From Gammaproteobacteria bacterium (GTDB lineage Bacteria > Pseudomonadota > Gammaproteobacteria > Pseudomonadales > Azotimanducaceae): DNA of 64,000 bases. The position numbers and the translations under genes are program-made. Location: contig VXYL01000013.1 in assembly GCA_009846005.1 (NCBI GenBank), forward strand, positions 1 to 64,000. The letters run 5' to 3'. The stretch's first letter is position 1, and the number at the start of each line of letters is the position of its first letter. Below, in pieces: positions 1 to 64,000 of the stretch. The notes under the pieces were generated by a model that was given only the letters and a program-made list of their open reading frames with translations, did not search any database and had not been told where the DNA came from.

Positions 1-127
1 CCGCCTTCTGCTCCGCGAGCTGCGGGTGCAGGGGCTTCTCGTCGTCCAGCTCGTCCCCGGCTACAGCGAACGCGACTGACACTGCGGCAAGAGCGATGGC
101 CGGCAGCCCGGAGGTTGTTCGGTTCAA
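1..127 (-). CDS. 5' end of an exported protein of unknown function (partial)
   Basis: Only the first 42 codons lie in the window; the gene runs off the left edge. Read on the minus strand from a TTG at 127, the product starts with a short polar stretch, then a hydrophobic run rich in Ala, Val and Leu ending in a plausible signal peptidase site (SVAFAVAGDE), then a charged segment. A purine-rich GAGGGG lies about 12 bases upstream of the TTG. There is no in-frame ATG close by. The family cannot be recognised from so little sequence, and the start codon is a judgement. Confidence 0.45.
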   Translation of the reverse strand, partial: MNRTTSGLPAIALAAVSVAFAVAGDELDDEKPLHPQLAEQKA

Positions 128-129
128 TT

Positions 130-582
130 TCTGTTTTCCCCTCGGTTGCGTTTTTCGTTTTGGGATTTCCGTGCGACATGGACAATAGCGTCGACACTCG
201 ACGGACAGAAATGATAAATCCGGTAGTCGGAGAGCCGGACCCGCAGCTCGTTGATTCAGTTGGAGTTTCCGTGCGAAAAAAAACGTTCGACGGGTGCAGC
301 CCGCGCGGTAGCGGGAAAATCCGAGCTCCGCAAGCCCTAGAATTGCATGGCCAAGTCGCGAGGCGGCACTTCGCGGTCGCGCGCCGGATTTGCGACCCCT
401 CGCGCCGGGACGGGAGCCCGTCCCTACGGACTGCCCGGCACGCAATGGAAACGCCGTAGGGGCGGGGCTTGTCCCCGCCCGCGCCGGGACACGTCGCTCC
501 TGCGGAAACGGGACGGGACAAGCCCGTCCCCTACGGTGCGTTCCGGACAGGCCGGTGCTGTTTGGGGAATGGGACGGCGGAC
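130..582. other. Intergenic stretch without a convincing gene
   Basis: The left part (130-310) is locally AT-rich, with runs such as GTTTTTCGTTTTG and CGAAAAAAAACG, and probably holds the promoter of the leftward gene at 1-127. The right part (405-536) holds three copies of the palindromic GTAGGGG/CCCCTAC repeat family. Short reading frames here follow the repeats and lack a ribosome site or recognisable domain. Confidence 0.6.
405..536. repeat. Three intergenic palindromic repeats
   Basis: Three imperfect hairpin units lie at 405-429, 456-480 and 509-536. The last contains GACGGGACAAGCCCGTC followed by CCCTACGG; the second is the reverse orientation with GGGGCGGGGCTTGTCCCC. The same motif recurs intergenically across the window. 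This cluster sits just beyond the 3' end of the Rieske gene. Confidence 0.85.
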
Positions 583-1128
583 TTAGGGCGGCTCCGGCCC
601 AACGCGCCGCGAAAAGCCGCCGGCGACGCGGAGTGCGCCATCCGTCAACTCGACCTTCAACATTGCCAGCGGTTTCGGCGCAGGGCCGTTGACGACCCGG
701 GCGGCGTCGGCGACATCGAACTCGGAACCGTGACAGGGGCAGACCAGACGTCCGGCGTCCGGGTTCCAGCCGTTTACTTCGCAGCCAGTGTGGGTACAGG
801 CCGCGGAGTAGACGACGATAGAGTCCGGCGGCAAAGCGATGGCGTAGCGCTGCGCCCTTGGCGTGAGCCGTTCGGTGGGCAATCGCAACACCGACACCTG
901 GTTGTGTAGCGAGCCGTCCCGGACGATGCCGGTCGACGGTTCCTTGGGAAACGCCGAGACGGGCTCGGACGGGACATCCTGGGGCGCGATGAGCGTACCT
1001 GCCCGCTCGCCGAAGGCATGCACCAGCACATCGCCCACCTGGGGTTTGAGGCGCCGCGGCTTCGCCGCCGAGACCGGGCGAGCGAGCGGCAGCGCGGCGC
1101 TACCGGCAATCAGGCGGCGTCGGTTCAT
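583..1128 (-). CDS. Rieske [2Fe-2S] protein with twin-arginine-like signal
   Basis: The 181-residue protein starts MNRRRLIAGSAALPLA, a twin-arginine-like signal for export of a folded iron-sulfur protein. The C-terminal half carries both Rieske cluster motifs, CTHTGC and CPCHGS, giving the two Cys and two His ligands, so it should carry electrons outside the cytoplasm. I chose the ATG at 1128 because it opens the signal directly; an upstream start at 1188 would add 20 residues in front of it. No cytochrome b, oxidase or oxygenase subunit lies beside it, so its partner is unknown. It is divergent from glyA. Confidence 0.85.
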   Translation of the reverse strand: MNRRRLIAGSAALPLARPVSAAKPRRLKPQVGDVLVHAFGERAGTLIAPQDVPSEPVSAFPKEPSTGIVRDGSLHNQVSVLRLPTERLTPRAQRYAIALPPDSIVVYSAACTHTGCEVNGWNPDAGRLVCPCHGSEFDVADAARVVNGPAPKPLAMLKVELTDGALRVAGGFSRRVGPEPP

Positions 1129-1232
1129 CGATGAAGCGGCGAGTGCGTGGCATGCGCCAACGTAATGTCCCGGTTGCGGCTCGCGCAATGCGTGGTCGGT
1201 GATTTCGGTTTAGTCTATCAAGCCATCGGGCG

Positions 1233-1261
1233 ACGACCCGAGCCCGACGGTGGCTCGTCGT
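1233..1261 (+). promoter_or_regulatory. Hairpin in the glyA leader
   Basis: An inverted repeat of ten base pairs with a two-base bulge lies about 30 bases before the glyA start: ACGAC-CC-GAGCC, loop CGACGGT, GGCTCGTCGT. There is no T-run behind it, so it is not an ordinary terminator. It does not resemble a glycine riboswitch. Its role is unknown. Confidence 0.35.
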
Positions 1262-1291
1262 TCCGGACAAGTTGCTCGAGGAAGCTACGCC

Positions 1292-2596
1292 ATGTCACTC
1301 AGTCACTCCGCAGCGGGCGCCGAGGCGAGCCGGCGCAATCGTCTCCGATTGGCGGACTCCGACCCCGAAATCCATGCCGCCCTTGACGGCGAGGAAGCGC
1401 GCCAACGTGCCGGGATCGAGCTGATCCCGTCCGAGAACTACACGTACCCGGAAGTGCTGGCGGCGCTTGGTTCGGTGTTCACGAACAAGTACTCCGAGGG
1501 CTATCCCGGGCGGCGCTACTACGGCGGTCAGGAGTTCACGGACGTGATCGAGCGCAGCGCACGCAACCGGGCCCGGCAGATCTTCGGTGCCGAACACGCC
1601 AACGTGCAGCCGCTCTCCGGTGCACCGATGAATGCCGCGGTGTACCTGGCGATGCTCGAGCCCGGCGACACCGTGCTCGGCATGGACCTGTCCCACGGCG
1701 GCCACCTCACCCATGGCGCGCCGGTGTCGCACATGGGCACGCTCTACAACTGGATTCGCTACAAGTCGGACCCATCGAGGGAGGGCCGGATCGACTTCGA
1801 CGAACTGCGCGACACCGCCCGCAAACACCGGCCCAAGATGGTGGTGTGCGGATACTCGTCCTATCCCCGGGACTACGACTACGCCAAGTTCAAGGCGGTG
1901 GCCGACGAGGTCGGTGCCTTGACCATGGCCGACGTCTCGCATATCGGTGGCCTGATTGCCGGCGGCGTCATGGCCAATCCCTGCGACTACGGCTTCGATT
2001 TCGTGACCACCACGACGCACAAGTCGCTGCGCGGTCCCCGGGGCGGCATGATTCTGACCAAGAGAGATTTTCGGCGCGACATCGACCGCTCCGTGTTCCC
2101 GGGATTGCAGGGCGGTCCGCACATGAACCAGGTGGCGGGCGTGGCCATCGCTTTGGGAAAAGCGCTCGAGCCCGAGTTCGCGGTCTACGCGCGGCGGGTG
2201 CTCGACAACGCGCGCGTGCTCGCCGACGCGCTTATGGCCGGGGGCGCGAAGCTGGTCACCGGCGGCACCGAGAACCACCTGATGGTGCTCGACTGCATCG
2301 CGAGTTTCGGCATCGACGGTCGCCTTGCCGAGGAAGCCCTAGACGCCGTCTCGATCACCTGCAACAAGCAGGTCGTTCCCGACGACCCGAACCCGCCGCT
2401 CCGTCCCAGCGGCATCCGCTTAGGAACGCCTGCGGCGACGACGCGCGGCATGGTGGCCCCGGAGATGCGCCTCTTGGGGAGCTGGATCGTGGATGCGCTG
2501 AGCAACCACGACGACGAGTCAACGCTGCGACGGATTAAGGGCGAAGTGGAAGAGACCTGCTCGCGGTTCCCGGTGCCGGGTATTGACGCCGTCTAA
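1292..2596 (+). CDS. glyA: Serine hydroxymethyltransferase
   Basis: The 434-residue protein is a full-length PLP enzyme that interconverts serine and glycine and charges tetrahydrofolate with a one-carbon unit in the cytoplasm. Visible motifs are IPSENYTYPEV, NKYSEGYPGRRYYGG, SHGGHLTHG and the PLP lysine in TTTTHKSLRGPRGG. The cofactor aspartate motif reads DVSHIGGLIAGG, a variant of the commoner DMAHIAGL. The ATG at 1292 follows a GAGGAAG ribosome site by seven bases, better supported than the upstream in-frame start at 1250. Its end overlaps the convergent GyrI-like gene by four bases. Confidence 0.96.
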   Translation: MSLSHSAAGAEASRRNRLRLADSDPEIHAALDGEEARQRAGIELIPSENYTYPEVLAALGSVFTNKYSEGYPGRRYYGGQEFTDVIERSARNRARQIFGAEHANVQPLSGAPMNAAVYLAMLEPGDTVLGMDLSHGGHLTHGAPVSHMGTLYNWIRYKSDPSREGRIDFDELRDTARKHRPKMVVCGYSSYPRDYDYAKFKAVADEVGALTMADVSHIGGLIAGGVMANPCDYGFDFVTTTTHKSLRGPRGGMILTKRDFRRDIDRSVFPGLQGGPHMNQVAGVAIALGKALEPEFAVYARRVLDNARVLADALMAGGAKLVTGGTENHLMVLDCIASFGIDGRLAEEALDAVSITCNKQVVPDDPNPPLRPSGIRLGTPAATTRGMVAPEMRLLGSWIVDALSNHDDESTLRRIKGEVEETCSRFPVPGIDAV

Positions 2597-3045
2597 GCGA
2601 TGAGGTGATACACGTCCGTGCGCCGCTTGGCGGGATCCTCTTCCCAGTCCCCGTAGATCTCCCAGCATCGGCCGGCGAGGGTGTGGCCGTTTTCTCGGCA
2701 CCAGGAAACCAGCGCCTGGTTGACGCGGGGTAGCTCCGCGTAGTCGCCCCTATGGACGGCGCAGGCCGCCTTGCCCGCCGGGGTGCGCGAACAGACGATC
2801 TCGTCGGTGGCTGCGAACGACGCGGGCACCTGAACGCCGATCTCGACATCGATTTCGCCGCCGGACGGCGTTCCGTAGAGCCAGATGTTGTGGCCGAAGC
2901 CTTCGATGCCGTTGGTGCGTATGAACGCCCAGACGCGGTCCATCAGCGGGAAGATCTTGTCGGGTATGTCCGTCATGGCAAGCCGCGCCCTGACGGCGGC
3001 CATGGGGCGTTCTTCGACCTCGACGAGTTCGACTTCAAGGGTCAT
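2593..3045 (-). CDS. GyrI-like small-molecule-binding domain protein
   Basis: This 150-residue cytoplasmic protein resembles the free-standing effector-binding (GyrI/AraC_E_bind) domain: VEVEERPMAAVRARL near the start, a central IGVQVPASF strand, and a late WEIYGDWEED segment as in the family. No DNA-binding domain is present. Its ATG overlaps the TGA of the ankyrin gene as ATGA (3042-3045), so it is translationally coupled and probably ends the long minus-strand operon. The family binds small ligands or inhibits gyrase; the ligand here cannot be inferred. Confidence 0.75.
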   Translation of the reverse strand: MTLEVELVEVEERPMAAVRARLAMTDIPDKIFPLMDRVWAFIRTNGIEGFGHNIWLYGTPSGGEIDVEIGVQVPASFAATDEIVCSRTPAGKAACAVHRGDYAELPRVNQALVSWCRENGHTLAGRCWEIYGDWEEDPAKRRTDVYHLIA

Positions 3046-4127
3046 GGGGTCTCCGGCGGATTGGCGATTGCGTTGAGTTCGGCGACAAGCTCCGAGGACG
3101 CGCCCGCGATGCGTCGGATGTGTCCCCAGTTCTCGGTGCTGGGTCGGGCGCCCGCTTCGATTAGACACCGCAACGAGGCTGGCCGCCAGGCGTGGATGGC
3201 GTAGCCCAGCGGACTTTCGTGGCCTTGGCCATCGAGTCGCGTCGGGTCGGACGCGAGAAATCCGCGCAGGGCTTGCAGATCCTCCAGGACGATCGCCGCC
3301 TCGATGGTCATCGGTGCGCCGTGCCGCACCAGCACACGGACGATCTCGGTGTCGCATTCCTGGGAGAGGGTGTGCAAGCAGGCCGTGGACAGCGGCGTCT
3401 GACCATCCCGCGCCGCGATGTTCGGATCCGCACCCCGGGCGAGCAGTGCGCTCACGGCGTCGCCGTGGTTGTTGCGCGCGGCGATGAACAGCGGCGTTCG
3501 ACCCTGATCGTCGGATGTGTTCGCCGAGGCGCCCGCATCGAGTGCAGCGACGATTCCGTTGGCGTCGCCCATTGCGGCGAGCGCCAATAGATCGACGGCG
3601 GCGCCGTGGCTGCGCAGTATCTCGACCACCGCGGCGGCGGGTTCGCGCTTCCACGGACCGGCGTGCAACGCCTTGGCGAGAGGCGATTCGCCGCGATGAT
3701 CGAGGGCGTCGACCGGGGCGCCGCGTTCGCACAGCGCGGCGGCCAATGCCGCGTTGCCGCGTTCGGCGGCATGGTGCAGGGGTGTCGCGCCGTGTTCGTC
3801 GGCGTCGTGTACGGCGGCGGGCGTGGCGGTCAGAAGCGTCTTGGCGAGATCGTTGGCTTGAATCAACGCGCAGGTCGCGAGGTCCGGCACGACCCCGTCG
3901 GCGAGCATCCGTTCGACGACGCTGCGGTAGCGTTCGGTGCGTCCGGAGTAGCCGTAAAGAGCGATGCGCCGGAGGATGCGGTTGGCGACTGCTGCATCGG
4001 TCGTCGGCCAGTCCACCGACGACGCGACGGCCGCGAGTCGCGTCGCGTCCTCGGCATCGAGCGCGGCGTCGACGCCTGCTTCGATTGAAGCCACACGCGC
4101 CACTACGCGACGCACTTCTGCAGACAC
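3042..4127 (-). CDS. Ankyrin-repeat protein
   Basis: A 361-residue protein without signal peptide. Ankyrin units are clear at about residues 112-142 (HGATPLHHAAERGN), 144-178, 207-237 (QGRTPLFIAARNNHGDAVSALLARGADPN) and 240-272, with a degenerate one near 303-330. The first 100 residues are helical and unlike ankyrin repeats. Such proteins are interaction scaffolds. The start overlaps the 3' end of the potassium channel gene by 25 bases, and it is coupled to the GyrI-like gene downstream, so it probably works with the channel or the membrane cluster. A later start is possible. No binding partner can be named. Confidence 0.8.
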   Translation of the reverse strand: MSAEVRRVVARVASIEAGVDAALDAEDATRLAAVASSVDWPTTDAAVANRILRRIALYGYSGRTERYRSVVERMLADGVVPDLATCALIQANDLAKTLLTATPAAVHDADEHGATPLHHAAERGNAALAAALCERGAPVDALDHRGESPLAKALHAGPWKREPAAAVVEILRSHGAAVDLLALAAMGDANGIVAALDAGASANTSDDQGRTPLFIAARNNHGDAVSALLARGADPNIAARDGQTPLSTACLHTLSQECDTEIVRVLVRHGAPMTIEAAIVLEDLQALRGFLASDPTRLDGQGHESPLGYAIHAWRPASLRCLIEAGARPSTENWGHIRRIAGASSELVAELNAIANPPETP

Positions 4128-5203
4128 GCTTCGATGGCTTCCTGCGTAACCTCGGCGGCATCCTTGATGAGCGTGATGATGCCCTCGCCCGAGCAGACCG
4201 AATCCGGCGTCGGATTGGTGTGCACGCCGTTGGCGTCGACGTAGCCCATCGGCAGTCCGGCGCCGCCCTGGACGAACTGGGACACCACGTCGCGCCAGCG
4301 TAGGTTCGAGAACTCGGCGTTGAACCGCGCCAGGCGGTCGGCTTCGTGGGTGAACAGGTTCTCCAGCACGCGCTCGGTGCCCGGCTCGATCATCGCCCTC
4401 ACGACAATCTCGGGGTAGGCGCGAACCGGACGCACGACGGTGTTCGCCCCGGCGTCGAGCAGGCGTTGCCGGTTGCCGTCGTCCACCGCTTCGGCAACGA
4501 TGCTTGCCACGGTTCCGATATCGCCGATACGGCTCAGAATGTCGTAGGTCAGGGCATCGGCGCGGGGGTCGTTGGACTCGCCGGCGATGATGACGATGTG
4601 CCGGGCGGTGCGAACGTTCGCGGTGCGCAGGTTCTCGGTGTTCTCGGCGACGGCGGTGTAGTGGGTTACCCCCTCGTTGACAAGGGACGTCGGCAGACCT
4701 TCGGGAAAGGCGGTCGTTAAGAGTTGCACCGGTATGTCCGCCAGCTCCGGCGTGTTGCGGACATCGGCGACGAATCGGGTCAGGTAGGCCTCCGGATGCT
4801 CAGCGGGGACGTTGATGACGAGCAGGTGATCCTTCATGTTTTTCCATTCCAGTTGACCGCGGCGGCGGCGGTCGCGTTGCAGGGCGCGGTAGTCGAAGAC
4901 GTCGGTGGCGATCTGCGCCAAGAGAAATATGCCGAACACGTACATGCACAGCGTGGTGGCCGTACGACCAACGGCGGATTCGGCGGAGATGTCGCCGTAG
5001 CCCACCGTGGTGGCCGTGGTGATGGTCAGCCAGACCGCGTCGCCGAGACCGAATCCTTCGGCCGCCATCATCACGAACACGTGGATCGCGAACAGGATGA
5101 AGAACAGGCCGATGGCGCGAATCAGCCGGCGTCGGATGGCCCCGGCGATGTGGCGCGAGAAGCGGAAGTAGCGCCTGCGTACGAACCAGCGGGCAACGAT
5201 CAT
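4103..5203 (-). CDS. Two-helix potassium channel with RCK/TrkA-N domain
   Basis: A 366-residue protein starting MIVARWFVRR. A basic N-terminus is followed by one transmembrane helix (about 27-47), a pore loop with the selectivity filter TTVGYGD (65-71) and a second helix (about 80-104). After a basic linker, the cytoplasmic part (about 122-350) looks like an RCK/TrkA-N nucleotide-binding module, with HLLVINVPAE and VIIAGESNDPRADAL. It should form a ligand-gated K+ channel in the inner membrane. I chose 5203 because an upstream extension to 5308 lies inside the preceding gene and is not membrane-like. Potassium channels are known neighbours of YjfI/PspA/DUF350 clusters. Confidence 0.88.
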   Translation of the reverse strand: MIVARWFVRRRYFRFSRHIAGAIRRRLIRAIGLFFILFAIHVFVMMAAEGFGLGDAVWLTITTATTVGYGDISAESAVGRTATTLCMYVFGIFLLAQIATDVFDYRALQRDRRRRGQLEWKNMKDHLLVINVPAEHPEAYLTRFVADVRNTPELADIPVQLLTTAFPEGLPTSLVNEGVTHYTAVAENTENLRTANVRTARHIVIIAGESNDPRADALTYDILSRIGDIGTVASIVAEAVDDGNRQRLLDAGANTVVRPVRAYPEIVVRAMIEPGTERVLENLFTHEADRLARFNAEFSNLRWRDVVSQFVQGGAGLPMGYVDANGVHTNPTPDSVCSGEGIITLIKDAAEVTQEAIEACLQKCVA

Positions 5204-5207
5204 CGAC

Positions 5208-5612
5208 TTATCGGGAGGCTGTCCCGGAGTCTTGCGGCTTGGCGAAGTGGCGGCGAACCTCCTCGATGACGTGGCGCTTGAGTTCCCGGGCATCCGGCTG
5301 TTGCCCATAGCGAACCGCGAGCGTTTCCAGATCGGCGGTGCTGAACGACAGGCTGATGCGCGGACGTTGAATCTCGGCGTGGGACAGGCCCACGAGGCTG
5401 CGTACGAAGTCCGACGGAGAGAGGTTCTCCTGGGCGGCGGCCACGCGGATGTCGTGCATCAGCGACTGCTGGAACTCGAAGTGGACCTGGATTTTCTTGA
5501 GCGCATGGCGCTCTGCCTGGAACCGGGCAGCCTCGGGCCTCGGACCCTTCGTCGTGCGGGAAGCCCTCCGCCTGTTCGGTGTCGGAATCGAAGCCCGCTC
5601 CGAATCAACCAT
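5208..5612 (-). CDS. Small basic protein with a ribbon-helix-helix-like segment
   Basis: A 134-residue protein with a basic, low-complexity N-terminus (to about residue 35). A central segment, IQVHFEFQQSLMHDIR followed by AAAQENLSPSDFVRSLVGL, has the strand-helix-helix spacing of Arc/CopG-type ribbon-helix-helix DNA-binding proteins. The C-terminal half is charged and helical. It overlaps the DUF2491 gene by eight bases and sits four bases before the channel gene, so it belongs to the same transcript. It could be the cluster's own regulator or an adaptor. The fold call is from pattern only. Confidence 0.5.
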   Translation of the reverse strand: MVDSERASIPTPNRRRASRTTKGPRPEAARFQAERHALKKIQVHFEFQQSLMHDIRVAAAQENLSPSDFVRSLVGLSHAEIQRPRISLSFSTADLETLAVRYGQQPDARELKRHVIEEVRRHFAKPQDSGTASR

Positions 5613-6261
5613 CGCCGGGCCACATGGCCTCGATGACCTCGGCCCCGCAGTAGACCTCCAGGCTGACGTCGGTGTCGCCGTCGCCCCAGATCTCGACGCT
5701 TAGGCCGAAGCTGTCGTTGCTGCCCTCGCATTCGTGGTAGCGCAGTTCCTCGCTGTCGTCGTCCTGTCGCATGGACAGGGTTTCGCCGCGGCAATCGCGG
5801 TCGTAGTAGAAGCCGACTGCGTCCTTCGTCACCTGGGAATAGCCGTCCGCCAGCCAGCCGGCGTAGCGCTCGAGCGGTTCCTCGACATCCAGCTCCGCGA
5901 ACTCGTCCTCGTCCCACAGCACCGCGAAGGCGTCCTCGTCGAACAGTTTCAAGACGTCCTTGCGCCTCAAGTCGCGACTTAAGCACAACTCGGGCTGCGA
6001 CTCCTTGGGGTCGAGGCCGAGGTAGAACTTGGCGCCGTCTTCGCCGACGAGCGTGAACTGCACTTCGATACCGCTCTCGTACTGGTAGGTCGCAACCGAG
6101 GCGACCTCGAAAGTGCAGCCCTGGACCTCCTCGGGCAGGGCGAGCCGGTGCTTGAACGATACCAAGTCACCGGCGAGGAGATCCGCTGGCCGTTCCAGAC
6201 GCCGTCCCTCCTCCGCCTTGTCACGGCGAAAGCGGCTACGGACTAGCTTGCCGAAAACCAT
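5605..6261 (-). CDS. yjfK: DUF2491 protein, YjfK-like
   Basis: The 218-residue acidic cytoplasmic protein matches YjfK (DUF2491) in length and position: directly downstream of a PspA-like gene that follows a DUF2170 gene, as in Escherichia coli yjfI-yjfJ-yjfK. Visible segments are LLAGDLVSFKHRLALPEEV near residue 30, FTLVGEDGAKFYLGLDP near 70-90, and YGYS-like acidic regions later. No catalytic motif is evident. It is separated from the PspA gene by 146 bases that carry two palindromic repeats, and overlaps the next gene by eight bases. The molecular function of the family is not established. Confidence 0.7.
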   Translation of the reverse strand: MVFGKLVRSRFRRDKAEEGRRLERPADLLAGDLVSFKHRLALPEEVQGCTFEVASVATYQYESGIEVQFTLVGEDGAKFYLGLDPKESQPELCLSRDLRRKDVLKLFDEDAFAVLWDEDEFAELDVEEPLERYAGWLADGYSQVTKDAVGFYYDRDCRGETLSMRQDDDSEELRYHECEGSNDSFGLSVEIWGDGDTDVSLEVYCGAEVIEAMWPGDG

Positions 6262-6282
6262 CAGAGACTCCGTCTATGCCCC

Positions 6283-6375
6283 GTAGGGGCGACGCTTGTC
6301 GTCGCCCGTCCTCGACCGTGTCGTCGTCCAGCGATGTACCGCGTGGTTCGGCCGGGACGGGACAAGCCCGTCCCC
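6283..6375. repeat. Two palindromic repeats inside the yjf operon
   Basis: Two hairpin units occupy most of the gap between the PspA-like gene and yjfK: GTAGGGGCGACGCTTGTCG at 6283-6308 and CCGGGACGGGACAAGCCCG at 6352-6375. They would be transcribed with the operon and could shape mRNA stability or relative expression. Confidence 0.8.
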
Positions 6376-6407
6376 GGCGGCGTTTGCATCGGACACCGTA
6401 GGATGCC

Positions 6408-7100
6408 CTACGCGGTCTTGGCCTTGAGACGCGCCAACACGTCGCTTGCCGCCGGACTTCCGCTGTCGCCGATGCCCTTTTCGCGAAGCTTGGCGTCCAG
6501 GTCGTCGCCGCCTTCCTTGTCAGCCATCCACTCGCCGGCCTGCATTCGGTCCTGCCAGTTCTGCTGCTTCGCCTTGACACGTTCGAGTGCTTTGGCGACA
6601 CGGTGTTCGCTGGAACCGGTGGCGGCGAAATTCGTGGACACGCTCTCGGTGGCGCGCTGCAGTTCCCGCACGGTGCGTACCTTGTCCAGTTCGCGCTTGT
6701 TCTTCTGGATGGTGCGCTCCCTAGCCTTGATCATGGCGTGGACCTTGTTGATCTCCGCATCGAGCGATGCCTGCTCGGAGCCCTTGTCGTTGCGATCGGA
6801 CTCGAGCTCGGCGATGCGCTCGGCGACCTCGGTGGCGAGCGCTTCCTCGCCGCCGTTCAGGGCCGAGAGCGCCTTCTTTTCGTAGTCCGCAATGTCCGCA
6901 TCGAGCACGCCGATCTCCCGTTTCAGACGGATTTCGGTGCCCTTCATGCGGGTCAGGCTCTGCTTCGCCTTGCCGATGGCGGCCTCGGCGTCGCGGATCT
7001 CCTGTTCCAGGATGCGCACGGCGTTGGCGTCGATGACGGCTTCGCCAACCTCGCTGGCGCCGCCGCGCAATGTGGTGAACAAATCTCTCAATACGCTCAT
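6408..7100 (-). CDS. yjfJ: PspA/IM30 family protein, YjfJ-like
   Basis: A 230-residue protein, almost entirely heptad-like coiled coil. It has the family pattern: MSVLRDLFTTLRGGASEVGE at the start, then AIGKAKQSLTRMKGTEIRLKRE and a long charged helix region rich in Glu, Lys and Arg. PspA/IM30 proteins bind stressed inner membrane from the cytoplasm and polymerise as ESCRT-III-like coats. I chose the ATG at 7100, which has an AAAGGAG ribosome site at good spacing, over an in-frame start seven codons upstream. It lies 39 bases after the DUF2170 gene. Its neighbours make it a YjfJ-type paralogue rather than the pspABC member; no pspB, pspC or pspF is present. Confidence 0.9.
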   Translation of the reverse strand: MSVLRDLFTTLRGGASEVGEAVIDANAVRILEQEIRDAEAAIGKAKQSLTRMKGTEIRLKREIGVLDADIADYEKKALSALNGGEEALATEVAERIAELESDRNDKGSEQASLDAEINKVHAMIKARERTIQKNKRELDKVRTVRELQRATESVSTNFAATGSSEHRVAKALERVKAKQQNWQDRMQAGEWMADKEGGDDLDAKLREKGIGDSGSPAASDVLARLKAKTA

Positions 7101-7139
7101 TTCGTAAGCTCCTTTTTCCAAACGAGTCTCAAACGAGTC

Positions 7140-7541
7140 TCAAGCGAGCAGATGCTCGACGACTTCGAGGACATCGACGGCGTTTTCCGCCTGCACCTCG
7201 AGTTCGTGGGCGACGACTTCGAACCGGGTGGACAGCGCCATCGAGCCGAACAGGATGTAGGTGCCACCCTGCAGGCCGATCGACGACAGCGGCACCGCCG
7301 GGCTCAACCGCAGGAACGCTTCGTTCACCTCGTTGATCTTGCCCGGCTGGACCTCCGCCTGGGTGAACAGGGCCGTCACCGACAGCAACTGGGTGTCCGT
7401 CTGCGTCACGTGGATCGGAAACTCGTCGTTGTTGGAACACACGACTTCCAGGATGCCGTCGTCGGTCACAAGCGCATCGAAGGTGGTGCCCTCTTCGCCC
7501 GTATGGCCGTTCAGCCGGTAGGAAAGTTCGTCCAATGTCAT
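7140..7541 (-). CDS. yjfI: DUF2170 protein, YjfI-like
   Basis: A 133-residue acidic cytoplasmic protein matching the DUF2170/YjfI family in length, sequence style (DDGILEVVCSNNDEFPIHVT, LSPAVPLSSIGLQGGTYILFG, EVVAHELEVQAENAVDVLE) and position immediately before a PspA-like gene. Family function is unknown; the consistent pairing with YjfJ suggests it regulates or partners the PspA-like coat. A palindrome and a promoter-like element lie 90-120 bases upstream, so this gene may begin a second transcription unit within the cluster. Confidence 0.82.
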   Translation of the reverse strand: MTLDELSYRLNGHTGEEGTTFDALVTDDGILEVVCSNNDEFPIHVTQTDTQLLSVTALFTQAEVQPGKINEVNEAFLRLSPAVPLSSIGLQGGTYILFGSMALSTRFEVVAHELEVQAENAVDVLEVVEHLLA

Positions 7542-7633
7542 TGCCTAACTCCGTTCTCCTCAAGCGGCGATCAGTGCGATTCGCCGTCCCCGTCGACCCC
7601 GAGATCTTGCGCTCAGTCGACGCTACGTAAAGC

Positions 7634-7662
7634 ACGTTATGACATATTATGTCGTGTGTCAA
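7634..7662 (-). promoter_or_regulatory. Promoter-like element with perfect palindrome upstream of yjfI
   Basis: On the minus strand a consensus -35 box TTGACA (7662-7657) is followed after 17 bases by a weak -10 (TAACGT, 7639-7634). The spacer contains the perfect palindrome GACATA-A-TATGTC (7653-7641), well placed for a repressor. The half site CATATTATGTC recurs at the speD start. The promoter call is weak because of the poor -10; the palindrome itself is exact. Confidence 0.45.
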
Positions 7663-7668
7663 CGGGCA

Positions 7669-9492
7669 CTATGGACCGACGATGGAGTCACCTTGGGGGT
7701 TTGGTGAAGGATCCGGGGATGCCCGCATAGCCGGATCGGGGACGTGGAACGCGCCGCGGCGCGACTCCCAGGCTTCCTGGTGGTAGTTGAACACGACGTG
7801 GCTGCCAAGGCGGTTGATCTCGATATCGGGTAGCGCGTCGAAGTAGCGCGGCGGGAATCGGAACGCGGCGGCTATGATCTCGCCGTCGAGCCAGCCATCG
7901 GGGGTTTCACCTACATCCATAGCATCGATCCGCTCCGCCGCAGACTTTCCCGTCGGCGTACCGAGAGTCCAACCCCACTCCCCGAAACTCGGCACATTCG
8001 CATGGTATCGGGACACCGTGAATCCGGCGTGGGCCAAGGTCTTGCCGATCGACAGGAACGCCTCCTTGGCGTGGTACGGCGATGTAGACTGGACGGCAAT
8101 GGTGCCGTCAGGCGACATGATCGCCCTCACCCGGGCGTAGAAGTAGTCGGAGTAGAGGCGATTCAGGTCGGGGTGGTTGGGGTCGGGCAGATCGACGACG
8201 ACCACGTCGAAGCGTGCGTCGCTTGCGGCGAGACGTTCGACCTCGATGAACGCGTCGCCGTGGATCAACGTCAACCGGGGATCGTCGAACGCGGCGCGGT
8301 TCTGGTCGACCAAGGCATGGCTCAACCAGTCCGGGGCATCTTCGTCGCGCCCCGAGAACAGGTCCACCACGGCGGGATCGATGTCGATCATCGTGACGGA
8401 CGTCGGCGACCAGCGCCAGAGATCCCGCAACGCCAGCCCGTCGCCGCCGCCGAGGATCAGTACGCGTTCCCGCCGGTAGGCGGCGAGCATCGGCGGCGTG
8501 GTCAGATAGGCGTGGTAGATGCGCTCGTCGTTGCTGGCGAACTGGATGCGGCCGTTGATGTAGAGGCTCAGGATGTCTTCTCGACCGCCGGCGACGTGTC
8601 GTTTCGTGAGGACCACGTTCTGGTAGGGGGTCTGCAGGTGATAGACGACGCGGTCCCGGAACAGGCTGTCGCTCAAGCCCGCAATCCATTCCCGTCCGAA
8701 CAGCGCCAGAACGACGAGCAGCCCGGCGAGCAAGGCATGGCCGGTCCAGAGCGCTACCGCAGGACGGATCTCGCGCCGGTAGACGGTGAGGAACACCACG
8801 CCGGCAAGCACATTCGCGGCCGCCGTGCCCACGGCAGCGTAGACGACGGGCAGTTTCAGGCACACCAGGATCCAGATCGCGGCACCGACGCCAGCCCCGA
8901 TGTAGTCCGCGCCGTACATGGTGCCGAGGTTGTGCGGCAGGTGGGTCTGGTGAACATGCTCTCGGACGCGGGCTATCAGCGGGATCTCCATGCCGATTAG
9001 GAGTCCGAGTATGAAACCGAGCACGAACGGCAGAACGCCGGAGAACGTCTTCAGCACGGCGAACAGACCGCCGTCCATGACCACACCGGCGTCGACGTTG
9101 TAGACGCTGCGGATCCACTCGGGCAGCGAGTACGCGAAAGCCACGGCGGCGGAGAGAGCGAGCACGGAGAAGCCGCCGAGCAATCCGATGGAGACCTCGA
9201 GCCAGGCGAAGCCGCGGAACATCGACGAAATCCACTTCGCCATGAACGCACCAATGCCCATGGCCACGATCATCAAACCGATCATCGCGTAGATCGTGGG
9301 TTCCACCGCGCCGAGGATGCGCCCGGCAAAGTGCGCCATCAGGTATTCGTAGATCAGCCCGCAGCCCGCGACCACGCCCATCGTGCCGATGAGCACGACG
9401 TCATGGCGCCGCACGGAGGCCGCCGATCGTGACCCGCCAGATGAGGGTTCGCGGTTACTCACGGCAGGGTGCTTCGAGGGGCGGGCGCTCAC
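7669..9492 (-). CDS. Membrane-fused spermidine synthase-like aminopropyltransferase
   Basis: A 607-residue protein. The N-terminal half (about residues 30-270) contains roughly seven hydrophobic segments. The C-terminal half (about 285-560) is a spermidine synthase fold with YINGRIQFASNDERIYH, the decarboxy-SAM-binding motif LILGGGDGLALRD, MIDIDPAVVDL, IHGDAFIEVE and the catalytic-region motif VVVDLPDPNHPDL. It should transfer an aminopropyl group from decarboxylated SAM to an amine, with the active site tethered to the inner membrane. SpeD in the same cluster would supply the donor. GTG at 9492 is the longest start; an in-frame GTG 11 codons later is also possible. Confidence 0.87.
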   Translation of the reverse strand: MSARPSKHPAVSNREPSSGGSRSAASVRRHDVVLIGTMGVVAGCGLIYEYLMAHFAGRILGAVEPTIYAMIGLMIVAMGIGAFMAKWISSMFRGFAWLEVSIGLLGGFSVLALSAAVAFAYSLPEWIRSVYNVDAGVVMDGGLFAVLKTFSGVLPFVLGFILGLLIGMEIPLIARVREHVHQTHLPHNLGTMYGADYIGAGVGAAIWILVCLKLPVVYAAVGTAAANVLAGVVFLTVYRREIRPAVALWTGHALLAGLLVVLALFGREWIAGLSDSLFRDRVVYHLQTPYQNVVLTKRHVAGGREDILSLYINGRIQFASNDERIYHAYLTTPPMLAAYRRERVLILGGGDGLALRDLWRWSPTSVTMIDIDPAVVDLFSGRDEDAPDWLSHALVDQNRAAFDDPRLTLIHGDAFIEVERLAASDARFDVVVVDLPDPNHPDLNRLYSDYFYARVRAIMSPDGTIAVQSTSPYHAKEAFLSIGKTLAHAGFTVSRYHANVPSFGEWGWTLGTPTGKSAAERIDAMDVGETPDGWLDGEIIAAAFRFPPRYFDALPDIEINRLGSHVVFNYHQEAWESRRGAFHVPDPAMRASPDPSPNPQGDSIVGP

Positions 9493-9539
9493 CTAGGCCG
9501 ACCGCGAGACAATGGTTGGACCTTGCATGTAACGAATCC

Positions 9540-9632
9540 GTAGGGCGACCCTATCGCGCCTGGACACGCGGTCGCCCGCTTTTGGCAAGTGCCGGTTTCG
9601 TCGGCACGGGACGGGACAAGCCCGTCCTCTAC
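9540..9632. repeat. Palindromic repeats between the DUF350 and SpeE genes
   Basis: A diverged GTAGGGCGACC...GGTCGCCC unit (9540-9579) and a GACGGGACAAGCCCGTC unit (9607-9632) fill most of the 141-base gap between two co-directional genes. As at 6283-6375, the repeats sit inside the polyamine/PspA cluster. Confidence 0.8.
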
Positions 9633-9633
9633 A

Positions 9634-10530
9634 TCAGCCGAGTACGCCGGTGATGATCAACCCGAAACCGATGAATATCGCGGCTTCGATGGCGGCGACG
9701 CCGATGTTCCGCTGGTTGTCCACTTCCTCGACCACGTCGATGCCAAGCAGAACCACGCGCTGCGCGATGATCGACAACGCGCTCAGCACCACGGCCAGGA
9801 CGACCGCCCACGCGAGCCAGGTGCCGTAAAGGATGGCGAACTCCAACGCGTTGCCCGGCAGGTAGCCCACCATGCCGCTGGCTGAAGACGCGGCCAGCGC
9901 CGTGCCGAGCAAGTGGCCGGCGTAGCGAATGGCCAGCGCCGCGTTGCCGCCTTCGATGGCGAGTTGCAGCCTGGCGCCATCGTGTCTTCTTGCATAGATC
10001 GAAGAACGCAGCCGGGTCACGCCGAGCAGCACGATCTGCGATAGGAAGAAAACGATCGCGACCGACAGCAGGGACTGCCAGCCAACGCCCTCCGCCCAGC
10101 CAATCGCGCCGTTGATCAAGACGCCGAGAGCAAGCAGATTGGCGGCCTGCACCGTCCCCGCCGCGATGTTCTTCTCCCCGAGCGCGTCGCGGATGGAAAA
10201 CCGATGAAAGATGATCGCGTCGTTGATCAGGATTCCGATCTTGAGAAGCGCCAGGCCCACGACCGCGTAGATCACGACCGTGCCAAGTTCCGCCGACCAT
10301 TGGACGCTCGCTTCGCCCGAAACCACCCCGGCAAGGATCAGCGCGACGGCTGCCATTCCGCCGGCCAGGGCGATACCGAACGCGTAGTTGTCCTTTTCCG
10401 CCAGCTCGTCCTTGGTGTCGACGCCGAACAGCAGCCCGGCCCCGTAGCGCATGACGCAGATGGCCGCCGCGGCCACCGCGAGGTCCAGCGCAATGATGCC
10501 CCACATCCACCAGGTCAACGAATCCAGCAT
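9634..10530 (-). CDS. DUF350 membrane protein (YjfL-like, two tandem domains)
   Basis: A 298-residue integral membrane protein with about eight hydrophobic helices. It contains two copies of a DUF350-like unit. The first is marked by AEKDNYAFGIALAGGMAAVALILAG and LLKIGILINDAIIFHRF. The second is marked by VEEVDNQRNIGVAAIEAAIFIGFGLIITG. YjfL of E. coli is a single-domain DUF350 protein next to yjfIJK; here a two-domain form lies between the lipoprotein gene and the SpeE-like gene. The function is not known. Co-occurrence with SpeD/SpeE and PspA suggests an inner-membrane component of a polyamine-linked envelope system. Confidence 0.85.
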   Translation of the reverse strand: MLDSLTWWMWGIIALDLAVAAAAICVMRYGAGLLFGVDTKDELAEKDNYAFGIALAGGMAAVALILAGVVSGEASVQWSAELGTVVIYAVVGLALLKIGILINDAIIFHRFSIRDALGEKNIAAGTVQAANLLALGVLINGAIGWAEGVGWQSLLSVAIVFFLSQIVLLGVTRLRSSIYARRHDGARLQLAIEGGNAALAIRYAGHLLGTALAASSASGMVGYLPGNALEFAILYGTWLAWAVVLAVVLSALSIIAQRVVLLGIDVVEEVDNQRNIGVAAIEAAIFIGFGLIITGVLG

Positions 10531-10539
10531 GGCGTTCTC

Positions 10540-11451
10540 CTATTTGCCTCCGCGGTATCCCCCGAAACCGCGGCTGCTGCCGCGGCTTGAGGCCGTGCTC
10601 GTCGTGCGGACGGATTTCTGGCGCGTTATCGTGCGCGAGGCGCCCGTGCGTTTGGAGGCGTAAGCGCTCTGGAACGTCCTGCCTTCCCGTGAGAACTTCT
10701 GCCGCGCGGTGTTCTCGACCCGGGTTTGTTCGCGACGAGCCGACGGTGACGTGTAGTTGTCCCGCCCCCAGTCGTGGTAGTAGCTGTAGTCGCGCCCGCC
10801 CGCCCAGGAGCCGTAGCCGACCCGGGGCCCGCCCATCAGGTCGCGCATCAGCGCGAACTGCCCGTACCAGACCCAGAACGACCCCCCGGACCCGGTCTGC
10901 CAATGCCCGTAATGGGGGTTGCCGACAAGCTGGCTGCCAACACCGACGTTCTCGGCGTTGTTGGCGCGGGCGGAGGCACTTGCGCTCAGCGCGTCGACCC
11001 GCGCCAGATAGCCGTCGGAGAGGTCGGCGAGGACGTTCAGTGGATCGCTCAGGGCTCGGTTGAACTCCGCGAAGTCCGCCGCCTGCACGATGCGGCCGAG
11101 TTCGATCAACAACACCTCGCGCTCCTGGTTCGAGGTGCTCGTCCGGGCTTGACGCTTGGCATCGTCGACGCGGGTGACCAGGCCTTGGTAGAGATTCCCG
11201 TCGCGCGTGCCTTCCTTCGCCAGAACGCTGATGAGTTGGCGGAGGTCCGGCTTGCGCTCGGCGACGGTGGACGCGTAGCTCTTGATGAGGGCCGCATTGC
11301 GGATTCGACCGAGGTCCAACTGCTCGCCGAGCCTTGAGACCGCGCTCTCGGCCACGGGCAGATTCTTCTCGATCCGCTGCTGGGTCCCGCTGCAGGCTGC
11401 AACGAGAACGAGCATGGGCAGCATGGCCCACCACACGTGGCCCCGGTTCAT
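10540..11451 (-). CDS. Lipoprotein with tyrosine/glycine-rich and basic C-terminal tail
   Basis: A 303-residue product starting MNRGHVWWAMLPMLVLVAAC, with a lipobox (VAAC) at Cys20. Residues 20-150 are helical and charged. Residues about 165-235 are rich in Gly, Tyr and Trp. The last 60 residues are basic and Ser/Arg/Gly-rich, ending GFGGYRGGK. Its ATG overlaps the speD stop as ATGA, so the two are translationally coupled. No family is recognised. Its place between SpeD and the DUF350 protein suggests an envelope component of the same system. Confidence 0.78.
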   Translation of the reverse strand: MNRGHVWWAMLPMLVLVAACSGTQQRIEKNLPVAESAVSRLGEQLDLGRIRNAALIKSYASTVAERKPDLRQLISVLAKEGTRDGNLYQGLVTRVDDAKRQARTSTSNQEREVLLIELGRIVQAADFAEFNRALSDPLNVLADLSDGYLARVDALSASASARANNAENVGVGSQLVGNPHYGHWQTGSGGSFWVWYGQFALMRDLMGGPRVGYGSWAGGRDYSYYHDWGRDNYTSPSARREQTRVENTARQKFSREGRTFQSAYASKRTGASRTITRQKSVRTTSTASSRGSSRGFGGYRGGK

Positions 11452-11831
11452 TCGTCCCCCCTTAGGCCGGGTCGGTCCACCTTGCGGATGTCGACCGTCG
11501 CCCCCGGGACGGCATCCTCGATGACCTTGGCGGCGCGCATTGCTTCGCAGTTGCCGCACATGAACACGTCGAAGGCGGCATAGCGGCGCTCGGGCCAGGT
11601 ATGAACGGTGATATGGGATTCCGCGAGCAAGGCAACACCCGTGACGCCGCCGCCCTTGCCGAACCCGTGCAGGTGACAGGACAGGATCGTGGCGCCGCCG
11701 GCCTTGGCCGAGTCCTTGAGCAATGCCTCAAGCGCCTCGGCTCCGAGATCGGCGTGAGCGCCGAAACACTCGATCAGAAAATGCTGCCCGGTAAGGGGTA
11801 CGGTGGACGGGATCGGCGCGTCCGTTGACAT
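11448..11831 (-). CDS. speD: S-adenosylmethionine decarboxylase proenzyme, class IB
   Basis: A 127-residue proenzyme that makes decarboxylated SAM, the aminopropyl donor for spermidine synthesis. The self-cleavage site ESH gives the pyruvoyl serine at Ser72; His77 and Cys92 complete the class IB set with the spacing known from the Thermotoga enzyme. The ATG at 11831 removes a 25-codon extension with no ribosome site. A short hairpin lies just upstream. It is the first gene of the minus-strand cluster and is coupled by ATGA to the lipoprotein gene, so its product probably feeds the membrane-fused SpeE rather than general polyamine synthesis alone. Confidence 0.93.
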   Translation of the reverse strand: MSTDAPIPSTVPLTGQHFLIECFGAHADLGAEALEALLKDSAKAGGATILSCHLHGFGKGGGVTGVALLAESHITVHTWPERRYAAFDVFMCGNCEAMRAAKVIEDAVPGATVDIRKVDRPGLRGDE

Positions 11832-11836
11832 AATAT

Positions 11837-11851
11837 GGCACTCTAAGTGCC
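11837..11851 (-). promoter_or_regulatory. Hairpin at the speD ribosome-binding region
   Basis: A perfect inverted repeat GGCACT-TAG-AGTGCC ends five bases before the speD ATG. The only Shine-Dalgarno-like bases (AGAG) fall in its loop and right arm, so folding could limit translation. It could instead be a protein operator. The adjoining CATATTATGTC repeats half of the yjfI-upstream palindrome. Confidence 0.4.
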
Positions 11852-11945
11852 GTCGAGGTGGTTTGCAACCGGTATATGTGGACGAGGCGGACAAGCGCTC
11901 GACCATGTTGCGCTTCGCACGGCGCTTCGATTAAATCCGCCCCCC

Positions 11946-12797
11946 ATGCGTGATCGACTGTTGAAATTCTGGCGGGACTGGCGCGGTCTGCTGGTGTTCT
12001 TCGCCGTGATGATCCTGTTCCGGTCCGCCGTGGCGGACTGGAACCAGGTGCCTAGCGGCAGCATGAAACCGGGCATTCTCGCCGGCGACCGTATCGTGGT
12101 CGACAAGCTGGCCTGGGGCCTGCGGGTGCCGTTCACCGCCGTACGTGTTGCCGAGTGGTCCGACCCGGCCCGGGGCGATGTCGTTACCTTCGACAATCCC
12201 GTTGACGGCCGGTTGTTCATCAAGCGCGTCGTCGCCGTGCCAGGTGATCGGGTGGAATGGAATCGCAACCGCTTGACGATCAACGGCAAAGCGGCCACCT
12301 ACGCGCCGCTGAAAGCCGGTGAGGTCGGTGGCCTGCCCATTGACGACCCCGGTCGGCATCGGTTCTACCGGGAGTCGCTGCTCGGAACCACCCGCGTAGT
12401 GATGCTCGACGATCATCCGGGGGCGCGCGACCCCCACGAAAACGTGATGTCTCGCCTTCTTGGTTCCGCAACGCGGAACTGCGAGCGCTACGCGACCCGA
12501 GCGGCGGGCACCGGCCGAGCGGTCACGAACGCCATTTGCCGATGCGAGGCCGCCGGCGTGTGCTCGACGTTCCCGGCGTTTACGGTTCCTGAAGGCAAGT
12601 ACTGGATGATGGGTGACAACCGGGACAACTCCAGCGACTCCCGGGTGATCGGGTTCGTCGACCGGCAAAGCATCTACGGCCGCGCCCACGCGGTGGCCTT
12701 CTCCGTCGATACGGACAACTACTACTGGCCGCGTTTCGAGCGGTTCTTCACGGCCCTGGACTGGCCGGCCGATCTCGGCGAAACGCTTGCACCGTAG
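11946..12797 (+). CDS. lepB: Signal peptidase I
   Basis: A 283-residue inner-membrane serine protease that removes signal peptides. One N-terminal transmembrane helix (about 13-30) is followed by the catalytic Ser39 in VPSGSMKPG, the general base Lys93 in FIKRVVAVPGD, and the conserved GDNRDNSSDSR box. A Cys-containing insert lies just before the FTVPEGKYWMMGDN strand. I chose the ATG at 11946, directly before the membrane anchor. It is divergent from speD. Its stop codon is inside a GTAGGGG repeat at 12794. Confidence 0.95.
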   Translation: MRDRLLKFWRDWRGLLVFFAVMILFRSAVADWNQVPSGSMKPGILAGDRIVVDKLAWGLRVPFTAVRVAEWSDPARGDVVTFDNPVDGRLFIKRVVAVPGDRVEWNRNRLTINGKAATYAPLKAGEVGGLPIDDPGRHRFYRESLLGTTRVVMLDDHPGARDPHENVMSRLLGSATRNCERYATRAAGTGRAVTNAICRCEAAGVCSTFPAFTVPEGKYWMMGDNRDNSSDSRVIGFVDRQSIYGRAHAVAFSVDTDNYYWPRFERFFTALDWPADLGETLAP

Positions 12798-12892
12798 GGG
12801 ACCCTTGTGGTCGCCCGCTCGACCCTTGGTGTCGACCACACGGGACACGGTGCCTTCCTGAACAACGGGACGGGACAAGCCCGTCCCCTACG
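12794..12892. repeat. Palindromic repeats downstream of lepB
   Basis: A GTAGGGGACCCTTGTGGTCG unit starts at 12794 and contributes the lepB stop codon. A second unit, CGGGACGGGACAAGCCCGTC followed by CCCTACG, spans 12866-12892. The two lie between convergent genes and may also help end transcription, although no T-run follows. Confidence 0.85.
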
Positions 12893-12943
12893 ACGTGGCA
12901 CGCCCGTCCCCGATGCACCCCACAGAGGGCCGGCGCACGCGCG

Positions 12944-13228
12944 CTATTTTCGGCGCCGCCTCAACAGCATGAGCGCGGCCGCGCCCGCAACGCCGAGGAT
13001 CGCCATCAGGGCGACAAAGGCGACGCTCGACAACAGATAGCCGAGCATCTCCTCGTTGTCCACCTCGTAGGCGCGGCCGAGCCACCAGATCCCCAACGCC
13101 GCGGCGATGCAACCGAGCACAACCGTGCGGGCGAGCGCCAAGGAACCCGCTTCCCTGCCGGGAAACGCGTCTCGGCCCTGCCGTTCCGGCCTTCCCCCGG
13201 AATCGAAGGTGACGCGACGTGGGGTCAT
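12944..13228 (-). CDS. Small two-helix membrane protein
   Basis: A 94-residue protein with a basic N-terminus (residues 1-30), two hydrophobic segments (about 32-48 and 60-86) separated by the polar EVDNEEM, and an RRRRK tail that fixes a cytoplasmic C-terminus. No family is recognised. It starts 14 bases after the FKBP lipoprotein gene and is probably co-transcribed with it. The ATG at 13228 is preferred because the longer frame to 13360 would overlap the FKBP gene. Confidence 0.6.
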   Translation of the reverse strand: MTPRRVTFDSGGRPERQGRDAFPGREAGSLALARTVVLGCIAAALGIWWLGRAYEVDNEEMLGYLLSSVAFVALMAILGVAGAAALMLLRRRRK

Positions 13229-13242
13229 CGTTCGCCGGTCGC

Positions 13243-13893
13243 TCAGCCGCTCGGCTGGACGTCGAGCAACTCGACCTCGAAGATGAGCGTCGAGTTGGGC
13301 GGAATGCCTGAGCGGCCGCGTTCCCCGTATGCCAGGTCGGGGGGACAGACGATCTTCCACTTGTCGCCGACCTGCATCATCTGAAGGGCTTCCGTCCAGC
13401 CCGCGATGACACGGTCGACGGGGAAAGAAGCGGGAACGCCGCGCTGAACCGAGCTGTCGAAGACGCGGCCATCCACGAAAGTGCCGTGGTAGTGGGTGGT
13501 CACGGTGTCGGTCGGACCGGGGCTCGCACCATCGCCCGATGCCAGGACTTCGTACTGCAACCCGGACGCCGTCGTGACGACGCCTTCACGTGCGGCGTTC
13601 TCGGCGAGAAACCCCCGACGGGGCGCGGTCACGGTGCTGGGTTGTTCACCTTGGCCGGTCTCAACGACGTCAGAATCGGCAGCCTGGCTGGCTGGCCGTG
13701 TCGTCTCGACCGCTTCGGCAGACTCTGAGACGTCCGCTTCCCCCGTCTCGGCGGATGGGGCGGTCTCGGACTGTTCGGTGCCGGCGTCTTCCGTTGCCGC
13801 ACCGCCGGGCCCACATCCCGCGACAAAGACGGCGAGCGCGGCGGCGCACCACCACATCGGCAGACGGTTGGCTGGCGTGTCAATCTCTATCAT
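13243..13893 (-). CDS. FKBP-type peptidyl-prolyl isomerase lipoprotein
   Basis: A 216-residue product with a lipoprotein signal (LAVFVAGC), a low-complexity linker rich in Glu, Thr and Ala (about residues 30-85), and a C-terminal FKBP domain. Typical motifs are DTVTTHYHGTFVDGRVFDSS, the Val/Ile-Trp active-site segment VIAGWTEALQMMQVGDKW, and PNSTLIFEVELLDV. It should be tethered to the envelope and assist folding of exported proteins. The start may be 13893 or the in-frame ATG 12 codons later, which sits closer to the hydrophobic core of the signal. It is divergent from prc. Confidence 0.92.
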   Translation of the reverse strand: MIEIDTPANRLPMWWCAAALAVFVAGCGPGGAATEDAGTEQSETAPSAETGEADVSESAEAVETTRPASQAADSDVVETGQGEQPSTVTAPRRGFLAENAAREGVVTTASGLQYEVLASGDGASPGPTDTVTTHYHGTFVDGRVFDSSVQRGVPASFPVDRVIAGWTEALQMMQVGDKWKIVCPPDLAYGERGRSGIPPNSTLIFEVELLDVQPSG

Positions 13894-14090
13894 TACTGCG
13901 GTGTCCTTGCTATGACAGGTCGGCGGATTCTACGCCAACGGCGGCCCTGCCAAACCGCCGGGCGAAGCGCGCCCCGGCGGGATGCTCGAGACACCGAATC
14001 GGCCGGTGGCCGCGCTCGGACGCATGGGTTACATTCGCACACCCGTGCGCCAACCACCGGCGTGCGTGAACGAGCACAGGTTGGATATCC

Positions 14091-16232
14091 ATGACGCGAC
14101 GCATCTTTGGTTCCCGGACTGCGACCGGTGTGGCACTTGCGGCATTCGCTGCCACCGCGGTCGCCGACACGGGGATACGGCCCGGCGATTGGGACGGACT
14201 CGAGCCGCTACCGAGCCATCGCCAGACCAGCGTGGACATCGTGGATCGGCTGCGTGACGGGCACTTCGTCAAGAAAGGGCTCGACGACGACGTGTCGAGC
14301 CAGACCTTCGACAACTACCTCGATTTCCTCGATCTCCGGCGCCTGCACTTCCTGGCGGACGACATCGCCGAGTTCGAGACCTACCGCTATCAACTCGACG
14401 AGGCGCTCAACGACGGCGACCTCGAACCGGCGTTCGACATGTACAACCGGTATCGGCAACGGGCCCTGGAACGCCTCGCGTACGAGGCGAACCTCATTGA
14501 ACAGGGCGTGGGGTTGTTCGACTTCACGTTGGACGAGTCGGTCGACGTCGACCGGTCCGACGCCCCCTGGCCGGAGTCCCGCGAAGCCCTGGAGAACCTT
14601 TGGCGCTTGGATCTGAAGGGCCGCGTGCTCTCCGGCAAGCTCGCCGGCGAATCGATGGCGGCGATCGGCGAAGCGTTGGCGAAGCGCGGCGTCAACCGCG
14701 CCCGTTCGATACGCCAAACGCGCAGCGAGGATGTCTTCCAACGTTTCGTCAACGCCTTCGCCCTGACCTACGACGAGCACACGCAGTACTTCTCGCCCCG
14801 GGACTCCGAGGACTTCGACATCTTCATGTCGTTGTCCCTACAGGGGATCGGGGCCGAACTGGGTACCGTTGACGAGTACACGGTCGTCCAGGGGCTCGTC
14901 AAAGGCGGGCCCGCCGAGAAGGGCGGCGAACTCAAGACCGGCGATCGTATCGTCGCCGTGAGCCAGAACCAGCAGCCGTTCGTGGACATCGTCGGCCGGC
15001 GAACCGACGATGTCGTGCAACTGATACGCGGCCCCAAGGGCTCCCGGGTACGCCTCAAGGTCATTCCCGCGGGCGCCAAGGACGAGGATGTTCGCGTCGT
15101 CGAGATCGTGCGGGAATCGGTCAGTCTCGTCGACGAGTCCGCCAGCAAGTCGCTGCTCGCAATAACCCGTGACGGTCGGGCGCACCGCATCGGCGTCGTC
15201 GTGGTGCCCACGTTCTACGCCGACTTCCGTGCCATGGAGCTGGGCGATCCGACCTACAAGAGCACCACCCGCGACGTTGCGAAGTTGATCGAGGAACTAA
15301 AAGCGGAGGGCATGGACGGGCTCATCATCGACCTTCGCCACAACGGCGGCGGCTCACTTCAGGAGGCCGTGGAACTGACCGGTCTATTCGTGGACTCGGG
15401 TCCGGTCGTTCAAGTCAAGAGTCTGCGCGGCAGCACCCGCGTACTTCGGGACGATGACGGTGCCGCGGTTTGGGACGGTCCCCTGGCGGTCATGGTCAAC
15501 GGCCGCTCCGCGTCTGCCTCGGAGATTTTCGCTGGTGCCATCCAGGACTACGACCTCGGCGTGGTCGTGGGCAGCCGCACATTCGGCAAGGGCACGGTGC
15601 AGACACTCGTCGGACTCCCGCGCGGGCGCGGCCAGTTGAAGCTAACGGAGCGCAAGTTCTACCGTGTTTCCGGATCCAGCACCCACTACAACGGAATCGT
15701 CCCCGATATCGAATACCCGGCACCCAACGACCTGCTGGATCGGGATCGCTGGGATGGCGGCGCCATCGGCGGTCGGGGGTCCGACGTGGCCCCAATCGTC
15801 CACGCCACGGCACACCGGTTCAGCTCGCACGTCGAGGCGCTGCAACACCGGCACCACGCACGGGTGGCGGACGATCCGGACTTTGCCTACTTGCGCGCGC
15901 GAGGCGAGTACCTTGAAGGGTTGCAGGCCCGGACCGAGGTTTCGCTCTCCGAAGCGGCGCGGTTGGCGGAGAAGGCTGCGGACGACGCATCGGCATTGCG
16001 CCTGGAAAACGAACTCTTGATCGCCAAGGGCCAGGAACCCGTCGCAAGCCTTGAGGACTTGGACCGCGGCGCGGCGTTGTCGCGCTTCGGCATGCCAGTG
16101 GCGTTCTACAACCCGGATGATCCCGAGAACGACGTCCTTGTTCGGGAGACCGCCAACATACTCATCGACTATTTCGACCTGACGCAGGGGATCGCGATGG
16201 TCGACGGGGACGCGCGGTCAACCGTCCAGTAG
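14091..16232 (+). CDS. prc: Tail-specific periplasmic protease (carboxyl-terminal processing protease)
   Basis: A 713-residue protein with a signal peptide (cleavage near AVADTG), a helical N-terminal domain, a PDZ domain (about 260-340, with GPAEKGGELKTGDRIVAVSQ) and the S41 peptidase core. Catalytic Ser is in NGRSASASEIF and the Lys in SRTFGKGTVQT. The long C-terminal extension resembles the DUF3340 part of gammaproteobacterial Prc/Tsp. It degrades or trims periplasmic proteins from their C-termini, including lipoproteins and cell-wall hydrolases. It is convergent with thrS, 27 bases apart. Confidence 0.95.
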   Translation: MTRRIFGSRTATGVALAAFAATAVADTGIRPGDWDGLEPLPSHRQTSVDIVDRLRDGHFVKKGLDDDVSSQTFDNYLDFLDLRRLHFLADDIAEFETYRYQLDEALNDGDLEPAFDMYNRYRQRALERLAYEANLIEQGVGLFDFTLDESVDVDRSDAPWPESREALENLWRLDLKGRVLSGKLAGESMAAIGEALAKRGVNRARSIRQTRSEDVFQRFVNAFALTYDEHTQYFSPRDSEDFDIFMSLSLQGIGAELGTVDEYTVVQGLVKGGPAEKGGELKTGDRIVAVSQNQQPFVDIVGRRTDDVVQLIRGPKGSRVRLKVIPAGAKDEDVRVVEIVRESVSLVDESASKSLLAITRDGRAHRIGVVVVPTFYADFRAMELGDPTYKSTTRDVAKLIEELKAEGMDGLIIDLRHNGGGSLQEAVELTGLFVDSGPVVQVKSLRGSTRVLRDDDGAAVWDGPLAVMVNGRSASASEIFAGAIQDYDLGVVVGSRTFGKGTVQTLVGLPRGRGQLKLTERKFYRVSGSSTHYNGIVPDIEYPAPNDLLDRDRWDGGAIGGRGSDVAPIVHATAHRFSSHVEALQHRHHARVADDPDFAYLRARGEYLEGLQARTEVSLSEAARLAEKAADDASALRLENELLIAKGQEPVASLEDLDRGAALSRFGMPVAFYNPDDPENDVLVRETANILIDYFDLTQGIAMVDGDARSTVQ

Positions 16233-16259
16233 ACTGGGAAGCGGTCGTCCCGCGCCGGC

Positions 16260-18089
16260 TCAACCGAGGGTGAATTCGAGAGCGCGGGTCTTCACGGTCA
16301 CCGCCAGTGCGGCTTCGAACTCGTCAAAGGGCATCGTGGCCTGCTGTCCAACCCCGTAGCGACGCAAGGTCACTGTGCCGGCGGCCGCTTCGCGTTCACC
16401 CACGATCAGGAGGTTCGGAATCTTGCGCGTTGTCGCATCGCGGATCTTCTTCGAGACGGTATCGCTCTCGGAGGCGAGTTCGGCGCGCACGAAACTCGCT
16501 CGCAGCCGATCGACGAGTCCTAGCGCATAGTCATGGAAGTGCTCGGACACTGTGATCACCTGGACCTGCACCGGTGCGAGCCACGTCGGGAAGGCGCCGC
16601 CGAAGTGCTCGATGAGTAGTGCCACCATGCGCTCGTGCGTGCTCAACGGCGCCCGGTGGACGCAATACGGAACGTGTTCGCCCCCATCGGCGCCGACATA
16701 CGTGAGGCCGACCCGCCCCGGCACCGCGAAGTCGAGTTGCACGGTGGAGAGCTGCTCGACCTTGCCCGTGACGGTTCGGAACATGACGTCGAGCTTGGGG
16801 CCGTAGAACGCAGCCTCCCCGGGTCCGTCCTCGTAGTCGATGCCCATTTCGTCCAGCAGACTGGCGATGATGGCTTCGGTTCGCGCCCAGTCGTCCGGCG
16901 CATCGACGTACTTCTCGCGCCCTTTGGGATCGTCCGGATCCCATCGCGACAGACGGATGACGTAGTCCTTGAGGCCTAGGATGCGGTACGCCTCGTCGTA
17001 CTCGGCGATGACTTCGCGGAACACCTCCTTTGTCTGTTCTTCCGTGCAGTAGATGTGGGCGTCGTTCATCGACAGCATGCGCACCCGGGCGAGGCCCGAA
17101 ACCGCCCCGGATGCCTCCCAACGATAGACCTGGCCGTACTCGGCGAGCCGCAGCGGCAGCTCGCGGTAGCTCCGCAGGCGCGCGGCGTAGATCTTGTGGT
17201 GGTGCGGGCAGTTCATGGGTTTGAGCATGTAGGTCTCGCGGATCGAACTGCCATCCGGTGTCTCCTCCACCACCTCCATCGGCGGATACATGGCTTCCTT
17301 GTAATGCTCGAGGTGACCGGTCTGCCTGTAAAGGCTGCCCTTGGCGATGTGCGGGGTGGCGACGCGCTGGTAGCCGGCCTTGAACTCGAGCTCGATGGCG
17401 AGCTTCTCCAACTCGTCCCGGATCACCGTGCCGTGGGGCATCCACAGCGGCAGGCCGCGGCCGATGGCGTCGTCGAAGGTGAACAACTCGAGCTCGCGGC
17501 CGAGTTTCTTGTGGTCGCGTTCCTGGGCGAGTTCGAAGGCAAGAACAGCTTCGTCGAGCGCCGCCCTGTCCGCGAACGCCCACGCGTAGATGCGGGTCAT
17601 CATCACGTTGTTCGAGTCCCCGCGCCAGTACGCGCCGGCGACACTGCGGAGCTTGAATGCATCCCGGCCGATGTCGCGGGTGGTTTCCACGTGGGGGCCT
17701 TCGCACATGTCGAGGAACGGTCCGTTGCGGTAGAACGACAGGGACAGAAGGCCGTTCTTCTCCACGAGTTCCTCCGCGTACTCGCGCTTGTAGGGCTCGC
17801 GCATCTCGTCGAGGCGGGCGAAGGCTTCGGCAAGTGGCACTTCCTCCCGGTAGAAGCGCTGGCCCTTCTTGAGGATCTTCTTCATGCGCCGCTCGAGTTC
17901 CGGGAAGTCGGCTTCGGTGAGCGGTTCGGTGAGGATGAAGTCGTAGTAGAAGCCATCCTCGATGGGGGGGCCGAATCCGAGGGTCGAGCCTTTGCGCATC
18001 TCGAGCACGGCCTGGGCCAGCACATGGGCAAGACTGTGCCGGATCCGGTGGAGCTGATCGTCCGGTTTGGATTCCTCTGGGTTGCGCAT
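16260..18089 (-). CDS. thrS: Threonyl-tRNA synthetase lacking the N-terminal TGS domain
   Basis: A 609-residue class II synthetase. The protein opens directly at the editing (SAD) domain (HSLAHVLAQAVLEM at about residue 18), so the roughly 60-residue TGS domain of most bacterial ThrRS is missing. An intrinsic terminator lies just upstream, so no hidden N-terminus exists. The catalytic core has the zinc ligands in MNCPHH, NDAHIYC and YCVHRA, and the dimer motif. SMNDAHIYC and an insert around DPDDPKGREKY mark a subtype different from the E. coli enzyme. A threonine-rich leader peptide precedes it. Confidence 0.95.
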   Translation of the reverse strand: MRNPEESKPDDQLHRIRHSLAHVLAQAVLEMRKGSTLGFGPPIEDGFYYDFILTEPLTEADFPELERRMKKILKKGQRFYREEVPLAEAFARLDEMREPYKREYAEELVEKNGLLSLSFYRNGPFLDMCEGPHVETTRDIGRDAFKLRSVAGAYWRGDSNNVMMTRIYAWAFADRAALDEAVLAFELAQERDHKKLGRELELFTFDDAIGRGLPLWMPHGTVIRDELEKLAIELEFKAGYQRVATPHIAKGSLYRQTGHLEHYKEAMYPPMEVVEETPDGSSIRETYMLKPMNCPHHHKIYAARLRSYRELPLRLAEYGQVYRWEASGAVSGLARVRMLSMNDAHIYCTEEQTKEVFREVIAEYDEAYRILGLKDYVIRLSRWDPDDPKGREKYVDAPDDWARTEAIIASLLDEMGIDYEDGPGEAAFYGPKLDVMFRTVTGKVEQLSTVQLDFAVPGRVGLTYVGADGGEHVPYCVHRAPLSTHERMVALLIEHFGGAFPTWLAPVQVQVITVSEHFHDYALGLVDRLRASFVRAELASESDTVSKKIRDATTRKIPNLLIVGEREAAAGTVTLRRYGVGQQATMPFDEFEAALAVTVKTRALEFTLG

Positions 18090-18120
18090 GGCGTGTCCTT
18101 CATGTCCTCTCGAGCGTGCA

Positions 18121-18155
18121 ACAAAAACCCCGGTTGGCCGTCGCCTTCCGGGGTT
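18121..18155 (-). terminator. Intrinsic terminator in the thrS leader (attenuator)
   Basis: On the minus strand AACCCCGG (18155-18148) pairs perfectly with CCGGGGTT (18133-18126), with a small inner GGC/GCC stem, followed by TTTTTG. It lies between the Thr-rich leader peptide and the thrS start, about 30 bases before the ATG, so it would abort thrS transcripts unless prevented from folding. Confidence 0.8.
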
Positions 18156-18162
18156 CTTCGAA

Positions 18163-18213
18163 GGGCGGCCTTCTCAAGTGGGCCGCCATTGTTCCATCGA
18201 TACTAGGCCGCCC
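18163..18213 (-). promoter_or_regulatory. Competing leader RNA segments upstream of thrS
   Basis: On the minus strand three segments can pair in alternative ways. GGGCGGCC (18213-18206) is the last codons of the leader peptide. GGCGGCC (18187-18181) follows the stop. GGCCGCCC (18170-18163) can pair with either. The last segment can also pair through GGCCG with CGGCC (18140-18136) in the terminator loop. This is the arrangement expected of an attenuator; which pairing is the antiterminator cannot be settled by eye. Confidence 0.6.
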
Positions 18214-18283
18214 CTCCACATGTCGTGGTGGTCGTCGTAGTGGCCGTCGTTTGTCCGATCGGATTCATAGCGACGCGCATCAT
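18203..18283 (-). CDS. Threonine-rich leader peptide of thrS
   Basis: A 26-codon frame on the minus strand, too short for usual gene calls. Residues 12-21 read TTATTTTTTT: nine threonines in ten codons, using ACG, ACT, ACC and ACA. It ends with CGGAA and a TAG at 18205-18203. The first ATG is at 18283; in-frame ATGs also occur at 18280 and 18268. GAAGA lies just before the first ATG as a weak ribosome site. It is followed by alternative RNA stems and an intrinsic terminator before thrS. By analogy with known leader peptides (thrL, pheM), ribosome pausing when charged Thr-tRNA is scarce should allow read-through into thrS. Confidence 0.8.
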   Translation of the reverse strand: MMRVAMNPIGQTTATTTTTTTCGGAA

Positions 18284-18304
18284 ACGGTCTTCGTGCCCGA
18301 TTGT

Positions 18305-18386
18305 GTAGGGGACGGGCGTTGTCCCGTCCCGTTGCCGAGAGCCGGCATAGCGGGCACGCGCGGGCGGACTAGCGCGCCCCTACGGG
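18305..18386. repeat. Palindromic repeats upstream of the thrS leader
   Basis: GTAGGGGACGGGCGTTGTCC and the following CGTCCCG form a hairpin at 18305-18331, 22 bases upstream of the leader peptide ATG. A related composite (GCACGCGCGGGCGG to GCGCGCCCCTACGG) runs to about 18386. The thrS promoter must lie in or beyond these repeats; I could not fix it. Confidence 0.75.
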
Positions 18387-18473
18387 TTGTTTCGCGTGAT
18401 TCAACGGGTTGAAAATGTGCTCCATGCAAGTTCAGCTAGGGAGCCGGGCGCCGGCGTGCAGAGAAGACGGAGC

Positions 18474-18553
18474 GTAGGGGACGGGCTTGTCCCGTCCCGT
18501 TGCCAAGGGAGCCGGTACGTTCGGCACGGGCGACCACAAGGGTCGCCCCTACG
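18474..18553. repeat. Two palindromic repeats of different families
   Basis: GTAGGGGACGGGCTTGTCCC followed by GTCCCG spans 18474-18499. The second family, GGGCGACCACAAGGGTCGCC followed by CCTACG, spans 18528-18553 and is a near-perfect hairpin. They lie just upstream of the DUF4019 lipoprotein gene. Confidence 0.85.
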
Positions 18554-18584
18554 ATTTCACCATCCGGTTCAACGGGTTGCGGGC

Positions 18585-19040
18585 TTGTTCCGAGCGAAAA
18601 GCCTAAGCGGACTGGGCTGGAAGCGCACTACGGCGTTGCTCGCGGTGCTCGGTCTCGTGCTCGGTGCCTGCTCGGAGAGCAACCCCGAGGCGGAGCGGGC
18701 CGCCTACGAGGCCACGAAACCCTGGATCGCGTGGATGGACGAGGGCGAATACGAGAAGTGCTGGGACGAGGCGGCGCCCTGGTTCCGGGACAATATCTCC
18801 TCGCGGGACATGTGGATTGCGAAGGCCCGCGAGACGCGGGACCCCTTGGGCAAATTGCTCTTTCGGGAACTGAACACCACGACGTACAAGACCAACCCGA
18901 TGGGGGCGCCGGATGGCGAATACACGATCGTCGTCTACACGTCGAGTTGGGATGCCGGGAACATCTACGAGTCGGTATCGATGCAACGCCAGGCCGATGG
19001 CTCCTGGGGTGTCGTCGGATACTTCGTGAAGCAGCAATAG
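18585..19040 (+). CDS. DUF4019 family lipoprotein
   Basis: The C-terminal 110 residues match the DUF4019 pattern: YEATKPWIAWMDEGEYEKCW, WFRDNISSRDMWIAKARETR, LLFRELNTTTYKTNPMGAPDG and a final GSWGVVGYFVKQQ. The N-terminus has a basic WKR followed by ALLAVLGLVLGAC, a lipobox. There is no ATG before the signal, so I place the start at a TTG (18585), about 15 residues before the hydrophobic segment; this is uncertain. The stop overlaps the GTG of the thiolase-like gene by one base. The function of DUF4019 proteins is not known. Confidence 0.7.
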   Translation: MFRAKSLSGLGWKRTTALLAVLGLVLGACSESNPEAERAAYEATKPWIAWMDEGEYEKCWDEAAPWFRDNISSRDMWIAKARETRDPLGKLLFRELNTTTYKTNPMGAPDGEYTIVVYTSSWDAGNIYESVSMQRQADGSWGVVGYFVKQQ

Positions 19041-20155
19041 TGACTGCGTTCTCCAATGCCGTCGCCATTGTCGGCGTCGGCGAAACCGACTACTCCCGTG
19101 CCAGCGGGCGAACCGAACTCGCATTGTCTTTGCAGGCGATTCGAGCCGCATTGGACGACGCCGGAATCGAGCCGCGCGAGGTGGACGGCTTGATGAAGTG
19201 GTGGGTGGACACGAGCACCGAGGCCGAGGTGGCGGCGAATCTCGGCATTCGCGACCTTGCCTGGTGGGGCGAGGTCAACCAGGCGGGCAATGTCGGGGCG
19301 CCGCTCGTCGCCCATGCCGCGGCCGCGATCCATGCCGGTCTCGCCAAGGTGGTCGTCATCTACCGGGGCGTCAACGGGCGCTCGGGGCGGCGCTACGGCC
19401 GTGGGGACGTGACGGGACAGGGAGGCCGGAGCGGCGGCGCTTTCACGGAACCCCATGGTTTGCTGACGCCGCAACATGGCCTGGCCATGGTCGCCCGACG
19501 ACGGATGCACGAGACCGGCATCACCAGTCGACATTTCGGGATGCAGGCGGTCGCGCAGCGTCGGCATGCCAACCGCAATCCCCGGGCAACCTTCTACGAC
19601 CGGACGCTGAGTTTGGAGGAACACCAGGCGTCGCGGCTGATCGTCGATCCGTTCCATCTGTTCGACTGCTGCCTGGAAACCGACGGTGGTGGCGCGCTTG
19701 TGCTTGCCTCGGCTGACCGGGCCCGGGAACTCGGAAGACCCATCGTGTTGATTCGCGCCGCCGCGCAATCCGGGCCGGGCGTGGGATCTCCCGCGGCGCG
19801 CGGCGCCAAGCGACTGTTCGACATGGCGCGCATCGGTCGCGGCGACGTCGACGTCATCCAGATCTACGACCACTTCGGACCGTTTGTGCTGTTCGCCCTC
19901 GAGGACTACGGGTTCGTCGACGACGCCGCTTCCCTAGTGGACGAGGGCGGCACGGACTTCGACAGCGACCGCCTCCCCGTCAACACTGCCGGGGGCCACC
20001 TCTCGGAGGCGTACCTGCAAGGCATCAACCACTTGATCGAAGCCACCCGCCAGGTGCGGGGCGAGTCCACCGCCCAGGTATCGAACGTGCGGTTTTCGTT
20101 CTGCGATACGGGCATCGGCACCGGATCGGTGATCCTCGAGCGGGGCGAGTCGTGA
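19040..20155 (+). CDS. Thiolase-like (SCP-x type) protein, probably an acyl-CoA aldolase subunit
   Basis: A 371-residue thiolase-fold protein starting at a GTG that overlaps the previous stop. AIVGVGETDYSRASGRTELAL is the usual lipid-transfer thiolase opening; later come VDVIQIYDHFGPFVLFALEDYGF, NTAGGHLSEAYLQGINHLIEA and FSFCDTGIGTGSVILERG. At the usual nucleophile position the sequence reads NQAGNVGAP, with no Cys, as in steroid side-chain aldolases of the Ltp2 type. It is coupled by a four-base overlap to a DUF35 protein, the usual partner. Retro-aldol or acyl-transfer chemistry on an acyl-CoA is therefore likelier than ordinary thiolysis. The substrate is unknown. Confidence 0.82.
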   Translation: MTAFSNAVAIVGVGETDYSRASGRTELALSLQAIRAALDDAGIEPREVDGLMKWWVDTSTEAEVAANLGIRDLAWWGEVNQAGNVGAPLVAHAAAAIHAGLAKVVVIYRGVNGRSGRRYGRGDVTGQGGRSGGAFTEPHGLLTPQHGLAMVARRRMHETGITSRHFGMQAVAQRRHANRNPRATFYDRTLSLEEHQASRLIVDPFHLFDCCLETDGGGALVLASADRARELGRPIVLIRAAAQSGPGVGSPAARGAKRLFDMARIGRGDVDVIQIYDHFGPFVLFALEDYGFVDDAASLVDEGGTDFDSDRLPVNTAGGHLSEAYLQGINHLIEATRQVRGESTAQVSNVRFSFCDTGIGTGSVILERGES

Positions 20156-20583
20156 GCGAGTGGCGTTTCGAGCGGCCGCCGGAACTACCGTTGCCCCAGC
20201 CCACGGAGGAGGCGCAGCCATTCTTCGAAGCGCTCAAAGAGCGCCGTCTCGTCGTCCAGTGCTGCACGGACTGCGGAGCGCTTCAGCATCCGCCCCGGGC
20301 CATGTGCGGCAGTTGCCAGTCCATGACGTTCCATTGGGAGGAGATGAGCGGCAAGGGCTGCGTGTATTCCTATGTCGTGACCCACCAAGCCGTGCATCCG
20401 GCACTGGTCGGGTACACCCCGCTGGCAACCGTGGAGGTGGCGTTGGCAGAGGGCCCTCACGTCACGTCGAACCTGGTCGATGTGCCGCCCGAGGCCGTGA
20501 CAATCGGCACACCCGTCGAAGTGGTTTTCGACGAGGTTGCGGCGGGCGTGGTGCTTCCGTTGTTCCGGCGAATTTCAAACTGA
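20152..20583 (+). CDS. DUF35 OB-fold protein with zinc ribbon
   Basis: A 143-residue protein. An N-terminal helical hook (PTEEAQPFFEALKERRLVVQ) precedes a zinc ribbon with Cys pairs CTDCG and CGSC, then an OB-fold with GKGCVYSYVVTHQAVHPAL. DUF35 proteins bind acyl-CoA and form complexes with thiolase-like or dehydratase partners. The start GTG at 20152 overlaps the stop of the thiolase-like gene, so the two are made together. Confidence 0.9.
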   Translation: MSEWRFERPPELPLPQPTEEAQPFFEALKERRLVVQCCTDCGALQHPPRAMCGSCQSMTFHWEEMSGKGCVYSYVVTHQAVHPALVGYTPLATVEVALAEGPHVTSNLVDVPPEAVTIGTPVEVVFDEVAAGVVLPLFRRISN

Positions 20584-20617
20584 GCCGCCCCTCAACGCGC
20601 CAGCGACGGATGGCCGT

Positions 20618-20737
20618 GTGGCAAACTCCAAGTTGGCCAAGGGAGCGGCCGACGAACCGGAGGCGACGGATACCGACGCCGAGGAAGAATCGGTGCCGAC
20701 CGAGCCTGATACTGCGGACGCGCCGACAACGGAGTGA
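20618..20737 (+). CDS. Possible small acidic protein (39 residues)
   Basis: From a GTG at 20618 the frame reads VANSKLAKGAADEPEATDTD and continues with Glu, Asp, Thr and Pro residues to a stop at 20737. Composition is coherent and unlike a random GC-rich frame, but there is no good ribosome site and no recognisable family. It may be a short tail protein, a remnant, or chance. Confidence 0.2.
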   Translation: MANSKLAKGAADEPEATDTDAEEESVPTEPDTADAPTTE

Positions 20738-20768
20738 TCCGGACTACGGATACGCCGTACTTCGCGTC

Positions 20769-20859
20769 GGGGCGACCCATCGCGCCCGCTAGGGCGCGCG
20801 GTCGCCCCCGCCGAATGCACCGCGTGGACCGGCGGGACGGGACAAGCCCGTCCCCTACG
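20769..20859. repeat. Palindromic repeats downstream of pmbA
   Basis: A composite GGCGACCCATCGCGCCCGCT to AGGGCGCGCGGTCGCC (20769-20807) is followed by CGGGACGGGACAAGCCCGTC plus CCCTACG (20833-20859). Confidence 0.85.
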
Positions 20860-20889
20860 TGGTGCCTCGCTGGATACTGGACTGCTTGC

Positions 20890-22224
20890 CTACCCCGAGA
20901 TCGCCACGTCGGCGAACCGGATGCGGGCCATTAGCGCCGAGCGTTCGGGATTCCAGTGCGGCGTGTCGCCGATGGCGGCGATCCTGTTGAGCATCTCGTA
21001 GAAGTTCCCCGCCACGGTGATATTGCGCACCGGGCGGACGCGTTCGCCGTCGCGGCAGAGAAAGCCGGCGGCACCGAAACTGAAGTCCCCGGAGACCGGA
21101 TTGCCACCCGAGTGCAAACCGGCGAGATCGACGATTTCGAGGTATTCGCCACTGGTGAGCGAGGTCTCGTCGACATCGCCGGAGGCAACTTCGAGTTGGT
21201 GTACGCCGACGCCGAGGGAAGCGCGCGGCGAGCGGTTGGCGTTGCGGGTATTGGGTGCGTCGAAGTGCGTTGCGGTCGCGCTGTTGTGGACGAGCGTGCG
21301 GAGCACTCCGCCATCGATCAGTGTGGTCGTGGCGGTGGGCAGGCCCTCGTCGTCGAATAGCGAGTAGCCGAGCCCGTCCGCAAGCAGCGGCGCGTCCCGG
21401 ATGGTGAGCGCGTCCACCGCGATGCGTTCGCCCACCTTGTCGCGCAGCGGGTTGATTCCGTCCCGCGCAGTCTTCGCGGAAAACATGTCGTGGAATACGG
21501 CGAACAGGTCCGCCTGGTGTTCGACGTCGAACAGGACGTCGTAGTGTTTGCTCGGCACCGCTTCGCCGTCGAGCATCGCGACGCAGCGCCGGTACGTCTC
21601 GTCGACGATCCACGCGGTGTCGATCTCGTCGAATCGTCGGGTGTGCCATTGCACGCCTTCGAGGGCGTCCTTGTCGCCATCGCTCATCAACGCGTAGGCG
21701 AAGGCGCTGCATACCCGGTCCCTGCTGTGCGCGGTGCGACCGCTCGTCGCGAAGACGTGCCGTTCAACCGTCGCGTCCTGCACGCCGTTGTAGGGCACGT
21801 TGCGGACCTTGTCACGAGCGGTGAGCTGTCGCTCGAGGTAAAGCGCCGCATCGATCTTCGCCTCCGCGGACGTCGGGTCGGCCGGGCAGAGGATGGCGTC
21901 GTCGGTGACCAGCGTGGTAGTGCCGGGCGCGACCGACTCGGCGGGATCGGTACGCGAGAATGTTGCGTTAACGAGCGCTTGCTCGACCATGGAGTCCAGG
22001 GCCGCGGGATCGGCGGCCTCGCTGTAGGCGATCCCGGCGCGGTCGTCCTTGACCACCCGCACCCCGTAGACGCGCGTCGATGTCACCTTGTGCTCTTCGA
22101 GTTCGCCGTCGTGTGCCTTGAGCGAGAGCGCTGATTCCTCCTGAACGACGAGGTCGCCGAGCGCGCCCGCGGCGAGAACCTTGTCGAGAACCCGTTGGGC
22201 GTTGGCTTCGACGGTGTCGACCAT
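20890..22224 (-). CDS. pmbA: TldE/PmbA metalloprotease-complex subunit
   Basis: A 444-residue member of the TldD/PmbA family, the subunit without the zinc motif. Features are MVDTVEANAQRVLDKVLAAG at the start, VYGVRVVKDDRAGIAYSEA, the mid segment EGVQWHTRRFDEIDTAWIVD, and the C-terminal GNPVSGDFSFGAAGFLCRDGE. With TldD it forms a heterodimeric protease that trims unfolded small peptides. Its ATG shares one base with the TldD stop (TGATG), so the pair is co-translated. No modified-peptide precursor or cyclodehydratase gene is nearby, so a housekeeping role is likely. Confidence 0.94.
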   Translation of the reverse strand: MVDTVEANAQRVLDKVLAAGALGDLVVQEESALSLKAHDGELEEHKVTSTRVYGVRVVKDDRAGIAYSEAADPAALDSMVEQALVNATFSRTDPAESVAPGTTTLVTDDAILCPADPTSAEAKIDAALYLERQLTARDKVRNVPYNGVQDATVERHVFATSGRTAHSRDRVCSAFAYALMSDGDKDALEGVQWHTRRFDEIDTAWIVDETYRRCVAMLDGEAVPSKHYDVLFDVEHQADLFAVFHDMFSAKTARDGINPLRDKVGERIAVDALTIRDAPLLADGLGYSLFDDEGLPTATTTLIDGGVLRTLVHNSATATHFDAPNTRNANRSPRASLGVGVHQLEVASGDVDETSLTSGEYLEIVDLAGLHSGGNPVSGDFSFGAAGFLCRDGERVRPVRNITVAGNFYEMLNRIAAIGDTPHWNPERSALMARIRFADVAISG

Positions 22225-23609
22225 CAGGCATTGCCTCCGACCAGGATGTCGTCCACCTTCAGCGTTGCCTGACCTACGGTGGTCGGCACCATGCCAGAGA
22301 CGGAGCCACACATGCCCGTCGCCAAGGCGAAGTCGCTGCCGACCATGGAGATTTGCTTCAGCACATCCGGGCCGGTGCTGATCAATGTTGCCGCCTTCAC
22401 CGGATAGCGGATCTTGCCGTCCTCGACGTAGTAGCCCTCGGTCACCGCGAAGTTGAACTCCCCGGTGCCAGGTTGCACAGAGCCGCCGCCCATGTGCGAG
22501 GCGTACACCCCGCGGTCGATGGAGGCGATCATGTCGTCGAAGCTCGCCGTGCCCGGTTCGATGAAGGTGTTGCGCATTCGCGACGCCGGTGCGAACCGGT
22601 AGCTTTGGCGTCGACCGGACCCGGTGCGCGGCAGACCGGTTTGTTCGGCCCCCACCCGGTCGGCGAGAAAGCTGACGAGTTTGCCGTCCTTGATGAGTTG
22701 CGTGCGCTCGGTGGGCATGCCCTCGTCGTCGATGTTGATGGACCCCCACTCCCTTACCAGTGTGCCGTCGTCGACGGCGTTCACTACGGGGTTCGCGATC
22801 ATCTCGCCGAGCTTGTCGTGGAACACCGACGCCTTCTTGGCGACCGACGTGGTCTCCAGGAGATGCCCGCAGGCCTCATGGAAGATCACGCCGCCGAAGC
22901 CGTTGCCGATCACGACCGGCATTCGGCCGGAAGGACACGGCTTGGCGGACAGGTTCACGAGGGCTTGGCGCGCCGCTTCGGCGCCGCACGCCTTGGGATC
23001 GAGGGTCTCGACGATTTCCCAACCGAGCAGGCCGCCGGCGGTCTGCATGCCGGTGGCCTGGTCGGATCCGTTGGACGCCACGGCTTGGAGGCGCGCGCGG
23101 ATGTAGTGGCGCGTGTCGCGGATGTGCAAGCCGTCGCTGTTGAAGATCTCCACCGCTTGTTCGCGCTGACCGCAGGCGCCTTGGGTCTGGGAGATGAGAT
23201 TGCTCGCTGCACGCGCCGCCCGGTCTGCGGTGAACAGGTAGCCGACCTTGTCGCGTACTTCCGAGTCCTGGGTGAGTGTCCGTTGGGCACCGTGGGCGTC
23301 GCTAGCGGTGCGGAAGTCGAACGCCTGCGCGCTGACCGCCGGGTGGCGCCGGTCCTTGGCCGCGAGTTCGGCGACGATGCGCCTAAGTTCCTCGGCATCC
23401 GTCCGATTGGTGTAGCCGTAGAGAACCTTGGCGCCGTACACCAGCCGCACGCCGACGCCGAAGTCGATGCCCGAGGCGATGTCCTGGACCTGGTTCGAGA
23501 GGGTGGCGATGTTGTTGACCTGATTGCGCTCCACGAACACCTCGGCGAAGTCGGCGCCCAGGGCGATGGCATGGTCGATGGTGGATTGCGCGACGCGGGT
23601 GTCGAGCAC
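22224..23609 (-). CDS. tldD: TldD zinc metalloprotease
   Basis: A 461-residue protein with the zinc-binding HEACGH motif in GGVIFHEACGHLLE, a conserved downstream GMCGS cysteine ligand and the N-terminal DFAEVFVERNQVNNIATLSNQ typical of TldD. It forms a cytoplasmic complex with PmbA that cleaves short flexible peptides. It is encoded immediately upstream of pmbA with a one-base overlap. The ATG at 23609 is the natural start. The 230 bases upstream hold its promoter region but no other gene. Confidence 0.95.
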   Translation of the reverse strand: MLDTRVAQSTIDHAIALGADFAEVFVERNQVNNIATLSNQVQDIASGIDFGVGVRLVYGAKVLYGYTNRTDAEELRRIVAELAAKDRRHPAVSAQAFDFRTASDAHGAQRTLTQDSEVRDKVGYLFTADRAARAASNLISQTQGACGQREQAVEIFNSDGLHIRDTRHYIRARLQAVASNGSDQATGMQTAGGLLGWEIVETLDPKACGAEAARQALVNLSAKPCPSGRMPVVIGNGFGGVIFHEACGHLLETTSVAKKASVFHDKLGEMIANPVVNAVDDGTLVREWGSINIDDEGMPTERTQLIKDGKLVSFLADRVGAEQTGLPRTGSGRRQSYRFAPASRMRNTFIEPGTASFDDMIASIDRGVYASHMGGGSVQPGTGEFNFAVTEGYYVEDGKIRYPVKAATLISTGPDVLKQISMVGSDFALATGMCGSVSGMVPTTVGQATLKVDDILVGGNA

Positions 23610-23846
23610 GGCGGTCTCCTCAAGGCTGTGTTGGTCTACATGGGGGGCTTGGCTCGCGATTCAACCTTGCGGCGTCGTCGATGCTCAAACCGTCTCGCCA
23701 AGTGTGTCACAAGGCGAACCAACGCTCGACTTTCTGACCTCGTTCAGTCGACATGAACGCCACCAAGGCCAGTTGGCAGACCCTCATTGCGGGCGTAAAC
23801 TTGCAAATCAGGCATGAAATTCCCGTTTTGCAACTTTTAGGTGGCC

Positions 23847-25025
23847 ATGTCTGTTTCGCGACATCTGGAATCTCGCGTCCGGGACTATCTTCGGATTTTC
23901 CCGGCGGTTGCCTTGATTGGACCACGCCAGGTTGGCAAAACCACGCTGGCCCGTTCCGTTGCGCAGGTGGGGGAGTCAGAGGATGCCGGAGGAATCTATC
24001 TCGATCTGGAAAACCCTGCCGATCTCGAGAAGCTCGACGACCCGGGTGGGTACCTGTCACGCCACAGGGGACGTTTGGTGGTCTTGGACGAGATACACCG
24101 CAAACCGGCTCTGTTCGAGATCCTGCGCGGTGTCATCGATGAACGCGTCCGTCGTGGCGAGCAGTCGGGGCAATTCCTATTGTTGGGCTCTGCCTCCATC
24201 GACCTCCTGCGCCAGGCTGGCGAGTCGCTTGCCGGGCGCCTCGGCACCGTCGAGCTCGGGCCGTTCGATCTGACCGAGTTCCCCAATCCGCCCTCAAGGG
24301 TCTGGGTGCGTGGGGGCTTTCCGCGCAGTCTGTTGGCGGCGAGCGACCGCGACAGTGCGATCTGGCGGGCGAACTTCATCGACACCTACCTGCAGCGCGA
24401 GATTCCCCAATTCGGCCCGCGGATCCCCCGAGAGACGCTGCGTCGATTCTGGACCATGCTCGCCCACGACCAGGGAACACCCTGCAACACGGCCCGGCTC
24501 GGGCGAAGTCTGGCCGTGGACGCCAAGACGGTGGCGCGCTACCTGGACCTCCTCGTCGACCTCCTGCTCGTCCGCCGCTTGCCGCCATTCCATGCCAACG
24601 TGGCCAAGCGCCTGGTCAAGTCGCCGAAGATCTATGTGCGTGACAGTGGGCTCGTTCACACGTTGCTGCGTCTGGACGACGAGGAGGCGGTACTCGGCCA
24701 TCCGGTTGCCGGATTCAGTTGGGAGGGCTTCGTCATCGAGAACGTGCTGCACTGCGTCCCGGAGCGCACCGAGGCGAGTTTCTACGGCACCGCGACCAAG
24801 GTCGAGGTCGATCTCGTGCTGGAAATGCCCAATGGACAACGCTGGGCCATCGAGATCAAGCGTGGGCTCGCGACGATGGACCGGGCGCTTCGGATAGCGT
24901 TCGACGACATCCAACCCGACCGCGCCATCGTCGTGCACGGTCGGGAGGGTCGTTTTCCCAAAGGCGGTGGCGTGGAAGCGATGGACGTGAACGCCCTGCT
25001 CGCCGACTTGAGGGCGTTGGCCTGA
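23847..25025 (+). CDS. AAA+ ATPase with DUF4143 nuclease-like C-terminus
   Basis: A 392-residue cytoplasmic protein. The AAA_14 ATPase part (about 1-190) has Walker A GPRQVGKTTLAR, Walker B LVVLDEIHRKP and the sensor LLLGSAS; the DUF4143 part follows (TKVEVDLVLE, WAIEIKRGL). The family is widespread, often horizontally moved and of unclear role. The ATG at 23847 is preferred over a GTG two codons earlier. The 80 bases in front are markedly AT-richer than the surroundings. No toxin, antitoxin or restriction partner is adjacent. Confidence 0.88.
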   Translation: MSVSRHLESRVRDYLRIFPAVALIGPRQVGKTTLARSVAQVGESEDAGGIYLDLENPADLEKLDDPGGYLSRHRGRLVVLDEIHRKPALFEILRGVIDERVRRGEQSGQFLLLGSASIDLLRQAGESLAGRLGTVELGPFDLTEFPNPPSRVWVRGGFPRSLLAASDRDSAIWRANFIDTYLQREIPQFGPRIPRETLRRFWTMLAHDQGTPCNTARLGRSLAVDAKTVARYLDLLVDLLLVRRLPPFHANVAKRLVKSPKIYVRDSGLVHTLLRLDDEEAVLGHPVAGFSWEGFVIENVLHCVPERTEASFYGTATKVEVDLVLEMPNGQRWAIEIKRGLATMDRALRIAFDDIQPDRAIVVHGREGRFPKGGGVEAMDVNALLADLRALA

Positions 25026-25064
25026 CGCATTAGTTTGTCGGCGGTGTGACACTTGAGCGTGACC

Positions 25065-26015
25065 ATGGCCGACGACACATCCGTTTTCGAAGGCTGCCTG
25101 CCGGCACTGATGACGCCATGCGATGCAGGCGGCGAACCGTATTTCGATGCACTGGCGGAGAAGGGCGGGGAGCTCGTCGATGCCGGCATGGCGGGGGTCG
25201 TCTATTGCGGGTCCATGGGCGAGTGGCCGCTCCTCTCCGACGATCAGCGCCGGGAGGGCGTCGAGGCGTTGCTGGATGAGGATGTCCCGGTCGTTGTCGG
25301 CACCGGAGCCCAGAGCACCGCGCGAGCGGCGGCGTTGGCGAGCCATGCACTGGAAGTCGGCGCGGACGGACTGATGATCATTCCACGGGTGCTTTCCCGT
25401 GGCACTTCCCCGGCGGCGCAACGCGCCCACTTCCGCGCGGTACTCCGGGCCGGCGGGGACCTGCCGGCGGTCATCTACAACAGCCCCTACTACGGCTTCG
25501 AGACCAAGGCGGACCTGTTCTTCGATTTGGCCGACGAGTTCGACAACCTCGTCGGCTTCAAGGAGTTCGGCGGCGCGGCATCGCTGGACTACGCGGCGGA
25601 GCACATCACCTCGGGGCGCGACGATCTTCACCTGGTTGTCGGTGTCGACACGCAGGTCGTCCACGGCATCGTGCATTGCGGTGCAAGCGGCGTGATCACC
25701 GGCATCGGCAACGCGTTCCCGGCGGCCGTCCTTCGTCTGATCGAGCTTTGCGGGGAGGCGGCGCACGGCGACACAGACGCCTTGCTCTGGGCCAGGGATC
25801 TCGACGACGCGCTCTCGGTGCTGGCCAGGTTCGACGAAGGACCCGATCTCGTTCTCTACTTCAAGCGCCTGATGGTCCTCGAAGGGAATCCAGAATATGC
25901 CCACGCCCTCAATCCCGACGACGCGTTGAGTCCGTCCCAGCGGGTGTATGTCGAGGCGCATTGGGAACGGTTTCGACGTTGGTGGGATGAGTGGCGCGGG
26001 GCAAGGGGCGGGTGA
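25065..26015 (+). CDS. DHDPS-family lyase, probable pyrroline-4-hydroxy-2-carboxylate deaminase
   Basis: A 316-residue member of the dihydrodipicolinate synthase superfamily. The Schiff-base lysine is in VGFKEFGG and the family tyrosine in IYNSPYYG; the GSMGEWPLLSDDQR motif replaces the usual GTTGE. Directly behind it come a two-Cys hydroxyproline epimerase and a DadA-like oxidase. That is the gene set for trans-4-hydroxyproline breakdown, so the likely reaction is deamination of the cyclic imino acid to alpha-ketoglutarate semialdehyde. The start at the ATG 25065 is preferred over a TTG four codons upstream. The dehydrogenase that would finish the pathway is not in the window. Confidence 0.8.
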   Translation: MADDTSVFEGCLPALMTPCDAGGEPYFDALAEKGGELVDAGMAGVVYCGSMGEWPLLSDDQRREGVEALLDEDVPVVVGTGAQSTARAAALASHALEVGADGLMIIPRVLSRGTSPAAQRAHFRAVLRAGGDLPAVIYNSPYYGFETKADLFFDLADEFDNLVGFKEFGGAASLDYAAEHITSGRDDLHLVVGVDTQVVHGIVHCGASGVITGIGNAFPAAVLRLIELCGEAAHGDTDALLWARDLDDALSVLARFDEGPDLVLYFKRLMVLEGNPEYAHALNPDDALSPSQRVYVEAHWERFRRWWDEWRGARGG

Positions 26016-26962
26016 ACTCGGCGCGTGTGATCGACTCGCACACCGCCGGCGAACCGACGCGGGTGGTGGTCGATGGGGGACCGGACCTTGGCGACGGACC
26101 GATCGCGGAACGGCTTCGACGGTTCGAGACGCACCACGACGACTTTCGGCGCTCCGTGATCCTGGAACCGCGCGGATCCGACGCATTGGTGGGGGCGCTG
26201 CTGTGCGCACCGATGGACCCCGGCTCAGCGACCGGGGTGATCTTCTTCAACAACGTGGGCTACCTCAACATGTGCGGCCACGGCGCGATCGGCGTGGCCG
26301 TCACCCTCGCCTACCTCGGGCGGGTGGAGATTGGCGAGCTCCGTCTCGAAACCTCGGTCGGCGTGGTTGCCGTGGTGTTGCGGACGCCCAACGAAGCGAC
26401 CATCGAGAACGTCCCGAGCTACCGGTTCCGATCGGCTGTCGCCGTTGCCGTCGAGGGTCTGGGCACGGTGCGGGGCGATGTCGCCTGGGGCGGCAACTGG
26501 TTCTTTCTCGTCGACGCGACCTCGATCCCCGGCCTCGGGGCGATCACGCTCGATGCCGAAGGCGAACTCACACAAACGGCTCGGCGCATCAAGGCGGCAC
26601 TGGTACGGGAAGGCGTCACGGGTCGCGACGGTGCCGAGATCGACCATATCGAATTGTTCGGACCCCCGGTCTCTCGGGATGCCCACGGCCGGAACTTCGT
26701 GCTCTGTCCCGGCGGTGCCTATGATCGCTCGCCCTGCGGCACGGGCACCAGCGCGAAGCTCGCCTGCCTGGCCGCCGACGGCGAACTTCGACCCGGCGAG
26801 GAATGGGTGCAGGAGAGTCTCATCGGCTCGCGATTCGTGGCCCGGTACCGCCGCGGCAGCGCCAACGGGATCGTGCCCAGCATCACCGGCGAAGCGTTCG
26901 TTTGCAGTGAAGGCACCTTGATTCGCGATCCGCGCGATCCGTTCCGTAACGGCATCGGCTGA
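26012..26962 (+). CDS. 4-hydroxyproline 2-epimerase (proline racemase family)
   Basis: A 316-residue protein starting at a GTG that overlaps the previous stop (GTGA). It carries both catalytic cysteines of an epimerase, Cys88 in NMCGHGAIG and Cys242 in RSPCGTGTSAKLA, rather than the Thr found in 3-hydroxyproline dehydratases. It converts trans-4-hydroxy-L-proline to the cis-D form, the substrate of the adjacent oxidase. The longer frame from 25991 only adds residues overlapping the upstream gene. Confidence 0.9.
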   Translation: MNSARVIDSHTAGEPTRVVVDGGPDLGDGPIAERLRRFETHHDDFRRSVILEPRGSDALVGALLCAPMDPGSATGVIFFNNVGYLNMCGHGAIGVAVTLAYLGRVEIGELRLETSVGVVAVVLRTPNEATIENVPSYRFRSAVAVAVEGLGTVRGDVAWGGNWFFLVDATSIPGLGAITLDAEGELTQTARRIKAALVREGVTGRDGAEIDHIELFGPPVSRDAHGRNFVLCPGGAYDRSPCGTGTSAKLACLAADGELRPGEEWVQESLIGSRFVARYRRGSANGIVPSITGEAFVCSEGTLIRDPRDPFRNGIG

Positions 26963-26963
26963 C

Positions 26964-28211
26964 ATGGCCGAACACGTCGTGATCGTCGGCGCTGGCATCG
27001 TCGGCATCGCCTGCGCCCACTACCTGGCGGAGTCCGGCTACGCGGTGACGGTCATCGACCAAGGCCGCATCGGTGGAGGCTGTTCGCACGGCAACAACGG
27101 GCATATCTGCGCCAGCCACGTGCTGCCCTTGAACGAGCCGGGGAATCTTCGCGCTGCCTTGTTGTCATTGGCCAATCCCCGTGCGCCGTTCCGGGTCAAG
27201 CCGCAGTGGCGACCGGATCTCTTGCGGTGGTTCTACGAGTTCGCGCGTCGCTGCAACCACCGCCACGCGTTGTCGGCGGGAAGCGCGATGAAGTCGATCC
27301 TCGATGCCTCGGTCCGCGAATACGAAGCGTTGTTCCTGGCGCGCGGGCTCGAGGCCGGGTGGCAGCCCCTCGGACTGCTCTACGTGCTTCGCACCCGGCA
27401 TGGCATGGAGCGGTTCGCCGCCCAGGACGCGATGCTGCGCGACACCTTCGGGGTTGGCGCGACGCGGCTTGAGGGCAGCGAGTTGGTGGAGTTCGACCCG
27501 GCACTGCGCCCGGGTCTCGCCGGGGGATTCCACTACGAAGGCGACGCCTTCCTGCGGCCGGACGCCCTGACGGCGAATTGGGCGCGTCGCCTCAAGGCGC
27601 GTGGTGTGCGCTTCGAGGAAAGGCGTCGCCTGCAACGCGTCGAGATCGCCGGTGGGAAGGTCGAGCGACTCGTTACAAATGCCGGGTACGAGACCGCCGA
27701 TCACTACGTGTTCGCTCTTGGCGCCTGGAGCACGCAGCTTGCCGCGGATCTCGATTGCCCGATTCCCGTCGAACCCGGAAAGGGCTATTCGGTCACCACG
27801 ACCCGTCCCCGGAACTGTCCACGTCAGGCTCTCCTGTTCGCCGAGCACCGCGTCGCCGTGACGCCCTTCGAGGACGGGTTTCGCCTCGGTTCCATGATGG
27901 AGTTCGCGGGATACGACGCGACGACGTCGCCCCGGCGGATTCGGCAGCTTGCCGACTCGGCGAAGCACTACCTCCATGAACCCGGGGGTGATCAGGTGCT
28001 CGAGACATGGTCCGGCTGGCGGCCCATGACCTGGGACAGCCTGCCCCTCATCGGTCGAGTCCCCGGTCTCGACAATGCGCTGCTGGCCACCGGCCACCAT
28101 ATGTTGGGCATGACCATGGCGCCAGCAACGGGAAGGCTGGTCGCCGAGATCATCGGGGAAGAAGCCACCCACATCGATCCCGCGCCGTTCTCTCCCGGGC
28201 GCTTTTCGTAG
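26964..28211 (+). CDS. FAD-dependent D-amino acid oxidase/dehydrogenase (D-hydroxyproline oxidase type)
   Basis: A 415-residue DadA-like flavoprotein: dinucleotide-binding VVIVGAGIVGIACAHYLAESG at the start, CSHGNNGHICASHVLPLNEPG, and the C-terminal FAD loop WSGWRPMTWDSLPLIGRVPG with LATGHHMLGMTMAPATGRL. It starts one base after the epimerase stop. In hydroxyproline operons this enzyme oxidises cis-4-hydroxy-D-proline to the pyrroline substrate of the deaminase. It likely associates with the inner membrane and passes electrons to quinone. A general D-amino acid dehydrogenase is the alternative. Confidence 0.85.
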   Translation: MAEHVVIVGAGIVGIACAHYLAESGYAVTVIDQGRIGGGCSHGNNGHICASHVLPLNEPGNLRAALLSLANPRAPFRVKPQWRPDLLRWFYEFARRCNHRHALSAGSAMKSILDASVREYEALFLARGLEAGWQPLGLLYVLRTRHGMERFAAQDAMLRDTFGVGATRLEGSELVEFDPALRPGLAGGFHYEGDAFLRPDALTANWARRLKARGVRFEERRRLQRVEIAGGKVERLVTNAGYETADHYVFALGAWSTQLAADLDCPIPVEPGKGYSVTTTRPRNCPRQALLFAEHRVAVTPFEDGFRLGSMMEFAGYDATTSPRRIRQLADSAKHYLHEPGGDQVLETWSGWRPMTWDSLPLIGRVPGLDNALLATGHHMLGMTMAPATGRLVAEIIGEEATHIDPAPFSPGRFS

Positions 28212-28328
28212 GGGCGACCCTTGTGGTCTGTCGAGTAATGCAGCGTCGGTTCAACGGTACGAGAATGCGGCAGCATTCTCGATCGCGCCCGCAGGGCGCG
28301 CCGGGACGGGACAAGCCCGTCCCCTACG
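28208..28328. repeat. Array of hairpins between the hydroxyproline and yej operons
   Basis: GTAGGGGCGACCCTTGTGGT starts at 28208 and contains the hypO-like stop. A perfect GAGAATGC-GGCA-GCATTCTC hairpin lies at 28261-28280, GCGCCC-GCA-GGGCGC at 28285-28299 and CCGGGACGGGACAAGCCCG with TCCCCTACG at 28301-28328. Four stem-loops in 120 bases separate two operons and may shield or end the upstream transcript. Confidence 0.85.
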
Positions 28329-28381
28329 CCTCGCTATCGGGTATCGTATGGGGATGGTCGGGGTAGAGGGACGCGTTCGAC

Positions 28382-29470
28382 GTGGGTAGGTACGTTGCCC
28401 GCCGGATCCTGCTGATCTTCCCGACCCTCATCGGGATCATCACCATCAATTTCTTCATCGTCCAGCTTGCGCCGGGCGGACCCGTCGACCAGATGATCGC
28501 GACGCTGACCGGCCAGGATGCCGGCGCGGCGAGTCGAATCGCCGGGGCAGATGCCGGACCCCAGGCTATGGAGGCCACCGCCGAGAGCCAGCTTGCCGGC
28601 GCCCAGGGTCTCGACCCCGAGCTGATCGAAATGATCGAGAAGCAGTTCGGGTTCGACCGGCCCCTTCACGAGCGCTACTTCAAGATGATCGGCGACTACC
28701 TGACCTTCGACCTGGGAACCAGCTACTACCAGGACCGCCCGGTAGTCGATCTCATCATCGAGCGGTTGCCGGTGTCCATCTCGCTGGGCCTGTGGTCCAT
28801 GCTTCTCATCTACTCGATCTCGATTCCGCTGGGCGTCGCCAAGGCCGTGCGCGACGGGACCCGCTTCGACGCCTGGACCAGCGGACTCATATTCGTCGGC
28901 TACGCGGTGCCGAGCTTCCTGTTCGCGATCTTCCTGATCGTGCTGTTCGCCGGCGGGTCCTATCTCGACCTGTTCCCGTTGAAGGGTCTGACCTCCAACA
29001 ACTTCGACGACCTGTCCCTCATCGGCAAGGTCGGCGACTACTTCTGGCACCTGGCGCTGCCGGTGACGGCGCTGACGATCGGCGGCTTCGCGACCTTGAC
29101 GATGCTCACGAAGAACTCGTTCTTAGACGAGATCGCCAAGCAATACGTGCTGACCGCCCGGGCGATGGGCCTCAACCAGCGCCGCGTGCTCTACGGCCAC
29201 GTGTTCCGCAACGCCATGCTGATCGTGATCGCCGGATTCCCCGCCGCGCTGGTCGGCATCCTGTTCACGGGCGCGCTCCTGATCGAGGTGATCTTCTCGC
29301 TGGACGGCTTGGGGCTGCTCGGGTTCGAGGCGGTGCTGCGGCGCGACTACCCGATCATGTTCGGAACGCTGTTCGTGTTCACCTTCGTCGGTCTGGCCAT
29401 GACCTTGGTCGGCGACATCGTCTACACGCTGGTCGACCCCCGGATCGACTTCGAGACGCGAGAGACCTGA
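28382..29470 (+). CDS. yejB: Peptide ABC transporter permease YejB-like
   Basis: A 362-residue inner-membrane protein with the OppB-type layout: an N-terminal helix ([20 protein letters not shown]), a long periplasmic insert (about 40-125), then five helices and the ATPase-coupling EAA loop [19 protein letters not shown]. The long insert and the motif [16 protein letters not shown] fit YejB of the YejABEF peptide/microcin C importer. Start is a GTG (28382). The next gene starts inside its stop codon. Confidence 0.9.
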
Positions 29471-30576
29471 TGGCCACCACCTTGCCGGGAACCATGGCGC
29501 CGACGGACGGTTACGTCGTGGACGAACGGACGTCGCCGCCGAAACCGGGCCGGATCTCGCCGCTGACGCGGCGACGCTGGGCGAACTTCAAGGCCAACCG
29601 TCGCGGCTACGTGAGCTTGTGGATCATCTCCATCCTGATCGTGCTGTCCCTGTTCGCGGAGTTCATCGCCAACGACAAGCCGATCATCATGGGCTACAAG
29701 GGCGAACTGTACGCGCCGGTGTTCTTCTTCTATCCGGAGACCGAATTCGGCGGCGTGTTCGAGACGGAGGCGGTGTACACGTCCCACCACGTCAAGGAGC
29801 TGATCGAAGCCGGGGACGGCTGGATGGTGTGGCCGCCGATCCCGTTCAGCTACGACACTATCGACTTCTACACCGAAGGCGCGGTGCCGGAACCGCCGAG
29901 CCTGCGGCATTGGCTCGGCACCGACGATGTCGCCCGGGACGTGACCGCGAGGATCATCTACGGGTTCCGGCTGTCGGTCCTGTTCGGCCTTGGCCTGACG
30001 TTCCTCTCGGCCATCATCGGCATCGCCGTCGGAGCGACCCAAGGCTATTTCGGTGGCCTGATCGACCTGATCGGCCAGCGCGTGGTGGAGATCTGGGCGG
30101 GGCTGCCGGTGCTGTTCGTGATCATCATCCTGACCAGCCTGATCGAACCCAATCCCATCGCGCTTCTATTGCTGTTGCTGCTCTTCAACTGGATGGCGCT
30201 GGTGGCGGTAGTGCGCGCCGAGTTCCTGCGCACGCGCAATTTCGACTATGTCAACGCGGCCCGCGCCCTCGGCGAGAAGAACCTGACCATCATGACCCGC
30301 TACGTGCTGCCGAACGCCATGGTGGCGACGTTGACGTATCTGCCGTTCATCCTGAACGGCTCCATCACGACGTTGACGTCCCTGGACTTCTTGGGCTTCG
30401 GGCTGCCTGCCGGCTATCCCTCGCTCGGCGAACTGCTAGCCCAGGGCAAGGCCAATATCCAGGCGCCGTGGCTGGGCCTCGCCGGTTTCTTCACCCTGGC
30501 CATCATGCTGACGTTGCTGGTGTTCGTCGGCGAAGGCGTTCGCGACGCCTTCGACCCGAGGCGGTCCGCAGTATGA
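29470..30576 (+). CDS. yejE: Peptide ABC transporter permease YejE-like
   Basis: A 368-residue permease. The cytoplasmic N-terminus leads to a first helix (YVSLWIISILIVLSLFAEFI), a long periplasmic domain (about 65-160, with VFFFYPETEFGGVFETEAVY typical of YejE), then five helices with the EAA loop ARALGEKNLTIMTRYVLPNA and a C-terminal FVGEGVRDAFDPR. The ATG shares one base with the yejB stop (TGATG), and its own stop overlaps yejF. Confidence 0.92.
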   Translation: MATTLPGTMAPTDGYVVDERTSPPKPGRISPLTRRRWANFKANRRGYVSLWIISILIVLSLFAEFIANDKPIIMGYKGELYAPVFFFYPETEFGGVFETEAVYTSHHVKELIEAGDGWMVWPPIPFSYDTIDFYTEGAVPEPPSLRHWLGTDDVARDVTARIIYGFRLSVLFGLGLTFLSAIIGIAVGATQGYFGGLIDLIGQRVVEIWAGLPVLFVIIILTSLIEPNPIALLLLLLLFNWMALVAVVRAEFLRTRNFDYVNAARALGEKNLTIMTRYVLPNAMVATLTYLPFILNGSITTLTSLDFLGFGLPAGYPSLGELLAQGKANIQAPWLGLAGFFTLAIMLTLLVFVGEGVRDAFDPRRSAV

Positions 30577-32171
30577 GCCGTATACTCGAAGTCGACGATC
30601 TCGCGGTGGCGTTCCGCGACGAGGAAGTCGTCACCGGCGCGAGTTTCCACATCGACCGGGGCGAGACGATGGGGATTGTCGGCGAGTCCGGTTCCGGCAA
30701 GTCCGTCACCGCGCTGTCGGTGATGCAGCTGTTGCCGTACCAGTACGCGAGCCATCCCCGGGGGTCGGTCCGGGTCGATGGCCAGGAGGTGATCGGCGCG
30801 TCCGAGGACGACATGCTGAAGATCCGGGGTGAACGGGTCGGCATGGTGTTCCAAGAGCCGATGACGTCGCTCAATCCCCTGCACACCATCGAACAGCAGC
30901 TCGGCGAGATCCTGTTCGTTCATCGGGGCATGGGCAAGCACGACGGCCGCGAACGCGCTCTGGAGCTGCTCGACATGGTGGCGCTGCCAAACGCCACCGA
31001 GCGCCTCGGCGCCTATCCCCACGAACTCTCCGGTGGCCAACGCCAACGGGTCATGATCGCGATGGCGCTTGCCAACGAACCGGATCTGCTCATCGCGGAC
31101 GAACCCACGACGGCCTTGGACGTCACGGTGCAGGCACAGATTCTCGAGCTTCTGAACGAGCTCAAGGAGCGTCTCAACATGGCGCTCATGTTGATCACCC
31201 ACGACCTCGGCGTGGTGCGCAAGATGGCGGACCGGGTCTGCGTCATGACCCAGGGCGAGATCGTCGAGCAGGGTCGCGCCGAGCGGGTGTTCAACGAACC
31301 GCGGCACGAGTACACGCGAGGTCTCTTAGCGGCGGAGCCGAGCGGCGACCCGGTGGACGCGCGTGCCGATGCCCCGGTGGTCATGGATGCGGATCAACTG
31401 ACGGTCAAGTACCCCCTGGGGCGCGGCTGGTTTTCGGCGAAACGGTTTCTGACCGCCGTGGACGACGTCACCGTGCAAATCCGGCGCGGCCAGACGCTCG
31501 GCATCGTCGGCGAGTCCGGCTCGGGGAAGACCACGTTGGCGATGGCGATGCTGCGGCTAACGGCGAGTGAAGGCGGAATCCGCCTGGGCGACGATTCCAT
31601 CCAAGGCTGGAAGGCCAAGGCGCTGCGGCCGTTGCGCCACCAGATGCAGATCGTCTTCCAGGATCCCTACGGCAGCCTGTCGCCGCGATCATCCGTCAAC
31701 CAGATCATCGAAGCGGGGCTGAAGATCCATCGACCGGAGCTTTCCGCCGGCGACCGGCGCCAGGAGGTCGCGCGCGTGCTGGTGGACGTCGGGCTAGACC
31801 CCGACGCCCAGGACCGCTATCCCCACGAGTTCTCCGGGGGACAGCGCCAGCGCGTCGCCATCGCCCGGGCAGTGATCCTCAATCCCGCGGTCGTGGTGCT
31901 CGACGAACCCACCTCGGCCCTCGATTTGTCGGTACAGGCGCAGATCGTCGACCTGTTGCGCGATCTACAGCGACGGCACGGACTCGCCTATCTGTTCATC
32001 AGTCACGACCTCAAGGTTGTGCGTGCGTTGGCGCACGAACTGGTGGTGATGAAGGACGGCGTGATCGTCGAACAGGGCAGTGCCGACCAGGTCTTCGAGG
32101 CCCCGAAGACGGACTATACAAAAGCGCTGATGGCGGCGGCTTTCGAGTTGGAGGCGGTTTCGGGAGTTTGA
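30573..32171 (+). CDS. yejF: Duplicated ABC ATPase YejF-like
   Basis: A 532-residue protein made of two fused ABC ATPase domains. The first has Walker A GESGSGKSVTA, signature LSGGQRQRV and Walker B LLIADEPTTALD. The second has GESGSGKTTLA, FSGGQRQRV and VVVLDEPTSALD. Each is followed by an oligopeptide-type C-terminal stretch. It powers the YejB/YejE permease. The ATGA overlap with yejE shows tight coupling. No yejA solute-binding protein is in the window. Confidence 0.94.
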   Translation: MSRILEVDDLAVAFRDEEVVTGASFHIDRGETMGIVGESGSGKSVTALSVMQLLPYQYASHPRGSVRVDGQEVIGASEDDMLKIRGERVGMVFQEPMTSLNPLHTIEQQLGEILFVHRGMGKHDGRERALELLDMVALPNATERLGAYPHELSGGQRQRVMIAMALANEPDLLIADEPTTALDVTVQAQILELLNELKERLNMALMLITHDLGVVRKMADRVCVMTQGEIVEQGRAERVFNEPRHEYTRGLLAAEPSGDPVDARADAPVVMDADQLTVKYPLGRGWFSAKRFLTAVDDVTVQIRRGQTLGIVGESGSGKTTLAMAMLRLTASEGGIRLGDDSIQGWKAKALRPLRHQMQIVFQDPYGSLSPRSSVNQIIEAGLKIHRPELSAGDRRQEVARVLVDVGLDPDAQDRYPHEFSGGQRQRVAIARAVILNPAVVVLDEPTSALDLSVQAQIVDLLRDLQRRHGLAYLFISHDLKVVRALAHELVVMKDGVIVEQGSADQVFEAPKTDYTKALMAAAFELEAVSGV

Positions 32172-32240
32172 GCGAAGGCGCCGCCGGTGCTATTTTTCGA
32201 GGAATCGGGTTGACGCACCGAAGCTCGAGATTCGATCGTG

Positions 32241-32681
32241 ATGGGGGGAGCCGGGCAACCGCCGCAACGACCATTGCGTCGACGGCACGCGTTCCATGGG
32301 TGCCTCGGCGTCGGGTCGCTGCTTGTGGTCGCGTTGGTCAGCTTCGGTTGCACAACACTGCAGTCGACCCAACTGCCGCCCGAAGAATTGCGCTATGGGA
32401 TCCGCAGCGGCGACCTCGTACAACCCGGTGACGAGATCAGCGTCGTCACGGTCGATGGGGCGGAGCTCGTGCTAGTGGCGCGCGACGTGGATGACGCCGT
32501 CATTCGAGGGGAGTTGCCCGGCGGCGAGGAAGCAACGGTGGCCATCGACGACTTGGTCGCGTTGCGAACCCACCAGGTTGATCCGGTGCGCACCGGGTTT
32601 GCAGTGGCCGGAGGGTCGTACGCGCTGACTTTGCTGCTTTGGGTGTTTATAGGCTTTACCATCGTTTTCGGTGCAGCTTGA
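32241..32681 (+). CDS. Small lipoprotein, first of a tandem pair
   Basis: A 146-residue product with a basic N-terminus, hydrophobic signal and lipobox (VSFGCTT). The mature part is QLPPEELRYGIRSGDLVQPG with a short beta-rich domain (ISVVTVDGAELVLVARDVDD), then a C-terminal transmembrane segment (about 118-144). It is clearly paralogous to the next gene, which overlaps its stop. I chose the ATG at 32241 over a GTG one codon earlier. The function is unknown. Confidence 0.72.
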   Translation: MGGAGQPPQRPLRRRHAFHGCLGVGSLLVVALVSFGCTTLQSTQLPPEELRYGIRSGDLVQPGDEISVVTVDGAELVLVARDVDDAVIRGELPGGEEATVAIDDLVALRTHQVDPVRTGFAVAGGSYALTLLLWVFIGFTIVFGAA

Positions 32682-33076
32682 CTAGGAGTCTGGCGATCAA
32701 CCAACGACACCGGTTTTTTGCACTCCTGGCGGTAGGCTTCACCTTCGCCGCTTTGTCCGGCTGCATGACCGTCCAAAAGGTCCATCAGCCCCCCGAAACG
32801 CTTCGCAACAGCATTCGCAGCGGGGAGCTTGTCCAGCCAGGCGACCGTATTGCGGTGGTCACGGTGAGCCAAGGCGAACGCATCTTGGTGGTGACCCAAG
32901 TGGACGAGGAAACCATTCGTGGCGACGGGTTGGAGATCCCAATTGACGAGGTCGTAGCCCTCGAGAAGCGTAAGATCTCGGCGATGCGCACCGGGCTAGC
33001 CGTGTATAGCGGGCTCGCGCTGATCCCCTACGGGGTGTTGGGAGTCTTGATTGTGGGAAGCATGCTGGGGTTCTAG
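32678..33076 (+). CDS. Small lipoprotein, second of a tandem pair
   Basis: A 132-residue paralogue of its neighbour. The lipobox is LSGC; the mature part QPPETLRNSIRSGELVQPGD, IAVVTVSQGERILVVTQVDE and the closing MRTGLAV align with the first copy, again followed by a C-terminal hydrophobic helix. The TTG at 32678 overlaps the previous stop as TTGA; a GTG at 32639 is a longer alternative. The pair arose by tandem duplication. The role is unknown, but signal, short domain and helix suggest an envelope-anchored structure. Confidence 0.7.
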   Translation: MTRSLAINQRHRFFALLAVGFTFAALSGCMTVQKVHQPPETLRNSIRSGELVQPGDRIAVVTVSQGERILVVTQVDEETIRGDGLEIPIDEVVALEKRKISAMRTGLAVYSGLALIPYGVLGVLIVGSMLGF

Positions 33077-33149
33077 CGAAGCTTCGCAATGTGCTCCCCG
33101 AGAAGATCGCATCGGGGATGATCGTTCGCTGATTGGAGGACGCACAGAA

Positions 33150-33494
33150 ATGGACCTGAAGCTGGTCGCACTCCCGCTCTACGAGGCGCGAGGCTGGATG
33201 AAACTCCTCGGCGTCGTCCTGGTGATCACGGGGATTCTCACCGCACTCTCCATCGTGGGCCTCATCATCGCCTGGTTGCCGATCTGGTTGGGCGTGCTAC
33301 TGTTCCAGGCTGCGGGACGGATCGAGCTGGCCTTTGCGACCGACGACGAGATGTCGTTGCGCGAATCCTTGGCAAAGCTCAAGACGTTCTTCGTCATTCA
33401 AGGCGTGTTGTTGTTGATCTACCTCGCCGTCGTGGTCGGCGCGGTCGGCATCGCGTTCTTGGGCGGCCTCGCGTCCCTCGCCGTTATCCCCTAG
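33150..33494 (+). CDS. DUF5362-like small membrane protein
   Basis: A 114-residue membrane protein. [20 protein letters not shown] opens the first helix, with others around 30-50 and 78-110. The opening and the [18 protein letters not shown] segment resemble DUF5362 proteins. A GGAGGA ribosome site lies nine bases before the ATG, and the longer frame from 33051 lacks one. No function is known. Confidence 0.7.
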
Positions 33495-33504
33495 CCGACA
33501 ACCG

Positions 33505-33520
33505 GGCGGCCACGGCCGCC
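33505..33520. terminator. Hairpin between convergent genes
   Basis: GGCGGC-CACG-GCCGCC is a perfect six-base-pair stem between the convergent DUF5362-like gene and acnA. It could serve both strands as a terminator, but no T-run follows, so the call is tentative. Confidence 0.35.
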
Positions 33521-33531
33521 GGCTCGCACCG

Positions 33532-36201
<2,670 letters not shown>

Positions 36202-36260
36202 TCGGCTCCACAGGTGCGGGGAAGGGGTGGGTATCTTACACGCAAGCGAATCCGGCACCG

Positions 36261-36287
36261 GCACCCGGCGGGTTGACCGCCGGGTGC
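36261..36287 (-). terminator. Strong hairpin behind hsp20
   Basis: An 11-base-pair perfect stem, GCACCCGGCGG and CCGCCGGGTGC with loop GTTGA, begins 14 bases after the hsp20 stop. There is no T-run on the minus strand, so it may work with Rho or protect the 3' end, separating hsp20 from acnA. Confidence 0.5.
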
Positions 36288-36300
36288 GGCACGGGCTCGG

Positions 36301-36726
36301 TCAAGCCAGTTCGACCTCGATCTCACGGGCTGCCGCTTTCGCGCTCTTGGCAACCGCGATGGAGACGACGCCGTCCTTGGCCGTGGCGCGGATGGCGTCG
36401 GCGTCGGCATCCTCGGGCAGCCGGAAACTGCGCGTGAACTTGCCGTAGCGACGCTCGCTCCGGTGGATTCGTCCGGAATCGTCGTCGTTGGCGAACTGCC
36501 GCTCGCCGGAGACGCTCAGGACGCCATCCTTGAACGTGATGCTAACGTCCTTGGGATCGATCGCGGGCAGTTCGAGGTCGACGCGGTAGGCGTCCTCCGT
36601 CTCGCGGATGTCGACCAGCGGTCGCCAGTCGTGGCCGTTCGGAACGAACGATCCCGGTACCGGCGTCACGTAGCGGTCGAAGACCTGGTCGAGTTCGCGG
36701 AAAGGGTTCCAGCGTACGATGTTCAT
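36301..36726 (-). CDS. Small heat-shock protein Hsp20
   Basis: A 141-residue chaperone with the usual short N-terminus (MNIVRWNPFRELDQVFDRY), an alpha-crystallin domain (about 38-130, with DWRPLVDIRETEDAYRVDLE, GVLSVSGERQ and YGKFTRSFRLPEDAD) and the closing A-x-x-x-G-V-V-S-I strand in TAKDGVVSIAVAK. It holds unfolding proteins in the cytoplasm. The ATG at 36726 follows a CAGGAG ribosome site. The upstream region (36727-36860) is AT-rich; I could not find a convincing minus-strand heat-shock promoter. Confidence 0.95.
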   Translation of the reverse strand: MNIVRWNPFRELDQVFDRYVTPVPGSFVPNGHDWRPLVDIRETEDAYRVDLELPAIDPKDVSITFKDGVLSVSGERQFANDDDSGRIHRSERRYGKFTRSFRLPEDADADAIRATAKDGVVSIAVAKSAKAAAREIEVELA

Positions 36727-36860
36727 GTCGGCTTCTCCTGTTTTTGCAGTGTTGAATCAGTCGATGAACCGAATGATTGGGTTCAGACACAGAAAAAAAA
36801 GGCCTTGAAAACCGCGACTTTCGCCCCACGCGGTCGAAAAAACGCGCGTTCTCAGTGTCT

Positions 36861-38576
36861 TCAGTAGGCGGCGGCCGCGCCCGCATTGCGCGGATCGGAG
36901 CGCGCGGTGATTTCGTCACCGACGCGCATCACCGAGTTGGCGTCGCCGATGCCGGGCGTCTCGCGGAAACCGACGTGACCAATCTTCTCTAGGCTCGTGC
37001 GGGTGTCTGCAGAGACCGCGCCCGGCTCGTAGCGAACCTGGTTCGGCAGCCACTGGTGATGGAAGCGCGGTGTTGCCACGGCGGTCCCGACATCCATGCC
37101 GTGGTCGATCACGTTGGTAACGACCTGCAGAACCGTGGTGATGATGGTGCTGCCTCCCGGTGAGCCGGTGACCAGCACGGGCTCGCCGCCTTTCAGTACC
37201 AGCGTCGGCGTCATGGAACTCAGCATGCGCTTGCCGGGCTCGATGGCATTGGCCTCGCCGCCAACCAGGCCAAAGGAGTTGGGAACACCCGGCTTGCTGG
37301 AGAAATCGTCCATCTCGTTGTTGAGCAGGAACCCGGCGCCGGTCACGACGATCTTCGATCCGTAGCCGAGGTTCAGCGTCGTGGTGTACGCCACCGCGTT
37401 GCCGTGGGCGTCCATCACCGAGACGTGGGTTGTCTCGGGACTCTCCGTCGGCCAGGTTCCCGCGCCGATGTCTGCCGAACGGGATGCGGCGTCGGGGTCG
37501 AAATCCGCGAACCGGCTACGCGCATAGTCCTTGTCCATGAGCCGGGCGAGGGGCACGTCGTAGAAATCGGCGTCGCCCAAGTACTCGGCTCGGTCCGCGT
37601 ATGCCCGTCGCTCCGCTTCCACCATGAGATGAACCGTGGGCGGGCTGCCTCGACCGAGGCTGGCGAGGTCGTAGGGTTCGAGCATGTTCAGCATCTGGAT
37701 CAGCAGCGCGCCGCCGGATGATGGCGGCGGCATGGAGACGATCTCGTGGCCCCGATAGGTGCCGCGCACCGGGTCGCGCCACACGGACCGGTACTCGGCG
37801 AGGTCACGGTGGCTGATCAGCCCGCCGCCGCGGGCCATTTCAGTGACGATCAGGTCTGCAGTGGTGCCTTCGTAGAAGCCACCCCGGCCGTGCTCCGCGA
37901 TGCGGGCAAGGGTCGCTGCCAGGTCGGGTTGACGAAACACGTCGCCGGCAGCCAACGGGCTGCCGTCATCGCGGGTGAACTTGGCGAGACTGGCGGGATA
38001 GGGCTCGAAACGTCCGCGCAGGCGTTCGAACTGCGCGGCCAGGTCCGCTGGCAGTGGAAAGCCATCCCGGGCCAGGGCGAGGGCGGGTGCGATGATCTGC
38101 TGCCGGGTCAGCGTGCCATGGCGCCGAAGTACGTTGAGCAGGCCGTCGACGGTCCCGGGGACACCGACGGCCAGATGGGACGCGGTTGACAACCCCTCGA
38201 CGATCGCACCGTTGTCGTCCTGGAACATGTCGCGGCGGGCCTCGAGCGGGGCCTTCTCGCGGTGGTCGTTGGCGACGAGTTCGCCGTCGGCGAGCCGGAT
38301 CACCATGAATCCGCCGCCGCCGATGTTGCCAGCGGAGGGATGGGTCACCGCCAGCGCGAAGCCCATGGCGACCGCAGCGTCGATGGCGTTGCCGCCTTGG
38401 CGCAGCACACCGATGCCGACCTGTGTCGCAAGCGGCGATCGCGAAGCAACCGCACCCTCTCGGCCGCTGGCCTCTTGGGATCCATATGACGGTAAGGCTG
38501 TGCAGACGACAACGGCGAACAGGGCCAATGCCGCGGCGGGGCGTTGACGGCGCATGTCCGATTCGATGCTTGTCAT
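36861..38576 (-). CDS. ggt: Gamma-glutamyltransferase
   Basis: A 571-residue proenzyme that cleaves glutathione and other gamma-glutamyl compounds in the periplasm. A signal peptide (AALALFAVVVCTALPSYGS) precedes the large-subunit motifs QGGNAIDAAVAMGFALAVTH and GNIGGGGFMVIR. Self-processing occurs before the Thr of ETTHVSVMDAHGNAVAYT. The small subunit has GSKIVVTGAGFLLNNEMDDF and GSPGGSTIITTVLQV. I chose the ATG at 38576 directly before the signal. It is divergent from the Arg-rich protein gene. Confidence 0.96.
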   Translation of the reverse strand: MTSIESDMRRQRPAAALALFAVVVCTALPSYGSQEASGREGAVASRSPLATQVGIGVLRQGGNAIDAAVAMGFALAVTHPSAGNIGGGGFMVIRLADGELVANDHREKAPLEARRDMFQDDNGAIVEGLSTASHLAVGVPGTVDGLLNVLRRHGTLTRQQIIAPALALARDGFPLPADLAAQFERLRGRFEPYPASLAKFTRDDGSPLAAGDVFRQPDLAATLARIAEHGRGGFYEGTTADLIVTEMARGGGLISHRDLAEYRSVWRDPVRGTYRGHEIVSMPPPSSGGALLIQMLNMLEPYDLASLGRGSPPTVHLMVEAERRAYADRAEYLGDADFYDVPLARLMDKDYARSRFADFDPDAASRSADIGAGTWPTESPETTHVSVMDAHGNAVAYTTTLNLGYGSKIVVTGAGFLLNNEMDDFSSKPGVPNSFGLVGGEANAIEPGKRMLSSMTPTLVLKGGEPVLVTGSPGGSTIITTVLQVVTNVIDHGMDVGTAVATPRFHHQWLPNQVRYEPGAVSADTRTSLEKIGHVGFRETPGIGDANSVMRVGDEITARSDPRNAGAAAAY

Positions 38577-38726
38577 GGGTTCGCCGACGATTTCCAAAGC
38601 GCCGCACATTAGCGGCATCGTGCGGGTCCGACAACGTGTCCGACGACGTGTCTCCGACGACGTGTTCAGTTTCGGTTCACCTAGCACTGACTAAGCTGGG
38701 GCAGTGAACTACCCGTGGAGGTGGAC

Positions 38727-40889
38727 ATGAATTGGAGTAGCGCACTTGGGACCGCAATTGCCGCCGGTTGCGTGGCCGGATGCGCCGGTTGCGAAAGCGT
38801 CGACGCGAAGACGGAGGCCGAGGTCGTAGCCCAGGCCATCCCCGAGACGGCAGCCGAAGCTGTTCCCGGTGCACCGCGCGCGGCCGACCCCGAAGAGTAC
38901 CGGATCAGCGTCGAGATCCCCGTCGACGACGTGACGATCAGCCGGGGAGAGAATCTCGACGTGGACGCGATGCTCGACGAGCGGACGGCGTTCGTCGCCG
39001 CCGACTTCCATCTGCGCGAGGTGGTGCTCATCGCGCGGGCACTCCGCGGCGGTAGCGCCGAGTTGCTGGTCGACGACTGGGCATCCGGCGCCGTCGATAT
39101 CCCGTTGGGCGAGGCCGAGTCTTGGTACGAGGTGCGCATCCCGGCGGCCGATGTCGGCGACGCGGGTGTTGAATGGATCCTCGACTTCACGGGCGCGCTG
39201 GATCTGAACCTTCTCGTGGCGGTTCTCGAGCCGCGCTCGGCGTTGCTCGCCGCCACCGCCACGGTTCGCGAGGTCGTGGTCGAGGACGAAGTGCCGGCCG
39301 ATGCGCCAGGAGAGACGATCGAGGATCCCTCCATCGAGGTCGTACAAGCGGTCGAGGTGGTCGAGCCCGCCGTGGCGACGTCAACCGTGGTCAACGAGGT
39401 TGCCGTTGTCGAACAGCCCGTCTACCGCACAAGGACGGTGTACCGTTACGTGGATCGACCGATCTACAGCTACCGCGTGTCGTGGATCTACGACCCCGCG
39501 CGGTACTACGTCTTTCGCGACTACGGCGGCTGGACGTACCGCTATTTCCCGGGGACCTGGGATTGGCGGTGCTACAACCTGAGTTTCCGCTTGCCGAGCC
39601 GTCATCACCATCACGACAGACCCCGGCATCGCGGCGACCGACACGACGGTCGACGTTATGATCGCCGCGACCGCGACGACCGCGGTGACCGGGACCGTCG
39701 TCGCAGCGATCATGACCGCGGTATTCGACGAGATGGTAGCGACCGAGACCGCGATCGACGCGGCGTGCGGCCCCGTGTCAGCGATGGCCGAGCGGTCGTC
39801 TCACGACCCAGCGCGCTCTGGCGGCGCGTGGACCCGGGACACCCGCGGATCCAACTCGCCACCCAGCGCCGCGCGGAACCTCGTGTCGACGAGAGTCGCC
39901 GAACCAGCCCCCGGCTGAGCGCTTCGGGGGGCTCTGCTGAGCCACGCAACAACGCGGGGGCCACCTCCCGCGGGGAACCGTTGGACCGGCCGACGAACAC
40001 ACCTCGTCAGTCCTTCCAGCGCCGGGATCCCGGCGTCGGGACGACGGCTCGAAATGTGGCGCCGCCGATGCGTGTCGAGGACGACAACACCCGCCGATCA
40101 GCGACCGGCACCCGTTCCGGGACCGACCGCAACGCCCGGACCCGGACATTCGAACGTCGCGAGGCGCGGCAAGGAGAACCGCGGGCAACGGTGACCGCAA
40201 CGCCCCGCCGACCGACCCAGGGGCCGGCGGCTGCGAATCGTATCGAGACATCCGAACCGCGTGAACGCGCCCTCAACGCTCGTACCCGAGCGTTTCAACG
40301 ACGTCCGGAGCAACGCCCACCCGCGCAAACCACGCCGCGAACGACGTCGGTCCGGCAAAGGCCGGCCGTACGCGAGAACGTCACGCCGGCGAGGGAGGAA
40401 GCCGGCCGGCCGAACTCGAGAACGCGGACATTCCAACGCGAAGCCGACACCCGAACGGCGGCGCCGACGACGACTCGATCCGCAGAACGGCGGACCCTCG
40501 AATCTCGTGGTACGCCGCGATCCACAGTGAACCGGCAAACCTCTGCCGAGCGCGATCGGGGCAATGCGCGAACGCGGGCGTTCCAGCGCCGCCCGGAGCC
40601 GCGCGTGAATACACCGCAACGGAGTCGAGCCCAACCGCGTATGCAAAGCCGGCCGCGATCGACCGCGCCGGTGCGCTCGACGCAACCGGTTCGTTCGGCC
40701 CCGCCAAGGGAGACCTCGAGGCCGGCGGTTCGACCGCAACGCGCGGCACCTACCAGAACCACACCGCAGCCCCAACGCGCGGTGCAACACCCGCCGTCCA
40801 ACGCGCAGCAGAGCGACTCCACAAACTCCACTCGGTCGGGCGAGGACAGGCGATCAAGCCCACGCAACGGTCGTTTCGAACGGCGCTGA
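38727..40889 (+). CDS. Exported protein with long arginine-rich repeat tail
   Basis: A 720-residue protein, starting at an ATG behind GTGGAGGTGG. Residues 1-22 form a short Cys-containing signal with a lipobox-like VAGC. Residues 55-225 are acidic and beta-rich. Residues 230-290 are aromatic (YRTRTVYRYVDRPIYSYR, YDPARYYVFRDYGGWTYRYF). From 292 to the end the chain is strongly basic and disordered: HHHHDRPRHRGDRHDGRRYD, then units such as NARTRTFERR (469), NARTRAFQRR (517, 613) and NSRTRTFQRE (563), at about 48-residue spacing. The first part resembles surface proteins with a DUF3300-like flavour but no family is certain. The tail could bind DNA, RNA or anionic polymers outside the cell. Confidence 0.72.
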   Translation: MNWSSALGTAIAAGCVAGCAGCESVDAKTEAEVVAQAIPETAAEAVPGAPRAADPEEYRISVEIPVDDVTISRGENLDVDAMLDERTAFVAADFHLREVVLIARALRGGSAELLVDDWASGAVDIPLGEAESWYEVRIPAADVGDAGVEWILDFTGALDLNLLVAVLEPRSALLAATATVREVVVEDEVPADAPGETIEDPSIEVVQAVEVVEPAVATSTVVNEVAVVEQPVYRTRTVYRYVDRPIYSYRVSWIYDPARYYVFRDYGGWTYRYFPGTWDWRCYNLSFRLPSRHHHHDRPRHRGDRHDGRRYDRRDRDDRGDRDRRRSDHDRGIRRDGSDRDRDRRGVRPRVSDGRAVVSRPSALWRRVDPGHPRIQLATQRRAEPRVDESRRTSPRLSASGGSAEPRNNAGATSRGEPLDRPTNTPRQSFQRRDPGVGTTARNVAPPMRVEDDNTRRSATGTRSGTDRNARTRTFERREARQGEPRATVTATPRRPTQGPAAANRIETSEPRERALNARTRAFQRRPEQRPPAQTTPRTTSVRQRPAVRENVTPAREEAGRPNSRTRTFQREADTRTAAPTTTRSAERRTLESRGTPRSTVNRQTSAERDRGNARTRAFQRRPEPRVNTPQRSRAQPRMQSRPRSTAPVRSTQPVRSAPPRETSRPAVRPQRAAPTRTTPQPQRAVQHPPSNAQQSDSTNSTRSGEDRRSSPRNGRFERR

Positions 40890-40915
40890 TGTGGAAGCAG
40901 TCATCGACTACGCGC

Positions 40916-42169
40916 CTAGAAAAAGTACACCGCGCGCAGGTAGCCCCGGGAGCCGCCGCCGACGGTGAGTCCGTCGCCGACATCTAGGCGTCCGAACTCG
41001 TCGCCCTCGCCGCCCAACGTCTTGATCACACCGACCTGAAGCCGGGCGGCATCGCTTAGGTCGTAGGCGATGGACGTCTGCAGGATCTTGGATGCGTCAT
41101 GCAGATTGGCAATGACGCTGACGTTCTGACTCACCAGGGCGTGCCAGCGGAACTGTGTCCCGAGGGCGACGTAGTCCCGCATCAGCGTGAACGCCTCGCC
41201 ACGCCCCAAGCGGTCGGTGAGTGTCTCGGGCAGGCGGTCAAGGTCACCGGGCAGTCGACCGACGCCGAAGCCGTTGTGGAAGAACTCCGCGAAGACATAT
41301 AAGGCGTTCTGGGCGACCGGAACGCTCACGTCGACGTTTACGACGCCCGACAACGTCCAACGGCCCGCGTCGTTGACGGCGATGAGATCCGATCGGACCA
41401 GGGCGCCGCCGATGGGTACGCGGACGCCAAACCCGCCAACCCCATCCCCGTGGTGTCGAGCTGCGAGCAACTCCAACTCGTGGTCACCGAGGAGGGCTCG
41501 GTATTTGACCGCGACGCTTGCCGTGTCGTCCTCGATGCCGCCGTGTCGTGCGACGCCGAGAAGCTCCAAGTCCGAACCGTCGTCGAACAGGCGTTCGATG
41601 CGGATCAAGTCGTCGCCGGCCTTGTAGTCCTGGTCCACGGTCGTGGGTGCAAACGGATTGAACAGGTCCATGGGGTGGAACACCAGGCCGCTACCCCAAC
41701 TCACCGCCTCGCGACCGATCGTCACCGCCCATCGTGGCGAGCGGTATTTCAGCGCGAGACGGTCGAAGCGATTCAGCAGGCGGTGGCGCTCGCCGTCGTC
41801 GACCTCCCAAGTCAAGTCCAGGAGACGCCGTTCGTCGCCCGTGGGTGTTTGGTCGAAGGTCGGCCCGGAGCCAGCGGACACGACGGTATCGCCCAGGAGG
41901 TAGGTGGAAGCGTGGTCGACCTCGACCGTGAACAGACCGAGGCGCTGGCGCCAAAGCAGGCGCAGGTCGGCACCGTGGTCGAGCGGTCTCGCCTCGCCGG
42001 TCGCATCCTTTTGCGCATCGCTCCCGGGTAGCCACTGCGCAGTGGTGTGCCACTTGATGCGGGCGTTGAACTCGGCATCGGCACTGCTCGCGGCCAACAG
42101 GGCGAACAAGGTGGTGGCGGCGAGCTGCACCGCACCGAGTGGGCTGACTGGTCGTCCTCGATCGGTCAA
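40916..42169 (-). CDS. Predicted outer-membrane beta-barrel protein of an ABC export operon
   Basis: A 417-residue protein with a signal peptide (cleavage near SSADAEF) and alternating hydrophobic strands throughout. Examples are LRLLWRQRLGLFTVEVDH, RWAVTIGREAVSWGSGLVFH and the final YLRAVYFF, whose terminal Phe is the outer-membrane barrel signature. It overlaps the ABC ATPase gene as ATGA, so it is made with the transporter. It is probably the outer-membrane or substrate-accepting part of that system. No named family is certain. Confidence 0.72.
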   Translation of the reverse strand: MTDRGRPVSPLGAVQLAATTLFALLAASSADAEFNARIKWHTTAQWLPGSDAQKDATGEARPLDHGADLRLLWRQRLGLFTVEVDHASTYLLGDTVVSAGSGPTFDQTPTGDERRLLDLTWEVDDGERHRLLNRFDRLALKYRSPRWAVTIGREAVSWGSGLVFHPMDLFNPFAPTTVDQDYKAGDDLIRIERLFDDGSDLELLGVARHGGIEDDTASVAVKYRALLGDHELELLAARHHGDGVGGFGVRVPIGGALVRSDLIAVNDAGRWTLSGVVNVDVSVPVAQNALYVFAEFFHNGFGVGRLPGDLDRLPETLTDRLGRGEAFTLMRDYVALGTQFRWHALVSQNVSVIANLHDASKILQTSIAYDLSDAARLQVGVIKTLGGEGDEFGRLDVGDGLTVGGGSRGYLRAVYFF

Positions 42170-42840
42170 GCGTCGCCGACTACGCTGCCGTCTCGCAGGT
42201 TCACCTGCCGGGACGTGTAACCCATCACCATCGGATCGTGTGTCGCCGTAAGGATGGTCACGCCCCGTTCACGGTTCAAGGACTGCAGCACCTCGAGCAG
42301 CTCCCGCGTGGTTGACGTATCGAGATTTGCGCTCGGTTCGTCGGCCAGCAGAAGCACGGGCTCGGTCACGATCGCGCGGGCGATGGCAACGCGCTGCTGC
42401 TGTCCCCCCGACATCTCCCCGGGTCGGCGGTGCTCGAGATCGGCGATACCCAGCGATCGCAGGGCATGTTGGCTGCGCGAACGGCGCTCGGCCCGGTCCA
42501 CGCCCTGCAGTTGCAGGATGAACTCGACGTTCTCGAGTGCAGATAGAACCGGAATCAGGTTGTAGGCCTGGAATACGAAGCCGATCTTGTGAAGCCGCAG
42601 ATCCGACAACTCCGCCGCCGTCAGCGTGGTCACCTCGACGCCGTCCACGACCACCGAACCGGCGGTTGGCTGATCGAGGCCGCCGATGACGTGCAACAGG
42701 GTCGATTTGCCCGAGCCGGAAGGGCCCGCGAGGCTCACCCACTCGCCGGCACCGAGGTCGAAGTCCACGCCCCGAAGCGCGTGCACGGGCACCGCGTCGT
42801 CGTCGTAGGTCCGGCTCACGTTTCGACACTCCACTACCAT
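42166..42840 (-). CDS. LolD/MacB-type ABC transporter ATPase
   Basis: A 224-residue ATPase of the LolD/MacB/FtsE group: Walker A GPSGSGKSTLLHV, Q-loop FQAYNLIPVLSALENVEF, signature MSGGQQQRVAIARA and Walker B LLLADEPSANLD. It pairs with the two FtsX-type permeases upstream. A 183-base gap with palindromic repeats lies between it and the permease genes. It is coupled downstream to the beta-barrel gene by ATGA. Confidence 0.93.
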   Translation of the reverse strand: MVVECRNVSRTYDDDAVPVHALRGVDFDLGAGEWVSLAGPSGSGKSTLLHVIGGLDQPTAGSVVVDGVEVTTLTAAELSDLRLHKIGFVFQAYNLIPVLSALENVEFILQLQGVDRAERRSRSQHALRSLGIADLEHRRPGEMSGGQQQRVAIARAIVTEPVLLLADEPSANLDTSTTRELLEVLQSLNRERGVTILTATHDPMVMGYTSRQVNLRDGSVVGDA

Positions 42841-42898
42841 GAACAGGTGCTCCGTTTGTTGCTTCGCTCTTAGGTCTTGCGAGCAAGGGACTTCGCCC

Positions 42899-42973
42899 TA
42901 GGGGACGGGCTTGTCCCGTTCCGCGCCCGGACCTCGACGCATCTGCGCGGGCGACCACAAGGGTCGCCCCTAT
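42899..42973. repeat. Two palindromic repeats inside the ABC export operon
   Basis: TAGGGGACGGGCTTGTCCCG spans 42899-42923 with its tail, and GGGCGACCACAAGGGTCGCC with CCTAT spans 42949-42973. They occupy the only sizeable gap in the five-gene exporter operon, between the permease and ATPase genes. Confidence 0.85.
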
Positions 42974-43023
42974 GCCTTTGCCCGAACTTTGCTCAACTGT
43001 CGACATGGGACCGCTCAAGAACG

Positions 43024-44250
43024 CTAGCGTCTGAGTGCCTCCAGAGGTTTGATCTTCACCGCTCGTCGCGCCGGGTAGAAGCTGGCGAGAACACTGAGTG
43101 CCAGGCTAAGCACTGCAATCAGAACGACGTCCCGGATGTCGAACACCGGCACGAACGTTGGTCGCATGCCGAACGACGCCAAGCTGTCGTCGAAGGCCGT
43201 CAGGTCGATGCCGTCGGCGACGAACGCGAATACGGCCCGTGCTAGCGCCAACCCTGCGGCGACGCCGATGGCCATGATGACACTCGATTCGACCACGACC
43301 TGGGCCACCACCGCCCGGGGCCGCATGCCGATCGCGCGCAGCATGCCGAGTTCCTGAAGTCGTTCCATGACGGCGGTCACGAGCGTGTTGACGAGACCGA
43401 ATATCAACGCGCCCATCACGATCACGAACAGGATGTAGATGGTCACGCCGCTGACCTCAACCATCGCGGCGGCCTGGGGTTCAAGCTGCCGCCAACTCAC
43501 CACGGACAGGTTCTCGAAACTCCCCGCGAGCGCTTCGATGGTGGATGTCTCTCGGTCTTCATCGTCGAGGCGTATGGAAATCTCGGTAACGTTGTCCGTG
43601 TCCAGCAGGCGCTGAAGGGCGGTGAGGCCCGTGAACACGAATGCTCTCTCGAGTCCCGCTATTTCGGCCCGGTAGATGCCGGCAATGCGGAATCCGGCTT
43701 CCCGGGTACGCCCGTCCGCGCCTTGAGTGACCAGCACGAGGCGCCGTCCCGTGGCGGTGTCGAGCGCTTCGGCAAGCAAAGCGCCAACCAGGATCCGCGC
43801 GTCGTCCGGCCCTGATAGCCGTTCGCCCTGCACGTCGGCGTCACCGAGGAACGAAATGGATTCCAAAGCGGGGTCGACCCCGACCAGCTGAATCCCCCGG
43901 GTCTCGCGCTCGCTCATGACCACGGCGGGAATCCGGATGCGGCTGGCCCAGCCCTGCACGTGGTCGGGCAGCGCGCGCTGCCACCCATCGTCCACCGCGA
44001 ATCCCCGCTCGATGCCGGGGTCGTCCAGGTACGACGGCTCGAGAATCTTCGCATGCCCGGTCAGGTTCTCGATGGCCGTGTTCATCATGTCCTGCTGCAT
44101 GCCCCGCATCATCGTGTTGAGCAGCATGACGCCCGCAACGGCAACCGCGATGGCGGACAGCAGGATGGCGTTGCGACGGCGATGCCGCCAGATGTTGCGC
44201 CACGACAGCTGTAGCAACAGCCTTGCCGGCATGCCCCCGGCAAGGGTCAC
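43024..44250 (-). CDS. FtsX-family ABC permease (second)
   Basis: A 408-residue permease with the LolE/MacB layout: a first helix (RRRNAILLSAIAVAVAGVML), a long periplasmic domain (about 50-270), then three helices, with the coupling segment VMERLQELGMLRAIGMRPRAV and the closing YPARRAVKIKPLEALRR. GTG at 44250 overlaps the preceding stop (GTGA); an ATG six codons later is an alternative. It is paralogous to the upstream permease, so the transporter is probably a heterodimer. Confidence 0.9.
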   Translation of the reverse strand: MTLAGGMPARLLLQLSWRNIWRHRRRNAILLSAIAVAVAGVMLLNTMMRGMQQDMMNTAIENLTGHAKILEPSYLDDPGIERGFAVDDGWQRALPDHVQGWASRIRIPAVVMSERETRGIQLVGVDPALESISFLGDADVQGERLSGPDDARILVGALLAEALDTATGRRLVLVTQGADGRTREAGFRIAGIYRAEIAGLERAFVFTGLTALQRLLDTDNVTEISIRLDDEDRETSTIEALAGSFENLSVVSWRQLEPQAAAMVEVSGVTIYILFVIVMGALIFGLVNTLVTAVMERLQELGMLRAIGMRPRAVVAQVVVESSVIMAIGVAAGLALARAVFAFVADGIDLTAFDDSLASFGMRPTFVPVFDIRDVVLIAVLSLALSVLASFYPARRAVKIKPLEALRR

Positions 44251-45500
44251 TCTTCTTCCCGCAGCGCTTCGACCACCGCCATCCGCCGGACACGAAACGC
44301 CGGTATGAGGGCAGCGATCAGCGTTCCAAGCAGCATCCATCCCGGCGACTCGACCAAGACCTCGACGTTGAGGGCCGGATAGAGCCGCTCCGGCATCATG
44401 AGTTGCCCCACCATCGCATCCATGCCTTCGATCCCCGAGATGTCGATGCCGACCGCGCTCAAAGGCATGACGACGGCCAGGCAGAGCGCGATGCCGATGA
44501 TCGTTCCCATGGCCCAGACGCAAAGGGCCTCGATCGTCAGCATGGCGATGATGGCGTTCGGGCGCATCCCGATGGCGAGCAGCATGCCGAACTCGCGTGT
44601 ACGTTCGAAGACCGTCATGATGAACGCGTTCACGACCGACATGGCGACAACAAGCAGTAGCAGCCAGTAGGTCATCGCAGCCGTCGCCCTGTCGATCTGG
44701 ATGGCCTGTTCCAGTTCGGGCAACAGCTCGTTCCAGTCCAGCAGACGCCCGCCGGCAGGCATCGCAGCTTCCAGGGTGGCGCGCATATCCGTGACGCCTC
44801 GGGCATCGCGGGTCTTGATGACCACGCGATGAACCGCATCGCCGAGGTCGAACCCGGCCTGCATGGCGGCGAGCCCTATCTGCAAGACGCTGCGGTCGAC
44901 CTCCGCCCGACCGGTCTCGAACAGGCCGTCGACCCGGGACACGAGGGCGCCCACGCCGCCCTCGGCGGCAGAGCCGAGCACGACGATCTCGTCGCCGAGT
45001 TCGATGCCGAGGTTGGTGGCAAGGGCGGTGCCCACCAAAGCACTGTCCGGTCGAGGCAGATACTCGCCCGCGGCAAGGTGCGTCGACAGATCCGAAAGGG
45101 CGGCATCCCGCACCGGGTCGACGCCCATCACCATGGCACCGAAGCTGCGTTCCTCGGCGGAAACTAGGGCGAACGCCTCCGCCCTCGGAGCCACGGCAAC
45201 GACGCCCGGCACCCCCTCCAGGCGCCTGGTCAAGTCGGAACCCTCGGCCAGGTTGTGGCGCATCTCGGGGTTGTCGAAATACGCCGGATGCTGCACCTGC
45301 GCGTGACCGGACATCAGGCCCGTGGCGGTGTCGATCCACGCGTCGTAGGTTCCCGCCTGCCACGACATGCCGACAGTCACGAGGAAGATCGCGAAGCCGA
45401 TTCCGCCGGCAGACATCCAGGTCCGAAGGCGTCGCCGCCAGAGATTCCGCCACGCCACGCGCACGAACAGCGCTCGGGCGCGGGGTGGCGCATCGGCCAC
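44247..45500 (-). CDS. FtsX-family ABC permease (first)
   Basis: A 417-residue permease starting at a GTG one base after the LolA-like stop. The first helix is at about 28-48 (SAGGIGFAIFLVTVGMSWQ), the periplasmic domain at about 50-270, and three C-terminal helices follow with VFERTREFGMLLAIGMRPNAI and the final FRVRRMAVVEALREEE. The topology is that of LolC/LolE-type extractors, which move lipids or lipoproteins out of the inner membrane instead of importing solutes. Confidence 0.9.
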   Translation of the reverse strand: MADAPPRARALFVRVAWRNLWRRRLRTWMSAGGIGFAIFLVTVGMSWQAGTYDAWIDTATGLMSGHAQVQHPAYFDNPEMRHNLAEGSDLTRRLEGVPGVVAVAPRAEAFALVSAEERSFGAMVMGVDPVRDAALSDLSTHLAAGEYLPRPDSALVGTALATNLGIELGDEIVVLGSAAEGGVGALVSRVDGLFETGRAEVDRSVLQIGLAAMQAGFDLGDAVHRVVIKTRDARGVTDMRATLEAAMPAGGRLLDWNELLPELEQAIQIDRATAAMTYWLLLLVVAMSVVNAFIMTVFERTREFGMLLAIGMRPNAIIAMLTIEALCVWAMGTIIGIALCLAVVMPLSAVGIDISGIEGMDAMVGQLMMPERLYPALNVEVLVESPGWMLLGTLIAALIPAFRVRRMAVVEALREEE

Positions 45501-45501
45501 C

Positions 45502-46281
45502 TCAACGGCCCCGCAAGGCGAACGTGGTGAAACGGCTGTCGTCGACGACGGCGTCGAAGTCGGCGGCAACGTAGCGGATCTCGGTCCAGCTGTCCGGCTT
45601 GTCCACCGTCTGCATGCGCATCGCCAGGGCGAACGTGCGTCCGCCAAGTTCGCCGACCGTGAGGGTCTCCATGCGCTTGACCGGCTCGAGTTCCTGATCG
45701 TAGAAGGTCTGGCTGAGCGTCACGTAGTCGTCGCGGAGTACCAGGGTCTCCTTGCCCCAGACCACCGGCGCGTCGTCGTGTGGAACCATGTCCAGGGTAT
45801 AGATGGTGTGGCCGTCGCGATGCTCCGCGTGGACGATTTCGAAGTCGTAGTAGCGCAGGTAGTTGTCCGTGCGCGACAGGTCGTTGTAGGAGAAATCGGA
45901 CCCCGCCCACTGCTGCGACATCATGCTCGAGGGCAGGCGGATCTCGCGGCCGATCTTAGGGGCGTAGGTCCACATGCGCTCGCCCTTCTTGAGCGTTGCC
46001 GTGCCGGCGTCCTTGGGCGGGGCGGTGAAGCGTATGAGCGCGTCTTCACGGCCCCGGGTCCAGGCCACGAGGCTGAGCGTGCGCTCCCAGCTTGGCCGGT
46101 GGATGGTCATCGACAGCTCCGTGTAGGAGGAGGTGCCGCGGGTCAGGTCGAGGGCGCCTTCGATAAGGCTCTGCGCGCTAACCTCGGCGGACGCGGGAAG
46201 CGTGCAGGCGACGGCGACGGTGCCTAGGACACGCCGTGCTACGCGTTGTTGGTGCCCCCTGACCGTGCGATATTGCCGCAC
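45502..46281 (-). CDS. LolA-like outer-membrane lipoprotein-sorting protein
   Basis: A 259-residue exported protein of the COG2834 group. A signal (VLGTVAVACTLPASAEVSAQ) precedes a LolA/LppX-like half-barrel: SYTELSMTIHRPSWERTLSL, RFTAPPKDAGTATLKKGERM, YAPKIGREIRLPSSMMSQQW and YDFEIVHAEHRDGHTIYTLD. Such proteins carry a hydrophobic ligand across the periplasm. The only plausible start before the signal is a GTG at 46281, which lies inside an inverted repeat shared with the tetR promoter. It leads the exporter operon. Confidence 0.85.
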   Translation of the reverse strand: MRQYRTVRGHQQRVARRVLGTVAVACTLPASAEVSAQSLIEGALDLTRGTSSYTELSMTIHRPSWERTLSLVAWTRGREDALIRFTAPPKDAGTATLKKGERMWTYAPKIGREIRLPSSMMSQQWAGSDFSYNDLSRTDNYLRYYDFEIVHAEHRDGHTIYTLDMVPHDDAPVVWGKETLVLRDDYVTLSQTFYDQELEPVKRMETLTVGELGGRTFALAMRMQTVDKPDSWTEIRYVAADFDAVVDDSRFTTFALRGR

Positions 46282-46291
46282 GTACTGTACG
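46265..46291. promoter_or_regulatory. Probable TetR operator between divergent genes
   Basis: Two adjoining inverted repeats fill the short divergent region: GTGCG-N7-CGCAC (46265-46281) and CGTAC-T-GTACG (46281-46291). The tetR ATG is ten bases to the right; the LolA-like GTG overlaps them on the left. Position and symmetry fit autoregulation and control of the exporter by the adjacent TetR protein. Confidence 0.5.
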
Positions 46292-46300
46292 ACGGTTGAG

Positions 46301-46894
46301 ATGTTGGCCTCTCTCCGGGAGAAGAAAAAACGCCGCACGCGCGCCGATATCCTGGCTGCTGCGGCCGATTTCATCGAACGCAAAGGTTACCGCAACGCGA
46401 ACATGCGCGACATCGCTGCCGCCGCCGATGTCGCCTACCAGACGCTCTACAACTATTTCCCCTCGAAGGCACGCATCGCGATCGCACTGCTGGCCCGGGA
46501 CGACGAGACGGACGATCGGGCAACGGGCGCCGACGCCGACTTCGTGGAAGCACTGCGTGCGCTCGCGGGCTGGGTCGCACAGCGCGCCGGCCACGCCGAG
46601 CGGGAGCTCGCCTTGGAGGCGCTCGCCGAAGCGATCCGGGGCGGAATGTCGGCGGTTCGATGCCTAGACCCCGGCATCGGCGAGTACCTTCGCGATCTAT
46701 TGGCCTCGGCGCAGCAGCGCGGCTATCTCGATGCCTATGTCGACACGCATGAGATGGCCGCCGCAATCGAGTCCATCCTCAATTCGTCGGTGCTGGATCG
46801 GGTGATGGCCGACGAGCCGGACCAAGCAATCGAATCGGCGAGCGTCGCCCGCATTGAGCTCGTCCTGAAACCCTACCTCAGGATCGCCCCGTAG
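46301..46894 (+). CDS. TetR-family transcriptional regulator
   Basis: A 197-residue regulator. The N-terminal helix-turn-helix has the family pattern [42 protein letters not shown]. The C-terminal part is an all-helical ligand-binding domain. It is divergent from the LolA-like/ABC operon with operator-like palindromes between, so it probably represses that operon and itself until it binds a ligand, possibly the exported lipid. The ATG at 46301 fits the start of the helix-turn-helix; the longer upstream frame does not. Confidence 0.92.
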
Positions 46895-46940
46895 CGATTC
46901 CCCACATCGCCACACGGCCACGCTCGCCTATACTCGTGCC

Positions 46941-48554
46941 ATGGCCGTTCTCGAATCCCAACTGGACACCCGTGGCGAGGCGTTCGAGAACAACGCCCGT
47001 CACCACCGGGCACTCGCCGGGGAGCTCCGGAATCTGGCCGCGCGGATCGCCTTGGGTGGAGACGAACGATCCCGCGAGCGGCATGTCCGGCGCGGCAAGC
47101 TGCTGCCCCGGGACCGGGTGCGGGGTCTGCTCGACGCCGGCTCGCCGTTCCTCGAGATCGGCCAGCTCGCCGGGCACGAACTCTACGACGATGTCATTCC
47201 GGCGGCCGGCCTGGTGGCTGGCATTGGACGCGTGTCCGGCACCGAATGCGTGATCATCGCGAACGACGCCACGGTGAAAGGTGGCACCTACTACCCGATC
47301 ACCGTCAAGAAGCACCTCCGTGCCCAGGAGATCGCGCAGGAGAACGGCTTGCCCTGCATCTACCTGGTCGACTCGGGAGGTGCTTTTCTGCCAATGCAGG
47401 CGGGGGTGTTCCCGGACAAGGACCATTTCGGGCGCATCTTCTACAACCAGGCCAACCTGTCCGCCGCGGGAATCCCCCAGATCGCCGTGGTCATGGGATC
47501 GTGCACGGCGGGCGGCGCCTACGTTCCCGCGATGTGCGACCAGGCGATCATCGTCCAGAACCAAGGCACGATCTTCCTTGGGGGACCGCCGTTGGTAAAG
47601 GCGGCAACCGGGGAGGAAGTGGATGCCGAGACCCTTGGCGGCGGCGATGTGCATTCGCGGCGTTCCGGCGTCACGGACTATCTCGCCCTCGACGACGAGC
47701 ATGCGCTGGCGCTCGCACGCGAAGCCGTCGCGGCAAGTCCCGTCCGCTACCGCGCGACGCTGGAGGCGCGCGAGATTGTCGAACCGCGCTACCCGGCGGA
47801 TGAGATCTACGGCGTGCTGCCCACGGACACGCGAACCCCCTACGATGTGCGCGAGGTGATAGCCCGGCTGGTGGACGGTTCGGACTTCCACGAGTTCAAG
47901 GCACTCTACGCAGACACCCTGGTGTGCGGGTTCGCGCGGATCTTCGGCTTACCCGTAGCGATTCTCGCCAACAACGGCATCCTGTTCTCCGAATCCGCAC
48001 TCAAGGGCTCGCACTTCATCCAACTGGCCGACCGACGGGGTGTGCCGCTGTTGTTCCTGCAGAACATCACCGGGTTCATGGTGGGTCGGCGGTACGAGAA
48101 CGCGGGCATTGCCAAGGACGGGGCGAAGATGGTCACGTCCGTAGCCTGCGCCCGGGTGCCGAAGTTCACCCTGGTGATCGGCGGCTCGTTCGGTGCGGGC
48201 AACTACGCCATGTGCGGCCGCGCCTACGGGGCGCGAATGCTGTGGACCTGGCCGAACGCCCGGGTATCGGTGATGGGCGGGGAACAGGCCGCACACGTGC
48301 TCGCCACCGTGCGCCGCGATTCCCTGGCCGCGCGCGGCGAGGATTGGCCGGGGCCGGAACAGGAATCGTTCATGGACGAGATACGTGCGCAATACGAGAC
48401 CGAGGGCCATCCCTACTACGCCAGCGCCCGGCTATGGGACGATGGTGTCATCGACCCCGTGGACACCCGTCGCGTGTTGGGACTTGCCCTCGGCGTCGCC
48501 GGACGCGAACTGGATACGCCGCCGGGCGCTCGGTTCGGCATCTTCCGGATGTAG
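46941..48554 (+). CDS. Acyl-CoA carboxylase beta subunit (methylcrotonyl-CoA carboxylase type)
   Basis: A 537-residue carboxyltransferase with full MCC-beta layout: [73 protein letters not shown] and [25 protein letters not shown]. These features favour 3-methylcrotonyl-CoA (leucine breakdown) or geranyl-CoA over propionyl-CoA. The biotin-carrying subunit follows two bases after its stop. Isovaleryl-CoA dehydrogenase and the other leucine-pathway enzymes are not in the window. Confidence 0.92.
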
Positions 48555-48556
48555 CC

Positions 48557-50533
48557 GTGTTCGACTCGGTGCTCGTCGCCAATCGCGGTGAGATCGCCGT
48601 CCGCGTGATTCGGACGGCGCGACGCATGGGCATCCGCACGACGGCCGTCTACTCGGATGCGGATGCCGGCGCTCTCCACGTCGAAGCAGCTGACCAAGCC
48701 CTGCGCATCGGGCCGGGGCCAGGGGCCCAGAGCTACCTCAATCAAGCGGCGTTGTTGTCGGCGATTGCAGAAAGCGGCACCGAGGCTGTCCATCCAGGCT
48801 ACGGGTTCCTGTCTGAGAATCCCGACTTCGCGACCGCGGTTGGCGAGGCGGGCATGACATTCGTCGGTCCGTCGCCCCAAGCCATCCGCGCCATGGGTTC
48901 GAAGATCGAGGCGAAGCGCTTGGTGGCGTCCGCGGGCGCACCGGTGGTTCCCGGCTACGAAGGCGCGGACCAGTCCGCTCGCGGTCTCGCCGAACACGCC
49001 GCTCGCCTCGGCTATCCCTTGTTGATCAAGGCGTCGATGGGCGGCGGCGGTCGCGGCATGCGGATCGTGTCCGAACACGAGGCCTTCGACCAGGCCTTGG
49101 CAGCGGCGAAGCGCGAGGCCGCGGCTTCGTTCGGCGACGACACGGTGCTGCTCGAGCGCTACCTCACGGCACCCAAACACATCGAAATCCAGATCCTTGC
49201 TGACAATTCGGGTCGCACGCTGTCCCTCAACGAACGCGATTGTTCCGTGCAGAGGCGCCATCAGAAGGTCATCGAGGAGGCGCCGGCCCCGGGCATGGAC
49301 ACCGCCACCCGACGCGCCATGGGCCAAGCAGCGGTCCGGGCGGCCCGAGCGGTGGGCTACGTCGGTGCCGGCACCGTCGAGTTCGTAACCGAGGCGGGGA
49401 AGTTCTACTTCCTCGAGATGAACACGCGGTTGCAGGTCGAACACCCGGTGACCGAAGCCGTGACCGGCCTTGATCTTGTGGAGTGGCAGTTGCGCATCGC
49501 CGCCGGCGAGCTGCTGCCCTTCGATCAGGACGAGACGAGCCTCGACGGTCACGCCGTCGAAGCGCGCATCTACGCAGAAAACCCCCGGCGCAACTTTCTC
49601 CCTTCCACGGGATCCCTGCATTGGGTGCGGTTCCCCGGAACCGTGCGGGTCGACACCGGTGTTCGTACGGGTTCGGAGGTATCCGCGCACTACGATCCGA
49701 TGATGGCCAAGGTTGTCGCCCACGGCGCGGACCGGCAACAAGCCGTCGCAAGACTGCGCGCTGCGCTCCGAGCGGTCGAGATCGCCGGCGTGGAACACAA
49801 TGTCGCATGGCTCGCCAACGTGCTGGGCCATCCGGCTTTCGTGGCCGGAACCTATACGACGCGGACGGTCGAGGCGGCGGCCGATGTTCTGGTGCCGAAG
49901 CCGGATCCCCGTGCCTTGGCCATCGCCGCGGTCGCGTCGTTGCTTGAGCGCCGCCATCAAGACCCCTGGTCGCTGGGCGACGCCTTCGAAGTGAACCTGC
50001 CGCACGAGCAAGCCCTTCGGGTGCGTCGGGGACGGGACCATTTCGAGGTACGGGTCACGTCGGGTGACGGGCATTTTCGAGTTGCCGGACCGGATGGCGT
50101 GATACGCCTCGAAACACCCACGCTCGCGGCGGACGGACGCTTTCGGGCGGCGGTGGACGACGAGGTTTTGTCCGCCCGGGCGGTCGTCGCTGACGGCGAC
50201 GTATTCGTGATGCGCGACGGGTCCGTGGAACGCATCACGTTCGTGGCGCCCGACGCAGGTGCGTTCGCGGAGGTCGTCGAAGCGGGCGGGCGCGTCCTCG
50301 CACCGATGCCCGGTCAGGTTGTTTCGGTTGCCGTGTCCAAAGGCGACCGGGTACGCCCCGGTGACGTGCTGGTGGTCGTCGAGGCCATGAAGATGGAGCA
50401 CGAGGTTCGCGCGTCCGGTCCGGGGACGGTCGCCGCGGTACGTTGCGCCCCGGGCGAGCGGGTCGAAGAGGGCGTCGAACTGGTTAGCGTCGACGGGCCG
50501 ACTATGGGGGCCTCGCAACGAACAACCCCGTAG
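48557..50533 (+). CDS. Acyl-CoA carboxylase alpha subunit (biotin carboxylase plus biotin carrier)
   Basis: A 658-residue protein starting at a GTG. The biotin carboxylase domain (about 1-445) has VLVANRGEIAVRVIRTARRM, the ATP glycine loop KASMGGGGRGMR, NERDCSVQRRHQKVIEEAP and EMNTRLQVEHPVTE. A linker region follows, then a C-terminal biotinyl domain with the lysine in VVEAMKMEHEV. It partners the beta subunit just upstream. A longer in-frame extension to 47924 is an antisense-like artefact of the overlapping gene. Confidence 0.95.
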   Translation: MFDSVLVANRGEIAVRVIRTARRMGIRTTAVYSDADAGALHVEAADQALRIGPGPGAQSYLNQAALLSAIAESGTEAVHPGYGFLSENPDFATAVGEAGMTFVGPSPQAIRAMGSKIEAKRLVASAGAPVVPGYEGADQSARGLAEHAARLGYPLLIKASMGGGGRGMRIVSEHEAFDQALAAAKREAAASFGDDTVLLERYLTAPKHIEIQILADNSGRTLSLNERDCSVQRRHQKVIEEAPAPGMDTATRRAMGQAAVRAARAVGYVGAGTVEFVTEAGKFYFLEMNTRLQVEHPVTEAVTGLDLVEWQLRIAAGELLPFDQDETSLDGHAVEARIYAENPRRNFLPSTGSLHWVRFPGTVRVDTGVRTGSEVSAHYDPMMAKVVAHGADRQQAVARLRAALRAVEIAGVEHNVAWLANVLGHPAFVAGTYTTRTVEAAADVLVPKPDPRALAIAAVASLLERRHQDPWSLGDAFEVNLPHEQALRVRRGRDHFEVRVTSGDGHFRVAGPDGVIRLETPTLAADGRFRAAVDDEVLSARAVVADGDVFVMRDGSVERITFVAPDAGAFAEVVEAGGRVLAPMPGQVVSVAVSKGDRVRPGDVLVVVEAMKMEHEVRASGPGTVAAVRCAPGERVEEGVELVSVDGPTMGASQRTTP

Positions 50534-50690
50534 GGGCGAACCTTGCGGTCGCCCGCTCGACCCTTACGGTCGCCCCCGCCGAGCATCCGGGTTGCCTGGC
50601 AACGGGACGGGACAACGCCGCCAGATCGCTCGCACGCGCCCGAAAGGGCGCGCACTCGCCGTCTGGCCCCAGCCCCCACCGCCCCTACGG
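50530..50690. repeat. Composite of diverged palindromic repeats
   Basis: The gap between two convergent genes is filled with GTAGGGGCGAACCTTGCGGT, CCTTACGGTCGCCCC, a broken ACGGGACGGGACAAC and a GCGCCCGAAAGGGCGC hairpin, ending GCCCCTACGGGCGC at the lrp 3' end. It looks like several repeat families merged and partly decayed. Confidence 0.7.
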
Positions 50691-51191
50691 GCGCGATAGC
50701 GGCAAGGCCGTCGTGTACTTGACCTGTCGTAGTGCGAACGTCGATGTCAGGTTGCCGACCTCGGGCAGGTGCACAAGCGTCGCCTTCAGCAATCGCTCGT
50801 AGGCGCTGACGTCGGAGACCACCACGCGCAGCATGAAGTCGGTCTCGCCGGATACGGTGTAGCACTCGACGATCTCCGGTATGTCCTGAACGGCTTCCTC
50901 GAAGCGGTTCAGTGCATTCTCCTGGTGGCGCCTTAGGTTGACGTTGACGAAGACGTCGACGGCGAGCCCAAGCTGTTTGGCGTTGAGCAGGGCCACGCGT
51001 CGGGTGATGATCCCGTCTCGCTCCAGGCGACGGACGCGGCGCCAGCACGGCGTGTGCGAGAGACCGACGCGTTCGCCGAGCTCCTGCATGGACATGTCTG
51101 CCGACTCCTGCAATTCCACGAGTATTCGGCGATCGATGGGATCCAGTGTTGTGACGGTTGCCGGGCGGGTTTCGGGTGATTCGCTGTTCAT
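50685..51191 (-). CDS. Lrp/AsnC-family regulator
   Basis: A 168-residue regulator: helix-turn-helix (LDPIDRRILVELQESADMSM, ELGERVGLSHTPCWRRVRRL) followed by an RAM ligand-binding domain (IVECYTVSGETDFMLRVVVSD). I chose the ATG at 51191, seven bases after AGAGGA; a GTG seven codons upstream is the alternative. It is divergent from the indolepyruvate oxidoreductase gene and probably controls it in response to an amino acid. Confidence 0.94.
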   Translation of the reverse strand: MNSESPETRPATVTTLDPIDRRILVELQESADMSMQELGERVGLSHTPCWRRVRRLERDGIITRRVALLNAKQLGLAVDVFVNVNLRRHQENALNRFEEAVQDIPEIVECYTVSGETDFMLRVVVSDVSAYERLLKATLVHLPEVGNLTSTFALRQVKYTTALPLSRP

Positions 51192-51364
51192 TGGCCGATC
51201 CTCTTGGTCCACACGTCTACGGTATTGGAACTATCGTCCTAATGGAAGGCTGTTGTTAGGAACTTCTTTCAGTACTTGGGGGTCTCAAATGAAAATAGCA
51301 ACACATGTCCTCTTTAGTTCGTCATAGGATTGTTCATGAAGATCATGGTCCAGGAGGTCACGGG

Positions 51365-54300
51365 ATGCACGCTGACAGTCCGATGGCCATGACGCGCCCA
51401 CTCGCCGAGGCGCGCTACGGCGTGGAGGCGCGTACCGCGTTCCTGACCGGAATCCAAGCCCTCGTCCGCCTGCCCTTGGACCAGCGTCGTCTGGACGTTC
51501 GCGCCGGACTCGATACCGCCGGTTTCGTATCGGGCTACCGTGGCTCTCCGCTCGGCGGGTTCGACCAGGAGTTGTGGCGCAACGCCGCGCAACTCGAAGA
51601 TCATCGCGTCGTCTTCCAGCCTGGCGTCAACGAGGATCTCGCGGCCACCGCCGTATGGGGCAGCCAGCAGGTCGGCCTGTTCTCCGGTGCCCGGCACGCC
51701 GGCGTGTTCGGGATGTGGTACGGCAAGGCCCCGGGCCTCGACCGTTCCACGGACGCGATACGCCACGCCAATGCGGCGGGAACGAGCCCGTTGGGGGGCG
51801 TGGTGGCCGTCGTCGGCGACGACCACGGCTGCAAGTCCTCGACCCTGCCCGCGGCAAGCGAGTACGAATTGCGCGACTTGGGCGTGCCGGTACTGGCGCC
51901 CGCCGACGTTCAGGATGTCCTCGATTTCGGACTCGCGGGCTGGGCGCTGTCGCGCTACGCCGGATGCTGGACCGGCCTCATCGCGTTGACCGACGTCATG
52001 GACAGCGCGCTCAGCGTAGAAATCGATCTCGACCGCCACCAATTCGTGCTGCCGCCCCACAACGATGCGCCCCACATCCGGCTTGCCGACTCGCCGGTCG
52101 AGCAGGAAGCCCGCGCGGAGACGAAACTGCGCCTGGCCCGGGCGTTCGCGTCCGCGAATCCGATCGATCGAATCGTCGCCGCGCCGTCGCGCCCGCGCCT
52201 AGTGGTCGTGACGGCCGGCAAGGCGTATGCGGACGTGCGGGAGGCGTTGGACAAGCTGGAACTCCGCTCCGAGGCGGCGATCGCGCAAGCCGGTATTCGG
52301 CTGGCCAAGCTGGGCATGACCTGGCCGCTTGACGACGAACGGGTGCGGGAGTTCTGCCAAGGGACCGACCGGATCCTCGTGGTCGAGGAAAAGCGCGCCT
52401 TCATCGAGGAACAGTTGAAGGCGATCCTGTTCGGTGAACCGGTGGAAATCGTGGGCAAGCGCCCCTGGACAGGACTGCAAAACTGCGCAACGGATACCGG
52501 GTTTCCCGCGTCGGGCGAACTCGACGTGCCGATGATCGCGTCGACGTTGGCGACGCTCTTGAAGCGTGTGACGGACACCGGCTACCTGGGCGAAGTCGCG
52601 GTGACGGCCGGCGCTTTGCCGGACGATGCCAAGAACGCCAAGGAGGCCCGCCAACCTCTCTATTGCGCCGGTTGCCCGCACAGCACCTCGACCCGCGTTC
52701 CGGAGGGTAGCCGGGCGGCGGCGGGCATCGGTTGCCACTACATGGCGCAGTGGATGGATCGGAGCACGGCGACGGTTACCCACATGGGCGCCGAGGGTGT
52801 CAACTGGATCGGCCAGGCGCCATTCACGGATGAACAGCACATCTTCGCCAATCTCGGAGACGGCACCTATTTCCACTCGGGGATTCTGGCCATCCGCGCT
52901 GCCGTCGCCGCCGGCGTGAACATCACCTACAAAATCCTCCTGAACGACGCCGTGGCGATGACCGGCGGGCAACCGGTCGAAGGCGGTTTGACCGCGGCGG
53001 ACATCGTCGCCCAGGTTCGTGCCGAAGGCGTCGCCGAGGTGCGCGTTGTCAGCGACGATCCCGGGCACCACCGAAGGAGCGCCTTCCCGGTCGTGTCGCG
53101 TCGCAAATTCGACACCGTGCAACGGGAGCTAAAGGCCGTGCCCGGATGCACGGTCCTAGTCTACGAGCAAACCTGCGCGGCGGAACTGCGCCGGCGTCGC
53201 AAGCGCGGTCTCGCCCCGGACCCCGATGTGCGCGTGGTCATCAACGACGCCGTCTGCGAAGGCTGCGGGGACTGTTCCGTCCAGTCCAATTGCGTGGCGG
53301 TGGAGCCGCTCGAGACCGAATTCGGCACGAAGCGCACCATCAACCAGAGCGCCTGCAACAAGGATCTGTCCTGTCTCGACGGTTTTTGCCCAGCTCTGGT
53401 CACGGTCTCCGGCACCCGACCGAAGGCGCGGGCGCCGGTGCGGGATGACGTCCGCGAGAGGTTGCCGGATCCCGACATCGAGCGTGAATCGGCGAACATT
53501 CTGATCGCGGGCGTCGGCGGAACCGGCATAGTCACCGTCTCTCAACTGCTCGGCACGGCCGCTCACTTGGATGGTCGACATGTATCTACCCTCGACATGA
53601 CAGGGCTGGCGCAGAAAGGGGGCGCTGTTCTCAGCCATGTGCGGATCTCGCCAGCAGGCGCGCCGCATCCCCCGACGCGGATTCCGCCGGTCTCCGTCGA
53701 CGTGTTGATCGCCGCCGACGCGGTCACTGCAGCGAGCCGCGATGTACTCCCGTTGGCCTCCCCGCAACGAACCACCGTGGTCCTAAACAGCCATGTCGCG
53801 CCGACGGCGGAGTTCGTGCTGAGACAGCGCGACGGCGTCGACCTCGCCAGGCTTTCGGACCGGCTTCGTCACCGGGCCAAGCACATGGCGACGGTGGACG
53901 CGGACTCCGCCAGTCGGGCGCTTTTCGCCTCGACGGCCACCGCCAACGTGTTCCTGCTTGGCTATGCCTATCAGACCGGTGCGATTCCCGTGTCCGTGGC
54001 AGCGCTGGAACAGGCCATCTCGCAGAACGGGGTGGCGGTCGCGGACAATCTCGGCGCGTTCCATCACGGTCGCTTGGCGGCGCATCTGGAATCGAAGGCG
54101 CAAACCGAGGGAGACGGACGCCTCGCCGCGCCGATGGCGCGTTCCGAAGTAATGCAACCACAGAGGTCGCGGACGCTTGCCGAGCGCATCGCCGTCCGTC
54201 GGGAGTTCCTCGTCCACTACCAGAACGAAGCACTCGCAAGGCGCTACGATGACATGATCGAGCGTGTCCGCGCCGCCGCGTTGCGTGTGCGCCCAACCGG

Positions 54301-54883
54301 CGATGCGCTTGTCGCGGCGGCTGCCGAGAGCTACTTCAAGCTGTTGGCGGTCAAGGACGAATACGAGGTGGCACGACTGTTCTCCAACCGCCCGGCAGGT
54401 GTGGGCTTGGACTTCGCGGCCAAGCTCGGTGGACTGTTCGATCCAGGGTTCAACAGTACGTTCCACTTCGCGCCGCCGTTCCTGGCGCGTCGGGGGGACA
54501 ACGTCCGGCCAAGGAAGATCGCCCTTGGCGGCTGGTTTGCCCCGGTCCTGCGGGTCTTGGCGAAGCTACGTGGGTTGCGCGGCACGGCGTTGGACCCGTT
54601 CCGTCACACGGCGGAACGTCGGCTCGAAAGCGAGCTAGTTCGAACCTTCGAAGCCGACATGGTCCTGATGGTTGACTCGCTCGACGAGACCAACTACGAG
54701 TCGTGGGTCGCACTCGCCAAACTACCTTTCGGGGTTCGGGGATTCGGGCCCGTGAAAGAGGCCGCTGCCCGAGCGGCACGTGCCGAGCGGGCGCGACACC
54801 TGGCGGACATCATGGCGGAAAAGGTTTCTGCACGATCAGCGAACGGCCACGCTGCACGGGCTAGGGAGGAAGAACCGGCGTAG
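51365..54883 (+). CDS. Indolepyruvate ferredoxin oxidoreductase, fused alpha-beta form
   Basis: A 1172-residue enzyme that oxidatively decarboxylates aryl pyruvates to aryl-acetyl-CoA. The N-terminal pyruvate-oxidoreductase part includes GFVSGYRGSPLGGFDQ. The thiamine-pyrophosphate part includes CAGCPHSTSTRVPEG and GDGTYFHSGILAIRAA. A ferredoxin-like cysteine cluster follows (CEGCGDCSVQSNC and CNKDLSCLDGFCP), then the gamma/beta-type domain (ILIAGVGGTGIVTVSQLLG). The fused form is usual in Proteobacteria. A GGAGG ribosome site precedes the ATG at 51365; the frame from 51305 lacks one. It is divergent from an Lrp-type regulator, fitting catabolism of aromatic amino acids. Confidence 0.94.
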   Translation: MHADSPMAMTRPLAEARYGVEARTAFLTGIQALVRLPLDQRRLDVRAGLDTAGFVSGYRGSPLGGFDQELWRNAAQLEDHRVVFQPGVNEDLAATAVWGSQQVGLFSGARHAGVFGMWYGKAPGLDRSTDAIRHANAAGTSPLGGVVAVVGDDHGCKSSTLPAASEYELRDLGVPVLAPADVQDVLDFGLAGWALSRYAGCWTGLIALTDVMDSALSVEIDLDRHQFVLPPHNDAPHIRLADSPVEQEARAETKLRLARAFASANPIDRIVAAPSRPRLVVVTAGKAYADVREALDKLELRSEAAIAQAGIRLAKLGMTWPLDDERVREFCQGTDRILVVEEKRAFIEEQLKAILFGEPVEIVGKRPWTGLQNCATDTGFPASGELDVPMIASTLATLLKRVTDTGYLGEVAVTAGALPDDAKNAKEARQPLYCAGCPHSTSTRVPEGSRAAAGIGCHYMAQWMDRSTATVTHMGAEGVNWIGQAPFTDEQHIFANLGDGTYFHSGILAIRAAVAAGVNITYKILLNDAVAMTGGQPVEGGLTAADIVAQVRAEGVAEVRVVSDDPGHHRRSAFPVVSRRKFDTVQRELKAVPGCTVLVYEQTCAAELRRRRKRGLAPDPDVRVVINDAVCEGCGDCSVQSNCVAVEPLETEFGTKRTINQSACNKDLSCLDGFCPALVTVSGTRPKARAPVRDDVRERLPDPDIERESANILIAGVGGTGIVTVSQLLGTAAHLDGRHVSTLDMTGLAQKGGAVLSHVRISPAGAPHPPTRIPPVSVDVLIAADAVTAASRDVLPLASPQRTTVVLNSHVAPTAEFVLRQRDGVDLARLSDRLRHRAKHMATVDADSASRALFASTATANVFLLGYAYQTGAIPVSVAALEQAISQNGVAVADNLGAFHHGRLAAHLESKAQTEGDGRLAAPMARSEVMQPQRSRTLAERIAVRREFLVHYQNEALARRYDDMIERVRAAALRVRPTGDALVAAAAESYFKLLAVKDEYEVARLFSNRPAGVGLDFAAKLGGLFDPGFNSTFHFAPPFLARRGDNVRPRKIALGGWFAPVLRVLAKLRGLRGTALDPFRHTAERRLESELVRTFEADMVLMVDSLDETNYESWVALAKLPFGVRGFGPVKEAAARAARAERARHLADIMAEKVSARSANGHAARAREEEPA

Positions 54884-54960
54884 ACGATGGTCGTCCGATG
54901 TTGGCGTCGCTACGCTTCCCGATGCGTATAATCGCGCCTTCCCGTCAGGAGAATCCGGTC

Positions 54961-55407
54961 GTGGTGTCCACCATCAGGAAAGCCGTATGTGTCGGCATCC
55001 TAGGTCTCGTTGCCTTTGCAGCCGTGGGCGACAGCGTGCCCGCAGGCACGGTGGCGGATATCGAGGAACGCACGCGGCCATTCGGCGAGCTGTGCCTCGA
55101 AGGCGACGACTGCGGTGGCGTCCAGGCACCCGCTCCGGTGGTCGCTCAGGCTGCGGGCAGAAGTGGCGCCGAGGTCTACACGCTGCGCTGCCATGTATGC
55201 CATGAGGGGGGGCTCAACAATGCACCCAAGACCGGCGATGCCGACGCGTGGCAGCCCCGCCTTGAAAAGGGCATGGACGAACTGCTGCGGACCACCAAGG
55301 AAGGGTTGAACCTCATGCCCGCGATGGGTACCTGCATGTCGTGCACGGACGCGGAGCTACGCGCCGCCATCGAGCACATGACGGGCGTTCCCGGCGACGG
55401 TAACTAG
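54961..55407 (+). CDS. Cytochrome c5-type protein
   Basis: A 148-residue exported c-type cytochrome. The signal peptide is about VCVGILGLVAFAAVG. The mature domain has one heme site CHVCH (in LRCHVCHEGGLNNAPK), the distal methionine in LNLMPAMGTCMSC and extra cysteines, as in cytochrome c5/c555. It carries single electrons in the periplasm. The start is taken as a GTG at 54961, 10 bases after AGGAG; the next codon is also GTG. Its stop overlaps that of the convergent comM gene. Confidence 0.88.
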   Translation: MVSTIRKAVCVGILGLVAFAAVGDSVPAGTVADIEERTRPFGELCLEGDDCGGVQAPAPVVAQAAGRSGAEVYTLRCHVCHEGGLNNAPKTGDADAWQPRLEKGMDELLRTTKEGLNLMPAMGTCMSCTDAELRAAIEHMTGVPGDGN

Positions 55408-56918
55408 CCACTCTCGCGACCCGCCAGCTCCTCGTCTAACGCCCGATACGTCAGTGCCTGGGCGACATGCGCGGAGGCGATTTCGTCGGTGTCGGCGAGA
55501 TCGGCGATGGTCAAACTGACCTTGCGGAGTCGATGCACCGCACGCGCCGACAGCCCGAACCGCTTCGCAGCCCGACGCAACAGTGCCGCCGCGGCGGGAG
55601 CCATCTTGCCGTGGTGTTCGATTTCCCGGACCGCCAACGCGGCGTTCACCTTGCCGGCGCGTTGCATCTGCCGCGTCCGGGCGACCGCCACCATATCCCG
55701 TAGCTCGGCATCCTCGTTCGCGGGCGGCGGTTCGCCCCAGAGATCCCGCTCCGGCACAGGTCCGACCTCGACCCGGATATCGATGCGGTCGAGCAGAGGC
55801 CCGGAGATACGACTGCGGTACTGGCGTACCTGTTGCGGTGTGCAACGGCAGTGGGTCTCGTCGCAGATGTATCCCGCCGGACAGGGATTCATGGCCGCCA
55901 CGAGCTGGAACCGCGCCGGGAAGCGCACGGTCTGCCTGACCCGGGCCACGGCGACCTCGCCGGCTTCCAGGGGTTCGCGCAACGCCTCGAGCACGTTGCG
56001 TTGATACTCCGGCAGTTCGTCGAGGAACAGCACGCCGCCGTGGGCGAGGGTGATCTCTCCGGGCGTGATCGGGTTGCCGCCGCCTACGATCGCAGCCAGC
56101 GACGCCGTGTGGTGAGGGTCACGGAAGGGACGGCTGCCGAAATCCGGCGCATTGCGCGTCGACACCGAGTAGATGTTGGCCACCTCGATTGCCTCGTCGA
56201 CGCTTAAGGGCGGGAGCAGCGCGGCAAGGCGGTGCGCGAGCATCGTTTTGCCGGTTCCGGGGGGCCCTGTCATGAGCAGGTGGTGGCCGCCGGCGGCAGC
56301 GACGGCAAGGGCGCGCTTCGCTTTCGTTTGGCCGCGCACATCCGAGAGAGATTGCCGGGGGCGCGCACGCGGTTTGGGTGGACAGCGTTGTGGTCCGGGT
56401 TCAGGCAACCCGGGCGCCTGCAACAGGCGAACGACCTCTTTGAGCGTCGAGACCGGGTAGACGGCGACGCCGGTAAGGGGTGCAAGCTCGTCTAGGTTGC
56501 TCGCGGGGACGACAAGGCCTTCGTCCCGACCGTTGAGTCGGGATGCCGCGCAGAACGCGCCGCGTACGCCGCGCACCTCGCCGTAGAGCGAAAGTTCGCC
56601 CAGGAATTCCAGCCTGTCGACGTGGCCGCGGTTGACCTGTTCCGTAGCAGCGAGAATGGCAACCGCGATGGCTAGATCGTAGCGCCCGCCATGCTTGGCG
56701 AGGTCGGCCGGCGCGAGATTCACGACAAGCCGCCCTTGCGGGTACTTCAGTCCGACGTTTCTGATGGCGCTGCGCACCCGGTCCCGGGCTTCCCGGACGG
56801 CGGTCTGCGCCATGCCGACGAGCGTGAATGAGGGTGTTCCCGGCTGGCAGTGAGCCTCGACGAGAACCTGCGGCGCATCGATGCCCACCTGGGCACGGGT
56901 TCGGACACAGACTGACAT
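55404..56918 (-). CDS. comM: ComM/YifB AAA+ ATPase
   Basis: A 504-residue protein of the magnesium chelatase-like ComM group. The N-terminal domain (about 1-170) contains RARDRVRSAIRNVG and LVVNLAPADLAKHGGRYDLA. Then come Walker A GPPGTGKTMLAHRLAA, Walker B GGVLFLDELPEY, and a zinc-like cysteine set CPAGYICDETHCRC. ComM is a helicase that promotes branch migration during natural transformation. No other competence gene is in the window. It is divergent from the nitrogen-regulated TorF-glnK-amtB unit. Confidence 0.94.
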   Translation of the reverse strand: MSVCVRTRAQVGIDAPQVLVEAHCQPGTPSFTLVGMAQTAVREARDRVRSAIRNVGLKYPQGRLVVNLAPADLAKHGGRYDLAIAVAILAATEQVNRGHVDRLEFLGELSLYGEVRGVRGAFCAASRLNGRDEGLVVPASNLDELAPLTGVAVYPVSTLKEVVRLLQAPGLPEPGPQRCPPKPRARPRQSLSDVRGQTKAKRALAVAAAGGHHLLMTGPPGTGKTMLAHRLAALLPPLSVDEAIEVANIYSVSTRNAPDFGSRPFRDPHHTASLAAIVGGGNPITPGEITLAHGGVLFLDELPEYQRNVLEALREPLEAGEVAVARVRQTVRFPARFQLVAAMNPCPAGYICDETHCRCTPQQVRQYRSRISGPLLDRIDIRVEVGPVPERDLWGEPPPANEDAELRDMVAVARTRQMQRAGKVNAALAVREIEHHGKMAPAAAALLRRAAKRFGLSARAVHRLRKVSLTIADLADTDEIASAHVAQALTYRALDEELAGRESG

Positions 56919-57031
56919 GGGCCGGAGTGTATGGACCCGCGCTAACCTGCGGCAGCGGAAAATGCCCCGGGTTCATGTCAGCGATTGCCGCCAATGGCCG
57001 CCCGGAGCCCCTCGCCGGTACCGAGCGGGGC

Positions 57032-57046
57032 GCACCAATTCGGTGC
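57032..57046. promoter_or_regulatory. NtrC-type binding site
   Basis: GCACC-AATTC-GGTGC is a perfect inverted repeat with the GCAC-N7-GTGC spacing of NtrC boxes. It lies about 83 bases upstream of the sigma-54 promoter at 57129, a usual enhancer distance. I found only one good copy. Confidence 0.6.
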
Positions 57047-57128
57047 CCCTTCCCTTCGGCGTGCCCAACAAAAGAGCGCGCGGGTCGGTTGATATTTGTA
57101 ATCCATTGAATTCATTATCAAAAATTTC

Positions 57129-57144
57129 TGGCACAGTCCGTGCT
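57129..57144 (+). promoter_or_regulatory. Sigma-54 promoter of the TorF-glnK-amtB unit
   Basis: TGGCACAGTCCGTGCT has the invariant GG and GC separated by ten bases (-24/-12) and the full TGGCAC block. The preceding stretch is AT-rich with an IHF-like TATCAAAAATTT. It points at the porin-like gene and sits downstream of an NtrC-type site. Confidence 0.8.
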
Positions 57145-57223
57145 GTTCCAGCATCATATGTGCACTTGACGCATCCACCGATGCGCCGCGTTTACATTGA
57201 GTTCAACCAAGGGGGCTAATGAA

Positions 57224-57907
57224 ATGAAGAAGCTTCACACCATGCTCATGGCTGTCGTGGCAATGGCGCTAACCGTGCCCGCGGCCGTGGCAGCGGAAGT
57301 GGCCGGCAACGTGACGCTGGCTTCGGACTATTCGTTCCGCGGCTGGTCGCAGACCAGTCGTGACCCCGCCATACAGGGCGGTTTCGACGTCGCGTTCGAG
57401 AGTGGATTCTCGTTGGGGACTTGGGCGTCCAACGTCAATTTCGGCGACACGTCCATGGAGTGGGATCTCTATTTCGGTTGGAGCGGGGAGATATCCGAGG
57501 GCATGGAACTCGGCGTGCAGCTCATCCACTTTCAGTATCCCAACGACACGGATCTGAACTACCAGGAGCTTGCCGTAAGTCTCGCCATCGGAGACTTCGG
57601 GGTGGGGGTGAACTATTCGCCGGAATATCTGGCGGCACCTAATGAGACCTTCTTCTACCCATACGCGAGCTACAGCTATTCGCTGACGGAGCAGATCAGC
57701 CTCGACTTCTCCGTGGGGTTGAACATCGCCAAAAGCGACGACTTCTTCGGCGACGACAGCGAGTACATCGACTATTCGGCGACGGCGTCACTGCCGCTCG
57801 GCGGCGTGAACTTCGGAATCGGCGTCGTCGGCACGAATCTCGACGAGGACGCTTGCGGTCGAGACTGCGAAGCCAGGGTCTTGGTATCGTTGTCGAAAGA
57901 CTTGTAG
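57224..57907 (+). CDS. TorF-family putative porin
   Basis: A 227-residue outer-membrane barrel. The signal peptide MKKLHTMLMAVVAMALTVPA ends near VAAEVAG. The mature protein starts with the family pattern GNVTLASDYSFRGWSQTSRD and has amphipathic strands to the end (EARVLVSLSKDL). An AAGGGGG ribosome site precedes the ATG at 57224. Proteins of this group are often encoded with glnK-amtB and may admit nitrogenous solutes. It is first behind the sigma-54 promoter, so it should rise under nitrogen limitation. Confidence 0.88.
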   Translation: MKKLHTMLMAVVAMALTVPAAVAAEVAGNVTLASDYSFRGWSQTSRDPAIQGGFDVAFESGFSLGTWASNVNFGDTSMEWDLYFGWSGEISEGMELGVQLIHFQYPNDTDLNYQELAVSLAIGDFGVGVNYSPEYLAAPNETFFYPYASYSYSLTEQISLDFSVGLNIAKSDDFFGDDSEYIDYSATASLPLGGVNFGIGVVGTNLDEDACGRDCEARVLVSLSKDL

Positions 57908-58348
<441 letters not shown>

Positions 58349-58448
58349 CCTAAGCCCACTCTCCAGCGACGCGCACCGGACCGACTAGCAAAGTCGGTTC
58401 AAGGGACAACGTTGCCCGACGTTGGGGTAAGACAAGGAGCAACTGATC

Positions 58449-59714
58449 GTGGAAGATCTGCTAACCCAAACCAACTACGCCATCGACACCTTCTACTTCC
58501 TGGTGATGGGAGTACTCGTGATGTTCATGGCGTGCGGCTTCTCGATGCTCGAGGCGGGGATGATCCGGGCGAAGAACACCTCGGAGATCCTCACCAAGAA
58601 CGTCGCGCTGTACTCGATCTCCTGCATCATGTACCTGCTGTTCGGGTACTACATCATGTACATGAACAACGCCGAAGGCGGGTGGCTGCCGAGCTTCGGA
58701 TGGTTGATCGGCGTGGAGAACACGACCGAGGAGATCGTCGCCGGCACGGCGGGCGGGGTGGCGACCGACCATTCCGAACGATCGGACTATTTCTTCCAGG
58801 TGGTGTTCGTCGCAACGGCCATGTCCATCGTCTCGGGTGCCGTCGCCGAGCGGATGAAGCTGTGGGCGTTCCTGATTTTCGCGGTCGTCATGACCGGATT
58901 GATCTACCCCGTGCAGGGCATGTGGACCTGGGGCGGCGGCTGGCTCAGCGCCGCAGGCTATTCGGACTTCGCCGGTTCGGGCATCGTCCACATGTGCGGA
59001 GCGGCCGCGGCGCTCGCGGGCGTCCTCCTGCTCGGACCCCGGGCCGGGAAGTACGGGCCCAATGGCCATGTCAATGCCATCCCGGGCTGCAACATGCCGC
59101 TCGCCACGTTGGGCATGTTCGTCCTGTGGTTCGGCTGGTTCGGGTTCAATGGCGGTTCCGAGCTCAAACTCTCGAACGTGGATGAAGCCAACGCGGTCGC
59201 GCAGGTATTCGTCAACACCAACATCGCCGCCTGCGGCGGCCTGGTGGCGGCACTCATCCTGGCGCGAGCGTGGTTCGGCAAGGCCGACCTGACGATGGCC
59301 TTGAACGGCGCGCTCGCGGGATTGGTCGCGATCACGGCTGATCCGCTGTCGCCCCCGGCCTTCTGGGCGATGATCATCGGCGCGGTCGGCGGCGTGATCG
59401 TGGTGGCCTCGATCGTCCTACTGGACAAGATCCGGATCGACGATCCGGTCGGCGCCATCAGCGTTCACGGCACCTGCGGCATCTGGGGCATCCTCGCGGT
59501 GGCGCTGTTTCCGTTCAACGAGGGCGCGACGATACTCGGTCAGTTGATCGGCATCGCCAGCATCTTCCTGTGGGTGTTCATCGCGGCGGGGATCGTCTGG
59601 TACGTCCTCAAGCTGACCATGGGCATCCGGGTCTCCGAGGAAGAAGAGATGTCCGGCGTCGACATTGCCGAGACCGGCATCGAGGCCTACCCGGAGTTCC
59701 AGCAGGCCGCTTGA
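58449..59714 (+). CDS. amtB: Ammonium transporter AmtB
   Basis: A 421-residue membrane protein with about eleven transmembrane helices. Conserved motifs are ACGFSMLEAGMIRAKNTSEI, GGWLSAAGYSDFAGSGIVHM (pore His), LGMFVLWFGWFGFNGGSEL and ISVHGTCGIWGILAVALFPF (second pore His). It admits ammonium when external levels are low and is gated by GlnK. The GTG start at 58449 follows an AAGGAG site. A clear terminator follows the gene. Confidence 0.97.
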   Translation: MEDLLTQTNYAIDTFYFLVMGVLVMFMACGFSMLEAGMIRAKNTSEILTKNVALYSISCIMYLLFGYYIMYMNNAEGGWLPSFGWLIGVENTTEEIVAGTAGGVATDHSERSDYFFQVVFVATAMSIVSGAVAERMKLWAFLIFAVVMTGLIYPVQGMWTWGGGWLSAAGYSDFAGSGIVHMCGAAAALAGVLLLGPRAGKYGPNGHVNAIPGCNMPLATLGMFVLWFGWFGFNGGSELKLSNVDEANAVAQVFVNTNIAACGGLVAALILARAWFGKADLTMALNGALAGLVAITADPLSPPAFWAMIIGAVGGVIVVASIVLLDKIRIDDPVGAISVHGTCGIWGILAVALFPFNEGATILGQLIGIASIFLWVFIAAGIVWYVLKLTMGIRVSEEEEMSGVDIAETGIEAYPEFQQAA

Positions 59715-59736
59715 CAGTTTCCAGCGCGTACTTGGG

Positions 59737-59764
59737 AAGGGCGCCAATCGGCGCCCTTTTCTTT
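59737..59764 (+). terminator. Intrinsic terminator of the glnK-amtB unit
   Basis: AAGGGCGCC-AATC-GGCGCCCTT is a perfect nine-base-pair stem followed by TTCTTT, 23 bases after the amtB stop. Confidence 0.92.
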
Positions 59765-59849
59765 GCCCGCGTCGTCGGGCTCGGCGAATTTGCCCGCCCG
59801 AGCGCGTTTCTGCATGATTCCCGTTCGCGCGAAGACTGGAGTCGAGGAC

Positions 59850-60749
59850 ATGAGCGAAGCCGAAGCACTTGAAGAGCAGGAGGCGAACGCGCAGCCGCCT
59901 CCTCCCAAGTTCGAGAAGATCTTCAAGACCCGTGCTCCGTTCGATCTTGGGGACGAGTTGCAGGCTCGGGTCGAGACAAACGAAGTCGCCGACACGATCG
60001 AGGAACTCGAGGAAAACGGCTACGGCTACGTTCGGCGCGCCGGCACGCCCGAGTTCAACGCACGGCTGCGCGAGACCATCGTCCGCATCGCCCACGAGAA
60101 CACTCCGGAAGATCGCCGCGCGTTGGGCGGGGGTGCCAACATGCTGCTGCACAAGGATCCGATCTTCGAGGAGGTGATCCTCAACCCGAAGCTGATGACG
60201 GTTGCGGAGGTGATGTGCGGCAAAGGCGCGATGATCTCCCAGATTGCTGCGAGTATTCGACCCAAGGGGGCCAGCGCCATTGGCTTGCATGCCGACCAGA
60301 ACTGGACCCCCGCGCCGTTTCCCGTCCACAACCAGTTGGTGACGTTCTGCTGGGCCTGCGACGAGTTCAACGAGGCCAACGGCTCCACGAAGGTCGTTCC
60401 CAAATCCCATCTGCAGCGTCGTCATCCAACCGAACAGGAAACGAGGGAGGAACCGGGTGCCGTGGCCACCGAGTGCGCACCGGGTGACTGCGTGGTCTGG
60501 GACGGCTCGACCTGGCATGCCAACTATCCGCGTACCGCCGATGGCGAACGGGTGGTCCTGCATGTCACCTACAGCCGCCTGGCGCTACGGCCGGTGGAGT
60601 GCTACGACTTCCTGGACGAGGAATGGCTCGAGGGCAAGCCCTACGAATTGCGCGTGCTGCTCGGCCGCGAGGACTTCCTCAACACGCCCGAAGGCGCGTT
60701 CCACCACGGCATGAAGATTCTCACCACCATGAACTGGGCGAAATGCTGA
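59850..60749 (+). CDS. Phytanoyl-CoA dioxygenase (PhyH) family protein
   Basis: A 299-residue Fe(II)/2-oxoglutarate oxygenase. The iron-binding HxD is in GLHADQNWTPAPFP and the distal His in DGSTWHANYPRT, with an Arg in the following strand for 2-oxoglutarate. The first 30 residues are acidic and low in complexity. I chose the ATG at 59850 because the GAG/GGA-rich site precedes it and upstream residues fall in the terminator. The substrate is not known. It stands alone between the amtB terminator and hemA. Confidence 0.86.
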   Translation: MSEAEALEEQEANAQPPPPKFEKIFKTRAPFDLGDELQARVETNEVADTIEELEENGYGYVRRAGTPEFNARLRETIVRIAHENTPEDRRALGGGANMLLHKDPIFEEVILNPKLMTVAEVMCGKGAMISQIAASIRPKGASAIGLHADQNWTPAPFPVHNQLVTFCWACDEFNEANGSTKVVPKSHLQRRHPTEQETREEPGAVATECAPGDCVVWDGSTWHANYPRTADGERVVLHVTYSRLALRPVECYDFLDEEWLEGKPYELRVLLGREDFLNTPEGAFHHGMKILTTMNWAKC

Positions 60750-60818
60750 GCCGGTGATCGGCGACCGATACCGCCGACGGGCGACCGCTCCCGGTCGGTG
60801 ACAGTTCCATGACAAACA

Positions 60819-60832
60819 CCCCTCGTCAGGGG
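60819..60832 (+). promoter_or_regulatory. Small hairpin in the hemA leader
   Basis: CCCCT-CGTC-AGGGG is a perfect five-base-pair stem 16 bases before the hemA ATG. There is no T-run. It could influence translation; the role is unknown. Confidence 0.3.
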
Positions 60833-60848
60833 CGTATGTTCTGATGCC

Positions 60849-62189
60849 ATGCTGGACGAACTGGGCATAGTTGGCATCTCCTGGCGCCAGGTGGGCAGCG
60901 AGGCGCTGGCGGACTATTCGCTTCCCGTGGAGCAGCGCGACGAACGCCTTAGGGCGTTTGCCCGTGCCGAGGCGCTGGTCGAACTCGCCTACGTCGAGAC
61001 GTGCAACCGCGTCGAGCTTGTATTTGCCACCGACGACGGCTCGGACCGGGATCTTCGCGCAGCCGCTTTCGAATTGTTGACCGGTGCCCAACCAGCGCCG
61101 GGCGAGGCGGAACGCAAGCTTAGGGCTTGGCGTAGCGAGGGCGCCTGCGAGCATCTCTTCCTCGTTGCAGCGGGTCTCGACTCCGCGGCGGTTGGCGAAG
61201 TGGAAATCGCTGGCCAGGTCCGCCTTGCCCATGAACGAGCCCAAGCGACGGGGCTCTGCGGACCGCGACTGTCGCTGGCATTCGAGGAGGCGGGACGGAT
61301 CGCCGGCGCGATTCGCGGCGGCACCGCCTTGGGGGAGGGTTCGGTGTCCTTGGCAGAGGTGGCGATGACCCACGTTCGCCGCCGCCTGGCCGAGACGCCA
61401 GGTACCGTGGCGTTGATCGGCGTGTCGGCGATGACCGAGCGTGCAGCGCTGTCGCTGGCCAAGGCCGGGGCTCCGTTCGTCGTCGTCAACCGCACGATCA
61501 CCAAGGCAACCGAACTCGCACGACGTTTCGGCGCCGATTGCTTGTCGCTTGACGAGTTCCGCCGCTCGCCGCCCGCATTGGCCGTAATCCTTTCCGCAAC
61601 CGGATCCCCGGAGCCCGTCCTCGATCCGGTCGTCCTTGAACGTCTCGCGACCGTGGGAGAGAAGCCACCCCTTGGAATCGACATGGCGGTTCCCGCCGAT
61701 ATCGACCCGGACGGCTGCCGCCACGTCGGCATGGCGCGCATCGGCATGGACGAGATCGTGCGCCAAGCCGAAGCCAACCGCGATGCGCGGCTTCTGGCGG
61801 CCGCGGATGCCCGGGCGCTGGTGGACGAGGCGCTGCCGCGACTTCGCGACAAGGTCGTCGATCGGGTCTATGGGCCGTTGTTCGGGGCGCTGCAGAAGCA
61901 CTACCAGGAGACCGCCACGACCGCCGTGCAACGTCTTGCTAAGGATCTAGGCGAACTCGACGCCGAGACCCGTGGACAGATCGACGCTTGGGCGGGATCC
62001 TTGGCGCGGCGTATGGCGCACTTGCCGACCGTTGGACTCAAAGGTCTCATGCGATACGGTCCCGAGGGCTCCCTGGACGCGTTCCTCAAGGGGCTTGACC
62101 CGGAGCGCCGTAGCCTGCTCCGCCGAGCGGTCCATGGTGACGCGAGACACACCGACGTGAGCGAGGAAGCCGATGATCCTAAGGCGTGA
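60849..62189 (+). CDS. hemA: Glutamyl-tRNA reductase
   Basis: A 446-residue enzyme for the first step of C5 heme synthesis. The catalytic Cys52 is in YVETCNRVEL, and the HLFLVAAGLDSAAVGEVEIAGQVR segment matches the active-site block. The nucleotide-binding loop is unusual: LIGVSAMTERAAL where most have GAGEMGEL. The C-terminal dimerisation helices are present (ALQKHYQETATTAVQRLAKD). It overlaps the sensor kinase gene by 17 bases, so heme synthesis and the two-component pair are co-transcribed. Confidence 0.9.
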   Translation: MLDELGIVGISWRQVGSEALADYSLPVEQRDERLRAFARAEALVELAYVETCNRVELVFATDDGSDRDLRAAAFELLTGAQPAPGEAERKLRAWRSEGACEHLFLVAAGLDSAAVGEVEIAGQVRLAHERAQATGLCGPRLSLAFEEAGRIAGAIRGGTALGEGSVSLAEVAMTHVRRRLAETPGTVALIGVSAMTERAALSLAKAGAPFVVVNRTITKATELARRFGADCLSLDEFRRSPPALAVILSATGSPEPVLDPVVLERLATVGEKPPLGIDMAVPADIDPDGCRHVGMARIGMDEIVRQAEANRDARLLAAADARALVDEALPRLRDKVVDRVYGPLFGALQKHYQETATTAVQRLAKDLGELDAETRGQIDAWAGSLARRMAHLPTVGLKGLMRYGPEGSLDAFLKGLDPERRSLLRRAVHGDARHTDVSEEADDPKA

Positions 62190-63291
62190 TCCAACCAAGG
62201 CGTTGCAAGTGGGGTTTCTCGTGGTACTCGCCATCGCCACGGCCCAAGTGGCCTGGTGGATAACGGACCAACGCGCGTTGGCGCGGGGGGAACAGGATCG
62301 CGTGGTAGCGCTCTACGAGTCCGACGCATCCGCAGTTACCGCCTTTGTCGAGTTGTGGAATGCCGACGGTCGTGTGCCGGCGGTGGAACAGGGTGCCTTG
62401 TCGGACGTTCTCGCCCGCCTTCCCCATTTGGCCTTCGACCCCGCCGTCGGGGTTGCGTCGGTCCGGGCGGACGCGATCGAGGAATTGGCCGCCGACGTCG
62501 CGTCCCGCCTCAACCGCTACGCATGGGAAGGCGGGTTTTTCCTGCTCGTGCTGCTCCTCGGCATGGCGGTGCTGACCCGGGCCATTCGGGACGACGCCCA
62601 GTTGCGGCGGCGCCAGCAGAACTTCATTGCCGCCGTCTCGCACGAGTTCAAGAGCCCGTTGGCCAGCATGCGGCTATCCGGCGAGACGTTGGCAACGCGG
62701 AGCACGGAACCCGACAGCCGTCGACTGGGCGAGCGCCTGGTGGAAGACGCCGATCGATTGTTGCGCATGGTGGACAACCTTCTCGACACGGCACGGATCG
62801 ACGATGGCCGGATCAACCTGCGTCCCGAGCCCATCGTGTTGCGCGAGGTCGTCGACGGGGTCGCCGCTGGACACGCCGCCCGCGCTTCGCGGGAGGGGAT
62901 TGCCATCCGCGCCGACGTCCCGCTGGTCGCGGTGGATGCGGATCCGCTGGTCATCGAAAGCGTGTTGCGCAACCTGCTCGACAACGCGGTCAAGGCCTGC
63001 ATCGCCGGGGACGGCCGGCAGATCTCCATCGAAGCCCACGGCGACGGGCCCGACGTCGTGATCGACATCAGCGACGATGGAATTGGCTTTGCGCCCAGGG
63101 ATGCCGCAATGATCTTCGAGAAGTTCTATCGATCGGGGGAGGCGGGGACGAACCCCATGCCCGGAACGGGCCTGGGCCTGTACGTGGTGCGTCGACTTGC
63201 GGAGATCTCGGATGCCCGGGTTGTCGCGAGCAGCGAAGGTCCGGGCAAGGGCGCGACTGTTACCGTCATTTGGCCAGCAGCTCGACCATGA
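62173..63291 (+). CDS. Membrane sensor histidine kinase
   Basis: A 372-residue kinase. Helix 1 (about 11-30) and helix 2 (about 119-136) flank a short extracytoplasmic sensor of about 85 residues. Then come the phosphoacceptor His157 in NFIAAVSHEFKSPLASMRL, N box NLLDNAVKAC, DISDDGIGFAPRD and GTGLGLYVVRRL. It starts 17 bases inside hemA and is coupled to the response regulator by ATGA. No family-specific signal can be deduced. Confidence 0.93.
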   Translation: MILRRDPTKALQVGFLVVLAIATAQVAWWITDQRALARGEQDRVVALYESDASAVTAFVELWNADGRVPAVEQGALSDVLARLPHLAFDPAVGVASVRADAIEELAADVASRLNRYAWEGGFFLLVLLLGMAVLTRAIRDDAQLRRRQQNFIAAVSHEFKSPLASMRLSGETLATRSTEPDSRRLGERLVEDADRLLRMVDNLLDTARIDDGRINLRPEPIVLREVVDGVAAGHAARASREGIAIRADVPLVAVDADPLVIESVLRNLLDNAVKACIAGDGRQISIEAHGDGPDVVIDISDDGIGFAPRDAAMIFEKFYRSGEAGTNPMPGTGLGLYVVRRLAEISDARVVASSEGPGKGATVTVIWPAARP

Positions 63292-64000
63292 GCGCGCCCG
63301 AGCCTTCGGCAAGGATTCTCGTCGTCGATGACGAGGCGCACCTGGCTGCCGGTATTCGCGAGAACCTCGTCGCGGAGGGTTACGTCGCCGAGATGGCCCA
63401 CAACGGGGTCGAGGGCCTTCGCGCGGCACGGGGCGCGTCGTACGACCTGATCGTCCTGGACGTAGCCATGCCGGAGATGGATGGGCTTGAAATGTGTCGT
63501 TGCCTACGCCGGGAAGGCATCGAAACGCCGGTGTTGTTCCTCACGGTTCGCGGTGCCCCGGAGGATCGCGTCGTCGGTCTCGAGGCGGGCGGCGACGACT
63601 ACCTGGTCAAACCCTTCCACTTGAAGGAACTGCTGCTCAGGATCGTCGCGATCCTGCGCCGCACCAAGTGGTACAACGAAACCACGGCCAGGCTGCGCTT
63701 CGGTGGCAACCAGATCGACTTTCGCACGTACCGGGCCGACGCCTGGGACGGATCGGAACATGCGCTCACCCACAAGGAGGCGATGATCCTGAAGCTCCTG
63801 GCCGAACGCGGAGACAGCGTCGTGGGACGGGAGGAGATCCTTGACCAGGTCTGGGGCTACGAGGTCTTTCCGTCCACGCGCACCATCGACAACTTCATCG
63901 TGCGACTACGTCGGCGCTTCGAACGCAACCCGGACGCGCCCGCCCACCTGCACACGGTTCGGGGTGTCGGCTACCGGTTCACAAGGGATCCGGAAACCAC
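63288..64000 (+). CDS. OmpR-family response regulator (3' end outside the window)
   Basis: The first 237 codons are present. The receiver domain (about 8-122) has the acidic pocket VVDDEAHL, phosphoacceptor Asp58 in VLDVAMPEMDGLEM, and Lys in DDYLVKPFHLKE. The winged-helix DNA-binding domain (about 135-232) has LTHKEAMILKLLAERGDSVV, TRTIDNFIVRLRRRFE and TVRGVGYRF. It is almost complete; only the last residues are missing. It forms the pair with the kinase just upstream. Confidence 0.95.
   Translation, partial: MSAPEPSARILVVDDEAHLAAGIRENLVAEGYVAEMAHNGVEGLRAARGASYDLIVLDVAMPEMDGLEMCRCLRREGIETPVLFLTVRGAPEDRVVGLEAGGDDYLVKPFHLKELLLRIVAILRRTKWYNETTARLRFGGNQIDFRTYRADAWDGSEHALTHKEAMILKLLAERGDSVVGREEILDQVWGYEVFPSTRTIDNFIVRLRRRFERNPDAPAHLHTVRGVGYRFTRDPET

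Follow-up and report, generated by a model that had tools for sequence, protein, structure and literature searches.

What controls thrS in a gammaproteobacterium in which the gene lies behind a short threonine-rich reading frame and a terminator? According to the available text of PMC11088916, thrS of E. coli is governed by a translational operator, at which threonyl-tRNA synthetase (ThrRS) is bound to tRNA-like hairpins. For the 64,000-nucleotide stretch of DNA analysed here (the window), a preliminary description had proposed attenuation at Thr codons instead, and this proposal is supported by a Thr run accompanied by a terminator across genera, by the enrichment of Thr among the amino acids of the leaders, and by helices tested through the swapping of pairing partners. 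We consider it highly probable that the locus specifies a ribosome-mediated transcription attenuator which senses the charging of tRNA-Thr and controls thrS, the dependence on charging being a prediction.

The assembly, with a completeness rating of 97%, yielded no thrS other than that of the window (Table 1). No TGS domain was found by Pfam in the product of this gene, and residue 8 of this ThrRS aligned to residue 63 of the E. coli enzyme (1qf6). The upstream neighbour, a DUF4019 protein encoded by a plus-strand frame at 18387-19040, is divergent from thrS, and for this reason the terminator described below is not that of the DUF4019 gene.

Table 1. Features of the thrS leader region in the window
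Feature	Position	Strand	Basis
thrS, threonyl-tRNA synthetase, 609 aa, without N-terminal TGS domain	16260..18089	-	thrS equivalog match
D2, terminator 3' arm and T5 (CCGGGGTTTTT)	18123..18133	-	
D', loop of the terminator (GGCGACGGCC), proposed antiterminator partner of C	18136..18145	-	
D1, terminator 5' arm (AACCCCGG)	18148..18155	-	
Segment C (GGCCGCCCTT), partner of B (termination) or of the terminator loop (antitermination)	18161..18170	-	
Segment B (GGCGGCCC)	18180..18187	-	
Leader ORF, 21 codons, MNPIGQTTATTTTTTTCGGAA and stop, nine Thr codons	18203..18268	-	sequence and relatives' start position
Segment A, final codons of the leader (GGAGGGGCGGCC), pairing alternatively with B and, in the window, also with C	18206..18217	-	
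Thr-codon run, nine Thr in ten codons, proposed sensor	18221..18250	-	sequence
-10 box TATGAT (predicted)	18279..18284	-	sequence, position as in relatives
-35 box position, degenerate ACACAA in the window	18301..18306	-	relatives' boxes at the same place

A minus-strand frame of 26 codons (18283-18203) is open upstream of thrS and reads MMRVAMNPIGQTTATTTTTTTCGGAA up to its stop codon, with nine Thr within residues 12-21, just as had been described. The 26-codon start did not survive, as the first two ATGs overlap the predicted -10 box TATGAT; for the same reason the third ATG, at 18268, is the likelier start. It stands 10 nt 3' of the -10 box, matching the spacing in loci L082-L085, and a start codon 5-10 nt after this box was seen at 25 of 32 loci. 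From such a distance the mRNA should begin at the start codon or a few bases before it, and the leader ORF is probably translated from a leaderless mRNA, a view that depends on the predicted position of the promoter. A leader of this leaderless-looking kind would test leaderless initiation in attenuation outside the actinobacteria. The -35 box is TTGCAA or TTGCAT in several relatives (TTGCAA, 16 nt ahead of TATGAT, in L082, L084 and L085) and poor in the window. A palindromic repeat near GGGACGGGACAAGCCCGTCCCC is present at 18309-18330, 18477-18498 and six more places of the window, that is, eight matches with at most three mismatches to the pattern versus 0.02 expected; one copy adjoins the leader promoter, and there the -35 sequence is degenerate when set beside that of L082.

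Is the Thr run more than a chance string of codons? Over all six frames, the window reaches nine or more Thr in ten codons just once, and 40 third-order Markov sequences of 64 kb never did. Lowering the threshold to at least seven in ten gave two stretches in the window versus three in total across the 40 Markov sequences. Seven-codon ACN runs are found three times in the 4.96-Mb assembly of 106 contigs, once in the leader; the two others arise when Asp- or His/Asp-rich frames, open over the approximately 90 residues inspected, are read out of frame. When the leader codons of the window (L001), L082 and L083 were compared pairwise, 3-9 synonymous and 0-2 non-synonymous changes were counted, and the pairs with L084 differed by 3-4 synonymous and 4-6 non-synonymous changes. 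The nine Thr positions are unchanged in all four loci. The leader ORF has, in other words, what is looked for in an attenuator, repeated codons for the amino acid that the product of the controlled gene handles.

Behind this ORF, on the minus strand, GGCGGCC (18187-18181) is perfectly complementary to GGCCGCC (18170-18164). It is followed by a terminator in which AACCCCGG (18155-18148) faces CCGGGG (18133-18128), with T5 at 18127-18123, and by its sequence this is an intrinsic terminator between the leader ORF and thrS. The stem and the terminator with its T5 tract had both been noted beforehand and are borne out by the sequence; the gap between the stop codon and the GGCGGCC arm measures 15 bases and not the 21 first given.

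From this layout we propose that transcription would begin on the leader AUG or within a few bases upstream of it. Given ample Thr-tRNA, the ribosome would reach the stop codon and cover segment A, upon which B would pair with C and the terminator D1:D2 would form. If Thr-tRNA were short, the ribosome would stall in the Thr run and leave A free, A:B would form, and C would then pair with the terminator loop D', keeping D1 from D2, such that RNA polymerase would read into thrS.

The alternative pairings were assessed by comparison. Segments A, B, C and D' were taken from alignment A1, which was made without 8 of the 39 terminator loci (L123, L125, L130, L135, L138, L141, L142 and L144), and the pair formed by each locus's own partners was set against partners swapped among loci in 20,000 swaps. 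With 23 loci, no swap was as good as the own partners for C:D', two were for B:C and 12 for A:B, and the control pairings gave 988 (A:C), 18,128 (B:D) and 8,413 (A:D). Restricting the test to one locus per genus (15 loci) gave 0, 1 and 632 for C:D', B:C and A:B, with 3,241, 19,549 and 12,100 for the controls A:C, B:D and A:D. By these counts the C:D' and B:C helices are well supported and the A:B helix moderately so, weakly at one locus per genus. At L151 the C:D' helix is predicted with different letters, GGGGCGCTGC with GCAGCGCCCC. RNAalifold placed changes on both sides in three of the six B:C pairs of its consensus, the terminator arms hardly varied, and the covariation term was small (-0.37 of -11.19). 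The preliminary description had the last leader codons replace the first arm of the stem, which amounts to A:C. This pairing is strong in the window and is not conserved (988 of the 20,000 swaps as good), and the helices that the comparison supports are instead A:B, B:C and that of C with the terminator loop.

Folding of the leader RNA, which the earlier description had put forward as a check, gave a result in two parts. When the RNA downstream of A was folded, as if the ribosome were at the stop codon, B:C and D1:D2 formed in all 23 loci. When A was kept and D2 omitted, as though still untranscribed, C:D' formed in 16 of the 23 (13 of them with A:B), A:D' in four, and neither in three, namely the window (L001), L100 and L126. 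Here the expectation failed for the window itself, the minimum-energy fold of which is A:C: A pairs over 12 bases with C, at -37.4 kcal/mol for the fold from A to D', and A:B together with C:D' reaches -36.1 kcal/mol, 1.3 kcal/mol worse. In the stalled state the A:C fold would leave the terminator free to form. For the near twin L083 the minimum-energy fold is A:B plus C:D'; L084 favours A:C. Since A:B folds before C is made (alone, at -18.0 kcal/mol in the window), co-transcriptional order may favour A:B over A:C there. The mutually exclusive antiterminator is, then, supported by comparison for the family, and in the window A:C competes with it.

The geometry was examined in 20 loci, with the best A partner of B looked for among the final 36 bases of the ORF plus the six that follow. 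Measured from the end of the stop codon, this partner begins 2-29 nt upstream and B 6-29 nt downstream; in the window B follows at 15 nt. A ribosome covers 9 nt beyond the A-site codon; on this assumed footprint, a stall in the window leaves A free at eight of the nine Thr codons. The geometry is poor in L133, L158, L096 and L100, where 0 of 4, 2 of 6, 3 of 8 and 3 of 10 Thr codons, respectively, would leave A free.

How far does the device extend among relatives? In 150 genomes of the GTDB family of the window, drawn evenly, thrS was searched for and found in 143. Among the matches listed, the products fall into two types, with about 61-100% and about 36-43% identity to the ThrRS of the window, and we refer to them as the TGS-less and the ordinary type. 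Upstream regions were taken from 82 of the 90 genomes with the TGS-less type (at least 60% identity, among the matches listed); G029, G036, G048, G065, G086, G100, G107 and G126 were left out, six of these matches being incomplete. All but L118, which has no upstream sequence, were usable, leaving 81 loci. A covariance model (R2) comprising hairpin B:C and the terminator was built from 31 family loci.

R2 matched on the thrS strand at 43 of the 81 loci, these being 43 of 49 in the first set (E up to 0.003) and none of 32 in the second (E up to 0.1); at L124 the match lies approximately 270 nt upstream, farther than at the other loci. None of 28 ordinary-type thrS loci of the family was matched. 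Of the 43 matching loci, 33 (L130 being doubtful) have upstream a mini-ORF in which Thr fills four or more of ten codons, versus 1 of the 38 without a match. The association of Thr run and R2 match has a Fisher p of about 1e-12, uncorrected for kinship and with a count of 32 or 33 of 43 depending on L130. By genus, R2 matches occur in 19 of the 24 genera with the TGS-less ThrRS, and a Thr run together with a match in 16 of these (15 without L130). At a threshold of at least five in ten codons, Thr was reached in 25 of the 81 loci, and the next amino acid, Arg, in seven. Furthermore, when the leader ORF was picked by its distance from the -10 box and the terminator, ignoring its content, 32 of 39 loci gave one, and 28 of these 32 had at least four Thr in ten codons; next came Arg with three. 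The comparison of thrS leaders called for at the outset thus showed Thr run and terminator match together in 15-16 of the 24 genera, Thr being the enriched amino acid.

Relatives that keep thrS and lack the Thr run, named beforehand as the observation that would speak against attenuation, do occur. Of the 38 loci without an R2 match, 37 also lack the run, and this pattern reads as loss of the whole device. Genus g33 (L106, L109, L110 and L115-L117) has carrier-like TTGCAT and TATGAT boxes, no terminator match and no Thr run, and would seem to have kept the promoter after the attenuator was gone. Terminator matches with no clear Thr leader were seen at L125 and L130 (genus g20), and also at L097 and L102 (genus g7), where a -10-like box stands directly ahead of the terminator.

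Altogether, 10 of the 43 matching loci keep the terminator match with no Thr run of four in ten. Perhaps, then, the translated leader and terminator answer to another signal, through coupling to general translation (or Rho), the Thr run being a by-product of ACG-rich sequence; leaderless initiation could conceivably sense ribosome supply. We regard this as very unlikely, as Thr is kept through synonymous changes in the four close loci and exceeds the next amino acid in the leaders by a wide margin, and the other seven-codon ACN runs of the assembly are out-of-frame readings. Less likely still is a fixed partial terminator that would hold thrS at a constant low level, with a mini-ORF of no regulatory role. 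L097 and L102 of genus g7, having a -10-like box and terminator and no Thr-rich ORF, would suit such an arrangement, which leaves unexplained the support for C:D', B:C and A:B and the association of the Thr run with the terminator.

Translational autorepression in the E. coli style, with ThrRS binding a tRNA-Thr-like hairpin in its own mRNA, is what the accessible part of PMC11088916 reports for E. coli thrS, and in the family it may operate on the ordinary type. Hairpins with a seven-base loop of the NGU type precede thrS in 18 of the 28 ordinary family loci, about 33 nt before the start, a count made with no shuffled control and with the start not located in two of the 28; three further hairpins are broken by one mismatch, as judged by eye. 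The class and phylum loci have 15 such hairpins in 59, with CGU, GGU or AGU loops, likewise with no shuffled control. Ordinary thrS loci with a tRNA-Thr-like anticodon loop (GGU, CGU or AGU) include L164, L166, L167, L190, L250 and L252. Yet no such hairpin was found at thrS of the window, only three scattered cases were met in the 81 TGS-less-type loci, and the ThrRS of the window has no TGS domain; we therefore rejected an E. coli-type operator at the window, and of the three alternatives autorepression is the one to which we give least credence. The window and the E. coli operator have in common that the same enzyme is controlled, and differ in that the operator is translational and its hairpin was not found here. 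A T-box leader can be dismissed, as no Rfam family reached its gathering score in the window and T-box was not among the seven matches to E 10 in 18060-18420.

In the named genome set, the best ThrRS matches from other phyla, as judged by record titles (L013-L018), are 58-62% identical to the ThrRS of the window, among the matches listed, and the TGS-less type was not found outside the family in 293 genomes of the order and 369 of the class (E <= 1e-200). A tree of 42 ThrRS united the 36 family rows in one group (100/100). Attenuator carriers lie on both sides of the deepest fork of this group, and the carrier label needs four changes; it included L097, L099, L102 and two g20 rows, which have a terminator match and a leader that is absent, decayed or doubtful. 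This distribution fits one gain and several losses of the attenuator. In genus g8 the attenuator is absent and thrS follows closely after another coding frame, which we take to be acnA from the likeness of its sequence. We lean towards a history in which one gammaproteobacterial family acquired a TGS-less ThrRS and dropped the ordinary one. With this exchange the tRNA-mimic operator would have been superseded by a Thr-codon attenuator, leaderless and with an antiterminator that uses the terminator loop; several branches would later have lost this attenuator. If so, one family offers a natural case of an essential enzyme controlled by two different means, depending on ThrRS type, and one can ask by experiment whether losing the TGS domain disrupts operator control and clears a path for attenuation.

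R2 gave matches at E <= 1e-4 in 4 of the 293 order genomes and 5 of the 369 class genomes, the genome of the window being counted in both. Two of the matched loci, L174 and L175, belong to genomes of the family and are described below. The matches outside the family (L176-L181) have at most three Thr in ten codons upstream, look like chance terminators and were set aside. In most genomes this search scored 13-17 candidates and would miss many true cases, and it is for that reason weak as a negative. No Thr-rich mini-ORF was found at 59 class and phylum thrS loci (the best 30 of each of two samples, one shared), and among eleven named loci outside the family L024 alone matched R2, at E 0.43.

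The likeness to known systems is one of principle. Rfam Thr_leader (RF00506) represents the thrABC attenuator of E. coli with thrL, which comprises a Thr-rich leader peptide, alternative hairpins and a terminator; the codons of thrL also include Ile. Against the window this model scored 17.4 bits (E 0.7), below its gathering score of 55. Both have a Thr-rich leader, alternative hairpins and a terminator ahead of a Thr gene, whereas the leader in the window would control thrS and its segment C would pair with the terminator loop. The pheM-pheST leader attenuator of enteric bacteria shares with the window leader-peptide attenuation of a gammaproteobacterial aminoacyl-tRNA synthetase, with Phe in place of Thr, another gene and another leader. 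The available text of PMC1262725 names pheST as a gammaproteobacterial attenuator case, and reports no conserved element for the threonine operons of actinobacteria.

For Streptomyces lividans, the part of PMC8079986 at hand proposes thrL-thrS, a leaderless Thr leader 18 residues long, two of them Thr, together with a single hairpin and without a clear terminator. The two share a proposed Thr leader ahead of thrS, probably leaderless in the window as well, but in the same portion the S. lividans account (PMC8079986) offers neither alternative pairing nor comparison, unlike the case made for the window. In bacilli, hisS/hisZ have a His leader peptide, the alternative device being the T-box, according to an excerpt of PMC2965389, which mentions E. 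coli threonyl-tRNA synthetase just as an autoregulator. There, as proposed for the window, a leader peptide acts on synthetase genes that are controlled otherwise in relatives; the amino acid and the phylum differ, and the alternative in bacilli is the T-box. The accessible portions of PMC2330054, PMC4833913 and PMC3858243 contain no thrS leader peptide. The preliminary description knew of no Thr-leader attenuator for a gammaproteobacterial thrS; in agreement with this, our literature search, with most subscription journals outside its reach, found none for thrS in a proteobacterium and gave the S. lividans case only. The device of the window would accordingly be placed within a known class, the leader-peptide attenuators, with one weak thrS precedent in print, that of S. 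lividans. If the proposal is true, it provides a leader-peptide attenuator, backed by comparison, for thrS, whose known control is otherwise translational autorepression.

A second leader was observed in the same genome on contig C42, where L207:281-370 (+) encodes MNASLTDTGPTGSTVTTVAGGAWYWFFHR and is followed by a terminator. Behind it lies a DAHP synthase gene (L207:447-1538; PF00793), and the R2 match has an E-value of 0.011. R2 thereby pointed to another candidate attenuator of the family, an aromatic leader ahead of DAHP synthase, which carries no Rfam name. R2 matches also precede DAHP synthase-like frames on the minus strand of L174 and L175, from other genomes of the family, in which the upstream frames end in GWWFTYFKS and GYFWLGYFYFIDR. 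The sequences of these leaders suggest attenuation by aromatic amino acids.
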